From: Nitrospirales bacterium
GTDB lineage: Bacteria > Nitrospirota > Nitrospiria > Nitrospirales > UBA8639
Assembly (NCBI GenBank): GCA_029261295.1
Contig: JAJDBP010000012.1
Location: 1-64,000, forward strand
Direction of reading: 5' to 3'
DNA length: 64,000 bases
The translations under genes and the position numbers were made by a program. Below, in pieces: positions 1-64,000 of this stretch; positions within the stretch are counted from its first letter, which is position 1, and every line of letters begins with the position of its first letter. Below the pieces are notes generated by a model. That model did not search any database and was not told the DNA's origin. It saw nothing but the letters and a program-made list of their open reading frames with translations.

Positions 1-1
1 T

Positions 2-508
2 CAATTAGAACATATTGCCAAACTGATTAAAGTGCGAGATAGCAATATTAAGCGACAAATCTTTTTCTGTGCGACCGGAGGATTTGATACCCATTCCGAT
101 CAAGAACCAAAGCATTCCGGCCTCTTGGGGGGGGTCAGTGATGCGATGGCCGCCTTTTACCAAGAAACCGTCGCGCAAGGTGTCGCGAACCAGGTCACCT
201 CGTTTACACAATCTGATTTTAATCGAACCTTCCAGCCGAATCCGACGTTTGGTTCAGATCATGCGTGGGGAGGACATCATGTCGTGCTTGGAGGAAGTGT
301 CAACAGCGGCTTCTTTGGCGAATTTCCCAATTTAGAAGTCAATGGGCCGAGCTCAACCGATTCACGTGGACGTTGGATTCCCACCATTGGGATGGATCAA
401 TATGGGGCAACCCTAGCGACATGGTTTGGATTACCGGGCGCTGATCTCAATACGGTGTTTCCAAACCTAGGCAATTTCCCAACGGCCAATTTGGGGTTTA
501 TGTCTTAA
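2..508 (+). CDS. DUF1501 domain protein, C-terminal part (5' end outside window)
   Basis: The frame is open from base 2, so this is the C-terminal 168 residues of a longer protein; the GTG at 32 in the ORF track is internal. The motif GGFDTHSDQ near the visible start and the SDHAWGGHHVVLGG stretch match the C-terminal half of DUF1501 proteins, a secreted alkaline-phosphatase-like superfamily family usually of 400-500 residues. DUF1501 genes often follow a DUF1800 gene, which would lie outside the window. The substrate is unknown. An intrinsic terminator follows about 30 bp after the stop. Confidence 0.8.
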   Translation, partial: QLEHIAKLIKVRDSNIKRQIFFCATGGFDTHSDQEPKHSGLLGGVSDAMAAFYQETVAQGVANQVTSFTQSDFNRTFQPNPTFGSDHAWGGHHVVLGGSVNSGFFGEFPNLEVNGPSSTDSRGRWIPTIGMDQYGATLATWFGLPGADLNTVFPNLGNFPTANLGFMS

Positions 509-540
509 CGTTTCTGACCCTGATCGAGCCTTTGATAGAG

Positions 541-584
541 AACCCTTCTGGCTTTGTCCTTCGAAGCGAGAAGGGTTTCTTTTT
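541..584 (+). terminator. Intrinsic terminator after the DUF1501 gene
   Basis: Perfect 9-bp arms AACCCTTCT and AGAAGGGTT (541-549 and 569-577) are followed by the T-rich run TTTCTTTTTG. It separates the partial gene from the radical SAM gene at 772. Confidence 0.8.
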
Positions 585-771
585 GTGTAAGATGACAGGC
601 ATTTTGGAAATGATGATCAAGTGGTAAGAATTTTCATTCGGCCCTTGATTCCTTGACCTATTGGCCCCTTTCCGCTAGGGTTTAAGGAGGCTGGAGGCTA
701 TTCCTCGTATTCCCCTCAATTTCCTTATCTAGATTTTCTATCCATCCCTCGAATTTTTCCTGGAGGAAAGT

Positions 772-2364
772 ATGCGCCCTCTTCGGGTGACAATAATAGA
801 TTTAGTCACAAAAGGTCCGACAGATTCCTTATATGCCCGTGTGATGAATCAGAATCTCGCGAGTATCATGCCGCAAGTCGTGGGCGTGTGGTGTGAGGAA
901 TTAGGTCATCATGTGCGGTTTATTTGTTATACCGGTCGGGAGGATCTGCAACAGGAATTATTAGAAGAAACCGATATTGTCATCATTGGGTCCTTTACCC
1001 GTTCGGCTTTAACGGCCTATGCCATCAGCAATCTCTTTCGATCTCGTGGGGCGGTGACTGTCTTAGGTGGCCCTCATGCTAGAAGCTATCCTCAAGATTC
1101 TGCCAAATACTTTGATTATGTGGTGGGTTTTACGGATAAACCCCTGATCAAAGACATTCTTTCTGATTGTGCCCCTCATCGGCCACAAGGGCAATATCTT
1201 CAGGCCAAACAACAACCGTTGGAACTGCCCGGAGTCAGGGAACGATGGAAGTTTATTGAGCCCACCATCGATAAGGCTCCAATGTCTTCCTTTAAAATCG
1301 TCCCCATGATAGGGAGCATGGGATGCCCGTATACCTGTGGGTTTTGTGTAGATGCTGAAGTGGATTACCAACCATTGTCATTTGATCAAATTAGTGAAGA
1401 TTTAAAGTTTCTCTTGACTAAATTAAAGCGCCCCATTGTGGCGTGGCATGATCCGAACTTTGGTGTCCGATTTCAAGAATATATGGATGCCATTGATACG
1501 GCCATTCCTCCTAATCGAATCGATTTTATCGCCGAAAGCACGCTCTCGATCTTAACGGAGCCCCATTTGAAACGAATGAAACAGAATGGGTTTCGAGCGA
1601 TTCTTCCGGGTGTTGAGTCGTGGTACGACATGGGAGGAAAATCGAAAACCGGCCGTCAAGTTGGGGAGGAAAAAGTCAAACAAGTCTCTGACCATATTAA
1701 TATGGTGCTGCGGTATATCCCCTATGTGCAGGTGAATTTTGTTTTAGGGTTGGACTCGGAACAAGGTTCAGAGCCCTTTGATTTGACCAAAAAGTTTTTA
1801 GATGCAGCACCAGGGGCCTTCCCAGCCTTTTCCTTGCTGACGGCCTATGGACAATCGGCACCCTATAACTTGACGCTTCAGCAGGATGAGCGGGTGATTC
1901 CCTTTCCGTTTCATTTCTTAGATAACAACCATTCCATGAATGTGAAACCTCTCAATTATTCATGGCCAGAGTTTTACGATCATGTGATCGATATTTCTGA
2001 GCATGCCTTTTCTTGGCCCATGATTGCCAAACGGTTTATGCGCAATCGAGGGATGATTCCTAAATGGTACAACTTGGTGCGGTCTGTTTCGACGGGGGGC
2101 TTTGGTCGGATTAATTACCATAAAAATATACGCGAACGTCTTGATCACAAACAGAGTATCAGGCCGTTTATGGAAGGCGACACCTCAGAATTGCCACCAT
2201 TCTTCCAACGAAAAATCCAAAAGAAATTGGGTCCATTGTGGGAGCTGCTTCCCGAAAATTCGATCATGCATGATCATCAGGCCTATCTGCATGCCACTCC
2301 CCCTTCTACGATCATGCCCCTTCCTCTTGAGCCTCCAGCGGCGTTGGCAGAAGCCTCGGTTTAA
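772..2364 (+). CDS. B12-binding-type radical SAM protein
   Basis: A 530-residue protein starting at ATG 772 behind a good GGAGG ribosome-binding site. The N-terminal 130 or so residues resemble a cobalamin-binding Rossmann domain (DIVIIGSFT, TVLGGPHA). They are followed by a radical SAM domain with the cluster motif C185-x3-C189-x2-C192 (GCPYTCGFC). The family is that of B12-dependent radical SAM enzymes, many of them methyltransferases, but the substrate cannot be told. The gene stands alone between a terminator and a convergent operon; its last 53 bp overlap the 3' end of the sortase gene on the other strand. Confidence 0.8.
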   Translation: MRPLRVTIIDLVTKGPTDSLYARVMNQNLASIMPQVVGVWCEELGHHVRFICYTGREDLQQELLEETDIVIIGSFTRSALTAYAISNLFRSRGAVTVLGGPHARSYPQDSAKYFDYVVGFTDKPLIKDILSDCAPHRPQGQYLQAKQQPLELPGVRERWKFIEPTIDKAPMSSFKIVPMIGSMGCPYTCGFCVDAEVDYQPLSFDQISEDLKFLLTKLKRPIVAWHDPNFGVRFQEYMDAIDTAIPPNRIDFIAESTLSILTEPHLKRMKQNGFRAILPGVESWYDMGGKSKTGRQVGEEKVKQVSDHINMVLRYIPYVQVNFVLGLDSEQGSEPFDLTKKFLDAAPGAFPAFSLLTAYGQSAPYNLTLQQDERVIPFPFHFLDNNHSMNVKPLNYSWPEFYDHVIDISEHAFSWPMIAKRFMRNRGMIPKWYNLVRSVSTGGFGRINYHKNIRERLDHKQSIRPFMEGDTSELPPFFQRKIQKKLGPLWELLPENSIMHDHQAYLHATPPSTIMPLPLEPPAALAEASV

Positions 2365-2992
2365 GCGACAGTTTCCGAGCCGCTAATTTTGCCGTCACGA
2401 CATAGCGTAGCGGCCCTCCTGGTAGTACCGCATCAAATGGATAACAGGTAATGAGTTGTAACATGCCGCCTTCGTGATTCGATGTGAGTGTCACTTCTTG
2501 GCTATCCACCACCGCAGTATTTTCCACACTAAAGTTCAGCCAATTGCCTTGAAGTGTTTGCAGAGTCAGGACATCTCCCACCTGTAAATCTTGAACAAAT
2601 GAAAAATGCGTATCCCGGTGCCCGCTTAGGATAAGGCTCTCGGAGTCTTTGCCAGAAAATTTCCCCTTTCCAACTTTTCCCGGCCCAAAAGCTAGTGATT
2701 GTCCGCTGGCATCGGCCAGAATAATTTGGTTTGTACCCAGTCGAGGAATGGTGAGTTTTCCCACTGGCCAGGTATCCGCCCATGCCCAGGGTTTCACCGG
2801 TTGTTGAGAGGTGAGTGTCTCCTGCCAAGCCTGATGCAACAGCCATTGGGCCGTTACCGCCTTGAGGTGAATCCAGGCTCCCTGCCCAATGAGCCAGCTC
2901 CCTAGACCGAACAAGAGACTCGCAACAATCCACACCATGTGATGCCTTACCCGTGTGCGTGGTGGCGTCGTGACCAGATCCATGTCAGGCAT
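2312..2992 (-). CDS. Class GN sortase (dedicated sortase of the marine proteobacterial type)
   Basis: A 226-residue protein with one N-terminal membrane segment (MVWIVASLLFGLGSWLIG) and a sortase domain. The catalytic residues are visible: His in SGHRDTHF, Cys in LITCYPF and Arg in GPLRYVV. Single-target sortases of this type are known from Gram-negative bacteria and are encoded next to their one substrate. Here the start overlaps the end of the VIT/vWA gene by 46 bp, so the two are translationally coupled. The upstream neighbour set (OmpA-like, VIT/vWA, sortase) supports the family call more than length alone. Confidence 0.88.
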   Translation of the reverse strand: MPDMDLVTTPPRTRVRHHMVWIVASLLFGLGSWLIGQGAWIHLKAVTAQWLLHQAWQETLTSQQPVKPWAWADTWPVGKLTIPRLGTNQIILADASGQSLAFGPGKVGKGKFSGKDSESLILSGHRDTHFSFVQDLQVGDVLTLQTLQGNWLNFSVENTAVVDSQEVTLTSNHEGGMLQLITCYPFDAVLPGGPLRYVVTAKLAARKLSLKPRLLPTPLEAQEEGA

Positions 2993-5043
2993 AACAGCAT
3001 ACTTCCTATGACAAGATACGCGGTGGCTGGTGTGGCGGTTTGCGGCCAGCCAAAAATGGCCTCCTGCTTCATGCCATTTGGTAAGTTGGTTTTCAGTCCG
3101 TGTGTGTGAAGAGGTTGAGCTTCAGGCCTGACCGGTGTCACGTCTACCGCCACAAGGCTGGTATAGCGACTAACCAAATGATGCTTGAGAGCAAGGTCGA
3201 TAATGGATTGTCTGAGCAGGGTTTTGTCTTTCTTTTGTGTCCCTTGATCCATGAGTTGGGCAATCTTTTGCCGCGCCCAATGAACTGCGATTCCGCCTCG
3301 TGATTTTGCATCAATGAGCGATTGAGTCGTCTCCCAAGGCCTGCCTCCATGTTTTCCCGTGATGGTGATCGACGTAGGCAGGGTTGTCGTTCGAAAAGCG
3401 ACAGTTAGAGGTTCGCCGTTATAGAGGTCGGGCAATGGATCAGGAAGAATCTCCGCGATTGTGGAATCTACAGATTGAATGGTGATGTCAGTGAGGGCCG
3501 GGTGTTCCAATTTGAGGAAGAGGTTGTTCATTTTTTCTTGCACCTCGGTGGTCGAGCCAACATAGGTGAAGGTGCCTTTCCCAAATTGTGCGGCCTTTCG
3601 CATAAAGTGCCCATTGGGGGCGGACCCTATGCCTACCGTAAAAAGACGAGTGTTGGCTAATTCTCGTTGGACAAGTGCAAATAGTGCCTCTTCATTGCCG
3701 ACAAGGCCATCGGTCATGAAAATAATTTGCCGTAGCCTGAGGGATTCTTCCGAATCCGAGGGGCGTGTCAGAGCTTGCCTGAGAGCCGGGAGCATTTCTG
3801 TTCCGCCGGTAGCTTGTAATCCCTTTAGATAACGCTGCGCTTCATGAATTCGTGAGCCAGAAGCCTGGCGGGCAATGGGATAGAGGCTATGAGTGACGGA
3901 ATTAAATTGAATAAGGTTGAATGTGTCTTGGGGAGTTAAGCGACTCAGTGCTAATGAGAGTGCGGCTTTGGCTTGTGTCAGTGATTTGCCACCCATCGAC
4001 CCTGAGGTGTCGATGACAAAGACGACTTCTCGTGGAATCGTGATGGTTTTCGAGTCAGAGGAGGTTGGTGGCATGAGTTGCAGAAAGAGAAACGTCTCGC
4101 CCTCGTGTTGTTCGGTAAACACGCTGGCTTGTGGGGTTTCATGGGAAAGGGGTGTCCAGATGAGTTCAAAGTCTCGTTCTGCATAGGTCGAGACATCTTG
4201 AAGGGACACGTGATAGGAGTTGGTCTCTTGTTTGGTCAGTGTGATGGGATGCGTGGGCGATTCAATATTCTGAAGAAGCATGCCCGGAGCCAGATCAATG
4301 TGTAGAGCAATGGGATTGATGAGCCCACGCGAAGGATGTTGCACCGGCGGAGTGATACGTGAGGCATCCGGCACCTGATCGGTATTGGGTGCCCACCCGA
4401 GGCCCTGGGGTGATGAAGAATCTTCTTCTATATCCTGAGGTTGGCCGGGAATGTAGCGCGGCCCCACCACCATCGGAAAACGAAGTGAAAATTGGCCTTG
4501 GTCATACCGCACAACCTCTTGGTACTCAATCTCGATAATAATAGGGGCGTTCGGAGCAATGTTGGCTACAGATGTCGTAAAGATATTCGGACGTTCTTGT
4601 TCTACCAAGCTGGCACGCTGGCCTTTCGCTTTGGCCTTGGCATAGGTCTTTTTGGCTTGTGCCCGTTCTTGAATCTGACCTTCGATGATTTGTTCTCCAA
4701 TCTTCATGCGTAAGTGATCCACGGCGGCTTGATTGGGCAAGGGAAACACATACACCCCTTCCGCCCATTCCTCACTCGGGTTGCTGAATTCTTGAGACAC
4801 CGTGGTACGGGCAATGAGTCCACTAATAGTCATGGTCACCGTCGTATTCAAAAGTGGGGCGGATATTGGATTTTTCCCTGTGGCGGTTTTCAGCAACACG
4901 CCACCCTTGGGTTTTTTGCCCACAGATTCTTGTCGGGGTTCTTGTGTTGTTTGTGCTGCTACAGATGGAAGAGTCAGCCCTCCGATCCAACTGCTCATCA
5001 TGCAACACATCAAGAGAAATGCGTGAGGCCTTCGGGAATTCAT
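2947..5043 (-). CDS. VIT/vWA sortase-target protein (marine_srt_targ type)
   Basis: A 698-residue exported protein with an N-terminal signal peptide (FLLMCCMMSSWIGGLTLPSVAA), a VIT domain (about residues 50-190) and a von Willebrand A domain with the MIDAS motif DTSGS in FVIDTSGSMGG. The C-terminus is a sortase-sorting signal: WPQTATPA, a hydrophobic helix, then RRHHAHG. In known members the motif is written LPQTATPA; Trp replaces the leading Leu here. The start ATG at 5043 has an AAAGGAG site. It is presumably anchored by the overlapping sortase; the ligand of its vWA domain is unknown. Confidence 0.9.
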   Translation of the reverse strand: MNSRRPHAFLLMCCMMSSWIGGLTLPSVAAQTTQEPRQESVGKKPKGGVLLKTATGKNPISAPLLNTTVTMTISGLIARTTVSQEFSNPSEEWAEGVYVFPLPNQAAVDHLRMKIGEQIIEGQIQERAQAKKTYAKAKAKGQRASLVEQERPNIFTTSVANIAPNAPIIIEIEYQEVVRYDQGQFSLRFPMVVGPRYIPGQPQDIEEDSSSPQGLGWAPNTDQVPDASRITPPVQHPSRGLINPIALHIDLAPGMLLQNIESPTHPITLTKQETNSYHVSLQDVSTYAERDFELIWTPLSHETPQASVFTEQHEGETFLFLQLMPPTSSDSKTITIPREVVFVIDTSGSMGGKSLTQAKAALSLALSRLTPQDTFNLIQFNSVTHSLYPIARQASGSRIHEAQRYLKGLQATGGTEMLPALRQALTRPSDSEESLRLRQIIFMTDGLVGNEEALFALVQRELANTRLFTVGIGSAPNGHFMRKAAQFGKGTFTYVGSTTEVQEKMNNLFLKLEHPALTDITIQSVDSTIAEILPDPLPDLYNGEPLTVAFRTTTLPTSITITGKHGGRPWETTQSLIDAKSRGGIAVHWARQKIAQLMDQGTQKKDKTLLRQSIIDLALKHHLVSRYTSLVAVDVTPVRPEAQPLHTHGLKTNLPNGMKQEAIFGWPQTATPATAYLVIGSMLLCLTWIWSRRHHAHG

Positions 5044-5094
5044 AGCAGCTCCTTTATCAATTGAACGCAGTTTTGCTTATACATTCTTGTCATC

Positions 5095-5143
5095 AAAAAA
5101 AGGAAGGCCCAGGCTGATCCTTTGGATAAGGGATCAGCCTGGG
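5095..5143 (-). terminator. Intrinsic terminator after the OmpA-like gene, or processing hairpin within the operon
   Basis: Near-perfect 13-bp arms (CCCAGGCTGATCC at 5108-5120 and GGATCAGCCTGGG at 5131-5143). Read on the minus strand it is followed by a T run (complement of the A run at 5095-5101). It lies between the pdsO-like gene and the VIT/vWA gene, so those two may be separate transcripts or joined by read-through. Confidence 0.8.
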
Positions 5144-5150
5144 AATAGAT

Positions 5151-6029
5151 TTACGGAAGGGAATTGGCGGGAGCGAACTGGTCAACCGCCACGAGTTCTC
5201 CAGGAATCTCTTCCTGGAGGGCGATCTCTTCTTCAGATCCTTTGGTGGGAGCAGAATCCACTATGGGCGGGGTCACTTTAGCCGTGGAATCTTCACGGGC
5301 ATCAGACGTCATGGAAAGGAGACTGTCATCCTGTTCATGACTTGGCTCGCTAAGAAACGCCACATGCGCCCGTCGGTTGTGTTCAAAACAATCTGGGGTT
5401 TGTTCCTGACAGACTGCTCCATCTTTTCCAAAGGATTGCACCTGGATCCGATCTTCAGGAATCCCCAGAGAGACTAAATAGGTTTTCACCGATTCTGCCC
5501 GCTTCAGCCCTAACACTCGATTGTAGGTATCAGGTCCCTGGGCATCGGTATGGCCGTCAATGTGTAGCGTGCCGGTCCATTCTCCTCCCTGAGCCTGGAC
5601 TTTGGTTTTAATCTGGTCTTTGGCTTGATTCGAGAGGACCCACAAATTGAAGCCAAAATGGACATCCATGTCTTCGGTTTCTTGTTGGGCTGTAGGAGAA
5701 GTGGACACCAACTGGAGAGATGGTTCTGTGCTAATCGGAGAGGAGGATTCGCTCGAGAGAGGGATCGCAGGAGAAGGAGTAGGATTGGCAAAAGCCTTGG
5801 ACATTTCAAAATTACTCACCTCCTTTGAGGCCTTTTGGGATGCCGTTGCCACTAAGGGCTCGTCTGCGGAATACATAAAGAGACCTCCGAGCCCAAGCGT
5901 TAAGACGATGAGTCCTCCCGCTAAGAGGGCGATTTCTTTGGTATCCGATTGTTCAACACCCGTCTGTAATGACGGTCGCAGTGGTTTGCCCGCTTCTGAA
6001 AGATTTGGGGTATTCGGTTTTTGATTCAT
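5151..6029 (-). CDS. OmpA-family protein, PdsO-like
   Basis: A 292-residue protein with a short cytoplasmic N-terminus, one membrane anchor (IALLAGGLIVLTLGLGGLFMY), a Ser/Pro-rich linker and an OmpA-like peptidoglycan-binding domain (about residues 120-235). The domain carries the signature HIDGHTDAQGPDTYN and NRRAHVAF. ATG 6029 follows an AAAGGAG site. A dedicated OmpA-family partner (PdsO) is known to accompany the proteobacterial single-target sortase system, and this gene lies directly upstream of the target and sortase genes. The partner kinase and regulator genes (pdsS, pdsR) are not in this window. Confidence 0.82.
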   Translation of the reverse strand: MNQKPNTPNLSEAGKPLRPSLQTGVEQSDTKEIALLAGGLIVLTLGLGGLFMYSADEPLVATASQKASKEVSNFEMSKAFANPTPSPAIPLSSESSSPISTEPSLQLVSTSPTAQQETEDMDVHFGFNLWVLSNQAKDQIKTKVQAQGGEWTGTLHIDGHTDAQGPDTYNRVLGLKRAESVKTYLVSLGIPEDRIQVQSFGKDGAVCQEQTPDCFEHNRRAHVAFLSEPSHEQDDSLLSMTSDAREDSTAKVTPPIVDSAPTKGSEEEIALQEEIPGELVAVDQFAPANSLP

Positions 6030-6452
6030 GCGTGTCTCCTTTGTTTAGCTGTCTGTTAACAATAGGGTTGGGGGATTCCATCTTTTTCTGATTTGTTGCC
6101 TCATCGTTCGCTTACAATGTCCTCACCTCCTTTCCGCGTGGCGTTATGAATGGAATGCACCTATCGCAAAGGACTTGCCAAACGTTGAAACTTAGAAAAT
6201 TCAATAAAATCAATGATTTGAAGAGGCACTGCAGTGGGGATTCGTGCGGGGATTGCGTGGATGCAAGCGGGGATGCGGGGACATTCACGCACTAAAATTG
6301 GATTGTTCTCCCCCGCCTTTGTAGGGCGGGGCTATGGGAGGTAGATTCTTGTAGTTGTTTTACTCTGGCTCGCTATGCTGGCAGTCTCTGGGATGTGGTT
6401 GGGGCTATGTGGCATTCATAACCGATCTCTCGAGCCTAAGTGGTCTTCTGTG
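6030..6452. other. Non-coding stretch with GC-rich repeats and a hairpin
   Basis: No plausible gene. The first 100 bp hold the promoter side of the OmpA-like gene. At about 6235-6290 there is an imperfect G-rich repetition of the word GCGGGGAT. At 6311-6331 a hairpin CCCCGCC/GGCGGGG has no T tract on either strand, so it is not a standard terminator. The character changes here from operon to repeat-rich accessory DNA. Confidence 0.6.
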
Positions 6453-6652
6453 ATGCCGGGGTTCGTCCCGGCAGCCGACCCACTTTTGTTTGGGCAAAAG
6501 TGGGCAAAACCATGTTGGCCGTAGTGTGGCCCTTCGGGTTCCCTGTGCGGTTCGCCAACACCGGCGGCTCGCAAACTCGCTGCGCTCAAACAATGCGCAC
6601 CTTTTCTCCGGTGTTGGCTGCACTGCTCGGCCACACTACGAGGCCAGGGGAA
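6453..6652 (+). repeat. Dispersed 200-bp repeat, copy 1
   Basis: This 200-bp stretch from ATGCCGGGGTTCG to CCAGGGGAA recurs as an inverted, clearly similar copy of equal length at 9729-9928. Inside lies a 119-bp unit (6521-6639) bounded by the inverted repeat GTAGTGTGGCC/GGCCACACTAC. A second nested inverted repeat GCCAACACCGG/CCGGTGTTGGC sits at 6554-6564 and 6608-6618, so the element could fold into a long hairpin. No transposase is present. ORFs called inside it are artefacts of the repeat. Confidence 0.85.
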
Positions 6653-6751
6653 TCTGAAGAACCTGATTCCTTGATAACGGAGAATTAAATCGCAGCGACG
6701 GCCCGATGACTTTTCGAAGGGCTAAAACAGGCTCACTAGAGAGCCGCTTTA

Positions 6752-6783
6752 AGCCAGGGATTCAGCCGCGCCCAAGGCAGGGA
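6752..6783 (+). repeat. Second repeat module, copy 1
   Basis: The sequence around CAGCCGCGCCCAAGGCAGG is found again at 7447-7479 in the same orientation. In both places it lies 3' of a copy of the first repeat module, so the two modules form a composite repeat that flanks the antitoxin gene on both sides. Confidence 0.75.
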
Positions 6784-6976
6784 GCCATGGCAGTCTCGTC
6801 ATTCCTGCGTGTGGTTGGCAGGAATCCATCTTCTCTTCGTGATGGTCAATGGATGGATCTTAGTCATAGTTTCCAATGTGACGTTGCCAAGAAACCTATT
6901 TCCAGGCCAATACCTTGTCAGGGATGAAGGGGTCTGCTAATACAGATACAAGTGTCCTACAAATGGAGAAGTTCTC

Positions 6977-7252
6977 ATGAGTGCTAGTAACTTATTGCGC
7001 AACGTAAAGCCGGTTAATCTTCGCGAGGCACGAGGGCAACTGTCGAAATTGATCAGGTCGAAGGAACTTTCTGTCTTCCTCTCCAAGGGTAAACCAGTTT
7101 CGTTCCTTGTGCCCTATGAAGACATGTTGGACCTAGTTGAAACTCTGGATCAATTACAAGATAAAAAACTTCTTCAAGAAATTACACGAGCCCGGAAAGA
7201 ATATGCTCAGGGGAAAGCAGTTTCGGCAGAGCGTCTCCTGACAATTCCGTAA
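6977..7252 (+). CDS. Phd/YefM-family antitoxin, apparently orphan
   Basis: A 91-residue protein beginning MSASNLLRNVKPVNLREARGQ; the segment NLREARGQLSKLI and the following SVFLSKGKPVSFLVPYEDM are typical of Phd/YefM antitoxins, which bind operator DNA and a cognate toxin. The start has a GGAG site at 6964-6967. No toxin gene (Doc, YoeB, PIN or RelE type) is found on either side; repeat DNA follows directly after the stop. It may be a remnant of a pair, a solitary regulator, or may act with a toxin elsewhere. Confidence 0.78.
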   Translation: MSASNLLRNVKPVNLREARGQLSKLIRSKELSVFLSKGKPVSFLVPYEDMLDLVETLDQLQDKKLLQEITRARKEYAQGKAVSAERLLTIP

Positions 7253-7283
7253 AAAAATCCTACCGATTATCAAGAAACGATAG

Positions 7284-7343
7284 ATGCCGGGTTTCGGCCC
7301 GGCAGCCGAGGTCCTTTTGTTTCGGCAAAAGGACCCAAAACCA
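7284..7343 (+). repeat. Dispersed repeat, copy 2 (core only)
   Basis: The core ATGCCGGGTTTCGGCCCGG followed by CAGCCGAGG and the hairpin CCTTTTG/CAAAAGG matches the left part of copy 1. After about 60 bp the similarity to copy 1 is lost. The ORFs 7154-7390 and 7284-7598 in the track are read through it and are not supported as genes. Confidence 0.75.
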
Positions 7344-7446
7344 CTTCTGCCCGGCCGCGGCTCCGGTGGGGTATCTTCGTCCCTGGACAAATCAAGATGG
7401 CGAATAACTCGCTCCGCTCAAACAGATTCGCCAAAGATTGGTATTT

Positions 7447-7479
7447 GGCCAGGAACTCAGCCGCGCCCAAGGCAGGGAA
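7447..7479 (+). repeat. Second repeat module, copy 2
   Basis: Direct repeat of the module at 6752-6783, sharing CAGCCGCGCCCAAGGCAGGGA. Together with the core at 7284 it fills the 349-bp gap between the antitoxin and the nuclease gene. Confidence 0.75.
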
Positions 7480-7601
7480 TGTCTACAGCTTTGTCTTTCT
7501 CTCTGGATGTTAGCTGGAATCCATTATCCCTTGACTTATTTCAGTTGAAAACAGAAGATCCACTGAGGAAACGCCAGTTGTTACTAAAGGACTTATAAAA
7601 G

Positions 7602-9503
7602 ATGGCCTACATCACAAAGTTTGAAATCGAGAATTTCAAAGGGATCGAAAGCCTTGAGCTAGAAGTCGCAGAAAAGCACAAGTGCCCAGTTGTTACTCTC
7701 GTCGGTCTCAATGAAAGTGGCAAAACGACAATTCTAGAAGCGATATCACATTTCGTCACGGCTGAAGGTACTATTTCGAAGGAACCGGGGAGAAAAAATG
7801 CAGCTAATCTTTTATCTTTGGTCCCGATAGCCAAAAAAGCAAATTTTTCTGGCATCATCGAAATTTCTGCCACCGTAATGATGGAGGATGCGGACAGGAG
7901 AAATGTTGAGAGCAACTTTGATAAAGCTGGTTACATAATCGATAGTGAACAATTACCGAAAAGTTTCACGATTACACGAAAATACTATTTTGCAGAGGGC
8001 GAATATAAAAAATTGACCAATATGTGGGATTTGGCATTCTTTGCGAAAAAAAAAGGTCGAGGGAAGATATTTCGGGAATATGTTCGGCCAAAGGAGGAAG
8101 AAATAAATGCAGGAACCCCTGACCTTTGGCAAAGTTGCGTGGAACTTATTAAAAAATCCTTGCCTACTATAGCTTACTTTCCAATGTTTTTAGTGGATGT
8201 ACCAGATAGAATCTATTTAACACAGTACGAAGATGAACATCCTAGCCAACGTTATTATCGAGAAGTTTTGCAAGATATCTTAGATAGTTTGGATGAGGAC
8301 CTAGACCTAGAGCAACACGTCGTAAAGCGGATTCGTAATTATCAGGAACAGGAGAGTAAGCCAAACTGGTTAACTCTTTTGTGGAGTCGACCCGAGAAAG
8401 GAATGATCGATTCAGTTGTTCAAAAGTTGTCATCAGCTATAAGTCGAGAGGTTATAGGAAGCTGGAAAAATATTTTCAATAGGCCTATTTCGGCAAAAAT
8501 GATCACTATTGATTGGAATGTCGATCTCGAAAAGGACTCTATCCCATACCTTACTTTTGGCATATCAGATGGTGAATCTAAATATGCACTACATGAGAGG
8601 TCATTAGGTTTCCGATGGTTTTTCCTTTTCTTGTTGTTTACACGTTTTAAGTGTGACAAGGAGCGTCCAACGCTCTTTCTATTTGACGAGCCCGCTGCCA
8701 ATTTGCATGCGCGAGCACAAACCGAGTTGTTGATGAGTTTCGGCAGAATAATTGAAAACCGAAATGGAATTATATATTCGACACATAGCGCACATATGAT
8801 CAACCCCCAATGGATACCCGCTGCTCAAATTGTCGAGAACACTGCCATTAATTATGACTCGGATGACGAAATGCTTAGCTTCTCAAGTCCTCCAACTTCC
8901 ATTACAGTGGTTCCCTATCGACGGTTTGCTTCTTTAAACCCTGATCGAAGCAGTTATTTTCAGCCTATCCTAGACAAGCTCGACCACATCTCCCCGAAAA
9001 TTTCTCCAGATGGTCCTGTTCTTGTTACTGAAGGGATCTCCGACTTTCACGCATTTTTGTTCTATTGTTCAGAACTCTTAACAATAAAAGGAATCTCCTT
9101 GCTGCCAGGACTTGGCGATACTCAACATGATAGCCAAATTGCTAATTTGATTGGAATGGGAAGAAACTTCATCGTTGTCCTTGACGATGACCAATCTGGG
9201 AACAGAGCGGCGAAAAGATATCGAGAGAAATGGCTGCTGGACTGTAATCATGTGGCAACATTGGGGGAACTGCATAGTGATGCAGCTGGGAAAAAACTGG
9301 AGACTATTCTTTCGAGCGAAACCCTCAGCGCTATATCAGCACATTTTTCACATACCGGGGCTCCAAAAAAGAAAGAAATCGGCCTGTACTTTTCAGAAGC
9401 AAACGCAGGCTTAATTCAAGACAAGAGTCCTAAGACTGCGGAAATGGTAAAAGATATCCTTAACGAAGCCGTGAAACGAATTTTAAATCAATCGACTAAG
9501 TGA
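7602..9503 (+). CDS. OLD-family ATPase/TOPRIM endonuclease, class 1-like (probable defence gene)
   Basis: A 633-residue protein. The N-terminal ABC-type ATPase has Walker A G35-LNESGKTT, a signature-like ERSLG near 332, Walker B FLFDEP (D362, E363) and the H-loop STHSAHM (about 393-399). The C-terminal TOPRIM domain has the conserved Glu in LVTEGISD (E477) and the acidic LDDDQSG (528-534). This order is that of OLD nucleases, several of which act against phages. No UvrD-like helicase follows, so it is not a Gabija pair. The gene is more AT-rich than its neighbours and lies between inverted repeat copies, which suggests transfer. Confidence 0.85.
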   Translation: MAYITKFEIENFKGIESLELEVAEKHKCPVVTLVGLNESGKTTILEAISHFVTAEGTISKEPGRKNAANLLSLVPIAKKANFSGIIEISATVMMEDADRRNVESNFDKAGYIIDSEQLPKSFTITRKYYFAEGEYKKLTNMWDLAFFAKKKGRGKIFREYVRPKEEEINAGTPDLWQSCVELIKKSLPTIAYFPMFLVDVPDRIYLTQYEDEHPSQRYYREVLQDILDSLDEDLDLEQHVVKRIRNYQEQESKPNWLTLLWSRPEKGMIDSVVQKLSSAISREVIGSWKNIFNRPISAKMITIDWNVDLEKDSIPYLTFGISDGESKYALHERSLGFRWFFLFLLFTRFKCDKERPTLFLFDEPAANLHARAQTELLMSFGRIIENRNGIIYSTHSAHMINPQWIPAAQIVENTAINYDSDDEMLSFSSPPTSITVVPYRRFASLNPDRSSYFQPILDKLDHISPKISPDGPVLVTEGISDFHAFLFYCSELLTIKGISLLPGLGDTQHDSQIANLIGMGRNFIVVLDDDQSGNRAAKRYREKWLLDCNHVATLGELHSDAAGKKLETILSSETLSAISAHFSHTGAPKKKEIGLYFSEANAGLIQDKSPKTAEMVKDILNEAVKRILNQSTK

Positions 9504-9728
9504 AATTTTTGACAAAACTCCTTCTACTTCATGTCTGAATCGAGACCACTCAAAAAGGCAGAACAGTATAGAAAAAGAGGTGCCCTCTTCCTACCTCATT
9601 TTGCTCCCTTTCCCTAACCGACGCCTGCCATTCGGACCCATGGGCGGATGATTCTAAATCATTGGTGGGGCTTGTCTGCACGTAGCGAATTGATTTTCCA
9701 TAATACGTTGACGCCTTGTTTTTGCCTG
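9504..9728. other. Spacer between the nuclease gene and the inverted repeat
   Basis: No gene or clear terminator seen. The ORFs drawn across this stretch on both strands extend into the repeat copy and have no recognisable protein similarity. Confidence 0.5.
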
Positions 9729-9928
9729 TTCCCCTGGCCTGGTGGTGTGGCCGAGCAGTGCAGGCGACACCGGAGAAAAGGCGCGCATTGTTTGAGCGTA
9801 GCGAGTTTGCACGCCGCCGGTGTCGGCGAACCGCACAGGGGACCCGAAGGGCCACACTACGGTCAACATGGCTTTGACTACTTTGGCCGAAACCAAAGTC
9901 GTTCGGCTGCCGGGACGAACCCCGGCAT
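9729..9928 (-). repeat. Dispersed 200-bp repeat, copy 3 (inverted relative to copy 1)
   Basis: The reverse complement reads ATGCCGGGGTTCGTCCCGG onward to CCAGGGGAA and aligns along its whole length with copy 1, with the same total length (200 bp) and the same 119-bp inner unit (9742-9860). It forms the right border of a roughly 3.5-kb segment holding the antitoxin and the OLD nuclease. Confidence 0.85.
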
Positions 9929-10071
9929 TCAATCCATCCCTTCAAAATTAAACTGTCAGTCTCATTATTGTTAGGCTGCACAACCGAGTTTTTCTGGACG
10001 CGAGTTGTCTCTTTAGGGATAATCTAGGAATCGTTTACTTTAATACCAATATGAATTAATGGAGCATTCTT

Positions 10072-10617
10072 GTGGCTGAGCAATACCCAGAACTGAGTGA
10101 TGAGTTAAGTAAATTTATTCTTGAACAAAAAGTGTTTTTTGTGGCGACGGCTGCGCCTGATGGGCGAATTAATCTTTCGCCGAAGGGGAAAGATTCTCTG
10201 CGTGTGCTTGGTCCAAATGAGATTCTCTGGATGAACTTGACGGGAAGTGGGAACGAAACCGCGGCACATCTCTCCGAAGCCAATCGAATCACCATGATGT
10301 GGTGTGCGTTTGAAGGGCCACCTCAAATCCTTCGTGTTTATGGGTCGGCAAAGGTCTTTCATCCGAGAGATGCTCGTTGGGCAGAGTTTTCCGCTCAGAT
10401 CCCTTCCACCCTCGGAACGCGACAGTATTTCTTAGTGACCATTGATTTGGTCCATACTTCTTGCGGATATGCTGTGCCTTTTATGGACTATGTAAAAGAT
10501 CGTCCCGTGCTGACAAAGTGGGCTGAGAATAAGGGGGAAGAAGGGATTGCCGAATACTGGAAAGAAAAAAATCAGTTGAGCTTAGACGGAAAGCCAACCG
10601 GGATTTTTGGCTCCTAA
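10072..10617 (+). CDS. Pyridoxamine 5'-phosphate oxidase-family protein
   Basis: A 181-residue protein with GTG start at 10072 and a GGAG site 8 bp upstream. The segment FFVATAAPDGRINLSPKGKDSLRVLG is typical of the split-barrel FMN-binding PNPOx-like superfamily, and GNETAAHL and ITMMWCAFEG fit the same fold. These proteins are often flavin- or F420-binding and seldom true pyridoxamine oxidases, so no reaction is assigned. A truncated second copy of the C-terminal half lies at 11255-11474. Confidence 0.85.
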   Translation: MAEQYPELSDELSKFILEQKVFFVATAAPDGRINLSPKGKDSLRVLGPNEILWMNLTGSGNETAAHLSEANRITMMWCAFEGPPQILRVYGSAKVFHPRDARWAEFSAQIPSTLGTRQYFLVTIDLVHTSCGYAVPFMDYVKDRPVLTKWAENKGEEGIAEYWKEKNQLSLDGKPTGIFGS

Positions 10618-10775
10618 CACGGCCTATATGGCGCTTGAATTGATCACTGTCGTGAGTCCATTGCGGCGTCAATTTGAAGCTTCATGTACACCTTCTTGAA
10701 AAAGTAAAAATTATTTGAGAATCTACGGACCTTTTCTTTTTTGAAATAATAATCTATTAAAAATGGGAGTACGGA

Positions 10776-11147
10776 ATGACTCAGGTATCACTGTATGAAC
10801 GTCTAGGTGGGTATGAGGGTATCGTGGCATTTACGAATGATTTGCTGCCACGTATGAAAGCCGATCCGCAATTAGGGAGATTCTGGCAGAATCGTGGGGA
10901 CGATGGCCTTGCTCGGGAGCAACAACTCCTCATCGATTATTTGTGTGCCAACTCGGGCGGGCCGATGTACTACACTGGCCGGGATATGAAGCTCACTCAT
11001 GTCGGTATGAAAATCAGTGAACGTGATTGGTCGATCTTTCTCGAGCATGCCGGGGCGACGATGAAGGCTTTGCAGGTGCCGAAGCAGGAATGCGACGAGG
11101 TAGGAGCATTTGTGACGAGCTTGAAGCCTGATATTGTCGAAGCCTAG
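10776..11147 (+). CDS. Group 1 truncated hemoglobin
   Basis: A 123-residue protein with the N-terminal SLYERLGGYEGI of group 1 (N-type) truncated globins. The proximal heme-ligand His lies in DMKLTHVGM, and B- and E-helix residues fit the two-over-two fold. Such globins bind O2 and detoxify nitric oxide. The gene is single, between the PNPOx-family gene and its decayed copy, with a weak GGGAG ribosome-binding site about 10 bp upstream. Confidence 0.9.
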   Translation: MTQVSLYERLGGYEGIVAFTNDLLPRMKADPQLGRFWQNRGDDGLAREQQLLIDYLCANSGGPMYYTGRDMKLTHVGMKISERDWSIFLEHAGATMKALQVPKQECDEVGAFVTSLKPDIVEA

Positions 11148-11203
11148 GTCGAGGTGCATTGAGATTTTATGTTCGGTAGTAATTTTGTCTTGAGACTTAT
11201 CAG

Positions 11204-11474
11204 GTGAGCGACTACATTGAATATCTGAAAGAGGTTTTTAGTGAATTCCACTCTGTTGCCTTCTATGCTAGGGACGCGCCAGTACTTCTTAGGGGCGGTT
11301 GATCTTGTCCAGACCTCCCGCGGTTTTGTGGTGCCTGTGATGGATTTTGTGGAAGACCGTAAAGTGCTTTCGAAGTGGGGGGGGAATCGAGGCGAAGAAG
11401 GAATCGCAGAGTATTGCCAAAAGAGAAACCAACTGAGCATAGACGGGAAACCCACTGAGATTCTTGTCGTTTAA
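11204..11474 (+). pseudogene. Chimeric remnant: TfoX 5' end joined to PNPOx 3' end
   Basis: From 11204 the frame GTG AGC GAC TAC encodes VSDYIEYLKEVFSEFHSVA, nearly identical to the start of the TfoX-like protein at 12582. At about 11255-11260 the similarity switches, in another frame, to LGTRQYFLGAVDLVQTS, a copy of the C-terminal part of the PNPOx-family protein at 10072. The 77-residue ORF 11241-11474 in the track is the second half only. Neither half is complete, so this looks like a product of recombination or deletion between tandem duplicated genes. Confidence 0.8.
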
Positions 11475-11546
11475 TTGGCTGTATGGGATGTAATGGCCCA
11501 TGTTTTGATCTACTCATTGGCATGCTTGCCGGAGTGTACTGCTAGG

Positions 11547-11660
11547 ATGAGCGAGTCTCTTGAATTTCTTGCAGAGGTGTTCAGGTAGTTCGGACCGATT
11601 TGACTTGAAATGGAAACGATTATGGCGTGGCATATTGCTCAAAAGAATTGATGATGGGTT
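11547..11660 (+). pseudogene. Decayed TfoX N-terminal remnant
   Basis: ATG 11547 reads MSESLEFLAEVFR, then an in-frame TAG, then FGPI, which aligns with MSEYVEYLKEVFSEFGSV of the intact TfoX-like gene. Weaker similarity continues to about 11660 (a TTGATG word matches the same place in the intact gene). It is too short and interrupted to be functional. Confidence 0.65.
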
Positions 11661-11903
11661 ATACAGATAGGAAATCGTAGGTGCCTGTCTTAGCTGATCC
11701 AGCTAATCTTTGTTGTGTAGCATTCTCAAAGTCAGGACGCAGTGTTTAATATAAAGAAAAAGTACTCAATGGTGCCAAAGGGGATTGAGTAACGAATATA
11801 TAAATTATTTCAAGTCGTTAACTCTCCCAAGCTTTGACGTCGAGGACACTGTGTATTCTTCGGCTGCTTAAGTTGCCCGTTATACCAAGAAGGGAAAGTG
11901 AAA
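11661..11903. other. Non-coding gap after the TfoX remnant
   Basis: No gene is supported. It holds the upstream region of the lipoprotein gene at 11904, including an AGAAGGGA ribosome-binding site. Confidence 0.5.
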
Positions 11904-12485
11904 ATGCGCAAAATTATTATCAACTTGTTAGCGATTACTCTAAGCGCGTGCGCTGGTGTGCCTCAGGTGCTACTAATTCCTGGTGGTCAGAAGGTTACAC
12001 AGCCGGGTGTTTCATTCGTTGCTTCAGAAAATAAATCTTGGTCCGTATTAGTTCAATCTACGTACCAAGTCACTCTCAGAGCGAAAGGAGACAATCCAAG
12101 TGAAACCTTCGTAACCAGTGTTTCGACCTACCAAATCCCGAAGTTTTCATCACCTCAAGACTTTCTTTCCTTTGTGAAATCTGGCCGTGCTGCTGAACCG
12201 GAATCTGGAAGGTTTGAGGTAGTCAAGAACGAAGAACAGTTGTATGCAGAGCGGGCAGAAACATGCGTTAGACATGAAATGGAGTCAAAAGATTACGGAG
12301 CAAAGAGGGGTAACGACTATACAGTCATACAATATTTCGGAATGAATTGTATTCACCCAGAAATTTCAACGATCGGCATATTTGTCGAGCTTTCTCGCAA
12401 AGCTCCTCCTGGCATGGAGTATCCCCAATTTAAAGCTTTGGGTTCACAACTCCTCAAATCGGTTGAATTTATGGCATATCGATAG
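11904..12485 (+). CDS. Putative lipoprotein of unknown function
   Basis: The protein starts MRKIIINLLAITLSACAG; the lipobox LSAC predicts a lipid-anchored envelope protein of 193 residues. I prefer ATG 11904 over the GTG at 11898 because its spacing to AGAAGGGA is better. I do not recognise a domain. Cys residues in TCVRHEM and MNCIHPE might pair. It sits among repeat and remnant DNA. Confidence 0.6.
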   Translation: MRKIIINLLAITLSACAGVPQVLLIPGGQKVTQPGVSFVASENKSWSVLVQSTYQVTLRAKGDNPSETFVTSVSTYQIPKFSSPQDFLSFVKSGRAAEPESGRFEVVKNEEQLYAERAETCVRHEMESKDYGAKRGNDYTVIQYFGMNCIHPEISTIGIFVELSRKAPPGMEYPQFKALGSQLLKSVEFMAYR

Positions 12486-12581
12486 GTGTAACTCGTGGTT
12501 CCAGTCGACCGTCCTCTTAGTCGATTAGAACGGTATCTGGGTTGGGAGCGTTAATCCTAATAAAGTATTCTGAGCAATCAT

Positions 12582-12920
12582 ATGAGCGAGTACGTTGAAT
12601 ATTTGAAGGAGGTTTTTAGTGAATTCGGCTCTGTGGCACCTCGCCGGATGTTTGGAGGGTATGGAATTTTTCATAAAGGGTTGATGCTCGGTTTGGTTGC
12701 AGATGATGTGCTGTATCTGAAAGCTGACGAATCGATAGCTCCGCATTTTACTGAGCGGGAATTAGAACAATTCAGTTACGAGAAAAATGGGAAAGCGTTT
12801 AAGATGTCCTACTACATGGCACCGGAAGATATTTTCGACGATTTAGAAGAAGCGAAGATTTGGGCCGAGCGATCTTATGCCGCAGCGGTTCGTTCCAGTA
12901 AACCCAAGAAAAAGAAATGA
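12582..12920 (+). CDS. TfoX/Sxy N-terminal-domain protein
   Basis: A 112-residue protein with the TfoX N-terminal fold: GSVAPRRMFGGYGIFHKGLMLGLV, then LYLKAD and FKMSYYMAPEDIFDD, ending in a Lys-rich tail. TfoX/Sxy proteins regulate competence in gamma-proteobacteria, but single-domain members are widespread and of unknown role. Two remnants of the same gene lie 1.0 and 1.4 kb upstream, so the family was amplified here. Confidence 0.85.
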   Translation: MSEYVEYLKEVFSEFGSVAPRRMFGGYGIFHKGLMLGLVADDVLYLKADESIAPHFTERELEQFSYEKNGKAFKMSYYMAPEDIFDDLEEAKIWAERSYAAAVRSSKPKKKK

Positions 12921-12932
12921 AGATATTTAGAA

Positions 12933-13000
12933 GCCGGGATTCGGCCCGGCAGCCGAGGTCCTTTGGTTTCGGCAAAAGTAGTCAAAACCATGTTGGCCGT
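12933..13000 (+). repeat. Dispersed repeat, copy 4 (core)
   Basis: The sequence GCCGGGATTCGGCCCGG, then CAGCCGAGGTCC and a CTTTGG/GGCAAAAG segment ending CATGTTGGCCGTA matches the left 70 bp of the other copies. It lies directly after the TfoX stop codon and may have been the boundary for earlier rearrangements. Confidence 0.75.
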
Positions 13001-13127
13001 ACCGGGGCATGACCGGACGGCAGGCGTCGGTTAATTGAGATTCTCACAACTATAGTGTGCGCGGGCATTGCACAAGCTTACCTAGGGAGCTCTCGACAGA
13101 AGGGGCTGTATGGTCTAGGTTGAAGCT

Positions 13128-13526
13128 ATGAAACTTGAATGGAATCTTGGTGGTTGGTTTGGCGGTCAGCTCGGGGGTACGCTGTGGATCCTTATTGCAG
13201 CCGTACTTTCCGCTACCCGTGATCTCGAAACCGGGGCACTGGTATTTCTCACGTTTTTGATTCCCAATATCTTTGGAACTATTCTGTGGCACCGGCGTGA
13301 CCGATTATCATGCTATGTGGCTATTCAAATGCTTCTCCCACTTATAGGTATTTGTAGTTTCCTGGCGGTGTACATTCTCGATCGTTCCAACCAATGGCTC
13401 GCTATCCAAAGTGGTGGTCAGGTATCTGCTACGTTCACCTACGGCCTCATTCTCTTGGTCATCCCTCTACTTTTTCTGATTTTCTATTTTCGATTTGGTC
13501 GTCATTCCAATGAGCCTTCGGCCTAA
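13128..13526 (+). CDS. Small integral membrane protein of unknown function
   Basis: A 132-residue protein with four likely membrane segments (about residues 17-30, 38-55, 65-83 and 105-122) and a short basic C-terminus. The hydrophobic pattern and an ATG with weak upstream AGG support it as a gene, but no family is recognised. A short GC-rich gap of repeat DNA precedes it. Confidence 0.5.
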   Translation: MKLEWNLGGWFGGQLGGTLWILIAAVLSATRDLETGALVFLTFLIPNIFGTILWHRRDRLSCYVAIQMLLPLIGICSFLAVYILDRSNQWLAIQSGGQVSATFTYGLILLVIPLLFLIFYFRFGRHSNEPSA

Positions 13527-13792
13527 CCAATCGTTGGGGCGGACGCCTTCACTTACGCGTTAGCCTCAAAAAAAATGGCAGATGTTTCATCAAGTCGGTT
13601 GAATATCTTATAGAGATGTTCGAACAGTTCCGCCAAGCCATAGGTGTGTCAGTCGACAGGTCCTTTTCATCTCAACTCTGACAATCATCGTATTTCCTTA
13701 CATTCAGTTTTGCAGTTAGATGACTTATTGAGGCTTTTCTATTAAGGTAGGCAATTACTACCTAGTTTAATTATTTTCGGAATACGATCATT

Positions 13793-15001
13793 ATGAAAGT
13801 GCTGATGCTGACCAATGAATTTCCCCCATACACCTATGGTGGGGCGGGGGCGCATGTCGAGTATTTAAGTCGAGAGCTTTCCCGTATGTTTCCTGTGGAA
13901 GTGCGGTGTTTTGGCGATCAACATGTCGATCAGGGCAATCTCAAAGTTAGAGGATTTCCTCTGGGAGAGGTGCCTTTTGGCGCCCCAAAACCTCTGCATT
14001 CCGTGTTTGGGGCGGTGCAGCGGTGCTGGCAGATGAATGCAGATGGATTAGATGCTGATTTGGTCCATTGCCATACGTGGTATAGCTTGCTCGGGGGGAT
14101 TTTGGCCAAGTTAAATTACGGTATGCCCTTAGTGGTCACCACACATTCCTTGGAGCCGTTGCGTCCGTGGAAACGCGAGCAACTTGCTGGCGGCTATGAT
14201 TTTTCATTATGGGTTGAGAAAACAGCTTTAGAAATGGCGGATGCGGTTATTGCGGTTTCACAGGGTACGAAGAATGACATTCTCAAATTGTTTGATGTGC
14301 AAGAAGAACGGGTCCATGTGATTCATAACGGGATCGACCTTCATGAATTTAAAAAAGTTGAAAGCTCTGAGGTCTTGACCCGTTATGGAATTCCCACGCA
14401 TACGCCTTATCTGTTGTTCGTCGGGCGCATTACCCGCCAAAAGGGGATTATTTATTTATTAGAGGCGCTCCACCATTTAGACCCGGATTTTCCGGTGGTC
14501 CTTTGTGCGAGTTCGCCGGATACCCCTGCCATTGCGGCGGAGATGAAAGAGGCGTTAGAAAGTGCCTCAGCGCATCGTGAGCATATTTATTGGATTCAAG
14601 ATGTGTTGGACAAGTCGAGTCTCATTGAATTGTATTCCCACGCCGGGGTGTTTTGTTGCCCCTCGATTTATGAACCCTTTGGCATTATTAATTTAGAAGC
14701 GATGGCTTGTGGAAAACCTGTCGTGGCTTCGGCCATTGGAGGTATTCCCGAAGTCGTGGTGGAAGATGAGACGGGCTTTTTAGTGCCAGTTGAACAATAT
14801 GAAGAAGCGCCGTTTACCCCTAAGGACCCTAAGACGTTTGCTCATGACTTAGCAGAGCGGATCAATCAACTGATGCGAGATCCAGCTTTGCGCCAACCCA
14901 TGGGGGAAGCTGGACGTCGTCGAGCAGAAAAACTGTTTAGTTGGGAGGCCATTGCGCAACGCACCAACGCGTTGTATGAAAAAGTGATTGATGAAGCTTA
15001 A
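13793..15001 (+). CDS. glgA: GT4-family glycogen synthase (Corynebacterium-type GlgA)
   Basis: A 402-residue GT-B glycosyltransferase. The N-terminus LMLTNEFPPYTYGGAGAHV, the central VIAVSQGTKNDIL and HNGIDLHEF, and the donor-site PSIYEPFGIINLEAMACG with its two Glu residues fit the GT4 glycogen synthases found in actinobacteria and many others. These use ADP-glucose, or make maltose-1-phosphate. The gene stands alone; no glgB, glgC or glgE lies nearby, so the donor and product are inferred from the family. Confidence 0.85.
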   Translation: MKVLMLTNEFPPYTYGGAGAHVEYLSRELSRMFPVEVRCFGDQHVDQGNLKVRGFPLGEVPFGAPKPLHSVFGAVQRCWQMNADGLDADLVHCHTWYSLLGGILAKLNYGMPLVVTTHSLEPLRPWKREQLAGGYDFSLWVEKTALEMADAVIAVSQGTKNDILKLFDVQEERVHVIHNGIDLHEFKKVESSEVLTRYGIPTHTPYLLFVGRITRQKGIIYLLEALHHLDPDFPVVLCASSPDTPAIAAEMKEALESASAHREHIYWIQDVLDKSSLIELYSHAGVFCCPSIYEPFGIINLEAMACGKPVVASAIGGIPEVVVEDETGFLVPVEQYEEAPFTPKDPKTFAHDLAERINQLMRDPALRQPMGEAGRRRAEKLFSWEAIAQRTNALYEKVIDEA

Positions 15002-15067
15002 AAAGGTTTTGGGAGTGATGGTGTTGAAAGATGGGATTGTGTTGCTGCCCCCGAGGCTGGCGCGTGA

Positions 15068-15304
15068 TTAGGACTCTGGGTCACGGCCTGTCTGAAACAT
15101 GGTTTCCAGGCGTCGGACTTCTTCCTTGCGTCGATGACGTTCTTCCACCATTAAGGAAATTAACGAATTCCAAAAGGCGACTTCTGAAGGTGAACCATCA
15201 GTAATCCTTTGATCTCGCCATTCTGTGGCAAAGCGGGTATAGACACGAATTTCACAGTCATTAAAGCTTTGTAAGGCATCGATCAATTCATCTTCGGCAT
15301 GCAT
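15068..15304 (-). CDS. Small conserved-type protein, paralogue of 15706-15969
   Basis: A 78-residue soluble protein rich in charged residues. Its segments YTRFATEWRDQR, FWNSLI and RRLETMFQTGRDPE align with the product of 15706-15969, giving two related genes within 1 kb on the same strand. The conservation between copies supports both as real. No function recognised. Confidence 0.6.
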   Translation of the reverse strand: MHAEDELIDALQSFNDCEIRVYTRFATEWRDQRITDGSPSEVAFWNSLISLMVEERHRRKEEVRRLETMFQTGRDPES

Positions 15305-15411
15305 AGGTCAACGCACCTTCCTGCTAGTCAATAATGGTTCTATTGATTCTTCGCACATGCATAGGGTTATCGGCGGATTGGAAATCGTTCCTTAGCCAAA
15401 AAGGAATTCTG

Positions 15412-15678
15412 ATGAACAAAAAAAAGATGAATTTTCGTTTGTCCCTACGTTTACGAAATCTGACCCGTTGGATGGGGTTGGCTGTGGTGCTGGGAGTGCT
15501 CCTCGCATGTGGAGAAGATCCGCAACAATTATTTGAAACAGCACAATTCGAAGAACAACAACATAATCCCACTCATGCCAAAGAGCTCTACGAACGTATT
15601 CTTCGGGATCACGGGACAAGTGCCATGGCCCAAAAGGCGGAGGAACGTTTAAAGGAATTACAGAAAGAAAAGCCGTGA
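15412..15678 (+). CDS. Small lipoprotein with TPR-like repeat
   Basis: Starting at ATG 15412 (AAGGAA site; the longer ORF start at 15334 is not supported) the protein has a basic N-terminus, a hydrophobic stretch and lipobox VLLACG, predicting a lipoprotein of 88 residues. The mature part, LFETAQFEEQQHNPTHAKELYERIL, reads as one tetratricopeptide-like helix pair. It lies divergent to, and between, the two paralogous small genes. Confidence 0.65.
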   Translation: MNKKKMNFRLSLRLRNLTRWMGLAVVLGVLLACGEDPQQLFETAQFEEQQHNPTHAKELYERILRDHGTSAMAQKAEERLKELQKEKP

Positions 15679-15705
15679 GGCTCGATGAGAGGTAGGGAGA
15701 GAAGC

Positions 15706-15969
15706 TTAACTGTAAGGCTCTGGGTCTACGCCAGTTCGATACATATATTCTAAACGCCGAATATCCTGATCCCGCCGCATTCGTTCATCAATACACAGAT
15801 TCACAACGGTATTCCAGAACCCAGCTTCTGCCATTGATCCTGCTTCCATCCGTTGGTCCCGAAATTCACTAGAAAAGCAGGTATAGCGTTGTAAGTCTGC
15901 ATCTTCGAAATCTTGAAGAAAATTGGTAAGGTCTTCTGTATGAGTGTAGGGGCCGTTGGTGTCGCTCAT
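15706..15969 (-). CDS. Small conserved-type protein, paralogue of 15068-15304
   Basis: I place the start at ATG 15969, where AGGAG lies at proper distance, giving 87 residues (MSDTNGPYTH...). The longer ORF start at 16023 lacks a site. It shares FxxEFRDQR, GFWN and the end DIRRLEYMYRTGVDPEP with its paralogue. Function unknown. Confidence 0.6.
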   Translation of the reverse strand: MSDTNGPYTHTEDLTNFLQDFEDADLQRYTCFSSEFRDQRMEAGSMAEAGFWNTVVNLCIDERMRRDQDIRRLEYMYRTGVDPEPYS

Positions 15970-16025
15970 ATGCTCTCCTATGCATATGGTATCGGTTGGT
16001 GCCCCAGGAATTCTTGAGAGCAAGT

Positions 16026-16178
16026 ATGAAAATTATTGAAGCCAGAGATGAGAAAATGGCCAATAGATGGGTGGCGAAAGGCCAAATTTTAGTCGTTATT
16101 TTAGATTATGTGTTGTTAGGGTTTCTGGTGGTTTGGTTTTCTTACGTAACAAAGGATGTCGTTTTAAAAAACGATTAG
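16026..16178 (+). CDS. Possible small membrane protein
   Basis: A 50-residue ORF with one strongly hydrophobic segment (ILVVILDYVLLGFLVVWFSYV) and charged ends. No clear ribosome-binding site, and its end overlaps the glycosyltransferase stop by 4 bp on the other strand. It could be chance. Confidence 0.25.
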   Translation: MKIIEARDEKMANRWVAKGQILVVILDYVLLGFLVVWFSYVTKDVVLKND

Positions 16179-16870
16179 CGAACATCGGCAAAAAATGCGG
16201 GTGTGAAGGTGGGGAGGCCATATTCGACATGAAGAATGATCATGAGGACTCGGATAAAACTTTTGCCGATTCCCATTTGAATAAATTTTCGTGCGTCCGT
16301 CATGACCGCCGATGGCAAAAGTCTTGGGGTGGTATACGTGAGCAATTGTTCACCCATTCGGACATCTTCTAGCATAGGCACTAAAGGGAATCCTCCTACT
16401 TGTTGAAAAAGCCCTTCTCGAACAAAGAGTGCCTGGTCTCCGTAGATAATTTTTGAGCGATGACATCGGAAATTATCTAACCAAGAAATCACACGAAGAC
16501 GCCAGTCGTGGCCTGAAAATTGATGTTGGAATCCTCCCGCCTGCCAGCTTGTATCTGATTCAAGTTCATTGAGCTGTTTGATGGCTCCAATTGGCAAGAT
16601 GGTATCGGCGTGAAGGAACATTAACCAGCTGTTACCTGAGCCATGTTGACTTTGCACGTACTTAGCCCCTGCATTCATTTGTGAGGCACGGCCCTTTGGG
16701 GCGGTGACCCAGGTAATTTCCGCGTGGCTTTCGACGATTTTATGCGTATCATCACGACTTCCCCCATCAACCACTACGATTCTATACTCGCCGGTTTGTT
16801 GTAAGACTGATGTCAGTGTGTGGGGGAGGGCTCGTTCTTCATTATAGGTGGGAATAATGATCCAGATCAT
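16175..16870 (-). CDS. Family 2 glycosyltransferase, TIGR04283 type
   Basis: A 231-residue GT-A enzyme: IIIPTYNEERALPHTL at the start, VVVDGGSRDDT, the metal-binding-like FLHADT (DxD position) and GGFPLVPMLEDVRMGEQL. The family name in databases refers to arsenosugar synthesis, but many members lie in unrelated contexts and no arsM or arsS gene is present here. It is the last gene of the six-gene cluster that starts with the MNIO-type precursor peptide, 24 bp after the ferritin-like gene, so it may act on the same product. Confidence 0.8.
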   Translation of the reverse strand: MIWIIIPTYNEERALPHTLTSVLQQTGEYRIVVVDGGSRDDTHKIVESHAEITWVTAPKGRASQMNAGAKYVQSQHGSGNSWLMFLHADTILPIGAIKQLNELESDTSWQAGGFQHQFSGHDWRLRVISWLDNFRCHRSKIIYGDQALFVREGLFQQVGGFPLVPMLEDVRMGEQLLTYTTPRLLPSAVMTDARKFIQMGIGKSFIRVLMIILHVEYGLPTFTPAFFADVR

Positions 16871-16894
16871 GATAAGGGTTTCATTCTCATGATT

Positions 16895-17656
16895 TTATAT
16901 ACTCGGAGATGCGACTACATTGATGGCCTGTGGGGATTCTATCTGTAGCCAGGTGGGAAGACTTTCATGGAAATCTTGCCAGTAGGCTTGTGGGTCTTCA
17001 TCAATCGAATAAAACGCTTCTTGGGCTGAGAACAGAAGTGTCTTCGCCACTGGAAGGTATTTCTGTGTTCGCTCATGCAGTGAATCATAAGATTCCTCGT
17101 CTTTTTCCAGCATGTTGGCGAGGACGCGCTCTCCAAATTGGTGGTGAGCTTCTTCTTGATGAATCAACAGACGTCTCAGTCTTTGAAAGGGTGCTCCACG
17201 TTTCACTAAGCCTGCCTCAATTCGTTTTAATATGGCTTCTCCTAATCCCTCCAGAATTATCTGTTCTCCAATAATCGTTTCTGCAAAGTCTTGTCGAGTG
17301 ATCGCGGTCTCAAGAAGGTCTCGATACGTGTTCATATGTTCCGACATGGGTGATGGGTGACTGGAGTGTGGAGTGAGCCAACGAATGGCCCCTTGAAAGA
17401 TGAAGGCATGATACCCTTCTTGTCGGGCTTGTCCCACCAAAAAGGTTTTCATTCTATGATCAGGAGCAATGGTCACTTGGGCTTCTGCGCAATCATGTGC
17501 TAATTGTTCCCCCAAGACCATAAACGTGAGTAGTTGGGCAAGGTGTGTGTGTTCTCCAGATTGAATGAGCATATGGTTATCCAAAAGTTGCTTGAGGGAG
17601 CGCTGTTGGTGTGCGCAACGCGGCAATAGGGTGGCGAAGATTCGATCCGACGACAC
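16895..17656 (-). CDS. Ferritin-like di-iron protein
   Basis: A protein of up to 253 residues with helical segments carrying Glu and His in the ferritin-like pattern: LGEQLAHDCAEAQ, IIGEQIILEGLGEAIL and HQEEAHHQFGERVL (ExxH-type metal ligands). The ORF start at 17656 is a GTG without a clear site and overlaps the radical SAM gene by 80 bp. ATG 17572, three bases after the radical SAM stop, is an alternative giving 225 residues. A di-iron oxygenase or oxidase role is likely from the fold; the substrate is unknown. Confidence 0.7.
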   Translation of the reverse strand: MSSDRIFATLLPRCAHQQRSLKQLLDNHMLIQSGEHTHLAQLLTFMVLGEQLAHDCAEAQVTIAPDHRMKTFLVGQARQEGYHAFIFQGAIRWLTPHSSHPSPMSEHMNTYRDLLETAITRQDFAETIIGEQIILEGLGEAILKRIEAGLVKRGAPFQRLRRLLIHQEEAHHQFGERVLANMLEKDEESYDSLHERTQKYLPVAKTLLFSAQEAFYSIDEDPQAYWQDFHESLPTWLQIESPQAINVVASPSI

Positions 17657-18569
17657 GGCTACAGAGCATATTGCACGCTGACTTGTCTGAACATTGCTGA
17701 ATATTGAGATAATCTAAATTCGTAAGAATTTCTGAAAAGGAAGTGGATAACAGATTTCCGGAATGTGGCAGAGCCAAACAAGGCGCGACGTTTCCTGAGG
17801 CATCGATAGCAATGCTGTAGCGTCCTGCATCACAGGTCGGCAGGGGCTGGTCGTTGAGCCATTGAATATTGTCTTGAAGATAATTCCTGAAATACCCTTT
17901 TGGAACCAAGCGCGATTCCAGCACTTCTTGGAAGACAGCCGCCGCTGTGGCCTTTTTGTATTGAAGTGTCAGGTCGACCTTGCCATACCGAGAAATATCC
18001 CAATGATAGGCTCCGAGAACCGGAATCATTCCATGATTGCGAGCGAATCGGACGACATCTAGAACATCCTTACGGTTTACCTCACTGACAATGCATGTGA
18101 GGTATTTTGGATGCGGGTAGTCATTGAGTAATTCAATGCCCTTTAACACGAGGGGTAGTTGGTCTGCTCCCCTTATGGTTCTATAGTGTTGACGATCTAA
18201 GGTGTCGAGACTGATGGAAAGACTGATCGGGTGATTCGCGAAGCGTCCAAGAAGATCAGGAGTGAATTTTGTACCGTTCGTGATAAGGCTGATGGTAAAT
18301 CCAAGGGAAGATAAATCATCCAAGATATCAGGGAGGTCTTTTCGTAAGAGAGGTTCCCCGCCTTGGACGAATACCACTCTGAGGCCTTCGTCATAGAGAT
18401 GTGAAAACACCCGGAAGATTTCTTCCCGACTCATTTCATAGCGACCTTGGTTGAGAGGAAGATCGCAATAGCCACAGACAGAATTGCAGCGAAGCGTGAC
18501 TTCAAAAATGGCTAAAATCGGCCGTTTTTGCAGCAGGTTTTTAAGGGGCTTGAGGTAAGGTTGAAGCAT
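17577..18569 (-). CDS. Radical SAM protein with SPASM-like C-terminus
   Basis: A 330-residue enzyme with cluster motif C28-x3-C32-x2-C35 (LRCNSVCGYC), the GGEPLLRKDL SAM-contact motif, and a C-terminal Cys-rich region (TCDAGRYS, GNVAPCLAL, then CSDKSACNMLC) resembling the extra cluster domain of SPASM enzymes, many of which modify peptides. The gene follows the DUF2063 gene by 41 bp and precedes the ferritin-like gene with overlap, which places it in the same operon as a precursor peptide. Confidence 0.82.
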   Translation of the reverse strand: MLQPYLKPLKNLLQKRPILAIFEVTLRCNSVCGYCDLPLNQGRYEMSREEIFRVFSHLYDEGLRVVFVQGGEPLLRKDLPDILDDLSSLGFTISLITNGTKFTPDLLGRFANHPISLSISLDTLDRQHYRTIRGADQLPLVLKGIELLNDYPHPKYLTCIVSEVNRKDVLDVVRFARNHGMIPVLGAYHWDISRYGKVDLTLQYKKATAAAVFQEVLESRLVPKGYFRNYLQDNIQWLNDQPLPTCDAGRYSIAIDASGNVAPCLALPHSGNLLSTSFSEILTNLDYLNIQQCSDKSACNMLCSRVVGSNLRHPIAALRTPTALPQATFG

Positions 18570-18610
18570 ATGGATAGAAGTTCTATTAATTAAAATTACA
18601 GGACGAGGAG

Positions 18611-19414
18611 TTATGCCGCTGGGCCTATTTCTAGTTGAGTCACAATTTCCGTCTGTTTGATTAATGCAAATAAGTCTGAGACCGTGGTGGCGGTGATATC
18701 GGTAAATTCTTGTAACGTGCGATCGAGTGATTCTTCGATACTGGCTCCCGAGATGAGATGGCGTAGGAGCAGGTATTCGGGTTCGCGCAACTGTTTAATA
18801 TAGACCTGTTGTTGGTGTTTGTAGCACAGTAGCCATTGAGGTTGGTTCCAATCGTTTTCCGGCAATGAGGTTTGTGTCGTTCCTCTCGCTTTCCACACAT
18901 CATAGACTGAAAAAGATGATCGAAAGAGGCGAGCAGAAGGGCCAAAAGCTAATCGCAAATTTCCCGACATGGGGTGTTCTTGGAATTGCTCTGGCGTTAG
19001 TGCCGTATGTGGGGGCAGATGAAAAACTTCTTTGAAAAGCCATTCAAATCGTGCCAAATCTCCTAGAAAGGGAAGATCGGAAAAGGGTTGCCGCCTGTCT
19101 AGGAAATCGGGAAAAGTTTTTCCGAAGTCGGAAAGGTTATAGGACGTAGAGAAATGTTCGAGTAGGAATTCTTTGGCTAATTGAAAATAGTGTTCGTCCC
19201 CTGCGACCCACCATACGGCTTCAAAGGTTTCCCCTAATGCTTCCGTGAGCCGTACGATGTGTCCGGTGCGGTATACATCCACTGCGGCACCTGGACCTAA
19301 TGCTCCGCCCGGAATAATTCCGTTAAGGAGCGTTGGGTCAACCTGAGTGTCTTCGGGCCTAAGAGAGGCTTGTGAAAACAGCTGTTGAAACTGGTTGAGT
19401 GTGAGTTTGGCCAT
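18611..19414 (-). CDS. bufC: DUF2063 / HvfC-BufC N-terminal-type protein
   Basis: From ATG 19414 (MAKLTLNQFQQLFSQ) the protein has 267 residues. The 19495 start in the track adds a basic, unlikely N-terminus. The segment YRTGHIVRLTEALGETFEAVWWVAGDEHYFQLAKEFL is typical of the DUF2063 putative DNA-binding-like domain, which in bufferin and related RiPP clusters is the partner that binds the precursor for the MNIO enzyme. The gene overlaps the end of the MNIO gene by 56 bp, consistent with a two-protein complex. The symbol is by analogy. Confidence 0.85.
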   Translation of the reverse strand: MAKLTLNQFQQLFSQASLRPEDTQVDPTLLNGIIPGGALGPGAAVDVYRTGHIVRLTEALGETFEAVWWVAGDEHYFQLAKEFLLEHFSTSYNLSDFGKTFPDFLDRRQPFSDLPFLGDLARFEWLFKEVFHLPPHTALTPEQFQEHPMSGNLRLAFGPSARLFRSSFSVYDVWKARGTTQTSLPENDWNQPQWLLCYKHQQQVYIKQLREPEYLLLRHLISGASIEESLDRTLQEFTDITATTVSDLFALIKQTEIVTQLEIGPAA

Positions 19415-20231
19415 GGTGATACGTCCAAATATGAGCCGCTTTTTTTGCTTCTTCTTCGAGCTGTGGAAATTCAGGAATATCTTCATCCCATTCAATCAAT
19501 ACGGGTACGTTTGGAGCACGGGCGATGAGTGAAGAAAACAAATCCCAAACCTCCGGGTAGACTGGTTTCGAATGTGTGTCAAAGAGATGGGTCCCCATAT
19601 CCGTATACCCTGCTAAATGAACTTGTCCAATGATATGTGTTGGAATTCCATCCAAGAATAGTGCTGGATCAAAATGATGATTTTTGGCATTGACGTAAAG
19701 ATTGTTCAGGTCTAACAGAATTTGGCATCCAGAACGGTCGGCTACGGCTTGTAAGAAATCCCACTCTGTATAGTCGCCGCAGGGTAACCGAAGATAGGTC
19801 GACACATTTTCCAAGAGGATGGGTCTTTGTAAATAGGTTTGAACGTGGTCGACATGTTCGACAATGAGATTTAATGCCTCTTCGGTAAACGGTATCGGGA
19901 GAAGATCGTGCAAGTTCTGTTGTTGTAATCCTGTCCAACAAAGATGATCGGAAACAATAAAGGGATCAATCCGATTCACGAGCGTGCGAAGATTCTCTAG
20001 ATATTTGGGGCGAAGTCCTTCCGCGGACGCAATGGAAAGAGAAACCCCATGCAAGGCCACGGGGTAATCACTTCGGATGAGCTCCAACATATGGAGGGGG
20101 CGTCCCTTTGTGTCCATATAGTTTTCACTCACGGCCTCGAACCATGAGATCGATGTCTGAGGTCGTGGCTCGAGAAAGGGATAGTGGGTGGGACGAAGTC
20201 CCACCCCTATGTTTGGTTGTTTCTCCTTCAT
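19359..20231 (-). CDS. bufB: MNIO-family (DUF692) RiPP-modifying enzyme, BufB/HvfB-like
   Basis: A 290-residue protein with the TIM-barrel DUF692 pattern: GVGLRPTHYPF at the start, LHGVSLSIAS, IVSDHLCWTG, LLENVSTYL, LLDLNNLYVNAKNH, GQVHLAGYTD and LIEWDEDIP. The His, Asp and Glu residues are those expected to hold the multinuclear iron site. Known MNIO enzymes convert Cys of precursor peptides into oxazolone/thioamide or thiooxazole groups. ATG 20231 lies 4 bp after the peptide gene stop, so translation is probably coupled. Confidence 0.92.
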   Translation of the reverse strand: MKEKQPNIGVGLRPTHYPFLEPRPQTSISWFEAVSENYMDTKGRPLHMLELIRSDYPVALHGVSLSIASAEGLRPKYLENLRTLVNRIDPFIVSDHLCWTGLQQQNLHDLLPIPFTEEALNLIVEHVDHVQTYLQRPILLENVSTYLRLPCGDYTEWDFLQAVADRSGCQILLDLNNLYVNAKNHHFDPALFLDGIPTHIIGQVHLAGYTDMGTHLFDTHSKPVYPEVWDLFSSLIARAPNVPVLIEWDEDIPEFPQLEEEAKKAAHIWTYHHGQTHTQPVSTAVFTSLS

Positions 20232-20235
20232 GCCA

Positions 20236-20520
20236 TCAGTATGCCCCAGGCGTGGAGCTTTCTTTTGCCATGTAAGTTCCACCCTTGGTGTCACAATCGG
20301 CTTTACTCATACTCATCCAACTTTTACCCTTGCAGTCATTTTTCCCTTCACAGGAGTTGGCAAGCGTTTTACATTCGCCCTTGCCTTTACAGTCATTGAC
20401 GCCATGACATTGGCCCTTGGCCATTTCCCCCATGCTTGCAGAGTCATGCGAATGGGCACACCCTGAAGCAATAAGCAATCCTGAAAGTGCAGCGCCTAGT
20501 AAGAGTGATTTTTGTGTCAT
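20236..20520 (-). CDS. bufA: Cys-rich secreted precursor peptide, bufferin-like (BufA)
   Basis: From ATG 20520, behind a GGAGG site, a 94-residue peptide. It has a Sec-type signal (SLLLGAALSGLLIASGC, possibly a lipobox) and a mature part with Cys at 38, 44, 50, 57, 63 and 76. The unit CxGxNDCKGK occurs twice (38-47 and 57-66). A short Cys-rich exported peptide directly before DUF692 and DUF2063 genes matches bufferins, copper-binding RiPPs that protect against copper. The subfamily, core boundaries and the metal are inferred. Confidence 0.85.
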   Translation of the reverse strand: MTQKSLLLGAALSGLLIASGCAHSHDSASMGEMAKGQCHGVNDCKGKGECKTLANSCEGKNDCKGKSWMSMSKADCDTKGGTYMAKESSTPGAY

Positions 20521-20532
20521 GTGAACGGCCTC

Positions 20533-20593
20533 CAATATTTGTAGAATATTAAAAAATCTGAGGTTTCCTGTTCATAAATGAGGAAAGCCTCAG
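20533..20593 (-). promoter_or_regulatory. Terminator-like hairpin and/or ECF-type promoter before the precursor gene
   Basis: Read on the minus strand, CTGAGGCTTTCCT and AGGAAACCTCAG form a 12-bp stem with one bulged base and an 11-base loop, followed by ATTTTTTAATATT. The T run ends only about 13 bases before the GGAGG site. The same bases contain GGAAAC, 17 bases, then TCTAC, similar to ECF sigma promoters. It may end the upstream DUF547 transcript, attenuate bufA, or be the bufA promoter. Confidence 0.6.
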
Positions 20594-20729
20594 TTTGGTC
20601 GATTCCATACCGATCAGTCCCTGATTTTGGCTAGGTGTTACATAGTTTTACCGTTTTATCGGGAAAAAGGCTATTTGGGCTTTGTCCACGAGGATGCAAA
20701 TCATACAACATGTTTGAAATAGACCATTT

Positions 20730-21515
20730 CTAGGATTCTTGATGAGGGGGAAGACCGTTGAGATTCCAATCATATTCAAGGAATTCGATGGTGTAGGGTG
20801 TGTGGCGAAGATCTTCCGCTAACTTCTGGTCTGTGACGAATTGTGCGACATAATTGAGCAGAGACCCTGAATGATTGATGAAATCTTCAGGGAACCAATC
20901 AAAAATTTTGGAAAGATAGGCGATCTTTTTTTTCTGATCGAAATGGTTTCGTGATGGATCATTGATGAATTCTTTGGCACTGAGGGTGAGCTGCTGATCG
21001 ATGTTCTCAGCAGTATAAGCCCATGGTTGTAATTTCGGACAAGATTGCGAGGCGCATACAATGGCAAAATGAATACGAGGTTCTTGGAAATCCGGAATGA
21101 GAATTTCTCGTTCAAGATCATATAAATTTATGGGCTCGCCTCCCACGAGATAATCCTGACTAATAAAATAGGTATAGCGTCCCGAAAAGGAGGAGGGAGA
21201 GAGCCCATTGAGAATTCCCTTGATGGCAAAGGCGTTATACGCATTGATCCAGAATGCCAGACGATGATTTGGTGTAGGGAGTTGTTGTGGTGCGAGATGC
21301 TGGAGTTCAATGAGATATGAGGAAAACTGTTGATCGGAAGCCAATGCAGGGTAATTGACTACCCCATCATTGATATTCTGCTGAAGACTTTGATCAAAAT
21401 TGTGATGAGTAAAAGAGGACGGCTGAATTGGCTGTTGCGGTGAAAAAGTTTTCGGAACCGATGAGCAGCCAATAAGATTGAGTATGGCGATAGAAAGAAT
21501 AATCCAGTTTTTCAT
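20730..21515 (-). CDS. DUF547 lipoprotein
   Basis: A 261-residue protein with a lipoprotein signal (AILNLIGCSS) and the DUF547 core: RLAFWINAYNAFAIKGIL, GEPINLYDLEREIL, PRIHFAIVCASQSCPKL and LSKIFDWFPEDF. The start has an AGGGGGT site. DUF547 proteins are predicted to be periplasmic, with a papain-like fold, but no reaction is established. It lies 137 bp upstream of the hairpin before bufA and is probably a separate transcript. Confidence 0.88.
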   Translation of the reverse strand: MKNWIILSIAILNLIGCSSVPKTFSPQQPIQPSSFTHHNFDQSLQQNINDGVVNYPALASDQQFSSYLIELQHLAPQQLPTPNHRLAFWINAYNAFAIKGILNGLSPSSFSGRYTYFISQDYLVGGEPINLYDLEREILIPDFQEPRIHFAIVCASQSCPKLQPWAYTAENIDQQLTLSAKEFINDPSRNHFDQKKKIAYLSKIFDWFPEDFINHSGSLLNYVAQFVTDQKLAEDLRHTPYTIEFLEYDWNLNGLPPHQES

Positions 21516-21730
21516 GTAGTGACCCCCTGTTGTTTTGGTCAGTTGAACAGGATTTCTGTTACAGAGGTTTCTTGATGGAAAAGACCAAATATGTGGATTG
21601 ATGCTCTATCGGAGACAAATAGAGAAGGATTGGAATAGGGAGGGATCCTCGAAAGGTCTTGAAGCGGAGAGGAAACATACCAATCTGAGGAAAGATAAGC
21701 TCAGGAGAATTTTCATCTGAATATATTATT

Positions 21731-22060
21731 CTAAAGCCGAATGCTATTGGAAAATGTATGTATGACTGTGACTCCCGCGATGATCAACCCCATACCAATC
21801 ACGGCTGGGGCATCAGGGATTTCACGAAACATGATCATTCCTACGAGGGCCACCAGAACAATGCCTATCCCTGACCAAATGGCATAGGCAATGCCTACTG
21901 TCATGTGCCGTAAGACCAAGCTTAAAAGATAGAAGGCTGCGCCATATCCCAATACTACCAATATGCTGGGCCCTAGTTTTGTGAACCCTTCGGCGCTTTT
22001 GAGCGCGCTGGTGGCAATGACTTCTGCCAAAATGGCGATAAACAAATAAAGATAGGTCAT
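21731..22060 (-). CDS. SMR-family small multidrug efflux protein (EmrE/QacE type)
   Basis: A 109-residue, four-helix membrane protein. The essential membrane Glu lies in ILAEVIATSALK, and the GIAYAIWSGIGIV motif is that of the drug-exporting SMR branch. These proteins exchange cationic compounds for protons as dimers. The start has an AAAGGA site. No partner SMR gene is adjacent, so a homodimer is likely. Confidence 0.92.
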   Translation of the reverse strand: MTYLYLFIAILAEVIATSALKSAEGFTKLGPSILVVLGYGAAFYLLSLVLRHMTVGIAYAIWSGIGIVLVALVGMIMFREIPDAPAVIGMGLIIAGVTVIHTFSNSIRL

Positions 22061-22157
22061 GGTTGCTGTCCTTTGGGTGCTTTTTGAAAAGTGAGCGTTA
22101 GATTGGTGAAAAGTTGCGGATTCTCAAAAAGTGGTTAGTCTCTGCCGCTCTAGTTGG

Positions 22158-22799
22158 TTAGTTGTGCTGGTATCGATAATGGCCGGTGATGGAAAAATTA
22201 AACAACATGTCTTCTAGTTTTGGGCCTTCTCCAATGTTATGCACAATCATTGGCCGTTTAGTTTCGGGAGCCGTGACATCTGTGACGATGCCAATATGGG
22301 GGAGGCGATTGTTGATCATCCAAGTGACGACGTCTCCAGCTGTATAGTCGGATCCTGCCATGGAAATAGGGAGAGACTTTCCATGACGTGTAAAGAATGT
22401 CTGTAGATTTGGAACTCGACGGTGGTCGATATTGGAGTCGGGTTTGTGAAGCCCCCAACGCTTTGGGTAGTCCTCAAAATGAGCTTGCATATCTTCATGG
22501 ACTAATTGTTGAAGATCTATCCCTAAGGCTCGGTACGAACGAATAACAACATCAGTGCAGACGCCAACTTGATCGGGCACATCTCCCATGGGATAGGGAA
22601 TCTTGCGATATTTGCCATCGTAGGTGACGTGATGATTCGTTCGTTCTATGGCGGCTTGAACTAAATTATTGGTCAGAGCATGATCTCGTTTTTCTTGACC
22701 AAAGCCTACAGAATAGATTCCGCCTAGAAGTATGACTACGAGGAAGGCCAGTCTTCCTTGTTGTACGGTTGGCTTACTGAGAGTCGTTGGAGAAGGCAT
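22158..22799 (-). CDS. DUF1287 exported protein
   Basis: A 213-residue protein with an N-terminal membrane/signal segment (LAFLVVILLGGIYSVGFG) and the DUF1287 domain, marked by VGVCTDVVIRSYRALGIDLQ, NIDHRRVPNLQTFF, YTAGDVVTWM and HIGIVTD. The Cys and His residues suggest an NlpC/P60-like amidase fold, with no substrate known. A GAGGAAA site precedes ATG 22799. Confidence 0.85.
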   Translation of the reverse strand: MPSPTTLSKPTVQQGRLAFLVVILLGGIYSVGFGQEKRDHALTNNLVQAAIERTNHHVTYDGKYRKIPYPMGDVPDQVGVCTDVVIRSYRALGIDLQQLVHEDMQAHFEDYPKRWGLHKPDSNIDHRRVPNLQTFFTRHGKSLPISMAGSDYTAGDVVTWMINNRLPHIGIVTDVTAPETKRPMIVHNIGEGPKLEDMLFNFSITGHYRYQHN

Positions 22800-22896
22800 G
22801 TGATTTCCTCGGGGATTAATCCATAAAGCTAGTCTATCAGAAGAATAGGTTGCTATTGATTCGCTGCAAGATTCTCAATCAATATGGCTCACTTTT

Positions 22897-23697
22897 TTAG
22901 CTGGCGTTGAGCATGCGAATTTCCCTTTGTGGGAAAGGAATTTGAATGCGATCCGTGCCGAAGGCCTCAACGATAGCTTGATAGAGCTCTGCTTGTGCGG
23001 GCACAAAATCTGCTACAGCGACCCAAGGCTTGACGGATATATTAATGGAAGAATCCCCAAGTTCTCCAACACCAATCACGGGAACGGGGTCTTGTACCAC
23101 GCGCGTATTCCCATTGACCACTCGCTGGATCGTCGCCAAGGCTTGGGTGAGATCTGTCGCGTAGGCCACGCCCACCGTCAAATTGAGTTGGCGAATCTTT
23201 CCATAGTTATGAAGGATTTCTCCGATAATTTTTCGATTTGGTATGACGACGATGGATTGATCGATGTGCAACAGTTTGGTGGTGAAAATATCAATAGACT
23301 GGACTTCGCCATGTTCTCCCAAAATATCGATGAATTGGCCTACCCGAAAGGGCTTGGTAATGATGATACTCAAGCCCGCGAACAGGTTCAGAAACACTCC
23401 TTGAAGGGCTAAGCCAATTCCTACTCCGGCCACACCCAGTCCGGCAATTAAGGGGAAAATCTGAATGCCAAATTGTTGCAACATAATTAAGAGGGTAAAA
23501 AGAAATATGATACCCTTGACGACCCGAACCAGTAGCAAGCGTACTGGAGGCTCCATTTCCAGTTTCCCCAATGTTTTATGGGTATATCGACCTGCCGATT
23601 TGGCTAGGAATGCCCCAACCCCCAAAATGAGCAGTCCGCTTGCTGCCTGTAGTCCATACTGAATGACTAAATCCATACTAATGTCAGTCCCAAACAT
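22897..23697 (-). CDS. MscS-family mechanosensitive channel
   Basis: A 266-residue inner-membrane protein with three predicted helices. The pore-helix-like stretch GLGVAGVGIGLALQGVFLNLFAGL and the beta-domain sequence FRVGQFIDILGEHGEVQSIDIFTTKL are classical for small MscS channels, which release solutes under osmotic downshock. GGAGGG precedes the ATG. The gene is single, divergent from the TPR gene. Confidence 0.93.
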   Translation of the reverse strand: MFGTDISMDLVIQYGLQAASGLLILGVGAFLAKSAGRYTHKTLGKLEMEPPVRLLLVRVVKGIIFLFTLLIMLQQFGIQIFPLIAGLGVAGVGIGLALQGVFLNLFAGLSIIITKPFRVGQFIDILGEHGEVQSIDIFTTKLLHIDQSIVVIPNRKIIGEILHNYGKIRQLNLTVGVAYATDLTQALATIQRVVNGNTRVVQDPVPVIGVGELGDSSINISVKPWVAVADFVPAQAELYQAIVEAFGTDRIQIPFPQREIRMLNAS

Positions 23698-23920
23698 GTG
23701 TATCCCTCCGGGTAAAGGTGAAGAATTTTTCTCATTTGATTAAGGTTGTTTACGAGAATAACTAATGAGGAGATTCCGGTCTAGAAAGAGTGGAAACATT
23801 ATTTTTCTTTGCTCCTAATGGCTTGCTTAAAATTTGAAAATTCGATATTAATCCTCTCTTTGAGGATTGTGTATTCAAAAAGGGATCATTGGGAATATTT
23901 TTTCGGATAGGAGGCTCCTC

Positions 23921-25579
23921 ATGAAACATCAAACATGTTCCTCCAGGTTTTGGGTCTTAATTCTTTTGGCCATCGGATGGGGCTTCCCAACTCTTTCTCA
24001 AGCAGAAGTGAAAATTGTTCGGCTTCAAGAAGGCTTGGGGAATCATCATTTTCCGGTTTCAACTGCCGTCTCCATGGCCCAGAGATATGTCGATCAGGGC
24101 ATGGTTCTTATGTATGGGTTTAACCATGCTGAAGCCGCACAATCGTTTCAATATGCACAAAAGCTTGATCCCAATTGTGCGATGTGTTTTTGGGGAGAGG
24201 CCTTAGTGCTGGGTCCGAATATTAATGCGCCCATGCCTGATTCGGTCATTCCTCAAGCCTATTCAGCTATTCAACACGCCATGGATTTACGTGAGCAGAC
24301 AACTGGAAAGGAACGGGCATTAATCCAGGCCCTTGCCAAGCGTTATGCTTCCAAAGGATTAGCTGATCGTTCAGTGCTGGATGTGGGATATGCTGAGGCC
24401 ATGCGACACGTGTTTGTTCAATTTCCGGAAGATGCCATTATTGGAGCTTTGTTTGCTGAGGCCTTAATGGATTTACATCCATGGGATTTTTGGACAAAAG
24501 ACGGTGAAGCCCGACCTTGGACTGCAGAAATCGTTTCGACGTTGGAACGAGTGTTGGATCTGAATCCCAACTTGCCTTTAGGGCACCATTTGTATATCCA
24601 TGCCGTCGAAGCTTCTCCGCATCCTGAAAAGGCTCTGGCGAGTGCCTCTCGATTGCCAGCTCTCGTTCCCGGTTCTGGCCATTTGGTTCATATGCCAGCC
24701 CATATTTATATCCGTGTAGGACGCTATTTGGATGCTGCCCACGCTAATCAACAAGCCGTCAAGATCGATCAACATTATTTGAATCACGCTCACACGGAAA
24801 GTATTTATACGGCCGCCTATGTCCCGCACAATTATCATTTTTTATGGGCAGCAGCGAGTAAACTTGGACAGCAAAGAGTCGCTCTTCAAGCCGCCAAAGA
24901 TACCGCATCCAAAGTGAGTCCTGAGGCTATGCGGGATCCAGCTTTTGCCGGAACTTTACAACATTTTTGGTTGATGCCACTCTTTACCAAGGCGTTATTT
25001 GGACAATGGGAGGAAGTGCTTCAGGAGCCTGTGCCGTCGGCTGATTTGGTCTACCCTGCAGGTATTCGGCATTATACTAGGGGGTTGGCGTTCCTTCGTG
25101 GAGGTAAATTAGAAGAGGCTGCTAGGGAGCTTGAGGCATTAAAAAGGGTGGTTACCGATCCAGCCATTGTCCCTTTAACTATTTTTGATTTAAACGACAT
25201 CTCTCACATTTTGAAGATTGCCCAAGCGGTTTTGTCAGGAGAAATTTCCGCTGAACAGGAAAAATATGGTAAGGCCGTCACTCATTTGGAAGAGGCCATA
25301 CGCTTAGAAGAAGCCTTAAATTATACTGAACCCAAAGATTGGTATCTCCCCCCGCGTCAAGTTTTGGGAGCGGTTTTATTAAAAGCGAATAGGCCGGAGG
25401 AAGCAGAGGAGGTCTATCGCCAAGACCTAAAAGTTCACCCACAGAATGGTTGGTCTCTTTTTGGATTGGTTCAAAGCCTGAAAGTTCAAAATAAAGTTGA
25501 GGAAGTGACGGTTGCCGCGCTTGAATTTGCAAAATCTTGGGCTGACGCTGATGTGACTTTGACCAGTTCGCGGTTTTAA
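23921..25579 (+). CDS. Exported TPR-repeat protein
   Basis: From ATG 23921 (GGAGG site; the track start at 23867 is not needed) the protein has 552 residues and a signal peptide ending PTLSQAEV. An N-terminal GFNHAEAAQSFQYAQKLDPNCAMCFWGEALVLGPN and a C-terminal ANRPEEAEEVYRQDLKVHPQNGWSLFGL show tetratricopeptide units; CAMCFWGEA is shared by a broad family of unknown role. The central part has HxxHMPAHIYIRVGRY, also typical of that family. A binding or scaffold role is likely. Confidence 0.8.
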   Translation: MKHQTCSSRFWVLILLAIGWGFPTLSQAEVKIVRLQEGLGNHHFPVSTAVSMAQRYVDQGMVLMYGFNHAEAAQSFQYAQKLDPNCAMCFWGEALVLGPNINAPMPDSVIPQAYSAIQHAMDLREQTTGKERALIQALAKRYASKGLADRSVLDVGYAEAMRHVFVQFPEDAIIGALFAEALMDLHPWDFWTKDGEARPWTAEIVSTLERVLDLNPNLPLGHHLYIHAVEASPHPEKALASASRLPALVPGSGHLVHMPAHIYIRVGRYLDAAHANQQAVKIDQHYLNHAHTESIYTAAYVPHNYHFLWAAASKLGQQRVALQAAKDTASKVSPEAMRDPAFAGTLQHFWLMPLFTKALFGQWEEVLQEPVPSADLVYPAGIRHYTRGLAFLRGGKLEEAARELEALKRVVTDPAIVPLTIFDLNDISHILKIAQAVLSGEISAEQEKYGKAVTHLEEAIRLEEALNYTEPKDWYLPPRQVLGAVLLKANRPEEAEEVYRQDLKVHPQNGWSLFGLVQSLKVQNKVEEVTVAALEFAKSWADADVTLTSSRF

Positions 25580-25837
25580 ATCTGGTTTGATGTCTCGGAT
25601 ACGTGCCTACCCGTAGGCGTCACGATATGAGACCTTGATCAGGAGGTTGCTGGTAGGTTTTCCCTTTTTGGATCTTCCTGGGATTTCTTCTCTTTTCTCT
25701 TTCCGTTCATTCAAGTTCTTTGTCCGACTTTCCGAAATAATCCTTCAGTAGTTATTCGCCCTGCTCGACATGCCGAGGAGAGGCTGACGATTTTTGGCTG
25801 GACCTATTATTTTTCAATTTTCTGACTGGAGACATTC

Positions 25838-26479
25838 ATGAGTCGGCGATCGATTGGAATTCCTTGTTCAACTCAGTCCAATGGTAGTAATGGGAATGGG
25901 ATGACTCGGATAGAAGCCATTGCCGAACGACGCTCAATTCCCGGCGTGATGTTATTTGCCGGAACAGGTGATGTCCTCTTTATGAATGCGGAGGCGGAAT
26001 TATTGAGCCGTCAAATCATGGGGGCTCGAATTGGGTCTGGCGATCAAGAAATTTTTCCTACAGAAGTCCGGGATTTGTGTGCGTCCTTGCGCAATTTACT
26101 TCATGATGGAGAGCAAGAGGATGTAGAAGGTCAACATGAACTCAGGAGAGTGACGGGAGATGCACAGGCGCCGGTGTTGTTGCGCGGTTTTCCTTTGGCG
26201 CCACATTCTCCCAATGATGATGCATGTATGTTGATCCTTATGGAAAAGATTGGGCGAGAACGTCGAATTGTCCCAGATCAAGCGAAAGATCAGTTTCGTT
26301 TAACGGATCGCGAAGTAGAAATAGTGAAATACATCAGCGAAGGTTGGACGAATAAGGAAATTGCACGACATTTAGATATTAGCGAACATACGGTAAAAGA
26401 ACATGTCCGACATTTGTTGAAAAAGACTAAGAGCACAACTCGAACTGGTATTTTGGCTCAAATTTTTCAAGATACCTAA
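25838..26479 (+). CDS. LuxR-family transcriptional regulator
   Basis: A 213-residue protein. The C-terminal 60 residues form a LuxR-type helix-turn-helix (FRLTDREVEIVKYISEGWTNKEIARHLDISEHTVKEHV). The N-terminal half (PGVMLFAGTGDVLFMNAEAELL) looks PAS-like; no receiver Asp is seen. It probably senses a small signal and acts alone. It lies directly before the ECF sigma gene, but with a gap of about 90 bp. Confidence 0.85.
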   Translation: MSRRSIGIPCSTQSNGSNGNGMTRIEAIAERRSIPGVMLFAGTGDVLFMNAEAELLSRQIMGARIGSGDQEIFPTEVRDLCASLRNLLHDGEQEDVEGQHELRRVTGDAQAPVLLRGFPLAPHSPNDDACMLILMEKIGRERRIVPDQAKDQFRLTDREVEIVKYISEGWTNKEIARHLDISEHTVKEHVRHLLKKTKSTTRTGILAQIFQDT

Positions 26480-26565
26480 AGCGTCCTTCCTTATATTTCT
26501 CGTTTTTTTTCTTGCAAATTTTATTGTTCTTGATTCTCACGGGCATCCCGTAGATAATCTTCGCC

Positions 26566-27276
26566 ATGTCTTTTTTTTGGCCCCAATGGCCTTTTACCCT
26601 ACTCGTTGTTTTGGGAGTTCCGTCCCTGAAAGAAACCACTCAACTGGATGAGGCTGGTTTAGTTCAGGCACTTCAACGTGGTGATGAACAGGTCTTTTCT
26701 GCCGTGATGGACTCGTATTCAGGTTCGTTGCTGCGCTTGGCCATGGCTTTTGTTCCTAGCCGGGCGGTTGCAGAAGAGGTGGTGCAGGAAACCTGGATGG
26801 GGGTGTTGGAAGGAATTGGGCGGTTTGAAGGACGCTCATCCTTTAAAACATGGTTGTTCCGTATTCTCACTAATCGCGCAAAAACACGCGGTACCCGCGA
26901 GCGTCGTTATGAGCCCTTTGGATTGCCTGGTTCAGATGCTGATGGAGACGAAGGGCCTTCGATTGAAGATTCCTTGTTTGTCACAGAAGGCTCTGAATCC
27001 GGTCATTGGGCAGATCCTCCACAAGGGTGGGAGGCTGATACACCTGAGCGGGCCCTATTATCTAAGGAATGCCGTACGGCGATTGAAGAGGCCATCAATG
27101 AATTACCTGACAACCAGCGGCAAGTTATTACATTACGGGATGTTGAAGGAGTGAGCGCCGAAGAAGTATGTAACGCTCTTAACATTAGTGAGACTAATCA
27201 GCGAGTATTATTGCATCGAGCCCGAACCAAAGTGCGTCGAGTGTTAGATCCTTACGTGCGTGGAGAGAATAGGTAA
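26566..27276 (+). CDS. ECF-type RNA polymerase sigma factor
   Basis: A protein of about 236 residues with region 2 (LRLAMAFVPSRAVAEEVVQETWMGV, then FKTWLFRILTNRAK) and region 4 (LPDNQRQVITLRDVEGVSAEEVCNALNISETNQRVLLHRARTKVR). The linker is long and acidic. The first residues, MSFFWPQWPFTLLVVLGV, are unusual for a sigma factor; the true start may be further in, e.g. the TTG at 26611. The adjacent zinc-finger gene is its likely anti-sigma. Confidence 0.88.
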   Translation: MSFFWPQWPFTLLVVLGVPSLKETTQLDEAGLVQALQRGDEQVFSAVMDSYSGSLLRLAMAFVPSRAVAEEVVQETWMGVLEGIGRFEGRSSFKTWLFRILTNRAKTRGTRERRYEPFGLPGSDADGDEGPSIEDSLFVTEGSESGHWADPPQGWEADTPERALLSKECRTAIEEAINELPDNQRQVITLRDVEGVSAEEVCNALNISETNQRVLLHRARTKVRRVLDPYVRGENR

Positions 27277-27281
27277 GCGGA

Positions 27282-27590
27282 ATGGATAAGAATTTCAAAC
27301 AACAACTAATGAGCTATATGGCCGGGAATTTCACTTGTAAGGAAATTGCCGCTCTCATTACCGATTATCTGGAAGGGTCTTTTACGCTGAGTCAGCGCCT
27401 TCGTTTTCAGATGCATATTGGTTTGTGTGTTGCCTGTCGAAATTATTTGAGTCAGATGAAATATACGGTTGCCACCTTGGGGCAATTGCCTTCTGAGCCC
27501 GTGCCTCCTCAGGTTAAGGAAGAATTAATGAAACGTTTTCGGACGTGGAAACACGAACAATCCTCCCAGAAACCTTCATTGGATATCTAA
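27282..27590 (+). CDS. Anti-sigma factor, zinc-finger (zf-HC2) type
   Basis: A 102-residue soluble protein with the pattern Cys (TCKEIAALITDYLEG), then His-x3-Cys-x2-Cys (MHIGLCVAC), the ZAS zinc-binding motif of anti-sigma factors. It starts 6 bp after the ECF gene. No membrane segment is present, so it may respond to cytoplasmic redox or metal changes by losing zinc. Confidence 0.85.
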   Translation: MDKNFKQQLMSYMAGNFTCKEIAALITDYLEGSFTLSQRLRFQMHIGLCVACRNYLSQMKYTVATLGQLPSEPVPPQVKEELMKRFRTWKHEQSSQKPSLDI

Positions 27591-27700
27591 GAGCTTTTTC
27601 TCTCTGCACGCCTAAAGGTTAATGGTGTTGGATTGGTGAACAGAAGATTCGTCTGCTGTATTTTTGGCCAATTTTCGATAAATATTTCGAAAAGGAGTTC

Positions 27701-28285
27701 ATGATGGCACTGAAAGAATCTACCATGTTGGCGTTAGGGACGCCCATGCCCTCTTTCGCCTTGCCAGATGTGTGTACTCAGAAGATGATTTCTCCTGAAG
27801 TGTTTGAAGGGAAGATTGGGGCCCTTGTCATGTTTATTTGTCGGCATTGTCCTTATGTCGTGCATGTACAGGATGAACTGACCAGGTTAGGACGGGAATT
27901 TTATGAAGGAAAAAACTTAGGGATTTTGGCAATTAGTAGCAATGATGCTCATAGGTATCCTGCTGATTCTTCATTGCGGCTCAAAGAGATGAGTGAACAA
28001 TTGGGATGGACATTTCCTTTTTGTTATGACGAGACGCAGTCCGTGGCGAAGGACTTTACGGCGGCCTGTACGCCAGACTTTTTTGTCTTTGATAGCCAAA
28101 GACATCTGGTCTATCGAGGTCAACTTGATGCTTCTCGACCAGGGAATAAGACGCCGGTGACAGGCGAGGATATACGTCTCGCTCTTGATGCCGTTTTGGC
28201 TGGACATTCTGTGCCTGGGAAGCAACGCCCTAGTGCAGGATGTAATATTAAATGGAAATCTGGTAACGAACCGGTATATGCGTGA
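27701..28285 (+). CDS. Thioredoxin-like/AhpC-TSA-family protein
   Basis: A 194-residue protein without a signal peptide, with ATG 27701 behind AAGGAG. The active-site motif is CRHCPYV (Cys-x2-Cys) and is preceded by ALVMFI; the cis-Pro is in AACTPDFFVFD. The family is a peroxiredoxin-like redoxin found widely in bacteria with low functional annotation. The gene follows the anti-sigma gene by 110 bp and may belong to the same stress response. Confidence 0.85.
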   Translation: MMALKESTMLALGTPMPSFALPDVCTQKMISPEVFEGKIGALVMFICRHCPYVVHVQDELTRLGREFYEGKNLGILAISSNDAHRYPADSSLRLKEMSEQLGWTFPFCYDETQSVAKDFTAACTPDFFVFDSQRHLVYRGQLDASRPGNKTPVTGEDIRLALDAVLAGHSVPGKQRPSAGCNIKWKSGNEPVYA

Positions 28286-28345
28286 ATGAGAGGATGAGAG
28301 AATTTTGAAAAAAATAGGTGTTGAGGAGTGAAAAAATGTTGGTGA

Positions 28346-29134
28346 TTAGTTCTTGTCTATTTTCTCTTGTTTCTGCGCAGATTTCTTGAACGTGATATCT
28401 CCATAATAGGCGATGGCACTTTCCCTCGTATTATCGGTATCGGTCATAATGGCCACCCCTGAAATTTTGGGTGGTTCCTCTCCAAACGCTTTCTTGTAAT
28501 CCTCATAGACATTCCGTTCTTCGGTAATCCATTCGTGTAGTCGAGATTCTCCGCTTTCAATCACGAACATTTTGACTCGATCGGTGTAAGGATTAGGTAC
28601 GATGATACCAGTCGGGCTTTTGCTTTCCCAGATATAGGTGATGGCCGAAATTGGAGGGTAATGGCCGTAGAGAAGTTTTGCGGCTTCATATTTGGCTTTC
28701 TCCAGGAATCCCACTCTGTTGCTGTCATATTCAAATGTAATATAGAGCCGAGCGGGGTAATCGTCTCCAGATTTTTGTGTCACATCACCATTTTGCAAAA
28801 TGTTCTCGATTTTCCATTTCCACTGGACGATGGGATATTCTTTGGGGTCGATGGCGACCTCTGTAGTAAGACCCGAAGAAGATTCTTTGCTGGTTGCTTT
28901 GACGGCAACTTGTTCTCCGTTCCTGACCAATTCATATTCCGTGTGTGTTGGGATTTTTTCAAAGGTGAGTGGTTCCCAGCCGCTAGGAAGGGGGTCCCCT
29001 GGTTGGGCCTGGGAAAAAGTTCCAATTAGCAATTGATCTGCCGATTCTGCGAAGGCGTTAGATAAATGGGTGACAGCTAAGGCCGACCCGAATATTATGG
29101 AAGCGAGAATCTTAGAAGCTTTTGTTAGCGGCAT
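28346..29134 (-). CDS. DUF3047 exported protein
   Basis: From M12 of the track ORF (ATG 29134) a 262-residue protein with a signal peptide ending SNAFAES. The motifs LPSGWEPLTFEKIPTHTEY, YPIVQWKWKIENIL and DDYPARLYITFEYD are those of DUF3047. The fold is thought to be a beta-sandwich and the role is not established. It lies 20 bp downstream of the flavoprotein gene. Confidence 0.85.
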   Translation of the reverse strand: MPLTKASKILASIIFGSALAVTHLSNAFAESADQLLIGTFSQAQPGDPLPSGWEPLTFEKIPTHTEYELVRNGEQVAVKATSKESSSGLTTEVAIDPKEYPIVQWKWKIENILQNGDVTQKSGDDYPARLYITFEYDSNRVGFLEKAKYEAAKLLYGHYPPISAITYIWESKSPTGIIVPNPYTDRVKMFVIESGESRLHEWITEERNVYEDYKKAFGEEPPKISGVAIMTDTDNTRESAIAYYGDITFKKSAQKQEKIDKN

Positions 29135-29154
29135 ACATCTTTCATTTAGCACGA

Positions 29155-30708
29155 TTAGCGTGTCCAAGAAAAGAGCTTATGGAGGAACTGCTTTTTCCCT
29201 TCGCCGAGGGTGGTTTTTCTCCAGGCATTTGCGGTCTTTTTGATTACTTCAGCCTGAGTTGGGTAAGGATGAATTGTCCCTGCGATGGTATTCAATCCGA
29301 GACTGCCCTTCATGGCCAATGTATATTCACTTATCATGTCCCCTGCATGGGTGGCCACGATTGTAGCACCCACAATTTGGTCTGTCCCTTTCTTGACATG
29401 AACCCGCGCAAAGCCCTCATCTTCCCCATCCAGAATTGCGCGATCGACCTCTGATAGTGGAAAAGTAAAGGTATCAATGAGGACACCCTTGGCTTTGGCA
29501 TCATATTCGTACATGCCGACATGGGCGATTTCTGGTTGCGTATAGGTTGCCCATGGAATAATGAGATTTTCTGTGCTGGCATAGCCTAATCCTAAGGGAT
29601 GCGGGAATAAGGCGTTTTGTATCACAATTTGGGCCATAGAATCTGCGGTGTGAGTGAATTTGAAGGGAAAGCAAATATCGCCTGCCGCATAGATTCTAGG
29701 GTTGCTGGATTGAAGACGAGCATTAACCTTCACTCCTGTTTGGTGATCAAAATCTACCCCAACCTCTTCTAACCCAAGGCCTTCTACATTGGGCGCTCGT
29801 CCGACTCCGACAAGAATTTCATCTACCACGATTTCTTGATTGGTCCCGTTGCTTTCATATTGAATGACTTTTGTGTTGTTTCGTGCTTCCACCGCTTTCA
29901 CTTTGGAATCAAACACAAATTGGACTCCGTCATGCTTCATTTGTGTTTGGACGATAGCGGCAGCGTCACTATCTTCACGAGGAAGAATATGATCAGCGCG
30001 TTCAAAGAGAAATACTTCGCTGCCAAAACGGGCAAACGATTGGGCCATTTCACATCCGATGGGGCCGGCTCCAATGATCCCTAATCTGGGAGGCAATTCT
30101 GTTAAGGAAAAAATGCTTTCGTTGTTCAAATAGCCAACTTTCTCTAGACCCGGAATTGGAGGGGCCGCAGCTCGGGCTCCTGTACAAATCACCGCTTTTG
30201 AAAATTGCAACGTGGCGCCATTGACCTCAATAGTTTTGGCGCCAGTGAATCGACCATTCCCGATAAACACATCCACGCCAAGTTTGGTATAACGATGTGC
30301 GGAATCAACATGGCTGATCCGTGCGCGCAGTTTTCGCATACGAGCCATTGCCGCTCCAAAGTCACGTTCAAGATTTTGGGGAACCTGCACGCCAAATTGT
30401 GCGGCTTCTTTCACTGCTGTCCATGCTTTGGCGGCCCGGATTATCCCTTTGGATGGAACACAGCCGACGTTTAAGCAATCGCCACCCATGAGATGGCGTT
30501 CAATGAGGGCTACTTTCGCGCCCAGAGCTGCACCGATAGCTGCGGTGACCAACCCAGCCGTCCCTGCTCCAATAATCACTAAATTATAGGGTCCTGATGC
30601 CGTCGGATTCTTCCAGTGAGGGGGATGAACATTATTAATTAACTCTTCATTGAATTGATCGTGGGGAAGAATCAACGGTGAATCGTTTGGTGTGTGCTCA
30701 GTCTTCAT
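29155..30708 (-). CDS. MerA-like FAD disulfide oxidoreductase
   Basis: A 517-residue protein of the pyridine nucleotide-disulfide oxidoreductase class I. It shows the FAD fingerprint VIIGAGTAGLVTAAIGAALGA, redox disulfide CLNVGCVPSKG, NAD-binding LGIIGAGPIGCEMAQ and the dimer domain with TIHPYPTQAEV. It is often annotated mercuric reductase, but it lacks the N-terminal metal-binding domain and the C-terminal Cys pair that mercuric reductases need. The substrate is open. It forms a tight pair (8 bp) with the VTT gene. Confidence 0.88.
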   Translation of the reverse strand: MKTEHTPNDSPLILPHDQFNEELINNVHPPHWKNPTASGPYNLVIIGAGTAGLVTAAIGAALGAKVALIERHLMGGDCLNVGCVPSKGIIRAAKAWTAVKEAAQFGVQVPQNLERDFGAAMARMRKLRARISHVDSAHRYTKLGVDVFIGNGRFTGAKTIEVNGATLQFSKAVICTGARAAAPPIPGLEKVGYLNNESIFSLTELPPRLGIIGAGPIGCEMAQSFARFGSEVFLFERADHILPREDSDAAAIVQTQMKHDGVQFVFDSKVKAVEARNNTKVIQYESNGTNQEIVVDEILVGVGRAPNVEGLGLEEVGVDFDHQTGVKVNARLQSSNPRIYAAGDICFPFKFTHTADSMAQIVIQNALFPHPLGLGYASTENLIIPWATYTQPEIAHVGMYEYDAKAKGVLIDTFTFPLSEVDRAILDGEDEGFARVHVKKGTDQIVGATIVATHAGDMISEYTLAMKGSLGLNTIAGTIHPYPTQAEVIKKTANAWRKTTLGEGKKQFLHKLFSWTR

Positions 30709-30716
30709 GGAGTGCC

Positions 30717-31487
30717 TCAGGTTTTCTCATTGGAATGAGACGATTGGTTTTCAGTAGATTCGGAAGAATCAGAAGATGTATGGGTCCATTTTCGGTAAGC
30801 CATGGGCATGAGAGCTAAGAGTCCTAGAAGGGTAAAGGCTAAAAGGACTGGTGGACTAGCAATTTCACCCAAAGAGTTTATGGAGCCTAGTTGCCGGCCG
30901 GCGAAGGCGAAGACAAAGCTGCCAGGAATGATTCCAAGGGAGGTGGCAAGCATATAAGTGCCCAGCTTGACCCGTGTGAGACCCGAAACAAGGTTCACAA
31001 GGAAGAAGGGAAATGCTGGAATGAGGCGCAGGGTCATAAGATAGCTAAATGCATTTTTTGCAAACCCAGCTTGTATGGGCCCCAAGCGGTTACCAAATTT
31101 TCTTTCCACCCAATCTCGTAATAGATACCGTGCGGCTAAAAAAGCTAAGGTGGCCCCAGCTGTCGCACCTATATTGACAATAACGGTTCCCATTACGCTG
31201 CCGAAAAGGAAGCCTCCGGTCAATGTGAGAATAGCTCCCCCTGGTAAGGAAAAAGTCGTTTGAAGAATATAGACAAGAATGAATACCGCAACTGCCAGCG
31301 CATAGTTGGACTCAGTATATGCGAGGAGAAAGTCACGGTTGGCTTTGAGTGATTCGAGTGATAGGTATTGGCCTAAATCAAAATATATGAAGGCCCCTAT
31401 GCCTACAAGAAAGATGATCCCGGTCAGGATCTTGCCTGTGGGTGAATGAGAGGTTTCGTTTTCTGGTGTGTTTGGTTGAGCCATGTG
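30717..31487 (-). CDS. TVP38/TMEM64-family (VTT domain) membrane protein
   Basis: Start taken at ATG 31487, where GGAG lies 6 bp upstream, giving 256 residues. The membrane protein has the VTT-domain motifs FSLPGGAILTLTGGFLFG, NIGATAGATLAFLAARYLLRD and LRLIPAFPFFLVNLVSGLTRVKLGTY. Proteins of this DedA-related class are thought to be lipid scramblases or flippases. It shares an operon with the MerA-like reductase, a pairing often seen in bacteria. Confidence 0.9.
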   Translation of the reverse strand, partial: HMAQPNTPENETSHSPTGKILTGIIFLVGIGAFIYFDLGQYLSLESLKANRDFLLAYTESNYALAVAVFILVYILQTTFSLPGGAILTLTGGFLFGSVMGTVIVNIGATAGATLAFLAARYLLRDWVERKFGNRLGPIQAGFAKNAFSYLMTLRLIPAFPFFLVNLVSGLTRVKLGTYMLATSLGIIPGSFVFAFAGRQLGSINSLGEIASPPVLLAFTLLGLLALMPMAYRKWTHTSSDSSESTENQSSHSNEKT

Positions 31488-31722
31488 GGACTCCATTATG
31501 TTGGTTTTCATAACAATACTCCAGTAGTAATCCTAAATTAATATGATCGTTTTTGGCCTTATCGTATTGAGCGCGATTTCCTATAGTCTGAGCTTTGAGA
31601 CATTTGTTACGAAGTTCATATGAATGTTATGACAATACTCAAGTTTTATAATGATAGGGCTGTTTTGTCAGACCATTTGGCCGGGTATTTGATCTGACGG
31701 TAAAAATTGTAAGAATACTTGG

Positions 31723-32478
31723 GTGATACCGATGCTCCAGCGTTTTGGGAAATGGATTTTAGTTTTGCTGGCACTCGCTGGGATCTATCTGGCTGTTCAA
31801 AATTCGTTTCTCCAGGACATTGTTCATCCAGAGAAATTAACTTCCTTTTTCCGTGATTTGGGTCTGGCGGGTCCCTTTGCCTTGATGGCCATGATGACTT
31901 TGGCTGTTGTCGTGAGTCCGATCCCTAGTTTGCCAATTGATTTAGCGGCTGGGGCTGTTTATGGACCTTTTTGGGGGGCTGTGTATGTGTTAATAGGTGC
32001 GGAGGGTGGAGCCGTTTTGAGTTTTCTTATCGGGAGGAGACTTGGACGGGATTTTATTAAGCAGTGGCTGAAACATGATATTACGTTTTGTGAGAAATGT
32101 TCGGATCACCATTTATTTGGCCTCATGGTGTTGGCGCGGTTCGTGCCCGTTTTTTCATTCGATATTGTCAGTTATGGGGCTGGGTTAACCAATATAAGCC
32201 TTAAATCTTTTGCTATGGCAACCTTTCTGGGAATGGTTCCTCCTACTTTTGCCTTTACTTATTTAGGAAGTGCGGTCGTCAGCGTTCAATGGCCCATGAT
32301 ATTGGCTGGAGTTCTGCTTGTTGCCATTTTTCTTTTTTTACCAAAATGGATAATGAGTCATCGATCGTCTTGGTGGGTGGGTATGTTATTAGGAAAACCA
32401 CCGGAGATGGCCGCTCAAATTGATGTGCAACCCAAGCCCAATCACTGTAGTTGGTGTGGTCAGTCAGTGAAAGAATAA
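31723..32478 (+). CDS. Second TVP38/TMEM64-family (VTT domain) membrane protein
   Basis: A 251-residue membrane protein with GTG start at 31723 (or ATG 31732). It shows VTT motifs PSLPIDLAAGAVYGPFWGAVYV, GAEGGAVLSFLIGRRLGRD and LARFVPVFSFDIVSYGAGLT. The C-terminus ends in a Cys pair within HCSWCGQSVKE, unlike the first VTT protein, which might bind metal or form a disulfide. It faces the second flavin reductase gene convergently (9-bp gap). Confidence 0.85.
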   Translation: MIPMLQRFGKWILVLLALAGIYLAVQNSFLQDIVHPEKLTSFFRDLGLAGPFALMAMMTLAVVVSPIPSLPIDLAAGAVYGPFWGAVYVLIGAEGGAVLSFLIGRRLGRDFIKQWLKHDITFCEKCSDHHLFGLMVLARFVPVFSFDIVSYGAGLTNISLKSFAMATFLGMVPPTFAFTYLGSAVVSVQWPMILAGVLLVAIFLFLPKWIMSHRSSWWVGMLLGKPPEMAAQIDVQPKPNHCSWCGQSVKE

Positions 32479-32487
32479 TTCCACGGA

Positions 32488-33906
32488 TTATTTCAACTGA
32501 GGCAGTTGGTCTGCGAGTTCCTCCGCTGGATAGGTCAAGATCTCTGCGAGCGTTGGATGGTAATGAGGAATCCTGAGTAGGTCTCGTGCCGTCCCATGGA
32601 AATGCATGAGGGTGATAATTTCATGAATGAGCTCAGAGGCTTCTGGGCCAACAATATGTCCTCCGAGAATTTCACCTGATTGGGGATGACAAAGAATTTT
32701 GACATGACCATGTAATTCACCTAAGCACAGTGATTTTCCATGGTCGTTAAAGGGATACGATGCAGCTAGAAATGGTATTGAAAGATCCCTGCATTCTTGT
32801 TCCGATAATCCCACGCTAGCCATTTGAGGATCGGTGAAAGTGACCTGGGCTTTGAGCCGATCATCATATTTTTTCAGGGGCTGATCTTGATGGACGGCAT
32901 TCCATCCTGCGATTTCCCCCTGTTCAATGGCAATATGTACGATTTCATGCCATCCGTTCACATCACCTACGGCAAAAATATGTGGCTGCGAGGTTTGCAT
33001 CGTGTCTTTCACGACAATCGCCTTTTTCTGAACTTCGACCTGAGCTGCTTCCAATTGTAAACTATCGATATTGGGACGACGTCCAAGAGCTTGTAGGATG
33101 GAAGTGGCCATGACCTGCCGAGGCTTGCCTTGCTCCAGAAAATGAACCGTTTTTTGGCCATCAGAGGATTGAGTCACTTGCTTCAGTGAGGTGTTGGTAA
33201 AGATGGTCATGCCTTCTTCGCGGAGCTTCGTTTCTATAGGAAGGGTTAAATCTTGGTCTACTTGTGACAAGATATGTTTGCTGCGTTGAATTAAGCTGAC
33301 CTTGACCCCGATGCGTAAGAAAAACTGGGCTAATTCTAAGGCCACTGCCCCTCCACCTAGGACAATCATGGATTCTGGAGGAGTACGAAGTTCGAGGGCA
33401 TCATCACTGGTGAAATAGCCTGCTTCTTCTAAGCCAGGGATAGGAATATGAGAGATGACGGATCCTGTGGCAATAATAAAGGCCTTGGCGGTCAGTTGAT
33501 GTGGGCCAACTTGGACGAGCGTTGAAGAGAGGAAATGCGCTTTTTCTTGATAGAGCGTAAATCGGGGATGTTGTAAGGCCGCAACTCGATAGTCGGTGAA
33601 TTCCTTGATTAAGCGATTTTTTCGATCAATAATAGCGCTGAGGTTGGCGTGAACTTTTGTGGGGTCTAGGCCAAATTCTGGTGCTCGACGGATGAGGGCA
33701 GCAATATCAGATGAACGGAGCATAGCTTTTGTGGGCATACAGCCGCGCAAAATACAGAGACCGCCCAGCGGGCCATGATCAATTATTCCGACATTAGCGC
33801 CTTCCGCTTGGGCCGTGCGTGCAGCTGCATAACCAGCTGAGCCGCCGCCGATAATCAGAACATCATGAGCGATGGTGGATGCCGATGTTTTTGAAGATCG
33901 TGTCAT
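32488..33906 (-). CDS. Dihydrolipoamide dehydrogenase-like flavin disulfide reductase
   Basis: Start chosen at ATG 33906 (M55 of the track ORF), which avoids overlap with the divergent lipoprotein gene and gives 472 residues. It has the FAD motif VLIIGGGSAGYAAARTAQ, redox disulfide in GGLCILRGCMPTKA, NAD motif MIVLGGGAVALELAQF and a C-terminal dimer domain with HYHPTLAEIL. It is similar in class to, but distinct from, the MerA-like enzyme 2 kb away. No lipoyl complex genes are adjacent. Confidence 0.88.
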   Translation of the reverse strand: MTRSSKTSASTIAHDVLIIGGGSAGYAAARTAQAEGANVGIIDHGPLGGLCILRGCMPTKAMLRSSDIAALIRRAPEFGLDPTKVHANLSAIIDRKNRLIKEFTDYRVAALQHPRFTLYQEKAHFLSSTLVQVGPHQLTAKAFIIATGSVISHIPIPGLEEAGYFTSDDALELRTPPESMIVLGGGAVALELAQFFLRIGVKVSLIQRSKHILSQVDQDLTLPIETKLREEGMTIFTNTSLKQVTQSSDGQKTVHFLEQGKPRQVMATSILQALGRRPNIDSLQLEAAQVEVQKKAIVVKDTMQTSQPHIFAVGDVNGWHEIVHIAIEQGEIAGWNAVHQDQPLKKYDDRLKAQVTFTDPQMASVGLSEQECRDLSIPFLAASYPFNDHGKSLCLGELHGHVKILCHPQSGEILGGHIVGPEASELIHEIITLMHFHGTARDLLRIPHYHPTLAEILTYPAEELADQLPQLK

Positions 33907-33936
33907 ACGTGTAACTACTGTAGGGAAGAGTGAATC

Positions 33937-34377
33937 ATGGAACTCCCATTTCAAACAAGAAAAAATTTTTGGCAGGTCGGAATGATTTTCATCGTGTGCG
34001 CATTGGGAATAAGTGGGTGCGTTTCGCAGCCGCTGCCATTGGCCATGTTGCCTATGGTCGAACCACAAGCGGCAGAACTCAACTTAAAAGGTATTGACCA
34101 GTATCAAATTGGTGAATGGGAGGCTGCGCTTCATTTCTTCCAGTCAGCCATTCAAGTGAACCCCATGCTCGTTGAAGCTCATTTTAATGCGGCGTTGGCT
34201 CTTCATCAATTAAAACGTCATCAAGATGCGACTGCCTATTTTAAACGAGCTGGAGTATTAGACCCCGAAAACCGTTCTATTATATCCTCGACTCTGTATC
34301 GTAATCATCTAGGATTATCCTCCACCTTTGAGCGGCATATTAGTGGTGGGTATCGATATCAAGGGGAGGAAGAATAA
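33937..34377 (+). CDS. TPR lipoprotein
   Basis: A 146-residue protein with signal peptide and lipobox GISGC, then two tetratricopeptide units (YQIGEWEAALHFFQSAIQVNPMLVEAHFNAALALHQLKRHQDATAYFKRAGVLDP). It starts 30 bp from the divergent flavoprotein gene. A binding or assembly role at the outer membrane is likely. An A/T-rich perfect palindrome (34379-34397) after the stop could be a weak two-way terminator. Confidence 0.78.
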   Translation: MELPFQTRKNFWQVGMIFIVCALGISGCVSQPLPLAMLPMVEPQAAELNLKGIDQYQIGEWEAALHFFQSAIQVNPMLVEAHFNAALALHQLKRHQDATAYFKRAGVLDPENRSIISSTLYRNHLGLSSTFERHISGGYRYQGEEE

Positions 34378-34402
34378 GGAGAAAAAATATTTTTCTCGGA
34401 TT

Positions 34403-36337
34403 TCATTTTGGGGGTTGGGTCTTTTGGCTCGTGAGCTCTTGAATTTTCGCAATAAGGATCTCTACCTGAAATGGTTTTTGAATAAACGCATTGATGCCGG
34501 ATTGCGAGAAATGTTTCATGGCTTCTTCCTCAGGATACCCGCTGGACACTAAGATCGGCACCTTCCGGTCTTTTTCTCTAATTTTTTCAGCCAACTTTCC
34601 TCCATCAACATGCGGCATGGTGAGGTCAAGGAACACAAGAGCGATCTCCTCGCGATAGCGTTCAAAAATTTGCTCACCTGCTTGACCATCCTGAGCTACC
34701 AAGGCATCAAAGCCAATTTCTTTCAGAATGAGAGAGCATGCGGTCCTCACTTCCTCCTCGTCATCGACAACCAGTACTTTGGAATGGATGGTTCGGCTCG
34801 CTGGTTCTAGGGGTAACGTCAAAGAGGGAATACTCGGTGATGAAGGTGTGTGGGTTGTGGGAAAAAGAAAAATAAATTCAGTGCCTTGGCCAGGGTTGCT
34901 TTGCACGGCGATTGTGGCGCCATGTCCACGAACAATTCCTAATAACGCAGCTAACCCTAACCCGCGCCCCGGAAATTTTGTTGAGAAAAATGGGTCGAAG
35001 ATCTTTGGGATCAATTCGGGTTTCATCCCATTTCCCGAATCCTGAATCTTCAATAAGACGCATGGCCCGGAAGGAAGGTCCCCCATGATATGGTAATGAC
35101 GAAAATTTTCCGTAGAGATATCCGCAGCGCTGGTACTAATGTGAATGACTCCCTTTTGGTCTCCAATAGCTTCCGCGGCGTTGGTCACAGTATTCATGAG
35201 CATTTGCCGAAGTTGAGAACGATCTCCGCGGATAGGTGGAACGTTAGGTGATAAGTGAAAGGTGAGGGTAATCCTCTTCGACACGGTTGAGCGTAGAAAG
35301 GACTTGCTGTCTTTGAGAAATTGCTGAAAATTTACCGTTTGAAAATCTAATTGTGTTTGACCTGCAAACGTCAGCATTTGGTTGGCCAGCTCGCCTCCAC
35401 GAAGTCCAGATTTTTCAATGATCTGTAAGTGCTCTCGAATGGGAGAGTCAGGTGAAAGCAACCGTAGGGCCAAACCTGCTCTTGCTACGACAGACATCAG
35501 TAAATTATTGAAGTCGTGTGCAATCCCTCCTGCTAACACTCCCAAGCTTTCCTGCTTTTGGGCATATTGGCGCTCCATTTCATGGCGTTCCCGGTCTTCC
35601 TCAGCCTTTCGCCGTTCGGACAGATCTCGTAATGAGGTGAGATAGGCAGGGGCATCTTCCCATTCAATGGGGATGACTCTCATTTCCACAGGTTTCGCTT
35701 GTGTGTCGGGATGGTGAATGAGAATTTCTTTGGTCTCTCCGTGGATTAATTGATGTTCAAATGGTGATCCGACAAGTTGTTCGTTTGAACATTGAAATAG
35801 GTGTTCGGAAGCCGGATTGGTAAAGAGGATACGCCCATCCATGCCAACGACGACCAAACCATCTCCAGAGGATTCCCAAATGGTATTGGACTGACGCTCA
35901 AGGGCTTGAATGCGTTTTATGGCGGATAATTGATGCAGGGCTTGTTGAACATGTCGCCAGAGGAGTTCTGGGGATAGGGTGTTGTAGATGAAATAATTAT
36001 GGGCTCCTAACTTCAGGGCTTTGGCTGCGACTTCTTCATTGGCCATTCCTATAAAAAAAATAAAGGGTGGCTTAGAGATGGGGGAGGCCTGGTTCATTTT
36101 TTCTAAGAAATCTAACCCAGTCATATCAGAGAGCTGGCTGTCGATAAGCATGCCCTGAGGCGGGGTGAGTTGGCAGGCTAATAAGGCCTCCTCGCCAGAC
36201 TCCATTTCTTGGATATTCACATTATTCTGGGCGGAGTCCTGAATCCACCGACTAAATTCCCCTCGGCGGTTTTGGCTGGATCCGATAATGAACAGGCGGA
36301 AGATGGTAGTAGGAAGTTCTGATATTTGAGCGGTCAT
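34403..36337 (-). CDS. Hybrid histidine kinase (REC-PAS-HisKA-HATPase-REC)
   Basis: From ATG 36337 a 644-residue soluble protein. It has an N-terminal receiver (LIDSQLSDMTGLDFL), a PAS domain (TIWESSGDGLVVVGMDGRILFTNPASE), an H-box GGIAHDFNNLLMSV, catalytic N-box NTVTNAAEAI, LKIQDSGNGM and GLGLAALLGIVRGHGA, and a C-terminal receiver (VLVVDDEEEVR, LVFLDLTMPHVDG, SSGYPEEE). The kinase class is that of HDFNNLL-type sensors. No membrane segment is present, so its signal is cytoplasmic. Confidence 0.93.
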   Translation of the reverse strand: MTAQISELPTTIFRLFIIGSSQNRRGEFSRWIQDSAQNNVNIQEMESGEEALLACQLTPPQGMLIDSQLSDMTGLDFLEKMNQASPISKPPFIFFIGMANEEVAAKALKLGAHNYFIYNTLSPELLWRHVQQALHQLSAIKRIQALERQSNTIWESSGDGLVVVGMDGRILFTNPASEHLFQCSNEQLVGSPFEHQLIHGETKEILIHHPDTQAKPVEMRVIPIEWEDAPAYLTSLRDLSERRKAEEDRERHEMERQYAQKQESLGVLAGGIAHDFNNLLMSVVARAGLALRLLSPDSPIREHLQIIEKSGLRGGELANQMLTFAGQTQLDFQTVNFQQFLKDSKSFLRSTVSKRITLTFHLSPNVPPIRGDRSQLRQMLMNTVTNAAEAIGDQKGVIHISTSAADISTENFRHYHIMGDLPSGPCVLLKIQDSGNGMKPELIPKIFDPFFSTKFPGRGLGLAALLGIVRGHGATIAVQSNPGQGTEFIFLFPTTHTPSSPSIPSLTLPLEPASRTIHSKVLVVDDEEEVRTACSLILKEIGFDALVAQDGQAGEQIFERYREEIALVFLDLTMPHVDGGKLAEKIREKDRKVPILVSSGYPEEEAMKHFSQSGINAFIQKPFQVEILIAKIQELTSQKTQPPK

Positions 36338-36711
36338 GGCCAACTCAGATTTTTTGAACAATGAGGGTGATGAGACTTCTCATGAATCGACCGTACGAGT
36401 GTTATTCACTTAAATTTATTAGAGTTAGATTTCTAAGAATAGTCAAAGTTCTTTAGTAATTCAAAGCTACGCGGTTGGTTTGAGAGAAAAAGAAGGAAGG
36501 GATGAATAGAATTGATCTTACCTGTGCAGCAAATCCGATTCAATAGATTGTTTTCTTTATGGAGCCCTCAAAAAGATGAGAAGGGGAGTGAGGGGGTGGG
36601 AATGAAGATGGGGGGTGAGGGCAAACAGGCCGGAATAAACCTGAGGGAAAGTATAGACTCAGGGGAAAGGGGCGGTAAGGCTTCCTGGGCTTTACTCTTC
36701 CATTGCGTCTT
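36338..36711. other. Spacer between two minus-strand signalling genes
   Basis: No gene supported; it should hold the promoter of the hybrid kinase. The part 36590-36680 is purine-rich on the plus strand (GGGG runs). Small ORFs drawn on both strands have low-complexity sequence and no ribosome-binding site. Confidence 0.5.
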
Positions 36712-38394
36712 CTAACAGGTTTGAACCATATGATGAGCGCTCTCGTTGGCTGGGAGAGGAGGGGCAATCCAGTAGCCCTGCATAGCATCACATCCATGCT
36801 CTTCAAGGAAATCAACCTGTTCTTGAGTTTCTACACCCTCTGCAATGACTTGAAGCCCTAAATTCTTTCCAAGTGTAATGACTGCCTGAACAATTGCCGC
36901 GTCATTGGGGCTATGTGGGAGTTGCTGAATGAGGCTTTGATCTAGTTTGATTCCATCAATTGGAAAAGATTTGAGGTACCGTAATGAGGCATAGCCAGCA
37001 CCGAAGTCATCAATATAGAGATGGACCCCCATGGCTTTTAATTCACGCAAAGTCTTGATTGTTTCCTCTGTTTCTTGAATTAGAAAGGTTTCGGTCAACT
37101 CTAACTTAAGGTTTTCTGGATCCAAGTGTGAGCGTTTGAGAATATCTTGAATGAGAGCAGGTAAATTTCCTTGATGAATTTGTCGAGCCGACAAATTGAC
37201 GGCTACGTGAGGAGAGGGGAATCCTTGTTTTTCCCAGTATTTGGCTTGTTTGCTTGCAGCCCGTAAGACCCACTCGCCAATTGGAATAATCATACCGTTT
37301 TCTTCAGCTTGTGGAATAAATTGATTGGGTCCTATGAGTCCCTGATAGGGATGGTGCCACCGCAGGAGCGCTTCCATTCCAATGATTTGTTTAGTCCGAA
37401 GATTCATTTGCGGTTGGTAGTGAAGCAGGAATTCCTTTTTGGCCAGGGCTCGACTCAATTCGACTTCAAGTGTTGAACCATCCAGCCCCGCAGTCTTCAT
37501 TCCAGCCGTATAAAATTGATAATTATTTCCCCCTTGAGCTTTGGCTCGATACATGGCTGCGTCGGCATGAGAGAGAAGTTCCTGAGGGTTAGCGCTGTCC
37601 CAAGGGTAGATGGTGACCCCAAGGCTTCCCGTCACCTGCAATTGATGGTGATTCACAATGATGGGTTGGGCTAGGAGTTGCAGAATACGTTGGGCCACAG
37701 CGGCGACGTCTTCGACGGATATAATTTGTTCAAGTAAAATCGCAAATTCATCTCCACCTAATCGTACTCCTGTATCAATCTCTCTAATGCATTTCTTTAT
37801 TCGTGTGGCAACGGTTTTGAGTAAGGAGTCACCGCATTCATGCCCAAGTGAATCATTAATGGCTTTAAAATGATCGAGATCTAAAAACATGAGAGCCATA
37901 GCCATATCATTACGATTGCAGCGGGCCACGGCACAGTTGAGGCGTTCATAGAAAAGGCCACGGTTGGCTAATCCTGTAAGGTGGTCATAATGAGCTAATT
38001 GTGTAATGCGTTGGGTGGCTCGGTGCCGTTCCATGGCGTAGCGGATGGCACGACACAAAGTGGAGCTACTCGTTTGACCTTTGATGAGATAATCCTGGGC
38101 CCCGCTTTTTACAGCATGAATCGCTTGTGCCTCATCTTCAATTCCGCTCAGAATCAAGATGGGGGCTCCAGGGCAATATTGAATAAATTGAGGGATCGAT
38201 TCAAAGCTTTGCCCTTCGGGTAAATGCAAATCCAAGATAATAGCTTGAAAGGTTTCTCGTTGAACCAGATCTAAGGCTTCACTAACTGAAGGTCGTTGCT
38301 CAAGTGTAAATTGATTTTGGAGCCCTTCCTTCAACATTTTACTAATTCTTAAAGCTTCGTTTTGATCATTTTCCACCAAAAGGAGCTTAATCAT
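36712..38394 (-). CDS. REC-GGDEF-EAL cyclic di-GMP signalling protein
   Basis: A 560-residue protein: receiver (LLLVENDQNEALRI, Asp in AIILDLHLPEG), GGDEF domain with intact RLGGDEFAILLEQ, and an EAL domain with GMEALLRWHHP, ELTETFLIQ and YIDDFGAGYASL. Both catalytic motifs look intact, so it may make or cleave c-di-GMP depending on state. The hybrid kinase gene downstream on the same strand is a likely partner. Confidence 0.94.
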   Translation of the reverse strand: MIKLLLVENDQNEALRISKMLKEGLQNQFTLEQRPSVSEALDLVQRETFQAIILDLHLPEGQSFESIPQFIQYCPGAPILILSGIEDEAQAIHAVKSGAQDYLIKGQTSSSTLCRAIRYAMERHRATQRITQLAHYDHLTGLANRGLFYERLNCAVARCNRNDMAMALMFLDLDHFKAINDSLGHECGDSLLKTVATRIKKCIREIDTGVRLGGDEFAILLEQIISVEDVAAVAQRILQLLAQPIIVNHHQLQVTGSLGVTIYPWDSANPQELLSHADAAMYRAKAQGGNNYQFYTAGMKTAGLDGSTLEVELSRALAKKEFLLHYQPQMNLRTKQIIGMEALLRWHHPYQGLIGPNQFIPQAEENGMIIPIGEWVLRAASKQAKYWEKQGFPSPHVAVNLSARQIHQGNLPALIQDILKRSHLDPENLKLELTETFLIQETEETIKTLRELKAMGVHLYIDDFGAGYASLRYLKSFPIDGIKLDQSLIQQLPHSPNDAAIVQAVITLGKNLGLQVIAEGVETQEQVDFLEEHGCDAMQGYWIAPPLPANESAHHMVQTC

Positions 38395-38997
38395 GTGTCT
38401 GCCTTTCTCTCACTTGCTGGTTCATTAAGGTCCTTCAATTATGACGGTCAATATTTTCTTTCTAATTACTTTTTCGGGTTTTCTGAGTCTTTCTTAATGA
38501 TTAATGAAAAATAAATTGTAGCGATGAGCGGGGATGTGAGAATTTTATTGCTATAAAATTCAATAAAATTAATTGGTTAGATGTTTTTTGTCTCATATGG
38601 AAATAAGGCTGCGGTTGTTGTCTAGTTGTAAGTACGTAATTATATTTTCAATCAATTTTGGTGCAGATGAACCTCATTTCCTTTACTTTTTAGAGTAAAT
38701 TTTCGTAAGGTGTTTTCAAATTACGCCTTTTCACTATTTTTTCAATTTCATTTAATCAATAGGTCTATTTTCTGGTTTCGCATTCTGCTGCGAATCACCT
38801 AATGTTTTATGGTATTTCGTGGGGAATTTGTTGAGGAGTATGGCCAGGACAGATTGAGCCGCTATTGATTCATGAAATTATGTTTCTTGACTGGAAATTT
38901 GAAGCGATAGTAATGCCCATTTGCCCTGCATGCTCATGGGGTCTTCAAAATAGTGTTATGATTGAGATGCGTTTTTAATTTTCTTAAGGAGCCACGT
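38395..38997. other. AT-rich intergenic region upstream of rpoD
   Basis: About 600 bp without an ORF and clearly more AT-rich than the genes around it. It lies between the start of the c-di-GMP gene and the rpoD start, so it carries divergent promoters. A TTGACT at about 38887 could be a -35 box for rpoD but no clear -10 partner is at the right distance. No tRNA fold seen. Confidence 0.5.
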
Positions 38998-40824
38998 ATG
39001 GGAAAAACGACAACATTGGTAGAGGTGATTCAGCGACTGATTGAAGTGGGTCGTCCCAAGGGTCATATCACCTTGAAGGATTTGACGAATGTATTGCCTG
39101 CCGATCAAATCACCTCGGAACAATTACATGCGATTTTGGGTGCCTTAACTGAAGCGAGCATCCAGGTAATTGATCCTTCCAAACGGACTGTGTTGCAGTT
39201 GGCTTCATTGAAGAAAGGTGCGGGTGTTGAGGATTCAGAAGATGGGGAGGAGGAGACTGATTCCTCTTTAGACATTGATTTAACTCCTGGAGAGCCCACG
39301 CGTATTGATGACCCAGTTCGCTTGTACTTAAAGGAAATGGGACGTGTTCCCCTCTTAACTCGTGAAGGCGAAATTGAATTAGCTAAACATATTGAAGAAG
39401 GAAAGCGAGATCTCGCCTGCTCAGTCTATGGGATGCCTGTCAATATTCAACATCTTGAGTCACTTCATGAACAATTGAAACTTGAAGAAATTCGAGTGCG
39501 AGATATTGTGTTATTGCAAGAAACCTTAGAAGACGATGATGCTGCAGATGAAGACGCTGCGCCGAGTGATCCTGAGGATGAAGAGCTTCGACTTCGAACG
39601 CTTGAGGGTTTGAGTACGGTTCGGAAACTCGGGCGAAATCTTCTTTCTCTCTATATTCAAAATCGAGAAGGGGGAACGGTTAAAGCCAAACAAGCTCATA
39701 TTGATAAACGATTAAAGACCGTAATCGACAACTATGTTGATCAAATTGAGTCATTAAATCTGCATCAACGGGTGAAAGATGCCATGTTAATGCGGATAAA
39801 AGGTTTAGGCCAAGACATTCGAGCTGCTGATCTGGTGATTACGCGAAACACCAAGAAGTTAGGCTATGCGGGGCAGGATGGCATTCAGGTTATTGGGAAG
39901 AAGCCAAAAGTTGTGAGCAAAGCATCTAGCAGTCGAAGAAAGACTCAATTGGCTCCTGAAGAAATTGAACGCCTCAAGAAAGAGACTCAGGCTGCCAAGG
40001 AAGTCATTTCCCACATTCAAGATGATGTGCTTGCCATGCCAATGGAAGAGTTTAAAGCCGCATTGGTTATTTTAGCGAATGCGGAAGAAAAGGTGAAACG
40101 AGGCAAGGCCAAATTAATTGAAGCCAATTTGCGCTTAGTCGTCAGTATTGCTCGAAAATATACGAATCGAGGTCTTCAATTTATAGATTTAATTCAAGAG
40201 GGTAATATTGGATTAATGCGTGCAGTGGATAAGTTTGAGTATCAACGGGGGTATAAATTCAGCACCTATGCGACCTGGTGGATTCGGCAGGGTGTCACTC
40301 GTGCGATTGCGGATCAAGCGAGAACTATTCGGATTCCTGTGCATATGATTGAAGCCAATACCAAGCTTGCACGAACTGCTCGACAATTAGTTCAACAATT
40401 AGGACGGGAGCCGACTCCCGAAGAAATTGCTGAACGTATGGGATTAACCCCGGAAAAAGTACGCATGATGTTGGATATTTCTAAGGGTACTATTTCTTTG
40501 GAAACCCCAATTGGGGAAAAGGAAGATAGTCAATTAGGGGATTTGATTGAAGATAAAAATGCCGTGTCTCCGATGGATGCGGCCAATCGATATGATTTGC
40601 AACGTCAAATTGCCAATGCTTTAGGGGTGTTAACGCCACGAGAAGAGACGGTTATCCGGAAACGTTTTGGGATTGGTGACAGCACGGATCATACCTTAGA
40701 AGAAATTGGACAAGATTTTGATGTGACGCGTGAACGGATTCGTCAGATTGAAGCGAAAGCTTTGAAAAAGCTGCGCCATCCAAGTTGTAGTCATAAACTC
40801 CGGAGTTTAGTTGATCATCTTTGA
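38998..40824 (+). CDS. rpoD: Primary RNA polymerase sigma factor (sigma-70)
   Basis: From ATG 38998 (AAGGAG site) a 608-residue protein. It has region 1.1 at the N-terminus, region 1.2 ([31 protein letters not shown]), a long acidic insert, and regions 2-4 ([55 protein letters not shown], then [29 protein letters not shown]). Length and region 1.1 mark it as the housekeeping factor. It is followed by a strong terminator. dnaG is not adjacent. Confidence 0.95.
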
Positions 40825-40850
40825 TCCAGACCTATCCTGGAATGTGAGAA

Positions 40851-40886
40851 AAGGCCTCGTCATTTCTGTGGCGAGGCCTTTTTTTT
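40851..40886 (+). terminator. Intrinsic terminator of rpoD
   Basis: Perfect 9-bp arms AAGGCCTCG and CGAGGCCTT (40851-40859, 40872-40880), then a run of eight T. Confidence 0.92.
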
Positions 40887-41003
40887 GATATATCGTTAAG
40901 TATACTGCACTGATTCATTATAGATATTTTATGAGTAGACATTTATCATGGCGTGGGTTCGCCCTTCTCCCTTCTAACCTCTAGGTGGTACCATTTCATT
41001 ACT

Positions 41004-41678
41004 ATGCGTATTCTAGTTGTTGAAGATGAACCAAAAGTGGCGTCATTTATCCGACGAGCATTAGAAGAAGAAAGTTATGCCGTCGATGTCTGTGCCGATG
41101 GAGCCGGTGGATTAGATTGGGCACAAACGGTCAATTACGACCTTATTGTTTTAGATTTAATGCTGCCAGGGTTGCCAGGGGTGGAGGTATTGAAACGTGC
41201 ACGTGCGGCTGGCGTGAAGACCCCGGTCATGATTCTGACGGCACGTTCAGAGGTGGATCAACGCGTTAAAGGTCTTGATGCGGGGGCAGATGATTATTTG
41301 ACCAAACCATTTGCGATTGAAGAATTGCTGGCCAGGGCACGAGCCCTCCTTCGTCGTTCCGGTGGTGCTCCCTCTGGAATTTTGCAAGTTGATGATGTTG
41401 TCCTGAATCCAGTGACGCGAGAGGTGACTTGTGGCGAGCAGCGGTTAGAATTTACGACTAAGGAATATGCACTTTTAGAATATCTCATGCGAAATGCTGG
41501 TCGAGTGTTGACACGCTCGATGATTGCGGAACATGTCTGGGATTTAGATTTTGATACCTTCACAAATGTGATTGATGTGTATATTAGCTATTTGCGCAAT
41601 AAGATCGATAAAGGGCGTGAACGGAGTCTCATTCAAACTATTAGGGGGAGTGGATATATGATGAGGTCTGATGGGTGA
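41004..41678 (+). CDS. OmpR/PhoB-family response regulator
   Basis: Start at ATG 41004 (the track start 40953 adds residues not found in the family): 224 residues. Receiver domain with ILVVEDEPKVASFI, phospho-Asp in LIVLDLMLPGLPGVE and Lys in DYLTKPF; winged-helix domain with LEYLMRNAGRVLTRSMIAEHVW and IRGSGYMMR. The kinase gene overlaps its stop by 4 bp, so it is a co-translated pair. Related to CopR/CusR-type regulators, but the signal is not shown. Confidence 0.93.
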   Translation: MRILVVEDEPKVASFIRRALEEESYAVDVCADGAGGLDWAQTVNYDLIVLDLMLPGLPGVEVLKRARAAGVKTPVMILTARSEVDQRVKGLDAGADDYLTKPFAIEELLARARALLRRSGGAPSGILQVDDVVLNPVTREVTCGEQRLEFTTKEYALLEYLMRNAGRVLTRSMIAEHVWDLDFDTFTNVIDVYISYLRNKIDKGRERSLIQTIRGSGYMMRSDG

Positions 41679-43087
41679 CTAATACCTCGATCCGCGTTCG
41701 TCTCACTCTTTGGTACGGCTCAGCTTTAGCTCTTATTCTGCTCCTTTTTGCCGTCGCGTTATATTTGGTGATGTCACGGGCGCTTCGAGAACAAGTAGAT
41801 GCATCGCTTGATGAAGCAGCTGCGGTGGCCATCCGAACTCTCGGAGAACATCGATTTGGGCCTTTCCTCATTTTCGAAGATCTTTCTCAAGAATTCCCAG
41901 AGTTGGCTTTATTAGATAAATTTTTCCAAATATTTGGGCCTGCCGGGCAAGTTACGATTCAATCCTCCAATATTCAAAGTCGAGAAATTCCGCTGAGTCA
42001 AACAGCATTTCGGGCTTCGCTTGAGGGAAAATCTACTTTCGAATCAGCTCAATTTGCGAAGGGTGTCTCTCTTCGGTTGCTTTCGGTTCCTATTCGTCAG
42101 GATGAGCAACTCGTCAATATTTTGCGTGTAGGAACATCATTGAGGCCATCTGATCGCATGTTACGACGATTATTGGTTGGGTTGTATATTGCGTCTCCGG
42201 TCGCATTGCTTGTGTCCTTAATGGGGGGATGGTTTTTGGCAGGAAGAGCCTTACGACCCGTGCATGCGATCACCCAAGCTGCTCGTCGTATCACCGCAGG
42301 TGACTGGAGCCAACGAATTCTGACGCCGCAGTCGAATGATGAAATTGGACAGCTAGCCTCAACCTTTAACGATATGATTGGTCGATTAGAAGTGTCATTT
42401 AAGCAAATTCGCCAATTTAGTGCTGATGCCTCTCATGAGTTGCGTACACCCCTAACCATTACCAAAGGTGAAACCGAATTAGCATTACGCCGTCCTCGTC
42501 AGGCGGAAGATTACCGAGTGGTATTAGAAAGTAATTTAGAAGAGATTGATCGTATGAGTCGTATCGTGGATGAATTACTTTTTTTATCCCGTGCTGATCT
42601 AGGGGAAATTAAGTTGAAAATGCTTCCCGTGCAATTAGATGATCTCTTTCGCGAAATTCACCAGCAGGCTGCAGTGTTAGGAAAAGACCGCTCGATTCAA
42701 ACCGTGATGACAAAAGTTGAACCAGTTGTGGTTGAAGGTGATGATCTGCGGTTACGTGAATTATTATTGAATCTCGTTGACAACGCCGTGAAATATTCTC
42801 AAACAGGACAAACCGTAGAGTTGGCCTTGGTCGTCGTTGGGAGTCAGGCCAAGATTATTGTTCAGGATTATGGGATTGGTATTGCCTCAGAGAGTCATGA
42901 TCGGGTCTTCGATCGTTTTTACCGTACAGACGAAGCTCGTGCCCATGCTGCCAAAGGAACGGGCTTGGGATTGGCTATTTGTAAGTGGATTGTTGAGGTC
43001 CATCATGGAAGCATTGAGCTTCAAAGTACTGTTCAGGGTGGATCCTGTTTTACAGTTTTCCTACCATTGTCTTCAGTTAAAGTCTGA
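41675..43087 (+). CDS. HAMP-domain sensor histidine kinase
   Basis: A 470-residue membrane kinase with GTG start in a GTGA overlap with the regulator. Two membrane helices (about 12-32 and 165-190) flank a periplasmic sensor domain; HAMP follows (RALRPVHAITQAARRITAGDWS), then the H-box FSADASHELRTPLTI, N-box LNLVDNAVKYS and GTGLGLAICKWIVEVHHG. The arrangement matches heavy-metal-sensor-type kinases, but no efflux genes lie nearby. Confidence 0.93.
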   Translation: MTNTSIRVRLTLWYGSALALILLLFAVALYLVMSRALREQVDASLDEAAAVAIRTLGEHRFGPFLIFEDLSQEFPELALLDKFFQIFGPAGQVTIQSSNIQSREIPLSQTAFRASLEGKSTFESAQFAKGVSLRLLSVPIRQDEQLVNILRVGTSLRPSDRMLRRLLVGLYIASPVALLVSLMGGWFLAGRALRPVHAITQAARRITAGDWSQRILTPQSNDEIGQLASTFNDMIGRLEVSFKQIRQFSADASHELRTPLTITKGETELALRRPRQAEDYRVVLESNLEEIDRMSRIVDELLFLSRADLGEIKLKMLPVQLDDLFREIHQQAAVLGKDRSIQTVMTKVEPVVVEGDDLRLRELLLNLVDNAVKYSQTGQTVELALVVVGSQAKIIVQDYGIGIASESHDRVFDRFYRTDEARAHAAKGTGLGLAICKWIVEVHHGSIELQSTVQGGSCFTVFLPLSSVKV

Positions 43088-43226
43088 AGATTCTGTTCCT
43101 TCCTGCAAATTCCATTAAAAAGTTTTAATGTTCTCTTAATTTCCCTTTCATGCCGGGGTGGTACGTTTATACCTGAAAGATGGAATTGGTACTAACGCGC
43201 ACGCCATTTTTGAAAGGGGGCTTGTG

Positions 43227-44477
43227 ATGACCACACTTCATGCAATTCCGACCTTACCTCAGACCCAGAAGGATCATGCACCATATCTCCAGAAACGTCG
43301 CGTGATAAAACGAGCGGCCTCTTTGTCTCGAACGTCTTCTAAGAAAAAAAATGCGAGTTGGGAGGAAGGCGACCCAGGTAAACAATCGGTAGAGCCGGCT
43401 TCAGTGAATTTAGAGTCCTTGTATTTCAAAGGATTCCGTTCACGCCCCCTGTTGGCTGCTGATGAGGAACTGAAGTTGGGAATACGTTTGTATGAGGGCA
43501 CCGTCCAACTTCGAACATTTCTCGAGCAGTCCTTGGTCTTAGCTGAAAAGTTGAAAAAATATCCTGAAGGTGAGTTGGTGACTGAACAATTGCGAAAGTT
43601 TATAGATTTGAAAGGCTATTCTTCACCGGTAATCGATGAATGCCTTAAATGTGTCGGGATCTTGGAGGGTCTCGCTGGCGCGAAAGGAAAAGCTGGGCAA
43701 AAAATGATCCAGAAAGCTGCAGCATTAAGTTGTTCAATCCAGAGCGTTCGATTGGAAATTGAAGAGCCAAAGGATAAATTAGTTCAACGCAATCTTCGTC
43801 TTGTCGTGAACGTGGCAAAGCGATATCTGGGACGAGGGCTGAACTTTTTAGACCTGGTTCAAGAAGGCAATATTGGCTTAATGAAAGGTGCCGAACGCTT
43901 TGATCATACTCGGGGGTTTAAGTTCAGCACCTATGCCACCTGGTGGATCCGACAAGGGATTACGCGGGCGATTGCAGATCAGAGCCGAACCATCCGAGTC
44001 CCGGTTCATACCAATGAAGCCTCGACGAAAATTGCAAAAACAGCGCAACGACTTGCGCAACAATATGACCGAGAGCCGACCTTTGAAGAAATTGGACACG
44101 TGTTAGATATGACGAGTGAGCGGGTGAAAGAAACATTAGAGGCTTTTCAGGAACCTATTTCATTGGATGCTCCATCGGTGGATGGCGAAACGGAATTAGG
44201 GGAGTTGCTCCCGGATTTGGACGGGGTTTCACCTGATGAGGAGATTTCCCGTAAATCCGATGCCCAATGGTTGGCTAAAATTTTTCAAGTACTCAATCCG
44301 CGTGAAGAACAAGTTGTTCGTTTGAGATTTGGGATCGGAGGGGATGAGCCGTGGACCCTGGAACAAGTAGGCCGATCCATGTCGGTGACCCGCGAACGGA
44401 TTCGCCAAATTGAAGTGGTGGCTTTAAATAAACTGAAAGACTCCCATGTTAAGGCGATGCTAGCTGAGATAAAATAA
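43227..44477 (+). CDS. Alternative sigma-70 factor (RpoD/RpoS class, group 2-like)
   Basis: From ATG 43227, with an AAAGGGGG site, a 416-residue sigma factor. It shares region 1.2 (LYFKGFRSRPLLAADEELKLGIRLYEG), region 2 ([49 protein letters not shown]) and region 4 ([26 protein letters not shown]) with rpoD, but lacks region 1.1 and the long insert. It lies 140 bp after the kinase and could be regulated by the pair, or act in stationary phase. Confidence 0.9.
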   Translation: MTTLHAIPTLPQTQKDHAPYLQKRRVIKRAASLSRTSSKKKNASWEEGDPGKQSVEPASVNLESLYFKGFRSRPLLAADEELKLGIRLYEGTVQLRTFLEQSLVLAEKLKKYPEGELVTEQLRKFIDLKGYSSPVIDECLKCVGILEGLAGAKGKAGQKMIQKAAALSCSIQSVRLEIEEPKDKLVQRNLRLVVNVAKRYLGRGLNFLDLVQEGNIGLMKGAERFDHTRGFKFSTYATWWIRQGITRAIADQSRTIRVPVHTNEASTKIAKTAQRLAQQYDREPTFEEIGHVLDMTSERVKETLEAFQEPISLDAPSVDGETELGELLPDLDGVSPDEEISRKSDAQWLAKIFQVLNPREEQVVRLRFGIGGDEPWTLEQVGRSMSVTRERIRQIEVVALNKLKDSHVKAMLAEIK

Positions 44478-44563
44478 ACAACTAAGGTAAATAGCCTAGG
44501 AAGAAGAATGATGTTATGATAAGTCTGTAAACACGTCTTGTTGGGGATAGCAGGTTGTTGTTA

Positions 44564-44594
44564 CAAAAGCAGGAGTGCTTTCGCTCCTGCTTTT
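44564..44594 (+). terminator. Intrinsic terminator after the second sigma gene
   Basis: Arms AAAAGCAGGAG and CTCCTGCTTTT with an 8-base loop, ending in T and G/T. It lies 90 bp beyond the stop codon. Confidence 0.75.
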
Positions 44595-44811
44595 GTCGTT
44601 TGGGAGGGTGTTCATCGATAGAATGAGGTTCAAGCTAGAGAGAAAGGGGAATGATTAACTTGGTAGGAATTCCCTCTAGATTTGTTTGGGTTAATCAATA
44701 TTTGATTCCAGGTATGTCAGGTCCAGAAGCGAAGAGTGATCTCTATCATTGGGCCTCCTGCCTCAACATGTAATTGCCGATGAGAAGGTAGGTGATAAAG
44801 AGGGCCGGTCT

Positions 44812-45243
44812 ATGCCTATTGTGATAAATGCTTTCACATCCATTCCAGATTCAGAAATTCAGTTTTCTGCAGCAAGAAGTACAGGTCCAGGTGGTCAAAA
44901 TGTGAATAAGGTGAATAGTCGTGTCATTTTGGAATTTGACCTTCAGGCTTCTTTGGCCTTCACTCCATATCAAAAACGAAGGATAATTGGCAGTTTGGGG
45001 CCTCGCATGAACAAGCAAGGGATCTTGCGCATGCAGGCGCAGAGGCATCGATCTCAGCTAGCCAATCGCACAGAATTAATTGAACGGTTTGTGGAATTAC
45101 TGCAGAAATCATTACAGCCCACGAAATATCGAGTTCCCACTCGAGTTCCTACTCGTATAAAGGAAAAGCGATTGGAAAATAAAAAGCAGCGAACTCAGAC
45201 GAAACGAGTTCGGCAATCTCCACGAAATTTTGATGATGCCTAA
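44812..45243 (+). CDS. arfB: Peptidyl-tRNA hydrolase ArfB/YaeJ-like, GGQ-domain protein
   Basis: From ATG 44812 a 143-residue protein. The release-factor GGQ loop is STGPGGQNVNKVNSRV, followed by a basic C-terminal tail (KEKRLENKKQRTQTKRVRQ). The short length, absence of a codon-recognition domain and Lys/Arg-rich tail mark ArfB, which rescues stalled ribosomes by hydrolysing peptidyl-tRNA. The 44749 start in the track adds an unlikely extension. The gene lies 40 bp upstream of the oligopeptidase. Confidence 0.9.
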   Translation: MPIVINAFTSIPDSEIQFSAARSTGPGGQNVNKVNSRVILEFDLQASLAFTPYQKRRIIGSLGPRMNKQGILRMQAQRHRSQLANRTELIERFVELLQKSLQPTKYRVPTRVPTRIKEKRLENKKQRTQTKRVRQSPRNFDDA

Positions 45244-45284
45244 TTTATGGTGACAATGTTCGAAAAACCCCAAAGGAACGCTCA

Positions 45285-47333
45285 ATGACGAATCCTCCTC
45301 TCGCGAAGATCATTCCCCATCGCTTGGAACAGCACGGGCAGGTTCGAGTTGATAATTATTATTGGCTCAATGATCGTTCCAATCCGGAAGTCCTGGAGTA
45401 TCTACAAAAAGAAAATAATTTTGCCACGGCACAGATGCTACATACCGCTGATTTGGAAGGGGCCTTGTTCGAAGAAATCAAAGGGCGAATCAAGCAAACA
45501 GATCTCTCTGTACCCTTCAAGCAGGGAGATTATGTCTATTATGTTCGGTACGAAGAGGGCAAGGAATATGCCCTGTATTGTCGAAAAAAAGGCTCGATCG
45601 CGAGTCCTGAAGAAATCATGATTGATGGTAATGAACTTGCTGAAGGACATGAGTTTTTCTCCCTGGGAAATTGGTTGGTGAGTTCCGGTCAGGATATTTT
45701 GGCCTATGCGATGGATACACAAGGGCGTCGTATTTATTCCATTAGCTTCAAGAATCTGACGACAGGAGAAATTTTGACAGATGTGATCCCAACCGTTACG
45801 GGAAACATGGAATGGGGAAACGACAATCGAACGCTCTTCTATTCAAGGCAAGATCCCGAAACCCTACGGTCCTACCAGATTTATCGGCACGTGTTGGGTA
45901 CTGATCCAGAGAAAGATGAGTTGGTTTTCGAGGAACCGGATGAAACCTTTTCAGCGTTTGTGACGAAATCCAAGTCGAAGCGGTTTCTCCTGATAGGGGC
46001 ACACCAAACTGTGAGCAGTGAATATTGGTACTTAAATGCGGATACACCTGGAGGGACATTCCAAGTCTTTTGTCCGCGTGAGCGGGAGCATGAATATGAG
46101 GTTGATCATCTGGGGGAATATTTTTATATTCGCACGAACGACCAGGCCAAAAACTTTCGACTGATGAAGGCCGCAGTGAATGCAATCAATAGGGGACAAT
46201 GGAAAGAAGTAATTCCGCATCGTGCTGAGGTGTTCTTAGAAGGGTTTGAGTTGTTTCGTGAATATTTAGTCGTCGAAGAACGGAAACAGGGTCTCATTCA
46301 TTTGCGAATCCTTCCGCATTCAGGAGGATCAGAACATGAGTTAGATTTTGGCGAATCAGCCTATCTTGCAGCATTGGGTGACAATTATGAAATCGACACG
46401 CCTTATCTGAGGTTTGGGTATACCTCCATGACTACGCCTATGACAATCTATGATTATCATATGGACACACGAGAGAAGACTTTCCTGAAACAGGAAGAAG
46501 TCCTGGGTGATTTTCACAGTGGTCATTACCAAACTGAGCGGCTTTTGGCTCCGGCTGAAGATGGGACCCATATTCCTATTTCACTGGTCTATCGCAAAGG
46601 ATTTTCAAAGAACGGGTCGCATCCGCTGCTGCTCTATGGCTATGGATCTTATGGGGCGAGTATGGATGCCAGTTTTAGCTCGGCACGGCTCAGTTTGTTA
46701 GATAGAGGATTTGTCTATGCCTTGGCCCATATTCGTGGTGGAGAAGAGCTGGGGCGGCAGTGGTATGAAAATGGCAAATTACTCAATAAGAAAAATACCT
46801 TTACAGATTTTACGGCTTCTGCAGACTTTCTCGTTCAACAAGGGTATGCCAATGCAAGCAAGCTCTATGCGATGGGCGGAAGTGCCGGCGGTCTGTTGAT
46901 GGGTGCGGTGATGAATATGCGGCCGGATTTATTTCAGGGCATAGTGGCCCAGGTGCCTTTTGTGGATGTCGTCACGACAATGCTAGATCCGGATATTCCT
47001 TTGACGACAGGCGAGTACGACGAGTGGGGTAATCCGAATCAGCGGGATTCCTATGATTATATGTTGTCGTATTCCCCGTACGATAATGTGCAAGCGGTAG
47101 CTTATCCGCATTTGTTAGTCACAACTGGTCTGCATGATTCACAAGTGCAATATTGGGAACCAGCAAAGTGGGTGGCGAAGTTGCGCGCGGCCAAAACCGA
47201 TGATCATCGAATTATTCTTAAAACTAATATGGACGCTGGGCATGGCGGTTCGTCAGGACGATTTAAACGCTATGAAGAAATCGCGATGATTTATGCGTTT
47301 CTGTTAGACCTTGCCGGAATGGGCGGTTCATGA
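45285..47333 (+). CDS. ptrB: Oligopeptidase B (S9A family serine peptidase)
   Basis: A 682-residue protein: N-terminal beta-propeller (VRVDNYYWLNDRSNPEVLEYL is typical of the family start), C-terminal alpha/beta-hydrolase with nucleophile Ser in MGGSAGGLLMG and His in MDAGHGGSSGRFKR. Oligopeptidase B cleaves after Lys or Arg in short peptides; it is cytoplasmic, and no signal peptide is seen. Length is usual for the family. Confidence 0.93.
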   Translation: MTNPPLAKIIPHRLEQHGQVRVDNYYWLNDRSNPEVLEYLQKENNFATAQMLHTADLEGALFEEIKGRIKQTDLSVPFKQGDYVYYVRYEEGKEYALYCRKKGSIASPEEIMIDGNELAEGHEFFSLGNWLVSSGQDILAYAMDTQGRRIYSISFKNLTTGEILTDVIPTVTGNMEWGNDNRTLFYSRQDPETLRSYQIYRHVLGTDPEKDELVFEEPDETFSAFVTKSKSKRFLLIGAHQTVSSEYWYLNADTPGGTFQVFCPREREHEYEVDHLGEYFYIRTNDQAKNFRLMKAAVNAINRGQWKEVIPHRAEVFLEGFELFREYLVVEERKQGLIHLRILPHSGGSEHELDFGESAYLAALGDNYEIDTPYLRFGYTSMTTPMTIYDYHMDTREKTFLKQEEVLGDFHSGHYQTERLLAPAEDGTHIPISLVYRKGFSKNGSHPLLLYGYGSYGASMDASFSSARLSLLDRGFVYALAHIRGGEELGRQWYENGKLLNKKNTFTDFTASADFLVQQGYANASKLYAMGGSAGGLLMGAVMNMRPDLFQGIVAQVPFVDVVTTMLDPDIPLTTGEYDEWGNPNQRDSYDYMLSYSPYDNVQAVAYPHLLVTTGLHDSQVQYWEPAKWVAKLRAAKTDDHRIILKTNMDAGHGGSSGRFKRYEEIAMIYAFLLDLAGMGGS

Positions 47334-47499
47334 AAATAATATTGTACGGTCCTTTTTCTGTCTTGTTTTTCTTGCCAGGTAGTTGACTTTTTCTCTTTTC
47401 TGATTATCTGTTAATCAACAACGACACAGCCTTCCCAGCTGGGTGAGTGAAGGAAATGAATGAAGTTGATGACTATCATCAAAGAAGGAGGGAACCGCT

Positions 47500-47940
47500 A
47501 TGTTGGTAAAATGGAATCCTTATACGGAATTAGAGCGAACCGTGAATGGGTTATTTGATCAGCCATTTGGATTGCGCCCGATTTGGGACGATAGGAATGA
47601 GGAGGCTCGGACTTGGCAGCCACCGGTCAATGTGTATGAAGACAAAGATCATTTGTCGATTGAAGCGCAATTGCCTGGTATTGATCTGAAGGACATTGAG
47701 TTGTCGGTCAAGGAACAGACGTTGGAGGTGCGAGGCGAACGGAAGGATGAAGCAGAAAAATCAAAAGATGGATACCATGTTCGTGAAGCTCGTTATGGGA
47801 ATTTTTCCAGAAGCTTTGTGCTCCCAAGTACTGTGAATCCCGATGAGGCGAAAGCCACTTATGATAAGGGGGTCTTAACGATTTCGATCCCCAAACAAGA
47901 AAAGGCGAAACCTCGAAAAATTCAGATCGAAGTCAAATAA
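47500..47940 (+). CDS. Hsp20-family small heat-shock protein
   Basis: A 146-residue protein with an alpha-crystallin domain (about 45-140): VYEDKDHLSIEAQLPGIDLKDIELSV, LEVRGERK and the signature YGNFSRSFVLP...GVLTISIPK. It is a holdase chaperone. Strong AAGGAGGG ribosome-binding site; no CIRCE element or clear heat-shock promoter could be identified upstream. It ends in a strong terminator. Confidence 0.95.
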   Translation: MLVKWNPYTELERTVNGLFDQPFGLRPIWDDRNEEARTWQPPVNVYEDKDHLSIEAQLPGIDLKDIELSVKEQTLEVRGERKDEAEKSKDGYHVREARYGNFSRSFVLPSTVNPDEAKATYDKGVLTISIPKQEKAKPRKIQIEVK

Positions 47941-47967
47941 CCTTCGCTGATTAGGAGTTTTCAACAG

Positions 47968-48010
47968 TGGCCGGTATGACCTCTCGGGAGGTCATGCCGG
48001 CCATTTTTTT
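47968..48010 (+). terminator. Intrinsic terminator of the Hsp20 gene
   Basis: A long 16-bp stem (TGGCCGGTATGACCTC with GAGGTCATGCCGGCCA, one mismatch) with a short loop, followed by seven T. Confidence 0.93.
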
Positions 48011-48189
48011 GAGGAAACCGGCGAATGGTTATGAGCGAGGACCCTAGAGTCAATTGAGGAAAATACATTTTTCCTTGAATTCTGTATTTTCGACTTCTTC
48101 ATACAAGAAGGTAATCTTTACAAGTCCTTCCGTTTTTTTGATTAAAAAATCTCTTGCCAGATGCCTGAATATTCTCTACATTCTTAATC

Positions 48190-48906
48190 ATGATCGCTCG
48201 GCCCTTTCGGGCAAAAATCCAACAAATTAGGCATTTGACTCCTGATATTCGAGAAATGACCCTGGAGATGGTTGAGCCATCATCATTGTCTTTTCAAGCT
48301 GGGCAAGCCATTGCTGTATCCGTACCGGATGAGGTTTCTGGTTCACCCCTGCTCCGATATTTTTCATTGGCCTCTCCCCCTTGTTCTTCGACCCATTTGG
48401 TTTTATTACTGAATAGCCAGGATCGTGGGAAGGGCTCGACTTTCTTGCTGGAAAAAAATATTGGCGTAGAGGTTCAAATCTTTGGTCCTTGCGGATCGTT
48501 TCTTCTTCAACATGAGCCGGGGAAAGAATTATTATTTGTGGGTACCGGAACAGGGGTTGCTCCATTATGGTCTATGATGGCTACCCTCTTGGAAAAAGGA
48601 ACGTCCCAACCGATTAAGCTGCTCTGGGGGTTACGAGGCGAATTAGACCAATATTATCTTCAGGAGTTGGAGGCGTGGACCACTCAACATAAAAACTTTT
48701 CCTATGTTCTTACCTTGTCGAAACCCAACGAAACCTGGGAAGGGAAGCAAGGACGTGTGACGGATCTTCTTCAAGACCTGACAAGTGTGAATAACTTGGC
48801 TGTCTATGTTTGTGGAAATCGGGCGATGGTGAATGAAGTGAATACCTTATTGATGGAAAAAGGGAAATGTTCCATTTATCGAGAACGACATTCGGAGACC
48901 CATTAG
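48190..48906 (+). CDS. Ferredoxin-NADP reductase-like FAD oxidoreductase
   Basis: A 238-residue protein of the FNR superfamily: FAD-binding LLRYFSLASPP (RxxS pattern) in the beta-barrel, NAD(P)-binding ELLFVGTGTGVAPLWSMM and C-terminal VYVCGNRAMVNEV. No ferredoxin domain is fused, so the electron partner is another protein. It lies 40 bp upstream of hemW; whether they form a transcript is not clear. Confidence 0.88.
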   Translation: MIARPFRAKIQQIRHLTPDIREMTLEMVEPSSLSFQAGQAIAVSVPDEVSGSPLLRYFSLASPPCSSTHLVLLLNSQDRGKGSTFLLEKNIGVEVQIFGPCGSFLLQHEPGKELLFVGTGTGVAPLWSMMATLLEKGTSQPIKLLWGLRGELDQYYLQELEAWTTQHKNFSYVLTLSKPNETWEGKQGRVTDLLQDLTSVNNLAVYVCGNRAMVNEVNTLLMEKGKCSIYRERHSETH

Positions 48907-48946
48907 TCAACTGAATTGCTTGAACTTTGTGGAGAATTTTTAAGAG

Positions 48947-50137
48947 ATGAATGAAAGTCTGGATCTGTCCAATCTCGTCACTCTTGCCTGTGGTGAAATA
49001 AGTGGTCATTCAGATGTTGGGCTCTATGTTCATATTCCGTTTTGTGTGAAGCGGTGTCACTTTTGTGCCTTCTACTTAGTCATACAGAAGGAAAGTCGCA
49101 TTGAGCGTTTTATTCAGGCCCTTGAAGGTGAGGTAGCCTCCTACGGAGATCATCTTAGTGATGCAGGGAAATACGTTTCGACCGTGTATGTTGGAGGTGG
49201 AACACCGACGGCCTTATCTTTTACTCAGTTGTCAAATATCTTGGCCAAAATCAGATCAAGAATTTCTTTGACCGACGATTGTGAGGTCACGGTAGAAGCC
49301 ACCCCGGAATCGTTAACATCTGAATATCTGCATGGGCTTCTTCAAGCAGGAGTCACTCGACTGAGTATGGGACTTCAGACCTTCGACCCAACAGAGAGGT
49401 CGTGTTTGGGACTTTCAAGTACACTTGAGGAGGCGACAAGAGGAATTCAATTGGTGAAACAGGTGGGATTCACTAATTTCAATTTGGATCTAATCTATGG
49501 AATTCCTGGCCAAACAAGCATGACTTGGGAACGAACACTTCAACGGGCATGTGAATACGATCCTGCCCACCTGTCCTGTTATGCCCTTTCTGTTGAAGAA
49601 GGCACCAGCTTTGATGCCGCGTTGCAACGGGGTGAGTTGAAGCAAGTTGAGACGTATGCCGAGAGGGTGCTTTTGGAACAAGCGGTGGAGCACTTAGAGG
49701 CTGCAGGATATGCCCACTATGAAATATCCAATTGGTCGAAACCTGGTCGTGCTTGCCGGCATAACCTGCGTTATTGGCAAGGGGAGGATTATCTGGGGTT
49801 AGGCCCTAGTGCCCAATCGTTTTTTGCAGGATATCGTTTTGGAAATGTGTCGAACCTTGAACAGTACTGCGGGACCTTAGAAAATAGTCAATCTCCTATT
49901 ACTCAACCAGAACAATTATCCATCATTCAACGAAACAAAGAACGGGTTGTATTTGGATTGCGAATGTTGGATGGCGTGCCAAATAATCTGGTGGAAACCA
50001 ATAAACATGACCCGATTTGGGCGGCTTCTCTTGCTTCCTTTCTAAATGAAGATTATCTCGTTCAGACTCACGAACGTCTGGCTCTGACGGTCAAAGGCCG
50101 ACAGTTTGCCGATGAAATAGGCTCTCAATTACTGTAG
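48947..50137 (+). CDS. hemW: HemW-like radical SAM heme chaperone
   Basis: A 396-residue radical SAM protein. The cluster motif is C-x3-C-x2-C in VHIPFCVKRCHFCAF; GGGTPTAL, FNLDLIYGIPGQT and HYEISNWSKPGRACRHNLRYWQGEDYLGLGPSAQSF are typical of HemW. It lacks the additional residues of HemN that act on coproporphyrinogen, so a heme chaperone role is preferred over oxidase. ATG 48947 lies 40 bp past the FNR-like stop. Confidence 0.9.
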   Translation: MNESLDLSNLVTLACGEISGHSDVGLYVHIPFCVKRCHFCAFYLVIQKESRIERFIQALEGEVASYGDHLSDAGKYVSTVYVGGGTPTALSFTQLSNILAKIRSRISLTDDCEVTVEATPESLTSEYLHGLLQAGVTRLSMGLQTFDPTERSCLGLSSTLEEATRGIQLVKQVGFTNFNLDLIYGIPGQTSMTWERTLQRACEYDPAHLSCYALSVEEGTSFDAALQRGELKQVETYAERVLLEQAVEHLEAAGYAHYEISNWSKPGRACRHNLRYWQGEDYLGLGPSAQSFFAGYRFGNVSNLEQYCGTLENSQSPITQPEQLSIIQRNKERVVFGLRMLDGVPNNLVETNKHDPIWAASLASFLNEDYLVQTHERLALTVKGRQFADEIGSQLL

Positions 50138-50173
50138 GTAGTTAGCTGCGGTTGTAGTCCGAATTTTTTCATT

Positions 50174-50713
50174 TTATGCTGATAGGCCAAAGAGACTGAG
50201 GATGGTGGAACCCAGCCAAACAATGAAGCTGAGTGTTATGCCAAGCAAGAAGAGCATCGCCAAGACAATAGTTCCAACATATACCCAATCAATCAGCGTC
50301 GTGACGGGAGTGGTCGTTTGAGAATGTCGATAGAGGAGTTGGGCATTTTGGAGATTACTTTTAAACCAGATCGAAAAGAGATCCCCGATGATGGGAATAG
50401 CGCCGACTATCATATTAATGACTATATTTAGGGACATTCTCAAGATAACAATTCGAGGAACACCTGCTTTGGTGGCTAAAAAAAGGAGAGACGATCCAAT
50501 CCCATTACTGATAAGGTCGCCTATTCCTGGAATCAGGCCAATGAGGGGATCCAACCCAATTTTAATAGTTGTTCCTGGAATGGTCATGGAAGCATCAAGT
50601 AATTGGCCTAGTGCTTGAGCAATCTGGCTAATGTTATTATTACCCGTGGCTTGGGAATGCTGCTCGGCTGATGAGTGATGTGTTGAATGTGTGCGATTTG
50701 CCATGTTTTTCAT
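50174..50713 (-). CDS. DUF4112 membrane protein
   Basis: A 179-residue protein with a hydrophilic His/Ser-rich N-terminus, the DUF4112 core (KIGLDPLIGLIPGIGDLISNGIGSSLLF, GAIPIIGDLFSIWFKSN) and a C-terminal membrane helix (YVGTIVLAMLFLLGITLSF). The start may be ATG 50713 or 50704. Function unknown. Convergent with hemW. Confidence 0.88.
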   Translation of the reverse strand: MKNMANRTHSTHHSSAEQHSQATGNNNISQIAQALGQLLDASMTIPGTTIKIGLDPLIGLIPGIGDLISNGIGSSLLFLATKAGVPRIVILRMSLNIVINMIVGAIPIIGDLFSIWFKSNLQNAQLLYRHSQTTTPVTTLIDWVYVGTIVLAMLFLLGITLSFIVWLGSTILSLFGLSA

Positions 50714-50839
50714 ATTACCAGTATTGATTGGCCCATAGTAAGCATAATGAATTTTCTGGATCTTTAAGAAAGATAACTCGATCGCAGCAATTCTTTATTA
50801 CACAAATCTAACTCCTCGCTCAAAAATGAAATTCTTGCC

Positions 50840-52375
50840 GTGAATCCTCCTAGCTCTCTACCGATTGTTCCTACCCCTGAAGCTCCAGCAGGTCCAATAG
50901 TCCCCCAGCATCGCTTATCAAAAAGTCGATTTTTAGCCGGCCTGCAATGTCATAAGCGCTTGTATTTGGAGATACATTCGCCAGAATTAGCCACTCCGCC
51001 GACACCAGACCGACGAGCAATCATGGATATGGGAACGGATGTGGGGGTATTGGCCAGAGAGTTTTTCTCAGGTGGTGTGTTGGTGGAAGAAACCCATCGC
51101 CAAATCCCTGCAGCTCTGACTCGAACAGCCCAGCTGGTGGCCGACCCTACGGTGCCAGCAATTTTTGAAGGGGCTTTTGTGTGGCAGGGTATTGTTGTTC
51201 GTGTGGATGCCATTGAACGCCTTGATGCTACACGTTGGCGGTTAATTGAGGTGAAGGCGACCTCAAAGGTCAAAGCGACGCATCTTGATGATTTGACGAT
51301 TCAGTCCGCCGTCTTGGAGGGAGCAGGTCTTCTCATCGATGGCTGTTATTTGATGCATCTCAATACTCAGTATGTGTTTCTGGGAGGAGACCTGAATCTC
51401 GCAGAAATGTTTGCGCTGGATAACATGACTGATGAAATTCGAGCACGACGGCCTCTTGTTCAGCCACAGCTTGAAGAGATGTGGGAGGTGTTACAGCAAC
51501 CAGAACCCCCGGCTATTGACCCAGATGGACATTGTTATCAACCCTATGAATGCCCATTTTGGGATTATTGCACTAAAGAAAAATCAGCGCGTTGGGTCTT
51601 TTATCTTCCCGGTGGTTCAAAGCTTCAGAAAGCTTTGATGCAAGAAGGGGTAGACAATATTGATGATATTCCAGACCATGTTCAATTGTCTGATATTCAG
51701 CAACATGTCAAAGCGAATGTAGAATGGATTTCACCTCTGTTGCGTACCCGCCTCCAGTCTGTCCGGTATCCGGTTCATCATTTAGATTTTGAGACCTTTA
51801 TGCCGGCCATCCCGGTGTTTGCGCATACGCGGCCCTATCGACCGATTCCATTTCAATGGTCTAATCATATTGAATATGAAGATGGGACGGTCGTGCATCA
51901 TCAGTTTTTGTGCGTGGATGGTCGTGACCCTCGAGAGGAATTGGCTCAGAAGTTGTTGGACAGTTTAGGTGAAGCCGGAAGCGTGTGTGTGTATTCGGAG
52001 TACGAGCGGTTTCTCCTCTTTGCGCTTGGAGATTTTTTGCCTCATTTAAAGCCGGCCTTATCGAAAGTGGTGCGGCGTTTGTGGGACCTTCTTTCCGTCA
52101 TTCAGCAACATTATTATCATCCTGAATTTGAGGGATCCTTTTCCATTAAAAACGTTTTGCCGGCTTTGGTGCCCAAGCTAGCCTATGATGATTTAACCAT
52201 TCAAAATGGTGCCGTGGCGGCTGTCATGTACCAAAAAATGGTTTTTTCTGAAACTGATTTGATGGAACGGGCACAGATTGCTCAGGCCTTGGAGGAATAT
52301 TGTGGACGAGATACCTGGGCCATGGTGGAATTGCGCCGTGTTCTCATGGGACGAGTAGAAGGGGCATTTCTGTAA
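50840..52375 (+). CDS. DUF2779 nuclease-like protein: PD-(D/E)xK, Fe-S and RNase H-like parts
   Basis: A 511-residue protein with GTG start. The N-terminal half has Asp123 and EVK (137-139) in the PD-(D/E)xK pattern, and Cys37, 232, 238 and 244 (LQC, HCYQPYECPF, DYC) in the arrangement of Cas4/AddB-type iron-sulfur nucleases. The C-terminal half has HHLDFETF (D316, E318), as in DEDD exonucleases; this is the DUF2779 domain. No partner helicase or cas genes are adjacent. It could act in DNA repair or in defence; nothing in the context decides. Confidence 0.82.
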   Translation: MNPPSSLPIVPTPEAPAGPIVPQHRLSKSRFLAGLQCHKRLYLEIHSPELATPPTPDRRAIMDMGTDVGVLAREFFSGGVLVEETHRQIPAALTRTAQLVADPTVPAIFEGAFVWQGIVVRVDAIERLDATRWRLIEVKATSKVKATHLDDLTIQSAVLEGAGLLIDGCYLMHLNTQYVFLGGDLNLAEMFALDNMTDEIRARRPLVQPQLEEMWEVLQQPEPPAIDPDGHCYQPYECPFWDYCTKEKSARWVFYLPGGSKLQKALMQEGVDNIDDIPDHVQLSDIQQHVKANVEWISPLLRTRLQSVRYPVHHLDFETFMPAIPVFAHTRPYRPIPFQWSNHIEYEDGTVVHHQFLCVDGRDPREELAQKLLDSLGEAGSVCVYSEYERFLLFALGDFLPHLKPALSKVVRRLWDLLSVIQQHYYHPEFEGSFSIKNVLPALVPKLAYDDLTIQNGAVAAVMYQKMVFSETDLMERAQIAQALEEYCGRDTWAMVELRRVLMGRVEGAFL

Positions 52376-52525
52376 AGTCGTAAGATCAATTGCGTTGACC
52401 CATCCATTTGGCGCTGGTAGAATTTGCAGCATCCTATCGTGTTCAGACTCCATTCGATTTCCCTATGCCGTCGCGAAAAAACGTTCTGAGTTTTCTGGAT
52501 CTGACTTCTTTGGCTTACAGCTAAC

Positions 52526-52969
52526 ATGTTATCAATTTTGGTATTGCATGGCCCCAACCTCAATTTGCTCGGAAACCGGGAGCCGTCGGTCTATGGGGCG
52601 ACGACATTAGACGAAATTAACGACAGCCTCATGACATTAGGGAAAGAGCTAGGTGTTTCAGTTGAGGCGAGACAATCGAATGTTGAAGGTGAGCTCGTGA
52701 CCTGGATTCAACAAGCCCCATCAAACTTTCAAGGACTGTTATTTAATCCTGCCGCTTATACGCATACGAGCATTGCTCTTCGCGATGCGATTGTGGGCGT
52801 GGGCTTGCCCATGGTTGAAGTACATTTGTCAAACATTCATGGTCGAGAATCATTTCGCCGTCAGTCATATTTAGCGTCGGTATCATTAGGCCAAATTTCC
52901 GGATTTGGTCCGCAAAGTTATGCTCTGGGTTTGCGGGCGCTTGTGCATGCGCTCGACGACAAACCGTAA
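52526..52969 (+). CDS. aroQ: Type II 3-dehydroquinate dehydratase
   Basis: A 147-residue enzyme of the shikimate pathway. [20 protein letters not shown] carries the active-site Tyr and Asn; [15 protein letters not shown] and [20 protein letters not shown] carry the catalytic His and Arg. It forms dodecamers in known cases. It heads the common cluster aroQ-efp-accB-accC. Confidence 0.96.
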
Positions 52970-53008
52970 AATATAATGGTGTACATTTTTTAGTCAGGAG
53001 TATCAGAC

Positions 53009-53569
53009 GTGATTTCAACAGCCGATTTTCGAAATGGAGCTCGACTTGAGCTGGATGGGCAACCCTTTCATATTGTGGAGTTTCAGCATGTAAAGCCAGG
53101 GAAAGGCCCGGCGTTTGTCCGGACAAAGCTCAAGGGATATAAAACAGGAAATGTGATTGATCGCACGTTTCGCTCTGGAGAGAAGTTTGAGGAGCCCAAT
53201 TTAGATGAGTGCGAAATGCAATTTCTCTATAGTGGTGGGGATGAGTATTCGTTTATGGATACGTCCAGCTATGAGCAGGTATCATTCTCAAAAAGCCAAT
53301 TGGGGGAAAATGTCGACTTGTTGAAAGAAAATACCCTTGTCCAAGTGTTGCTGTATCATGGTGAGCCCATTTCCGTAGAATTGCCCATATTTATGGAACT
53401 CAAAGTGGTGGAAACTGATCCTGGTATTCGTGGGGACACCGCATCAGGCGGGACGAAGCCTGCCACAGTGGAGACCGGGGCCACCATTAAAGTGCCGCTC
53501 TATCTTGAGTCTGGAGAAATCATTAAAATTGATACCAGAAGCCGGGCTTATGTGGAGCGCGTGCGTTAA
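53009..53569 (+). CDS. efp: Translation elongation factor P
   Basis: A 186-residue, three-domain protein with GTG start. The modifiable Lys32 lies in the loop HVKPGKGPAF; the C-terminus has the signature IKVPLYLESGEIIKIDTRSRAYVERV. EF-P relieves stalling at polyproline stretches. The loop Lys suggests modification by lysylation, but the gene for EpmA is not in the window. Confidence 0.97.
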   Translation: MISTADFRNGARLELDGQPFHIVEFQHVKPGKGPAFVRTKLKGYKTGNVIDRTFRSGEKFEEPNLDECEMQFLYSGGDEYSFMDTSSYEQVSFSKSQLGENVDLLKENTLVQVLLYHGEPISVELPIFMELKVVETDPGIRGDTASGGTKPATVETGATIKVPLYLESGEIIKIDTRSRAYVERVR

Positions 53570-53607
53570 GACTCTCATTCTTAATAGGGTAAGACACATT
53601 AAAAATT

Positions 53608-54066
53608 ATGCCTGATTCATCGCGACGTGAAATTGAAGATCTAGTCGAGCTTCTCAATCGGTATCACCTCACAGAGTTGGAGCTTGAAAAAAAAGGTGTG
53701 CGGATTCGAGTGCGGCGTGACCTTGCTCCCACGGCAACCTCATCTGCTATTGAGGTAGGGAGCACCTCGGAATCTCCCTCTTCTTCGTTATCGCAACAGG
53801 CGTCACCATCTGCGGAAACTTCACATTTTCTCACTATCACCTCCCCCATTGTGGGCACGTTTTATCGAGCCTCGTCTCCGGATGCCGATCCGTACGTCGA
53901 AGAAGGGGCCTTGGTGAAAAAAGGGCAGGTGCTGTGTATTGTCGAGGCCATGAAGCTCATGAATGAAATCGAAGCCGAGGCAGATGGCAAAGTCATCAAA
54001 GTGCTTGTCGACAGTACGACGCCAGTTGAATTTGGCCAACCACTTTTCTTAATTGATCCTCTCTAG
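53608..54066 (+). CDS. accB: Biotin carboxyl carrier protein of acetyl-CoA carboxylase
   Basis: A 152-residue protein with an N-terminal helical part, a Ser/Thr/Pro-rich linker and a C-terminal biotinyl domain; the biotin Lys is in [13 protein letters not shown]. It starts 38 bp after efp and lies 108 bp upstream of accC. Confidence 0.96.
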
Positions 54067-54174
54067 CTTGGCTATGGACGGGTTCTTGTTCTCTGGTGAT
54101 CAGCCCGTACAATTTTCTTTCAATTTTGGCACTGTTCAAAAAACTATGTTTGTTGTGTTCGTTGGGGATGGACT

Positions 54175-55524
54175 GTGTTTAAAAAAATATTAATTGCCAA
54201 TCGTGGAGAAATCGCCCTACGGGTAATCCGTGCTTGCCGGGAATTGGGCATCCGCACGGTGGCAATCCATTCCGAAGTTGATGGCGCCTCCTTACATGTT
54301 CGCTATGCCGACGAACACGTCTGTGTGGGTCCGGCCGAAGGGGGCATGAGTTATCGAAATATTCCCAATGTCTTAAGCGCTGCAGAAATAACCGGGGTTG
54401 ATGCGATCCATCCGGGTTACGGTTTTCTTGCCGAAAATGCGCATTTTGCAGAAGTGTGTGAATCCATTGGGATTACTTTTATCGGACCGTCTTCCGAACA
54501 TATTGCGTTATTAAGTGATAAATCTCAAGCCAGGGCCCATATGAAAAAACATGGGATTCCGGTCTTGCCAGGGAGCGACGGGGAAATTGAAGATCCCAAA
54601 GCTTGTTTGGCCATTGCGAAGAAACTGGGATTTCCCGTTATCGTGAAAGCCTCGGCGGGTGGTGGGGGGCGTGGAATGCGGGTGGTCTGGCATGAAGAAG
54701 ATTTAGAGCAGGCCGTCGATTCAGCGCAATTAGAAGCGCATACGGCCTTTGGCCATGGCGGTGTCTATCTCGAAAAATTCTTTGAAGATCCGCGGCATAT
54801 TGAATTTCAAATCATGGCAGACCAGGATGGCCAAGTCGTCCATTTTCACGAACGCGATTGTTCTGTGCAGCGCCGTTACCAAAAAGTGATCGAAGAATCC
54901 CCCTCACCGGCCTTAGATGAGACTCTACGAAAAAAAATGGGGCAGGTAGCCGTGCAGGTGATGAAATCCGTTAAGTATAGAAATGCTGGGACCGTGGAAT
55001 TTCTCATGGATGATACCGGCAAGTTTTACTTTATGGAGGTCAATACGCGAATTCAAGTGGAACATGCCGTCACCGAGATGGTCACCGGTGTGGATCTCAT
55101 CAAAGAGCAAATTCGGATAGCCGCAGGGCAGCCACTATCGTATCGCCAAAAGGATATACAATTATTGGGGCATGCCATTGAATGTCGTATTAATGCAGAA
55201 GATCCAATCAGATTGACGCCATGTCCGGGAACCATTACAAAGTTTTGTGCACCAGGAGGGCCGGGCATTCGAGTCGATACCGCAATGGATACAACTGGAG
55301 TGGTCTCTCCGTTTTATGACTCGATGATTGCCAAACTGATTAGCTACGGCCGGGATCGAACAGAAGCCTTGGCCAGAATGCGCCGAGCGTTGGATGAGTT
55401 TGTCATTGAAGGAATTTCCTGTAACATTCCGCTTCATCGGCGCATTCTTGATCATCCAGAATTCCAGAAAGGTCCGATCTCTACCAGATTCTTAGACCGA
55501 TTATTGACGTTGCAGTCGGTATGA
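54175..55524 (+). CDS. accC: Biotin carboxylase subunit of acetyl-CoA carboxylase
   Basis: A 449-residue enzyme with GTG start. ATP-grasp fold: FKKILIANRGEIALRVIRACRELG at the start, ASAGGGGRGMRVV (ATP-binding glycine loop), ERDCSVQRRYQKVIEESPSP and FMEVNTRIQVEH. It carboxylates the biotin on AccB in the first step of fatty-acid synthesis. thiE overlaps its stop by 4 bp (ATGA). Confidence 0.97.
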   Translation: MFKKILIANRGEIALRVIRACRELGIRTVAIHSEVDGASLHVRYADEHVCVGPAEGGMSYRNIPNVLSAAEITGVDAIHPGYGFLAENAHFAEVCESIGITFIGPSSEHIALLSDKSQARAHMKKHGIPVLPGSDGEIEDPKACLAIAKKLGFPVIVKASAGGGGRGMRVVWHEEDLEQAVDSAQLEAHTAFGHGGVYLEKFFEDPRHIEFQIMADQDGQVVHFHERDCSVQRRYQKVIEESPSPALDETLRKKMGQVAVQVMKSVKYRNAGTVEFLMDDTGKFYFMEVNTRIQVEHAVTEMVTGVDLIKEQIRIAAGQPLSYRQKDIQLLGHAIECRINAEDPIRLTPCPGTITKFCAPGGPGIRVDTAMDTTGVVSPFYDSMIAKLISYGRDRTEALARMRRALDEFVIEGISCNIPLHRRILDHPEFQKGPISTRFLDRLLTLQSV

Positions 55525-56183
55525 CTTCTCTCCAAACTTCCCGTCTTCCTCGACATTCACATCTCAACGGGTTGTATCTCATTGCGGACGAACGTTGGAC
55601 CTCTAGTTGCTCATTGCCAGAAGTGGTACAGGAAGCTGGACGGGTAGGGGTTAAGCTCGTGCAATACCGCAATAAAACAGGGTCCATGCAACAGGCTCAT
55701 GCTGTTGGGTGTGAACTGCGGACGATGGCTAAAAAATGGGGAATGCTATTTATTGTGAATGATCGCTGCGATTTAGCAATGGCCGTTGAAGCTGATGGCG
55801 TTCACCTTGGCCAAACAGACCTTCCAGTTGCCCTTGCCCGCAACTTGGTGGGTCCAGATATGCTGATTGGCCTATCCACGCACAATGCCGAACAGGTTCA
55901 AGCGGCCACGAATGAGGATGTTGATTACCTAGGATTTGGGCCAATCTTTCCGACAGACACAAAGTTGAATCATGATCCCGTGGTGGGCCTTCAGGGACTT
56001 AAGGATATTCGTGCTCTGACGTCACTTCCAATTTTTGCTATTGGAGGAATAGTGCCTGAATCGGTAAGCCAACTATGCCAGGCCGGAGCTAATGGAGTCG
56101 CAGTCGCATCGGGAATCCTCGCGGCTTCAGATCGCCCACAGGCCTTTAAGCAGTTTCTTGCTCCGTTTCACTTAAGCACCTAA
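55521..56183 (+). CDS. thiE: Thiamine-phosphate synthase
   Basis: A 220-residue TIM-barrel enzyme: VQYRNK, FIVNDRCDLAMAVEADGVHLGQTDLP, LIGLSTHN, YLGFGPIFPTDTK and FAIGGI. It joins the pyrimidine and thiazole parts of thiamine. Start by ATGA coupling with accC. No TPP riboswitch sits before it. Its last 38 bp overlap the convergent bioD gene. Confidence 0.93.
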   Translation: MTSLQTSRLPRHSHLNGLYLIADERWTSSCSLPEVVQEAGRVGVKLVQYRNKTGSMQQAHAVGCELRTMAKKWGMLFIVNDRCDLAMAVEADGVHLGQTDLPVALARNLVGPDMLIGLSTHNAEQVQAATNEDVDYLGFGPIFPTDTKLNHDPVVGLQGLKDIRALTSLPIFAIGGIVPESVSQLCQAGANGVAVASGILAASDRPQAFKQFLAPFHLST

Positions 56184-56889
56184 CAAGCCGCTGTATTTCA
56201 GGATTCTCTGCTACCTGTGTGATGCCTTTCAGCCAGTGTGTTTTTAGCTCTGGGAGAAAGACTATCGGACCGAAGACCGAAACTGACGATTCTTCCCGAA
56301 TGAGTTCAATCGTGGATTCCTGTTGTTCTTGAATCATAGCGGTGCGGTTCTGTGAATGCGGTTCATTGAAAACGATACCGCAGATCTGAATTCCTGCTTG
56401 TTGTAGTGCTCTCACTGTGAGTAGACAATGGTTGACGCCTCCTAAGTTGGTGCTTCCTACGATCAAACAGGGAATGTTGAGAGACGTGATTAAGTCTCGC
56501 ATCGTGCAGTGAGGTGCAATGGGAGTAAAGATTCCTCCTGCGCCCTCAATCAGCAGACATGAATACAGTTGCCGGAGTTCACCCACATGAGAATGAATAC
56601 GGGACGGGTCAATCGTGGTACCTATTTTTCGAGAAGCGGCCAATGGGGCAAGAGGCTTGGAAAGTGCATAGAGACAGACAGAGTCGAAGGATGGGGGAGG
56701 CGTGAGAAGGTTTCGTAACCGCTCACTATCCGAATCTGTACGCGTTGTAACGTCGACCCCGGTCTCAATGGGTTTCAGGACACCCACGGCATGGCCTTGT
56801 TGTTTTAGAGCTAGAAGCAAGGCAGCAGTAATGGTTGTTTTTCCCACACCGGTATCGGTTCCTGTAATAAAAATTGATGGACAGGGCAT
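56146..56889 (-). CDS. bioD: Dethiobiotin synthetase
   Basis: A 247-residue protein with the P-loop ITGTDTGVGKTTITAALL, the substrate-binding VLKPIETGV and LLIEGAGGIFTP. It closes the ureido ring in the next-to-last biotin step. The other bio genes are not in the window. It lies 43 bp downstream of the SDR gene on the same strand. Confidence 0.95.
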   Translation of the reverse strand: MPCPSIFITGTDTGVGKTTITAALLLALKQQGHAVGVLKPIETGVDVTTRTDSDSERLRNLLTPPPSFDSVCLYALSKPLAPLAASRKIGTTIDPSRIHSHVGELRQLYSCLLIEGAGGIFTPIAPHCTMRDLITSLNIPCLIVGSTNLGGVNHCLLTVRALQQAGIQICGIVFNEPHSQNRTAMIQEQQESTIELIREESSVSVFGPIVFLPELKTHWLKGITQVAENPEIQRLVRCLSETEQETA

Positions 56890-56932
56890 GGCAGAGCGTA
56901 CCTTATTTTGGGAACTGAGTTGATGAAAAAAA

Positions 56933-57730
56933 TTACCAAATACGGTTATCTACATTCCAAATTTGTCCTGAAATATCTTTCATCGAAGCTAAATGAATGA
57001 CGGTTGACGCCACCAGCTCTAAGGCAGGTGTTCGATTGAGAAGGTGCGTCTGATGAGTCAATGCTGAATTGATTCCAGTCGCTGATAAGGGCGAAGAATG
57101 CCAGCCTGGGAAAATGGCATTCACCCGGATGTTCCAGTCCCCCCATTCACGGGCAGTGGTTTGCATCAATCCCAATAACCCGGCTTTGGAGGCCGCATAC
57201 GCAGCCTGCCCAGCCATGCCGTGCTCGCCTGAAAGTGAGCCAACGAGAATGACGGCCCCATCTCGTTGGCTTTCAAAGATGGGTGCTGCTTCTTTTAACA
57301 CATGAAACGCTCCCGTGAGATTGGTGTGAATGGTGTGGTCCCAGACATCAGAAGTCGTTTTGACTAAGAGTGCTGAAGGTGCAATACCAACCGCCCAGAC
57401 CAAAAGAGTGAGAGATCCATGGTCTTGGACAAAAGAATGTAAAATTTCAGTAATGTGTTTTGGGTCATTTACATCACTTTGGTAAAGACGGGCCTTCGCA
57501 CCTAGGCCTTTGATTATGGAAGCCGTTTCTTCAGCAACTTCACGGTTATGGTGATAATGGATTCCTACCGACCATCCCTGGCGCCCACATTCAGTGGCAA
57601 TTGCCTGACCAATGATGCCGGACCCTCCAAATACTAATATGTTTGGAAGTGTCTCTTTTTCCCTCTTGGTATTTTCTGAACGAACCATACCTGTCATTTT
57701 CTTTAAATGAAGTGATGTAACACAAGTCAT
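56933..57730 (-). CDS. Short-chain dehydrogenase/reductase, FabG-like
   Basis: A protein of up to 265 residues (an internal Met at residue 12 or 15 is an alternative start). Rossmann motif VFGGSGIIGQAIA, catalytic Ser in LVGSLSGEHG and YxxxK in AYAASKAGLLG. Directly upstream of bioD, so it may serve pimeloyl or fatty-acyl precursor formation, for which FabG-like enzymes are needed in biotin synthesis; this is inference. Confidence 0.85.
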   Translation of the reverse strand: MTCVTSLHLKKMTGMVRSENTKREKETLPNILVFGGSGIIGQAIATECGRQGWSVGIHYHHNREVAEETASIIKGLGAKARLYQSDVNDPKHITEILHSFVQDHGSLTLLVWAVGIAPSALLVKTTSDVWDHTIHTNLTGAFHVLKEAAPIFESQRDGAVILVGSLSGEHGMAGQAAYAASKAGLLGLMQTTAREWGDWNIRVNAIFPGWHSSPLSATGINSALTHQTHLLNRTPALELVASTVIHLASMKDISGQIWNVDNRIW

Positions 57731-57778
57731 TTTTCCTTCAGTAAAATTTTCGGTAAACTTGCTGGGTTTGAAGACGCT

Positions 57779-58636
57779 ATGATACGTTCTATAGTGTCAG
57801 ACATGATGAAATTTTCCCTACTTCCCACATCCAATTGCCTAATTTATCGGCTCTTTCTTTTTGAAGTTTTGTGGATTGCTTTGACTTTTCCGGCTTATGC
57901 GGCCGATCCCTCTTCGGTTCTTATTGAGAATGTCCATGAATATTTCCCTGATCATGTTGGGAATGAATGGGTCTATGGTGGCACGATGAATGAGGGGGGG
58001 ATGGTTCAGATTGCTGAGAAGAACACACAGTTTACCAATGTGTCCAAAGTCATGGGAGAAGAGACTATCGAAGGGTTAAAGGTGGCGGTTTTCCATGATA
58101 CGAATCCAGGGAATCAAGGACCTTCGGATAGTTATTATCGCCGTGATGCGGCCGGAATTCGATATTACGGTTCCAAGCCTGGCACGACCCTGGAACGTCA
58201 ATTGGTGCCTTACCAGATAGTCCGGTTCCCCTTAGAAATACCTAGCTCGTTTCATCAATTTCATCGAAAAGGGCTGAAACTCGGTATGGATATTGATCGA
58301 GATGGGGAGTCTGAAAAGGTTGATATTGTGGCCATCTCATCAGCTCTGGGATTGGAGAGAGTGAGTGTTCCTTCAGGAACGTATTCTAAGGCGATTCGGT
58401 TAGAAGCCAAAATGACAATGCATGTGCATTTAACCGGGAGTGGGAAGACGATTCAGGGGACGGATACCATGACGGTGTGGTTCGGGCGTGGGGTAGGGCT
58501 TCTTAAGTATATTGAACGTCAAACCATTCCGTCGTTTCGAAGCGAAAATGAACGTGTCATTGAAGTCACCGAAGTTTTGGAAAAGGTCACCCTGGCGACT
58601 GACGTGGCAGTATTGCCTAAGTATCATTCTCCTTAA
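57779..58636 (+). CDS. Exported protein of unknown function
   Basis: A 285-residue protein with a signal peptide (FEVLWIALTFPAYAADP) after a longer N-terminus; the start may be one of the Met residues at 9 or 10. The mature part starts YFPDHVGNEWVYGG and continues with beta-rich sequence, ending in TMTVWFGRGVGLLKYIE, which resembles periplasmic proteins that report total carbohydrate or lipid handling. No named family is certain. Confidence 0.7.
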   Translation: MIRSIVSDMMKFSLLPTSNCLIYRLFLFEVLWIALTFPAYAADPSSVLIENVHEYFPDHVGNEWVYGGTMNEGGMVQIAEKNTQFTNVSKVMGEETIEGLKVAVFHDTNPGNQGPSDSYYRRDAAGIRYYGSKPGTTLERQLVPYQIVRFPLEIPSSFHQFHRKGLKLGMDIDRDGESEKVDIVAISSALGLERVSVPSGTYSKAIRLEAKMTMHVHLTGSGKTIQGTDTMTVWFGRGVGLLKYIERQTIPSFRSENERVIEVTEVLEKVTLATDVAVLPKYHSP

Positions 58637-58815
58637 CCTCATTTTCTTTTCCTGAAGACTCTCTCTTCAACTGCTCTTGATGAAAGTGGTATCTCTAAAC
58701 TTTCCTGCCGATTAACCCATCTTTTGGTTTCCTCAGGAATGAGTTCTTTGTCGCCTGGTTTCTTTGCTCAGGAGCAGAGAATCTTAAAATTCCAACTAAA
58801 ATGCATCGGGTGAAA

Positions 58816-59970
58816 TTAGTTTACACAGTGAGAGAGTCGTTGCCCCGAAATACTGCCGTGCGGTCCAAGGGAGTTGGTGAAGGTTCCTTCTAGTCGGGTA
58901 TCACGATTACTGAGTAAGAGGCTATCTTCCTGAATGCCTTGCGGAAACGTCCATTTGAGATAGACTGTGTCTCCGTGAATCAGAATAGTGGTTGGTTGAA
59001 CTTGAGCGACGGGGGCAAGTCCTGGAGGGTTGAACGTCATCGTGGTTTTATGATCACCATGGTTTTGGTGATTATGGATAATCCATTTCCATTTGCCACA
59101 AAGTCTCATCTTCGCCTGGTTGGTCTGCTCATCTTGGTGCCATTGTTGTATGTGATACCAAGACTCCCATGCAACAGTATAGGCTTGAGCTTCAACTTCA
59201 AGAGCTTGAGTTAATAGATAGGCATGAAAGATGGGGAGGAGTTTTTCTGTCATATATTGTTGGACGTAGGACTGTTTTTGAGAAGCAGGGATAGGCGGTT
59301 TGTCCTGTTGATCTTTTTGCTGCCAATATTCGTATAGTTTTCCCTTGAGGGCTTTTAACTCACCATTGTTCAAAAGATTTGTCCATGAGAGGCTATCCAT
59401 TGTTGAATGAGAGTGGTCGTGGAAGGAGACAAATTGGGCATAATCATTTTGCACTGGAAGAGGTGGGAGTTCTTTTGAAAGTGTTTTCGATAGCTGAACA
59501 AGGAAATCCAGAAGACTCTTAAAATTTTTGAGTGAAGATTTGGAAATGATCCATTCCTTTTGTGTGTCTGTTTGAAGATTCGGTGAAAATGCTTGCGTAT
59601 TCATAGGACCATCAGACATCTCGCGAAGTTTCTGGATATTTGCAATGGTGGCCATGGCTGCCCAAAAGGTGGTGATAGTGCCTTGTATTTCTGCGGGAAC
59701 GGGATTTGAGATACGTTGTTTCCGTGATGGTTTTCGTCGGGTTGGAGAATGCCGTGCTGGATGCAACTTGGGGATGAAGCTTTCATTGAATTGTAACGCT
59801 TCTTGATCAGAGGAAAGCGTTACGATTTTCTCGTAATGGTTCTTTAAGATTATTCCTGGATCCTGGAAGTCAGTGTTGTGGGCACTACCTAAGGAAAGAG
59901 CCCCCAGTCCCCAGAGGAAGACAGCTGTAGCAGAGACAGTGAGCCACTTCCATGAATTTGGGAGTGACAT
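58816..59970 (-). CDS. Exported protein of unknown function
   Basis: A 384-residue protein with an N-terminal hydrophobic segment (WLTVSATAVFLWGLGALSLGSA), a mostly helical middle part rich in Gln and Lys, and a C-terminal beta-rich part (CGKWKWIIHNHQNHGDHKTTMTFNPPG, VYLKWTFPQG, GHGSISGQRL) that looks like a small ligand-binding barrel. No family recognised. Confidence 0.65.
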   Translation of the reverse strand: MSLPNSWKWLTVSATAVFLWGLGALSLGSAHNTDFQDPGIILKNHYEKIVTLSSDQEALQFNESFIPKLHPARHSPTRRKPSRKQRISNPVPAEIQGTITTFWAAMATIANIQKLREMSDGPMNTQAFSPNLQTDTQKEWIISKSSLKNFKSLLDFLVQLSKTLSKELPPLPVQNDYAQFVSFHDHSHSTMDSLSWTNLLNNGELKALKGKLYEYWQQKDQQDKPPIPASQKQSYVQQYMTEKLLPIFHAYLLTQALEVEAQAYTVAWESWYHIQQWHQDEQTNQAKMRLCGKWKWIIHNHQNHGDHKTTMTFNPPGLAPVAQVQPTTILIHGDTVYLKWTFPQGIQEDSLLLSNRDTRLEGTFTNSLGPHGSISGQRLSHCVN

Positions 59971-60044
59971 GAGATTTCCGGGTAGGCCGATGGGGAAAAG
60001 GAATCCTTTTGAAGAAATTTGTTATTTTTCCAAGACGAGATGAC

Positions 60045-60863
60045 TTAGGCTTTTTTTATCAGATTTTCCATGAAGTCCAACCCTTTTTGGATGGCTGTTT
60101 CCATATCAGCTACTCGATGATTCGGTGAGTTGGGATACCAGAATCCAGGGGACGCGTCGGCATAGGTCTGTAGCTCAACAGTTTTCCCAGCTTCTTTGGC
60201 TGTGTGACAAAAGTGGTCGAGTTCTTCTGCAGAGGATTGTGGGGTTTGTCCGGCCTGTTGCAACAGTAAAGGACAGTAGAGACCCTGAGCTGTTTCTGTG
60301 CCAGCGGGGAGCGTTCCTCCTATCGCGACGGCTGCTTGGAGTCGACGACGATGTGCCGCTACTTTAATCGCCAATGTTCCGCCCATCCCAAAGCCAACGA
60401 CACCATGTCCATTGCGCACCGTTCGTTCCAGGAGGGTATCTTCTGCAATGTTGGTATTGAGATATTCAAAGCAGGCATTGATGTCCTGAAGGGCTTGCTG
60501 CTCGTTGAGTTTTTCCATCAAAGCTTCAGCCACTTCTGCATTCGCTGTGACCATTCCTCCCATACGGCCATAGAGGTTCGGAATCATCACGATATACCCA
60601 TGGCAAGCCAGTCCCTTAGCTAACTCTTGTATGGAGGCTGTCAGGCCCCATTGATCATGTAAGAGCACCAGGGCAGGAAGAATTTTCCCGGTTATCTGGG
60701 GCGCATATTGAATTCCTTCAACCTGAGGGACTTTATGCATTCGCGTTTCAGCATAAGGGTCGACCATCATATCTTTATGGGTTTCAAAAATCCCTGTGCT
60801 ATTAAATCTCATGAGCGTATAGCCGATTTGATCAATGGAATAGGCTGTTTCTTTTTGAGTCAT
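60045..60863 (-). CDS. Dienelactone hydrolase-family protein lacking the usual triad
   Basis: A 272-residue alpha/beta-hydrolase of the dienelactone hydrolase family: VLLHDQWGL, HGYIVMIPNLYGR and VVGFGMGGTLAI. At the nucleophile elbow, where Cys or Ser stands in active members (GFCxGG), there is Gly159. The Asp position (AGQTPQS) and the His position (YADASPGF in place of a GHGF-type segment) also lack their residues. It is probably not a hydrolase of the usual type. It is a single gene with ATG at 60863. Confidence 0.85.
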   Translation of the reverse strand: MTQKETAYSIDQIGYTLMRFNSTGIFETHKDMMVDPYAETRMHKVPQVEGIQYAPQITGKILPALVLLHDQWGLTASIQELAKGLACHGYIVMIPNLYGRMGGMVTANAEVAEALMEKLNEQQALQDINACFEYLNTNIAEDTLLERTVRNGHGVVGFGMGGTLAIKVAAHRRRLQAAVAIGGTLPAGTETAQGLYCPLLLQQAGQTPQSSAEELDHFCHTAKEAGKTVELQTYADASPGFWYPNSPNHRVADMETAIQKGLDFMENLIKKA

Positions 60864-61140
60864 GTGGGCTACCTTTTGAAAAATTTAAATATCGGTGTAG
60901 AATAAAAACATTTGAATTTATTCAAGAAAAATGTGAAAAGACTATATCGGTGAAATCTTAATGCTGTCAATTGACTGGACTTAACCTCATTTTTGAAGGT
61001 TGCTATTTTCATTTTTCTCTTCTGAGGACCATCTAGATTATTGTGATGCAGGATTTTAATCCGACTGGAGCCCCTAGTTTTAAGACTTCGACTCTGCCAA
61101 GATATAATAATTACTTAAGGAAACTTAATGGGAATTTAAA
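60864..61140. other. AT-rich intergenic region before the PrsT-like gene
   Basis: About 280 bp with no ORF, between divergently transcribed genes; it should hold two promoters. A possible sigma-54 site follows at 61141. Confidence 0.5.
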
Positions 61141-61155
61141 GGCCAATCTCTTGCA
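61141..61155 (+). promoter_or_regulatory. Possible sigma-54 (-24/-12) promoter
   Basis: GGCCAATCTCTTGCA has GG and GC exactly 12 bp apart and the TTGC element of the -12 box. It is 37 bp upstream of the PrsT-like start. PEP-CTERM genes are known to be controlled by sigma-54 with PrsK/PrsR, which makes the match relevant. The -24 side (AGGCC) is weaker. Confidence 0.45.
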
Positions 61156-61191
61156 AATTACAATAAAATATTCAGGGAAGGGAGTTTTTAT

Positions 61192-63486
61192 ATGCCACGG
61201 ATAATGTTGCCAAAATTGTTTCTTTGCCTGGCCTTGCCATTTTTCTTGGTGAGCTTAGGTAATTGTACTCAAATATCGGCTGAAGAGAAAAAGGCAACTC
61301 ATTATGAGCGGGGGATGGCCTATTTTAATGATGAAAAATATCAAGAGGCCCTGATCGAATTTAAAAATATTATTCAGTTGGACCCAAAGGATGCGAATGC
61401 GTATCACCAGGTGGCGCTTATCCAAATGAAAATCGGCGGGCTTCCCGCTTTACAAGCCGCATTCGGTGCACTCTCAAAGGCCGTGGAGATTGATCCAACA
61501 ATTCAAGATGCCCAATTGAAATTAGGGGAGTTATATCTGCTGTCCCAAAAACCAAAAGAAGCCAAGAAGCATGCAGATATTGTTTTGACCTCTTCTCCTC
61601 AAGATCCTAAAGGGCATTTATTGAGAGGGCGGAGCCTTATTATTGAAAAGGAATTTGAAAAAGGGATTTTGGAATTAAAAAAGTCATTGGAGCTGGACCC
61701 AGATAATGAGCAAATTTACATTGATTTGGCTCAAGCCTTTTTTGCGTTGAAAAAGCCTCAAGAGGCGAATGGGATTCTAGAACAAGGATTTAAACGTAAT
61801 AATACGTCCATTAAGCTAATTCTTGCAAAAGGAGACTTGCTTCTCTCTCAGGGAAAACAAGCTGAAGCTGAAGTTCTTTTCCAACGAGCCCTAGAGCTGG
61901 ATGCAGATAATGACGTCCTATATGCCAAATTAGGGAAATACTACTTAGCTACCCAAAAATGGAAGCAAGCGGAAGAGGTATACCAAAAATTTGCGAAACA
62001 AAAGCCCAAAAGTGAGACGCCTCAAATTCTATTGGGGGAATTTTATACCTTCCTCGGAGGCGGAGAAAAGGCATTAGAACATTTCCAGAAAGCCGAGGCC
62101 CTGAATTCTACTTCAATACCCGCCCGCAATGCCCTGATCAATTTTTATTTGGATAATCGAAAATGGGATGATGCGGAAAAGATAATTTCTGTGGCCAATC
62201 AAAAAACCCCCAAAGATTCATTCGTTCGAGTTTTTCAGGGGCGGTTGCTTCTGGGAAAAGGAAAAGCTGACGAAGCGATTCCTCTTTTTCAAAAGGTGAT
62301 CAAGGATGACCCAAATCAAGCCATGGCTCATCAATATTTGGGTGTGGCCTTTGCTACAAAAAAGGATATTGCTCAAGCGCTTCAGTCTCTCAATGATGCC
62401 GTGAAGCTGGCTCCACAGGATCGAGGCATTCGTAAAGCCTTATCGTTGGTCCGCCTGGCAGAAGGCTCCTATAGTTTGGCAATTGAAGAAGCGCAAATGG
62501 CTATTAGGCTTAACCCTAGAGATGTACAGGCGGTTCATTTGCTGGGTCAGGCCTACTTAAGGCAAAAGGATATTTCTAAAGCAAAAAAGGTCTATGAGGC
62601 TATTGTGAAACAAATTCCACAAGACCCAGTGGCGCATTATCAATTGGGTCTCATTGATCGTCAAGATAAAAAATATGACGAGGCTATTACTCATTTTGAA
62701 GAGGCACTCACAAGAAATCCAAATTTGGCTCAAGCCCTAGGGCAAATAGCCAGTATTCGAGTGAGTCGCGGTGAAGCGAAACAAGCTCGTGAGCGAGTAC
62801 AAAAGCACATTGATGGAAACCCAGATAATCCCTTCTTGTATAACTTACTTGGTGGATTGTGGATGAAAGCGAATCAAGCTGACAAAGCTGAGACAGCCTT
62901 TAAGAAATCCCTAGAGCTCAATGATCAATTGCAAGTCTCCTATATGAATCTTGCGGAGCTGTATCGGAGAACGAAAAGAACTGCGCAAGCGGTGAAGGAA
63001 TATGAAAAACTATTAGAAAAAAATCCTAAGGCTGCTTCTGCCCACATGATTTTAGGGATGATTGCTGAACAGCGTAAGGAAGTCGAAGCTGCTCAATTGC
63101 ATTATCGAAAAACATTAGCCATAGAGCCAAAATTTTCTCCAGCTGCTAATAATCTTGCGTGGCTCATTTCGGAGCATGGGGGCAACTTGGATGAGGCACT
63201 GACGTTTGCAGAAAATGCGAGAGTTCAGCAAAGAGATAACCCTCATATTGCTGATACACTTGGATGGATTTATTACAAAAAAAAGGCCTATTTGAAAGCG
63301 ATTTCGTTACTTGAGGAAGCGGCGGAAAAACTTCCTGAAAATCCAGAGGTCTTGTACCACCTGGGAATGACACAATTTAAAAATGGAGATCGCTTGAAAG
63401 GGAAAAAAACGTTGGAGGCCGCCTTTCAGTTAAGTCCATCATTTCCTGGGGCAGAAGACGCTCGGGCCACACTGGAAATGTTATAG
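61192..63486 (+). CDS. PrsT-like TPR lipoprotein (PEP-CTERM/exosortase-associated type)
   Basis: A 764-residue protein with lipobox SLGNC and almost continuous tetratricopeptide repeats (for example YQEALIEFKNIIQLDPKDANAYHQVALIQ, then KYDEAITHFEEALTRNPNLAQALG). Large TPR lipoproteins of this sequence type (PrsT) accompany the PEP-CTERM/exosortase export system and exopolysaccharide genes. None of those partners is within the window, so the call rests on the repeats, lipobox and promoter. GGGAGT precedes the ATG. Confidence 0.8.
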   Translation: MPRIMLPKLFLCLALPFFLVSLGNCTQISAEEKKATHYERGMAYFNDEKYQEALIEFKNIIQLDPKDANAYHQVALIQMKIGGLPALQAAFGALSKAVEIDPTIQDAQLKLGELYLLSQKPKEAKKHADIVLTSSPQDPKGHLLRGRSLIIEKEFEKGILELKKSLELDPDNEQIYIDLAQAFFALKKPQEANGILEQGFKRNNTSIKLILAKGDLLLSQGKQAEAEVLFQRALELDADNDVLYAKLGKYYLATQKWKQAEEVYQKFAKQKPKSETPQILLGEFYTFLGGGEKALEHFQKAEALNSTSIPARNALINFYLDNRKWDDAEKIISVANQKTPKDSFVRVFQGRLLLGKGKADEAIPLFQKVIKDDPNQAMAHQYLGVAFATKKDIAQALQSLNDAVKLAPQDRGIRKALSLVRLAEGSYSLAIEEAQMAIRLNPRDVQAVHLLGQAYLRQKDISKAKKVYEAIVKQIPQDPVAHYQLGLIDRQDKKYDEAITHFEEALTRNPNLAQALGQIASIRVSRGEAKQARERVQKHIDGNPDNPFLYNLLGGLWMKANQADKAETAFKKSLELNDQLQVSYMNLAELYRRTKRTAQAVKEYEKLLEKNPKAASAHMILGMIAEQRKEVEAAQLHYRKTLAIEPKFSPAANNLAWLISEHGGNLDEALTFAENARVQQRDNPHIADTLGWIYYKKKAYLKAISLLEEAAEKLPENPEVLYHLGMTQFKNGDRLKGKKTLEAAFQLSPSFPGAEDARATLEML

Positions 63487-63774
63487 CATAGGTTTGAGGG
63501 GGAGAGCCTTTTCATCTCTCTTGTGACAGCTTGATGGTGGCTGAGGTCGGGCTTGCTTTCTTCCTTTCTCGGTCTGATTCCTTTCGGCGTACAACCGTAG
63601 TTTCGTTAAGAAATTCTGATGTTCCCCTTATTTTGCCGGAATCTTTAACTCTAGACCCTGCTAGAAGAGTTCATTAGGGAATATTGCCAGGGAGTATGCA
63701 TCTCATGTAAAATACCCCGTCATCTATTTTGAGGAAAAATTGGTGGCCTTTTCACCAAGAAAGGACATATTCAT

Positions 63775-64000
63775 ATGGAACGGCGAGTGACTTCCCATAC
63801 GGAAGAAGAAGAAATGAATCAACGCCGCCGTCTTCTTACCCTTGCTCGCAAGGGGGACCAAAAATCTATTGAACTCTTGTTTGAACTCTATCAAGTCAAA
63901 GTTTTTTCCGGGGATGCCTTAAAAAAGAAAAAATTGCCTTCGTTTCCTATTCCTAAAGCTTCAAATGGTTCGGGGAAGACTGGAGGAAAGGGAGCCAAAA
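63775..64000 (+). CDS. N-terminal part of an unrecognised protein (cut by window end)
   Basis: ATG 63775 with an AAAGGA site opens a frame that is still open at 64000 (75 residues seen). The sequence begins MERRVTSHTEEEEMNQRRRL, then LARKGDQKSIELLFELYQV and a Lys/Gly-rich, basic stretch. No family can be given. Confidence 0.55.
   Translation, partial: MERRVTSHTEEEEMNQRRRLLTLARKGDQKSIELLFELYQVKVFSGDALKKKKLPSFPIPKASNGSGKTGGKGAK

Follow-up and report, generated by a model that had tools for sequence, protein, structure and literature searches.

A class GN sortase with one predicted substrate and a sigma-54-type promoter module in Nitrospirales

Results

A sortase, its target and an OmpA-domain protein in one cassette

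The DNA analysed here (the window) is a stretch of 64,000 nt from a Nitrospirales bacterium (contig JAJDBP010000012.1), and contains a cassette of genes for an OmpA-domain protein, a VIT/vWA protein and a sortase (Table 1). We consider it likely that these genes form a one-enzyme, one-substrate class GN sortase system, which would anchor its substrate to the cell wall under the control of sigma-54 and a CHASE2 activator, with a sorting signal that drifts among genera. The single strand order of the three genes, reported in a first-pass annotation of the same sequence, was confirmed. There is a 46-nt overlap between the target and sortase genes, and one of 53 nt between the sortase gene and a convergent B12/radical-SAM gene (772-2364). 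An identical cassette is present in a second genome of the genus (G231; CAKZPV010000032.1, uncultured Nitrospirae bacterium). Genome-wide searches covered 4.06 Mb in 38 contigs.

Table 1. Features of the cassette and of its upstream region (positions in the window)
Feature	Position	Strand	Details
Class GN sortase	2312..2992	-	226 aa; N-terminal membrane helix; catalytic H125, C183, R196; TIGR03784
Sortase target	2947..5043	-	698 aa; signal peptide, VIT 65-174, vWA 340-502 with MIDAS DTSGS, C-terminal sorting signal; TIGR03788, PF08487, PF00092
Sorting motif WPQTATPA	3025..3048	-	target residues 666-673, followed by hydrophobic helix and basic tail; read from sequence
Terminator-like hairpin and T-run	5093..5143	-	between OmpA and target genes; stem -25.9 kcal/mol; this genome only
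OmpA-domain protein	5151..6029	-	292 aa; one N-terminal membrane helix; PF00691; PdsO-like, under PdsO cut-off
Shine-Dalgarno-like leader element GGAAAGGAGGTGA	6123..6135	-	about 100 nt 5' of the OmpA start codon; STAB-SD-like
Sigma-54 -24/-12 promoter TGGCAAGTCCTTTGCG	6165..6180	-	box conserved in relatives; RpoN in genome
Activator-site remnant GCGTGAATGTCCCCGC	6275..6290	-	centre 103 nt upstream of -24 GG; position of the relatives' perfect palindrome GCGGGGnTAnCCCCGC

Curated models bear out the naming of the enzyme and its substrate in that annotation, with 201.6 bits for the sortase against TIGR03784 (cut-off 158.25) and 775.3 bits for the target against TIGR03788 (cut-off 551.65), the latter containing both the VIT and the VWA domains. 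The sortase also matches PF04203 (5e-23), and its catalytic His, Cys and Arg are invariant across 51 of 51 aligned sortases, including those from genera with the LAAGAT signal described below. An AlphaFold model of moderate confidence (mean pLDDT 69) found sortases in Foldseek searches (best E 3e-10); by sequence, the closest PDB match was 2ln7 (B. anthracis SrtD; 30% identity in the fold alignment), and the PDB sequence matches included no class GN structure. Score, catalytic residues, fold and adjacency to the target thus assign the enzyme to class GN, with a predicted transpeptidase activity, and it is the only sortase of this class in the genome.

The target ends in FGWPQTATPATAYLVIGSMLLCLTWIWSRRHHAHG, which reads as a motif, a hydrophobic stretch and a basic tail (SRRHHAHG), in agreement with the WPQTATPA, helix and tail noticed at first pass. 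Searching the genome with a sorting-signal profile recovered this target alone (E 1e-20), the next match, at 0.06, covering only the helix. A TIGR03788 paralogue (C2:480791, 834 aa), scoring at the cut-off, was rejected as a second substrate, its C-terminus having no sorting signal.

The cassette is inherited within Nitrospirales

Of 396 genomes from the phylum, 58 gave sortase matches; 56 of these belong to the order of the host, and nearly all fall in two families, that of the host (f1) and a sister family (f2). Within f1, 21 of 49 genomes carry the cassette, belonging to the host genus and two sister genera, and the genes keep the order OmpA - target - sortase across the regions fetched from Nitrospirales. 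In a tree of targets without their sorting signals, Nitrospirales formed one clade (99/96), as did f1 (98/95), with the families largely resolved; agreement of the sortase tree was weaker (70/76). Outside sampling was thin, consisting of few sequences, the proteobacterial ones taken from plasmid records. As Nitrospirales targets form one clade, the trees argue for old vertical inheritance of the cassette in the order, reaching back at least to the divergence of f1 from f2.

The first-pass annotation had proposed that, in a host outside Proteobacteria, the system would be either transferred or more widespread. The host is a Nitrospirota, outside the proteobacterial hosts of the full Pds system, and the wide distribution agrees with the second option. 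Recent horizontal acquisition from Proteobacteria would fit the description of the family as proteobacterial and the G+C content of the cassette (0.51), slightly above that of its neighbourhood (about 0.46), but is very improbable given the monophyly of the Nitrospirales targets and an upstream module and activator (see below) that are common across the order.

The sorting signal varies among genera

Instead of the Leu that opens canonical LPxT-type signals, the target has Trp, as do all 15 targets of its genus (12 WPQTAT and one each of WPQTAS, WPKTAT and WAQTAT). Leu is the first residue in 39 of 39 readable f2 targets, one further target being frame-broken, while signals of members from outside the order include LPQTAT and LPKTAT and, in Proteobacteria, also FPATAT (L015) and YPQTSL (L013). 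The variant start pointed out at first pass is therefore genuine and fixed in the genus, but only a mild departure, because proteobacterial members also have Phe and Tyr first. The signals of sister genera g5 and g170 are LAAGAT, LSAGAT, LARGAT or LAAGGT (L[AS]xG in 6 of 6). They have lost the Pro as well as the Thr that precedes the presumed scissile bond, yet the sortases of these genera retain His, Cys and Arg. Judged by its residues, L[AS]xG[AG]T is a more radical departure than WPQTAT, although it might reflect relaxed constraint instead of recoding.

On the enzyme side, the beta3/beta4 loop of class E sortases reads the Pro/Ala position of the signal (PMC5148588). The stretch that corresponds to it here, residues 105-120, lies directly before the catalytic His; in the host genus, about half of the sortases have one extra residue in this stretch, and position 106 is mostly Lys or Gln instead of His or Tyr. 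These changes could be a response to the signal Trp.

Several f2 genomes have a deleted target gene and a truncated or interrupted sortase gene, as expected if the enzyme has no other substrate. These broken sortases in part of f2, together with the loss of Pro and Thr in g5 and g170 and the single WAQTAT, could also be taken as decay of a system that is out of use in the host family. We find this improbable, since the variants are near-uniform within each genus, reading frames and catalytic triad are intact in nearly all cases, and sortases of the variant genera score about like the others. We favour drift of a working signal, from a presumed ancestral LPxTA to WPQTA in the host genus and to L[AS]xG[AG]T in the sister genera; the signal would be free to drift because one enzyme serves one substrate.

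A conserved sigma-54 module precedes the OmpA gene

In 37 of 37 Nitrospirales loci, three elements lie in a fixed order 5' of the OmpA gene: a palindrome with a consensus close to GCGGGGnTAnCCCCGC, a -24/-12 box (GGC-N7-TTGC) and a leader element with the core AAGGAGG or AAGGGGG. The -24 GG and -12 GC are correctly spaced in these 37 relatives and in the window, and the genome encodes RpoN as well as the candidate activator described below. The leader core lies 46-62 nt after the -24 GG in all 37 relatives, whereas the distance from the palindrome centre to the -24 GG is 102-103 nt in f1 and 112-115 nt in f2, with one decayed f2 locus at 105 nt. This difference between families is close to one helical turn, as expected if the activator must face the polymerase. 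The perfect palindrome has a single genomic copy in the seven genomes that contain it, always at this locus, and in g5 both arms are altered together (GCGTGG..CCACGC). In the window, the palindrome is degenerate yet in position.

The leader element GGAAAGGAGGTGA has a single copy in the 4.06 Mb genome and is complementary to the usual 16S 3' end. A start codon follows it in just 4 of 32 loci, and we therefore rejected it as the ribosome site of a hidden gene; by analogy with the stabilising Shine-Dalgarno elements considered in the Discussion, it probably protects the mRNA. GCGGGGCTATCCCCGC and GCGTGGATAGCCACGC are putative DNA sites for the Fis domain of the activator, and GGAAAGGAGG a putative mRNA-stabilising leader sequence.

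A CHASE2 protein is the candidate activator

The candidate activator (G000:C13:53219-55810) is a membrane protein of 863 aa with CHASE2, coiled-coil, sigma-54 AAA+ and Fis-type domains. Every f2 genome with a sortase match has an orthologue (48 of 48, one of them a fragment), as do 19 of the 21 cassette-bearing f1 genomes, in some of which it is a fragment at a contig end. None of the 22 cassette-less f1 genomes from other genera contains it at ortholog level, defined as 1000 bits or more, a threshold picked after the scores were seen; six MAGs of the host genus, most of them incomplete, have the activator without a detected cassette. Of the 41 f2 genomes in which activator gene and cassette share a contig, 40 have the activator gene upstream of the cassette on the same strand, at a distance of at most 30 kb, and in several f2 genomes (e.g. 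G145, G251) it adjoins the promoter. In the host family, it is unlinked to the cassette. Its recognition motif, WDRSTVTQRLKG, is almost invariant, which matches the near-invariant palindrome, and from both sequences we infer that the protein and the palindrome pair. The activator of the window genome has Gly for Ser in this motif, alongside its degenerate palindrome, which may be chance.

A PrsR over the cut-off is also encoded in the genome and is a possible alternative activator, although the CHASE2 protein follows the distribution of the system more closely and the palindrome is unique to the cassette locus. PdsS over the cut-off was not found in the whole genome, where the best of 39 kinase matches reached 107 versus 612 bits, and no response-regulator gene adjoining the cassette was seen within the window. 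A kinase/regulator pair in the window (40953-43087) was rejected as PdsS/PdsR; it lies 35 kb away, and its kinase passes a heavy-metal sensor family model. The lack of a pdsS/pdsR pair remarked on at first pass thus extends, for PdsS, to the entire genome, but it is not unusual, as five annotated alphaproteobacterial plasmid loci have target and sortase without PdsS, PdsR or PdsO annotation.

The OmpA gene and the activator persist without the sortase

The first gene of the cassette had been described as PdsO-like. Its product contains an OmpA domain (PF00691, 47 bits) but is not a curated PdsO, scoring 42.3 bits versus the TIGR03789 cut-off of 152.2, in a match confined to the OmpA part; five Nitrospirales OmpA proteins scored with this model were all under the cut-off (42-57 versus 152 bits). 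Moreover, several genomes contain the gene but neither sortase nor target. The activator is retained in about two dozen f2 genomes that lack the sortase, and we sampled 12 of these around the activator. Seven contain the OmpA gene and the full module with neither target nor sortase within reach; in G169 the module and the start of the OmpA gene lie at the edge of the stretch, and in G108 the OmpA gene is present with the module undetected. In the remaining three (G147, G127, G214), and likewise on a short G018 contig, none of these features was found within reach of the activator. Retention of the activator in genomes without sortase argues that it is tied to the OmpA gene first, so that these two form a unit that is older or more essential than the sortase pair, which is what gets lost.

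These patterns raise the possibility that sigma-54 control is really directed at the OmpA protein, which would have its own function, and that target and sortase are downstream riders, expressed separately or by read-through and sharing with it a location more than a function. The retention of the OmpA gene with the full module in most sampled sortase-negative genomes, the terminator-like hairpin 3' of the OmpA gene in the window and the lack of a curated PdsO match are all consistent with this. Nevertheless, the OmpA gene precedes every sortase/target pair in the complete regions fetched from the order, and most relatives have OmpA-target gaps of 11-121 nt without a terminator, making the proposal somewhat doubtful. 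In the window itself, the promoter may drive mainly the OmpA gene, because a degenerate palindrome lies upstream and a hairpin precedes target and sortase.

Discussion

We propose that a signal peptide exports the VIT/vWA protein, which its C-terminal helix would hold in the inner membrane until the membrane-anchored sortase, through its Cys/His/Arg centre, cuts WPQT|ATPA and joins the target to an amine acceptor, most likely the meso-diaminopimelate of lipid II or peptidoglycan. From its inner-membrane anchor, the OmpA-domain protein would bind peptidoglycan beside the target. Transcription would start with RpoN holoenzyme at the -24/-12 promoter 5' of the OmpA gene, activated by the membrane CHASE2-AAA+-Fis protein on the palindrome, about 103 nt (host family) or 114 nt (sister family) upstream, a one-protein sensor-activator that would replace PdsS/PdsR; the leader element probably shields the resulting mRNA.

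The sortase could instead merely release the target by hydrolysis, or use an acceptor other than peptidoglycan, such as an outer-envelope amine or another protein. To our knowledge, no acceptor has been established for class GN sortases of Gram-negative bacteria. Other signals, GlyGly-CTERM and PEP-CTERM, also occur in the same VIT/vWA family (PMC3237569), which leaves room for such outcomes. However, the fold of the OmpA domain encoded next to the target is one that binds peptidoglycan. This favours the wall as acceptor, and we regard release or another acceptor as rather unlikely.

The enzyme and substrate families are known; what is added here is the host order, the signal variants, the regulatory module and the candidate activator. 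The literature searched presents class GN sortases as a dedicated system of Gram-negative bacteria; among its matches, we found no paper on sortases in Nitrospira or on the sigma-54 module. The class GN system is a trait common to much of an order of nitrite oxidisers. The natural series LPxTA, WPQTA and L[AS]xG[AG]T provides matched enzyme-substrate pairs for the study of sortase specificity, and the promoter module with its candidate activator is a route to the inducing signal and to the Gram-negative acceptor.

Several described systems share single features with this one. Class D sortase SrtD of B. anthracis (2ln7), the closest solved relative by sequence, is Gram-positive and has other substrates and another context. 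The class E signal LAXTG (PMC5148588) also has Ala for Pro, as in g5 and g170, but it keeps the Thr, which is Gly in L[AS]xG[AG]T, and belongs to another class. The leader element resembles the STAB-SD of cry3A (PMC4113751) in being a 16S-complementary, Shine-Dalgarno-like sequence without a conserved start codon that does not direct translation; the host here is Gram-negative, however, and the stabilising role putative. PEP-CTERM genes are regulated by sigma-54, as predicted via PrsK/PrsR (PMC1569441, PMC9850573), and this exosortase system with PrsK, PrsR and RpoN has in common with ours envelope sorting, a -24/-12 promoter and an upstream activator site. It differs in its unrelated enzyme, two-component activator and many targets, and in spacing, its motif 1 lying about 63 nt before motif 2, versus 103 or 114 nt here.

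A further comparison is with the proteobacterial dedicated sortase system (PdsS TIGR03785, PdsR TIGR03787, PdsO TIGR03789), which shares the curated sortase and target matches, the adjacent genes, one target per genome and the tripartite C-terminal signal. A proteobacterial host with this standard system was the case that the first-pass annotation had set against its own reading; what we found is a Nitrospirota host with no PdsS, an OmpA protein under the PdsO cut-off, W or L[AS]xG signals, and a sigma-54 module with a CHASE2 activator. We tentatively suggest, as a view that is nearly balanced, that the regulation could be unlike that of every described sortase system, with a dedicated, one-promoter CHASE2 sigma-54 activator controlling an OmpA protein and a one-to-one sortase/substrate pair whose signal would have been recoded twice (WPQTA; L[AS]xG[AG]T).

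Other features of the window and the host genome

The gene for an AAA_15 ATPase lies in a stretch of the window bordered by two inverted repeats of about 200 nt, whose appearance suggests a short mobile or REP-type element without coding capacity. The product of this gene is possibly an anti-phage ATPase-nuclease. The small ORF ahead of it is antitoxin-like, with no family match in Pfam or PADLOC. The regulator and kinase pair found elsewhere in the window is unrelated to the sortase. Additionally, the host genome encodes a VIT/vWA paralogue (L002) lacking a sorting signal. The hairpin separating the OmpA and target genes has no counterpart in relatives.

Coordinates of the features (window positions unless a contig is given)
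Feature	Position	Remarks
Terminator-like hairpin	5093-5143	Strong
Repeat, about 200 nt	6453-6652	91% alike to the copy at 9729-9928, in inverted orientation
Antitoxin-like ORF	6977-7252	
Third repeat copy	7283-7343	Shorter
AAA_15 ATPase gene	7602-9503	OLD/AriA/GajA type; PADLOC AriA, 94 bits
Repeat, about 200 nt	9729-9928	
OmpR-type regulator, heavy-metal-type sensor kinase	40953-43087	
VIT/vWA paralogue L002	G000:C2:480791-482575	834 aa; right at TIGR03788 cut-off

Class GN loci in other genomes

Genomes of the sister family f2 (loci L078, L058 and L079-L083) carry a deletion of the target gene, and their sortase is either cut short or disrupted. At L078, there is an apparent fusion of the OmpA reading frame with that of the sortase.

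A class GN system also occurs in a MAG labelled Acidobacteriota (L016). There, it is adjoined by a PdsR-like regulator scoring 263 vs 336 bits, below the curated cut-off, and by a kinase, likewise under its curated cut-off.
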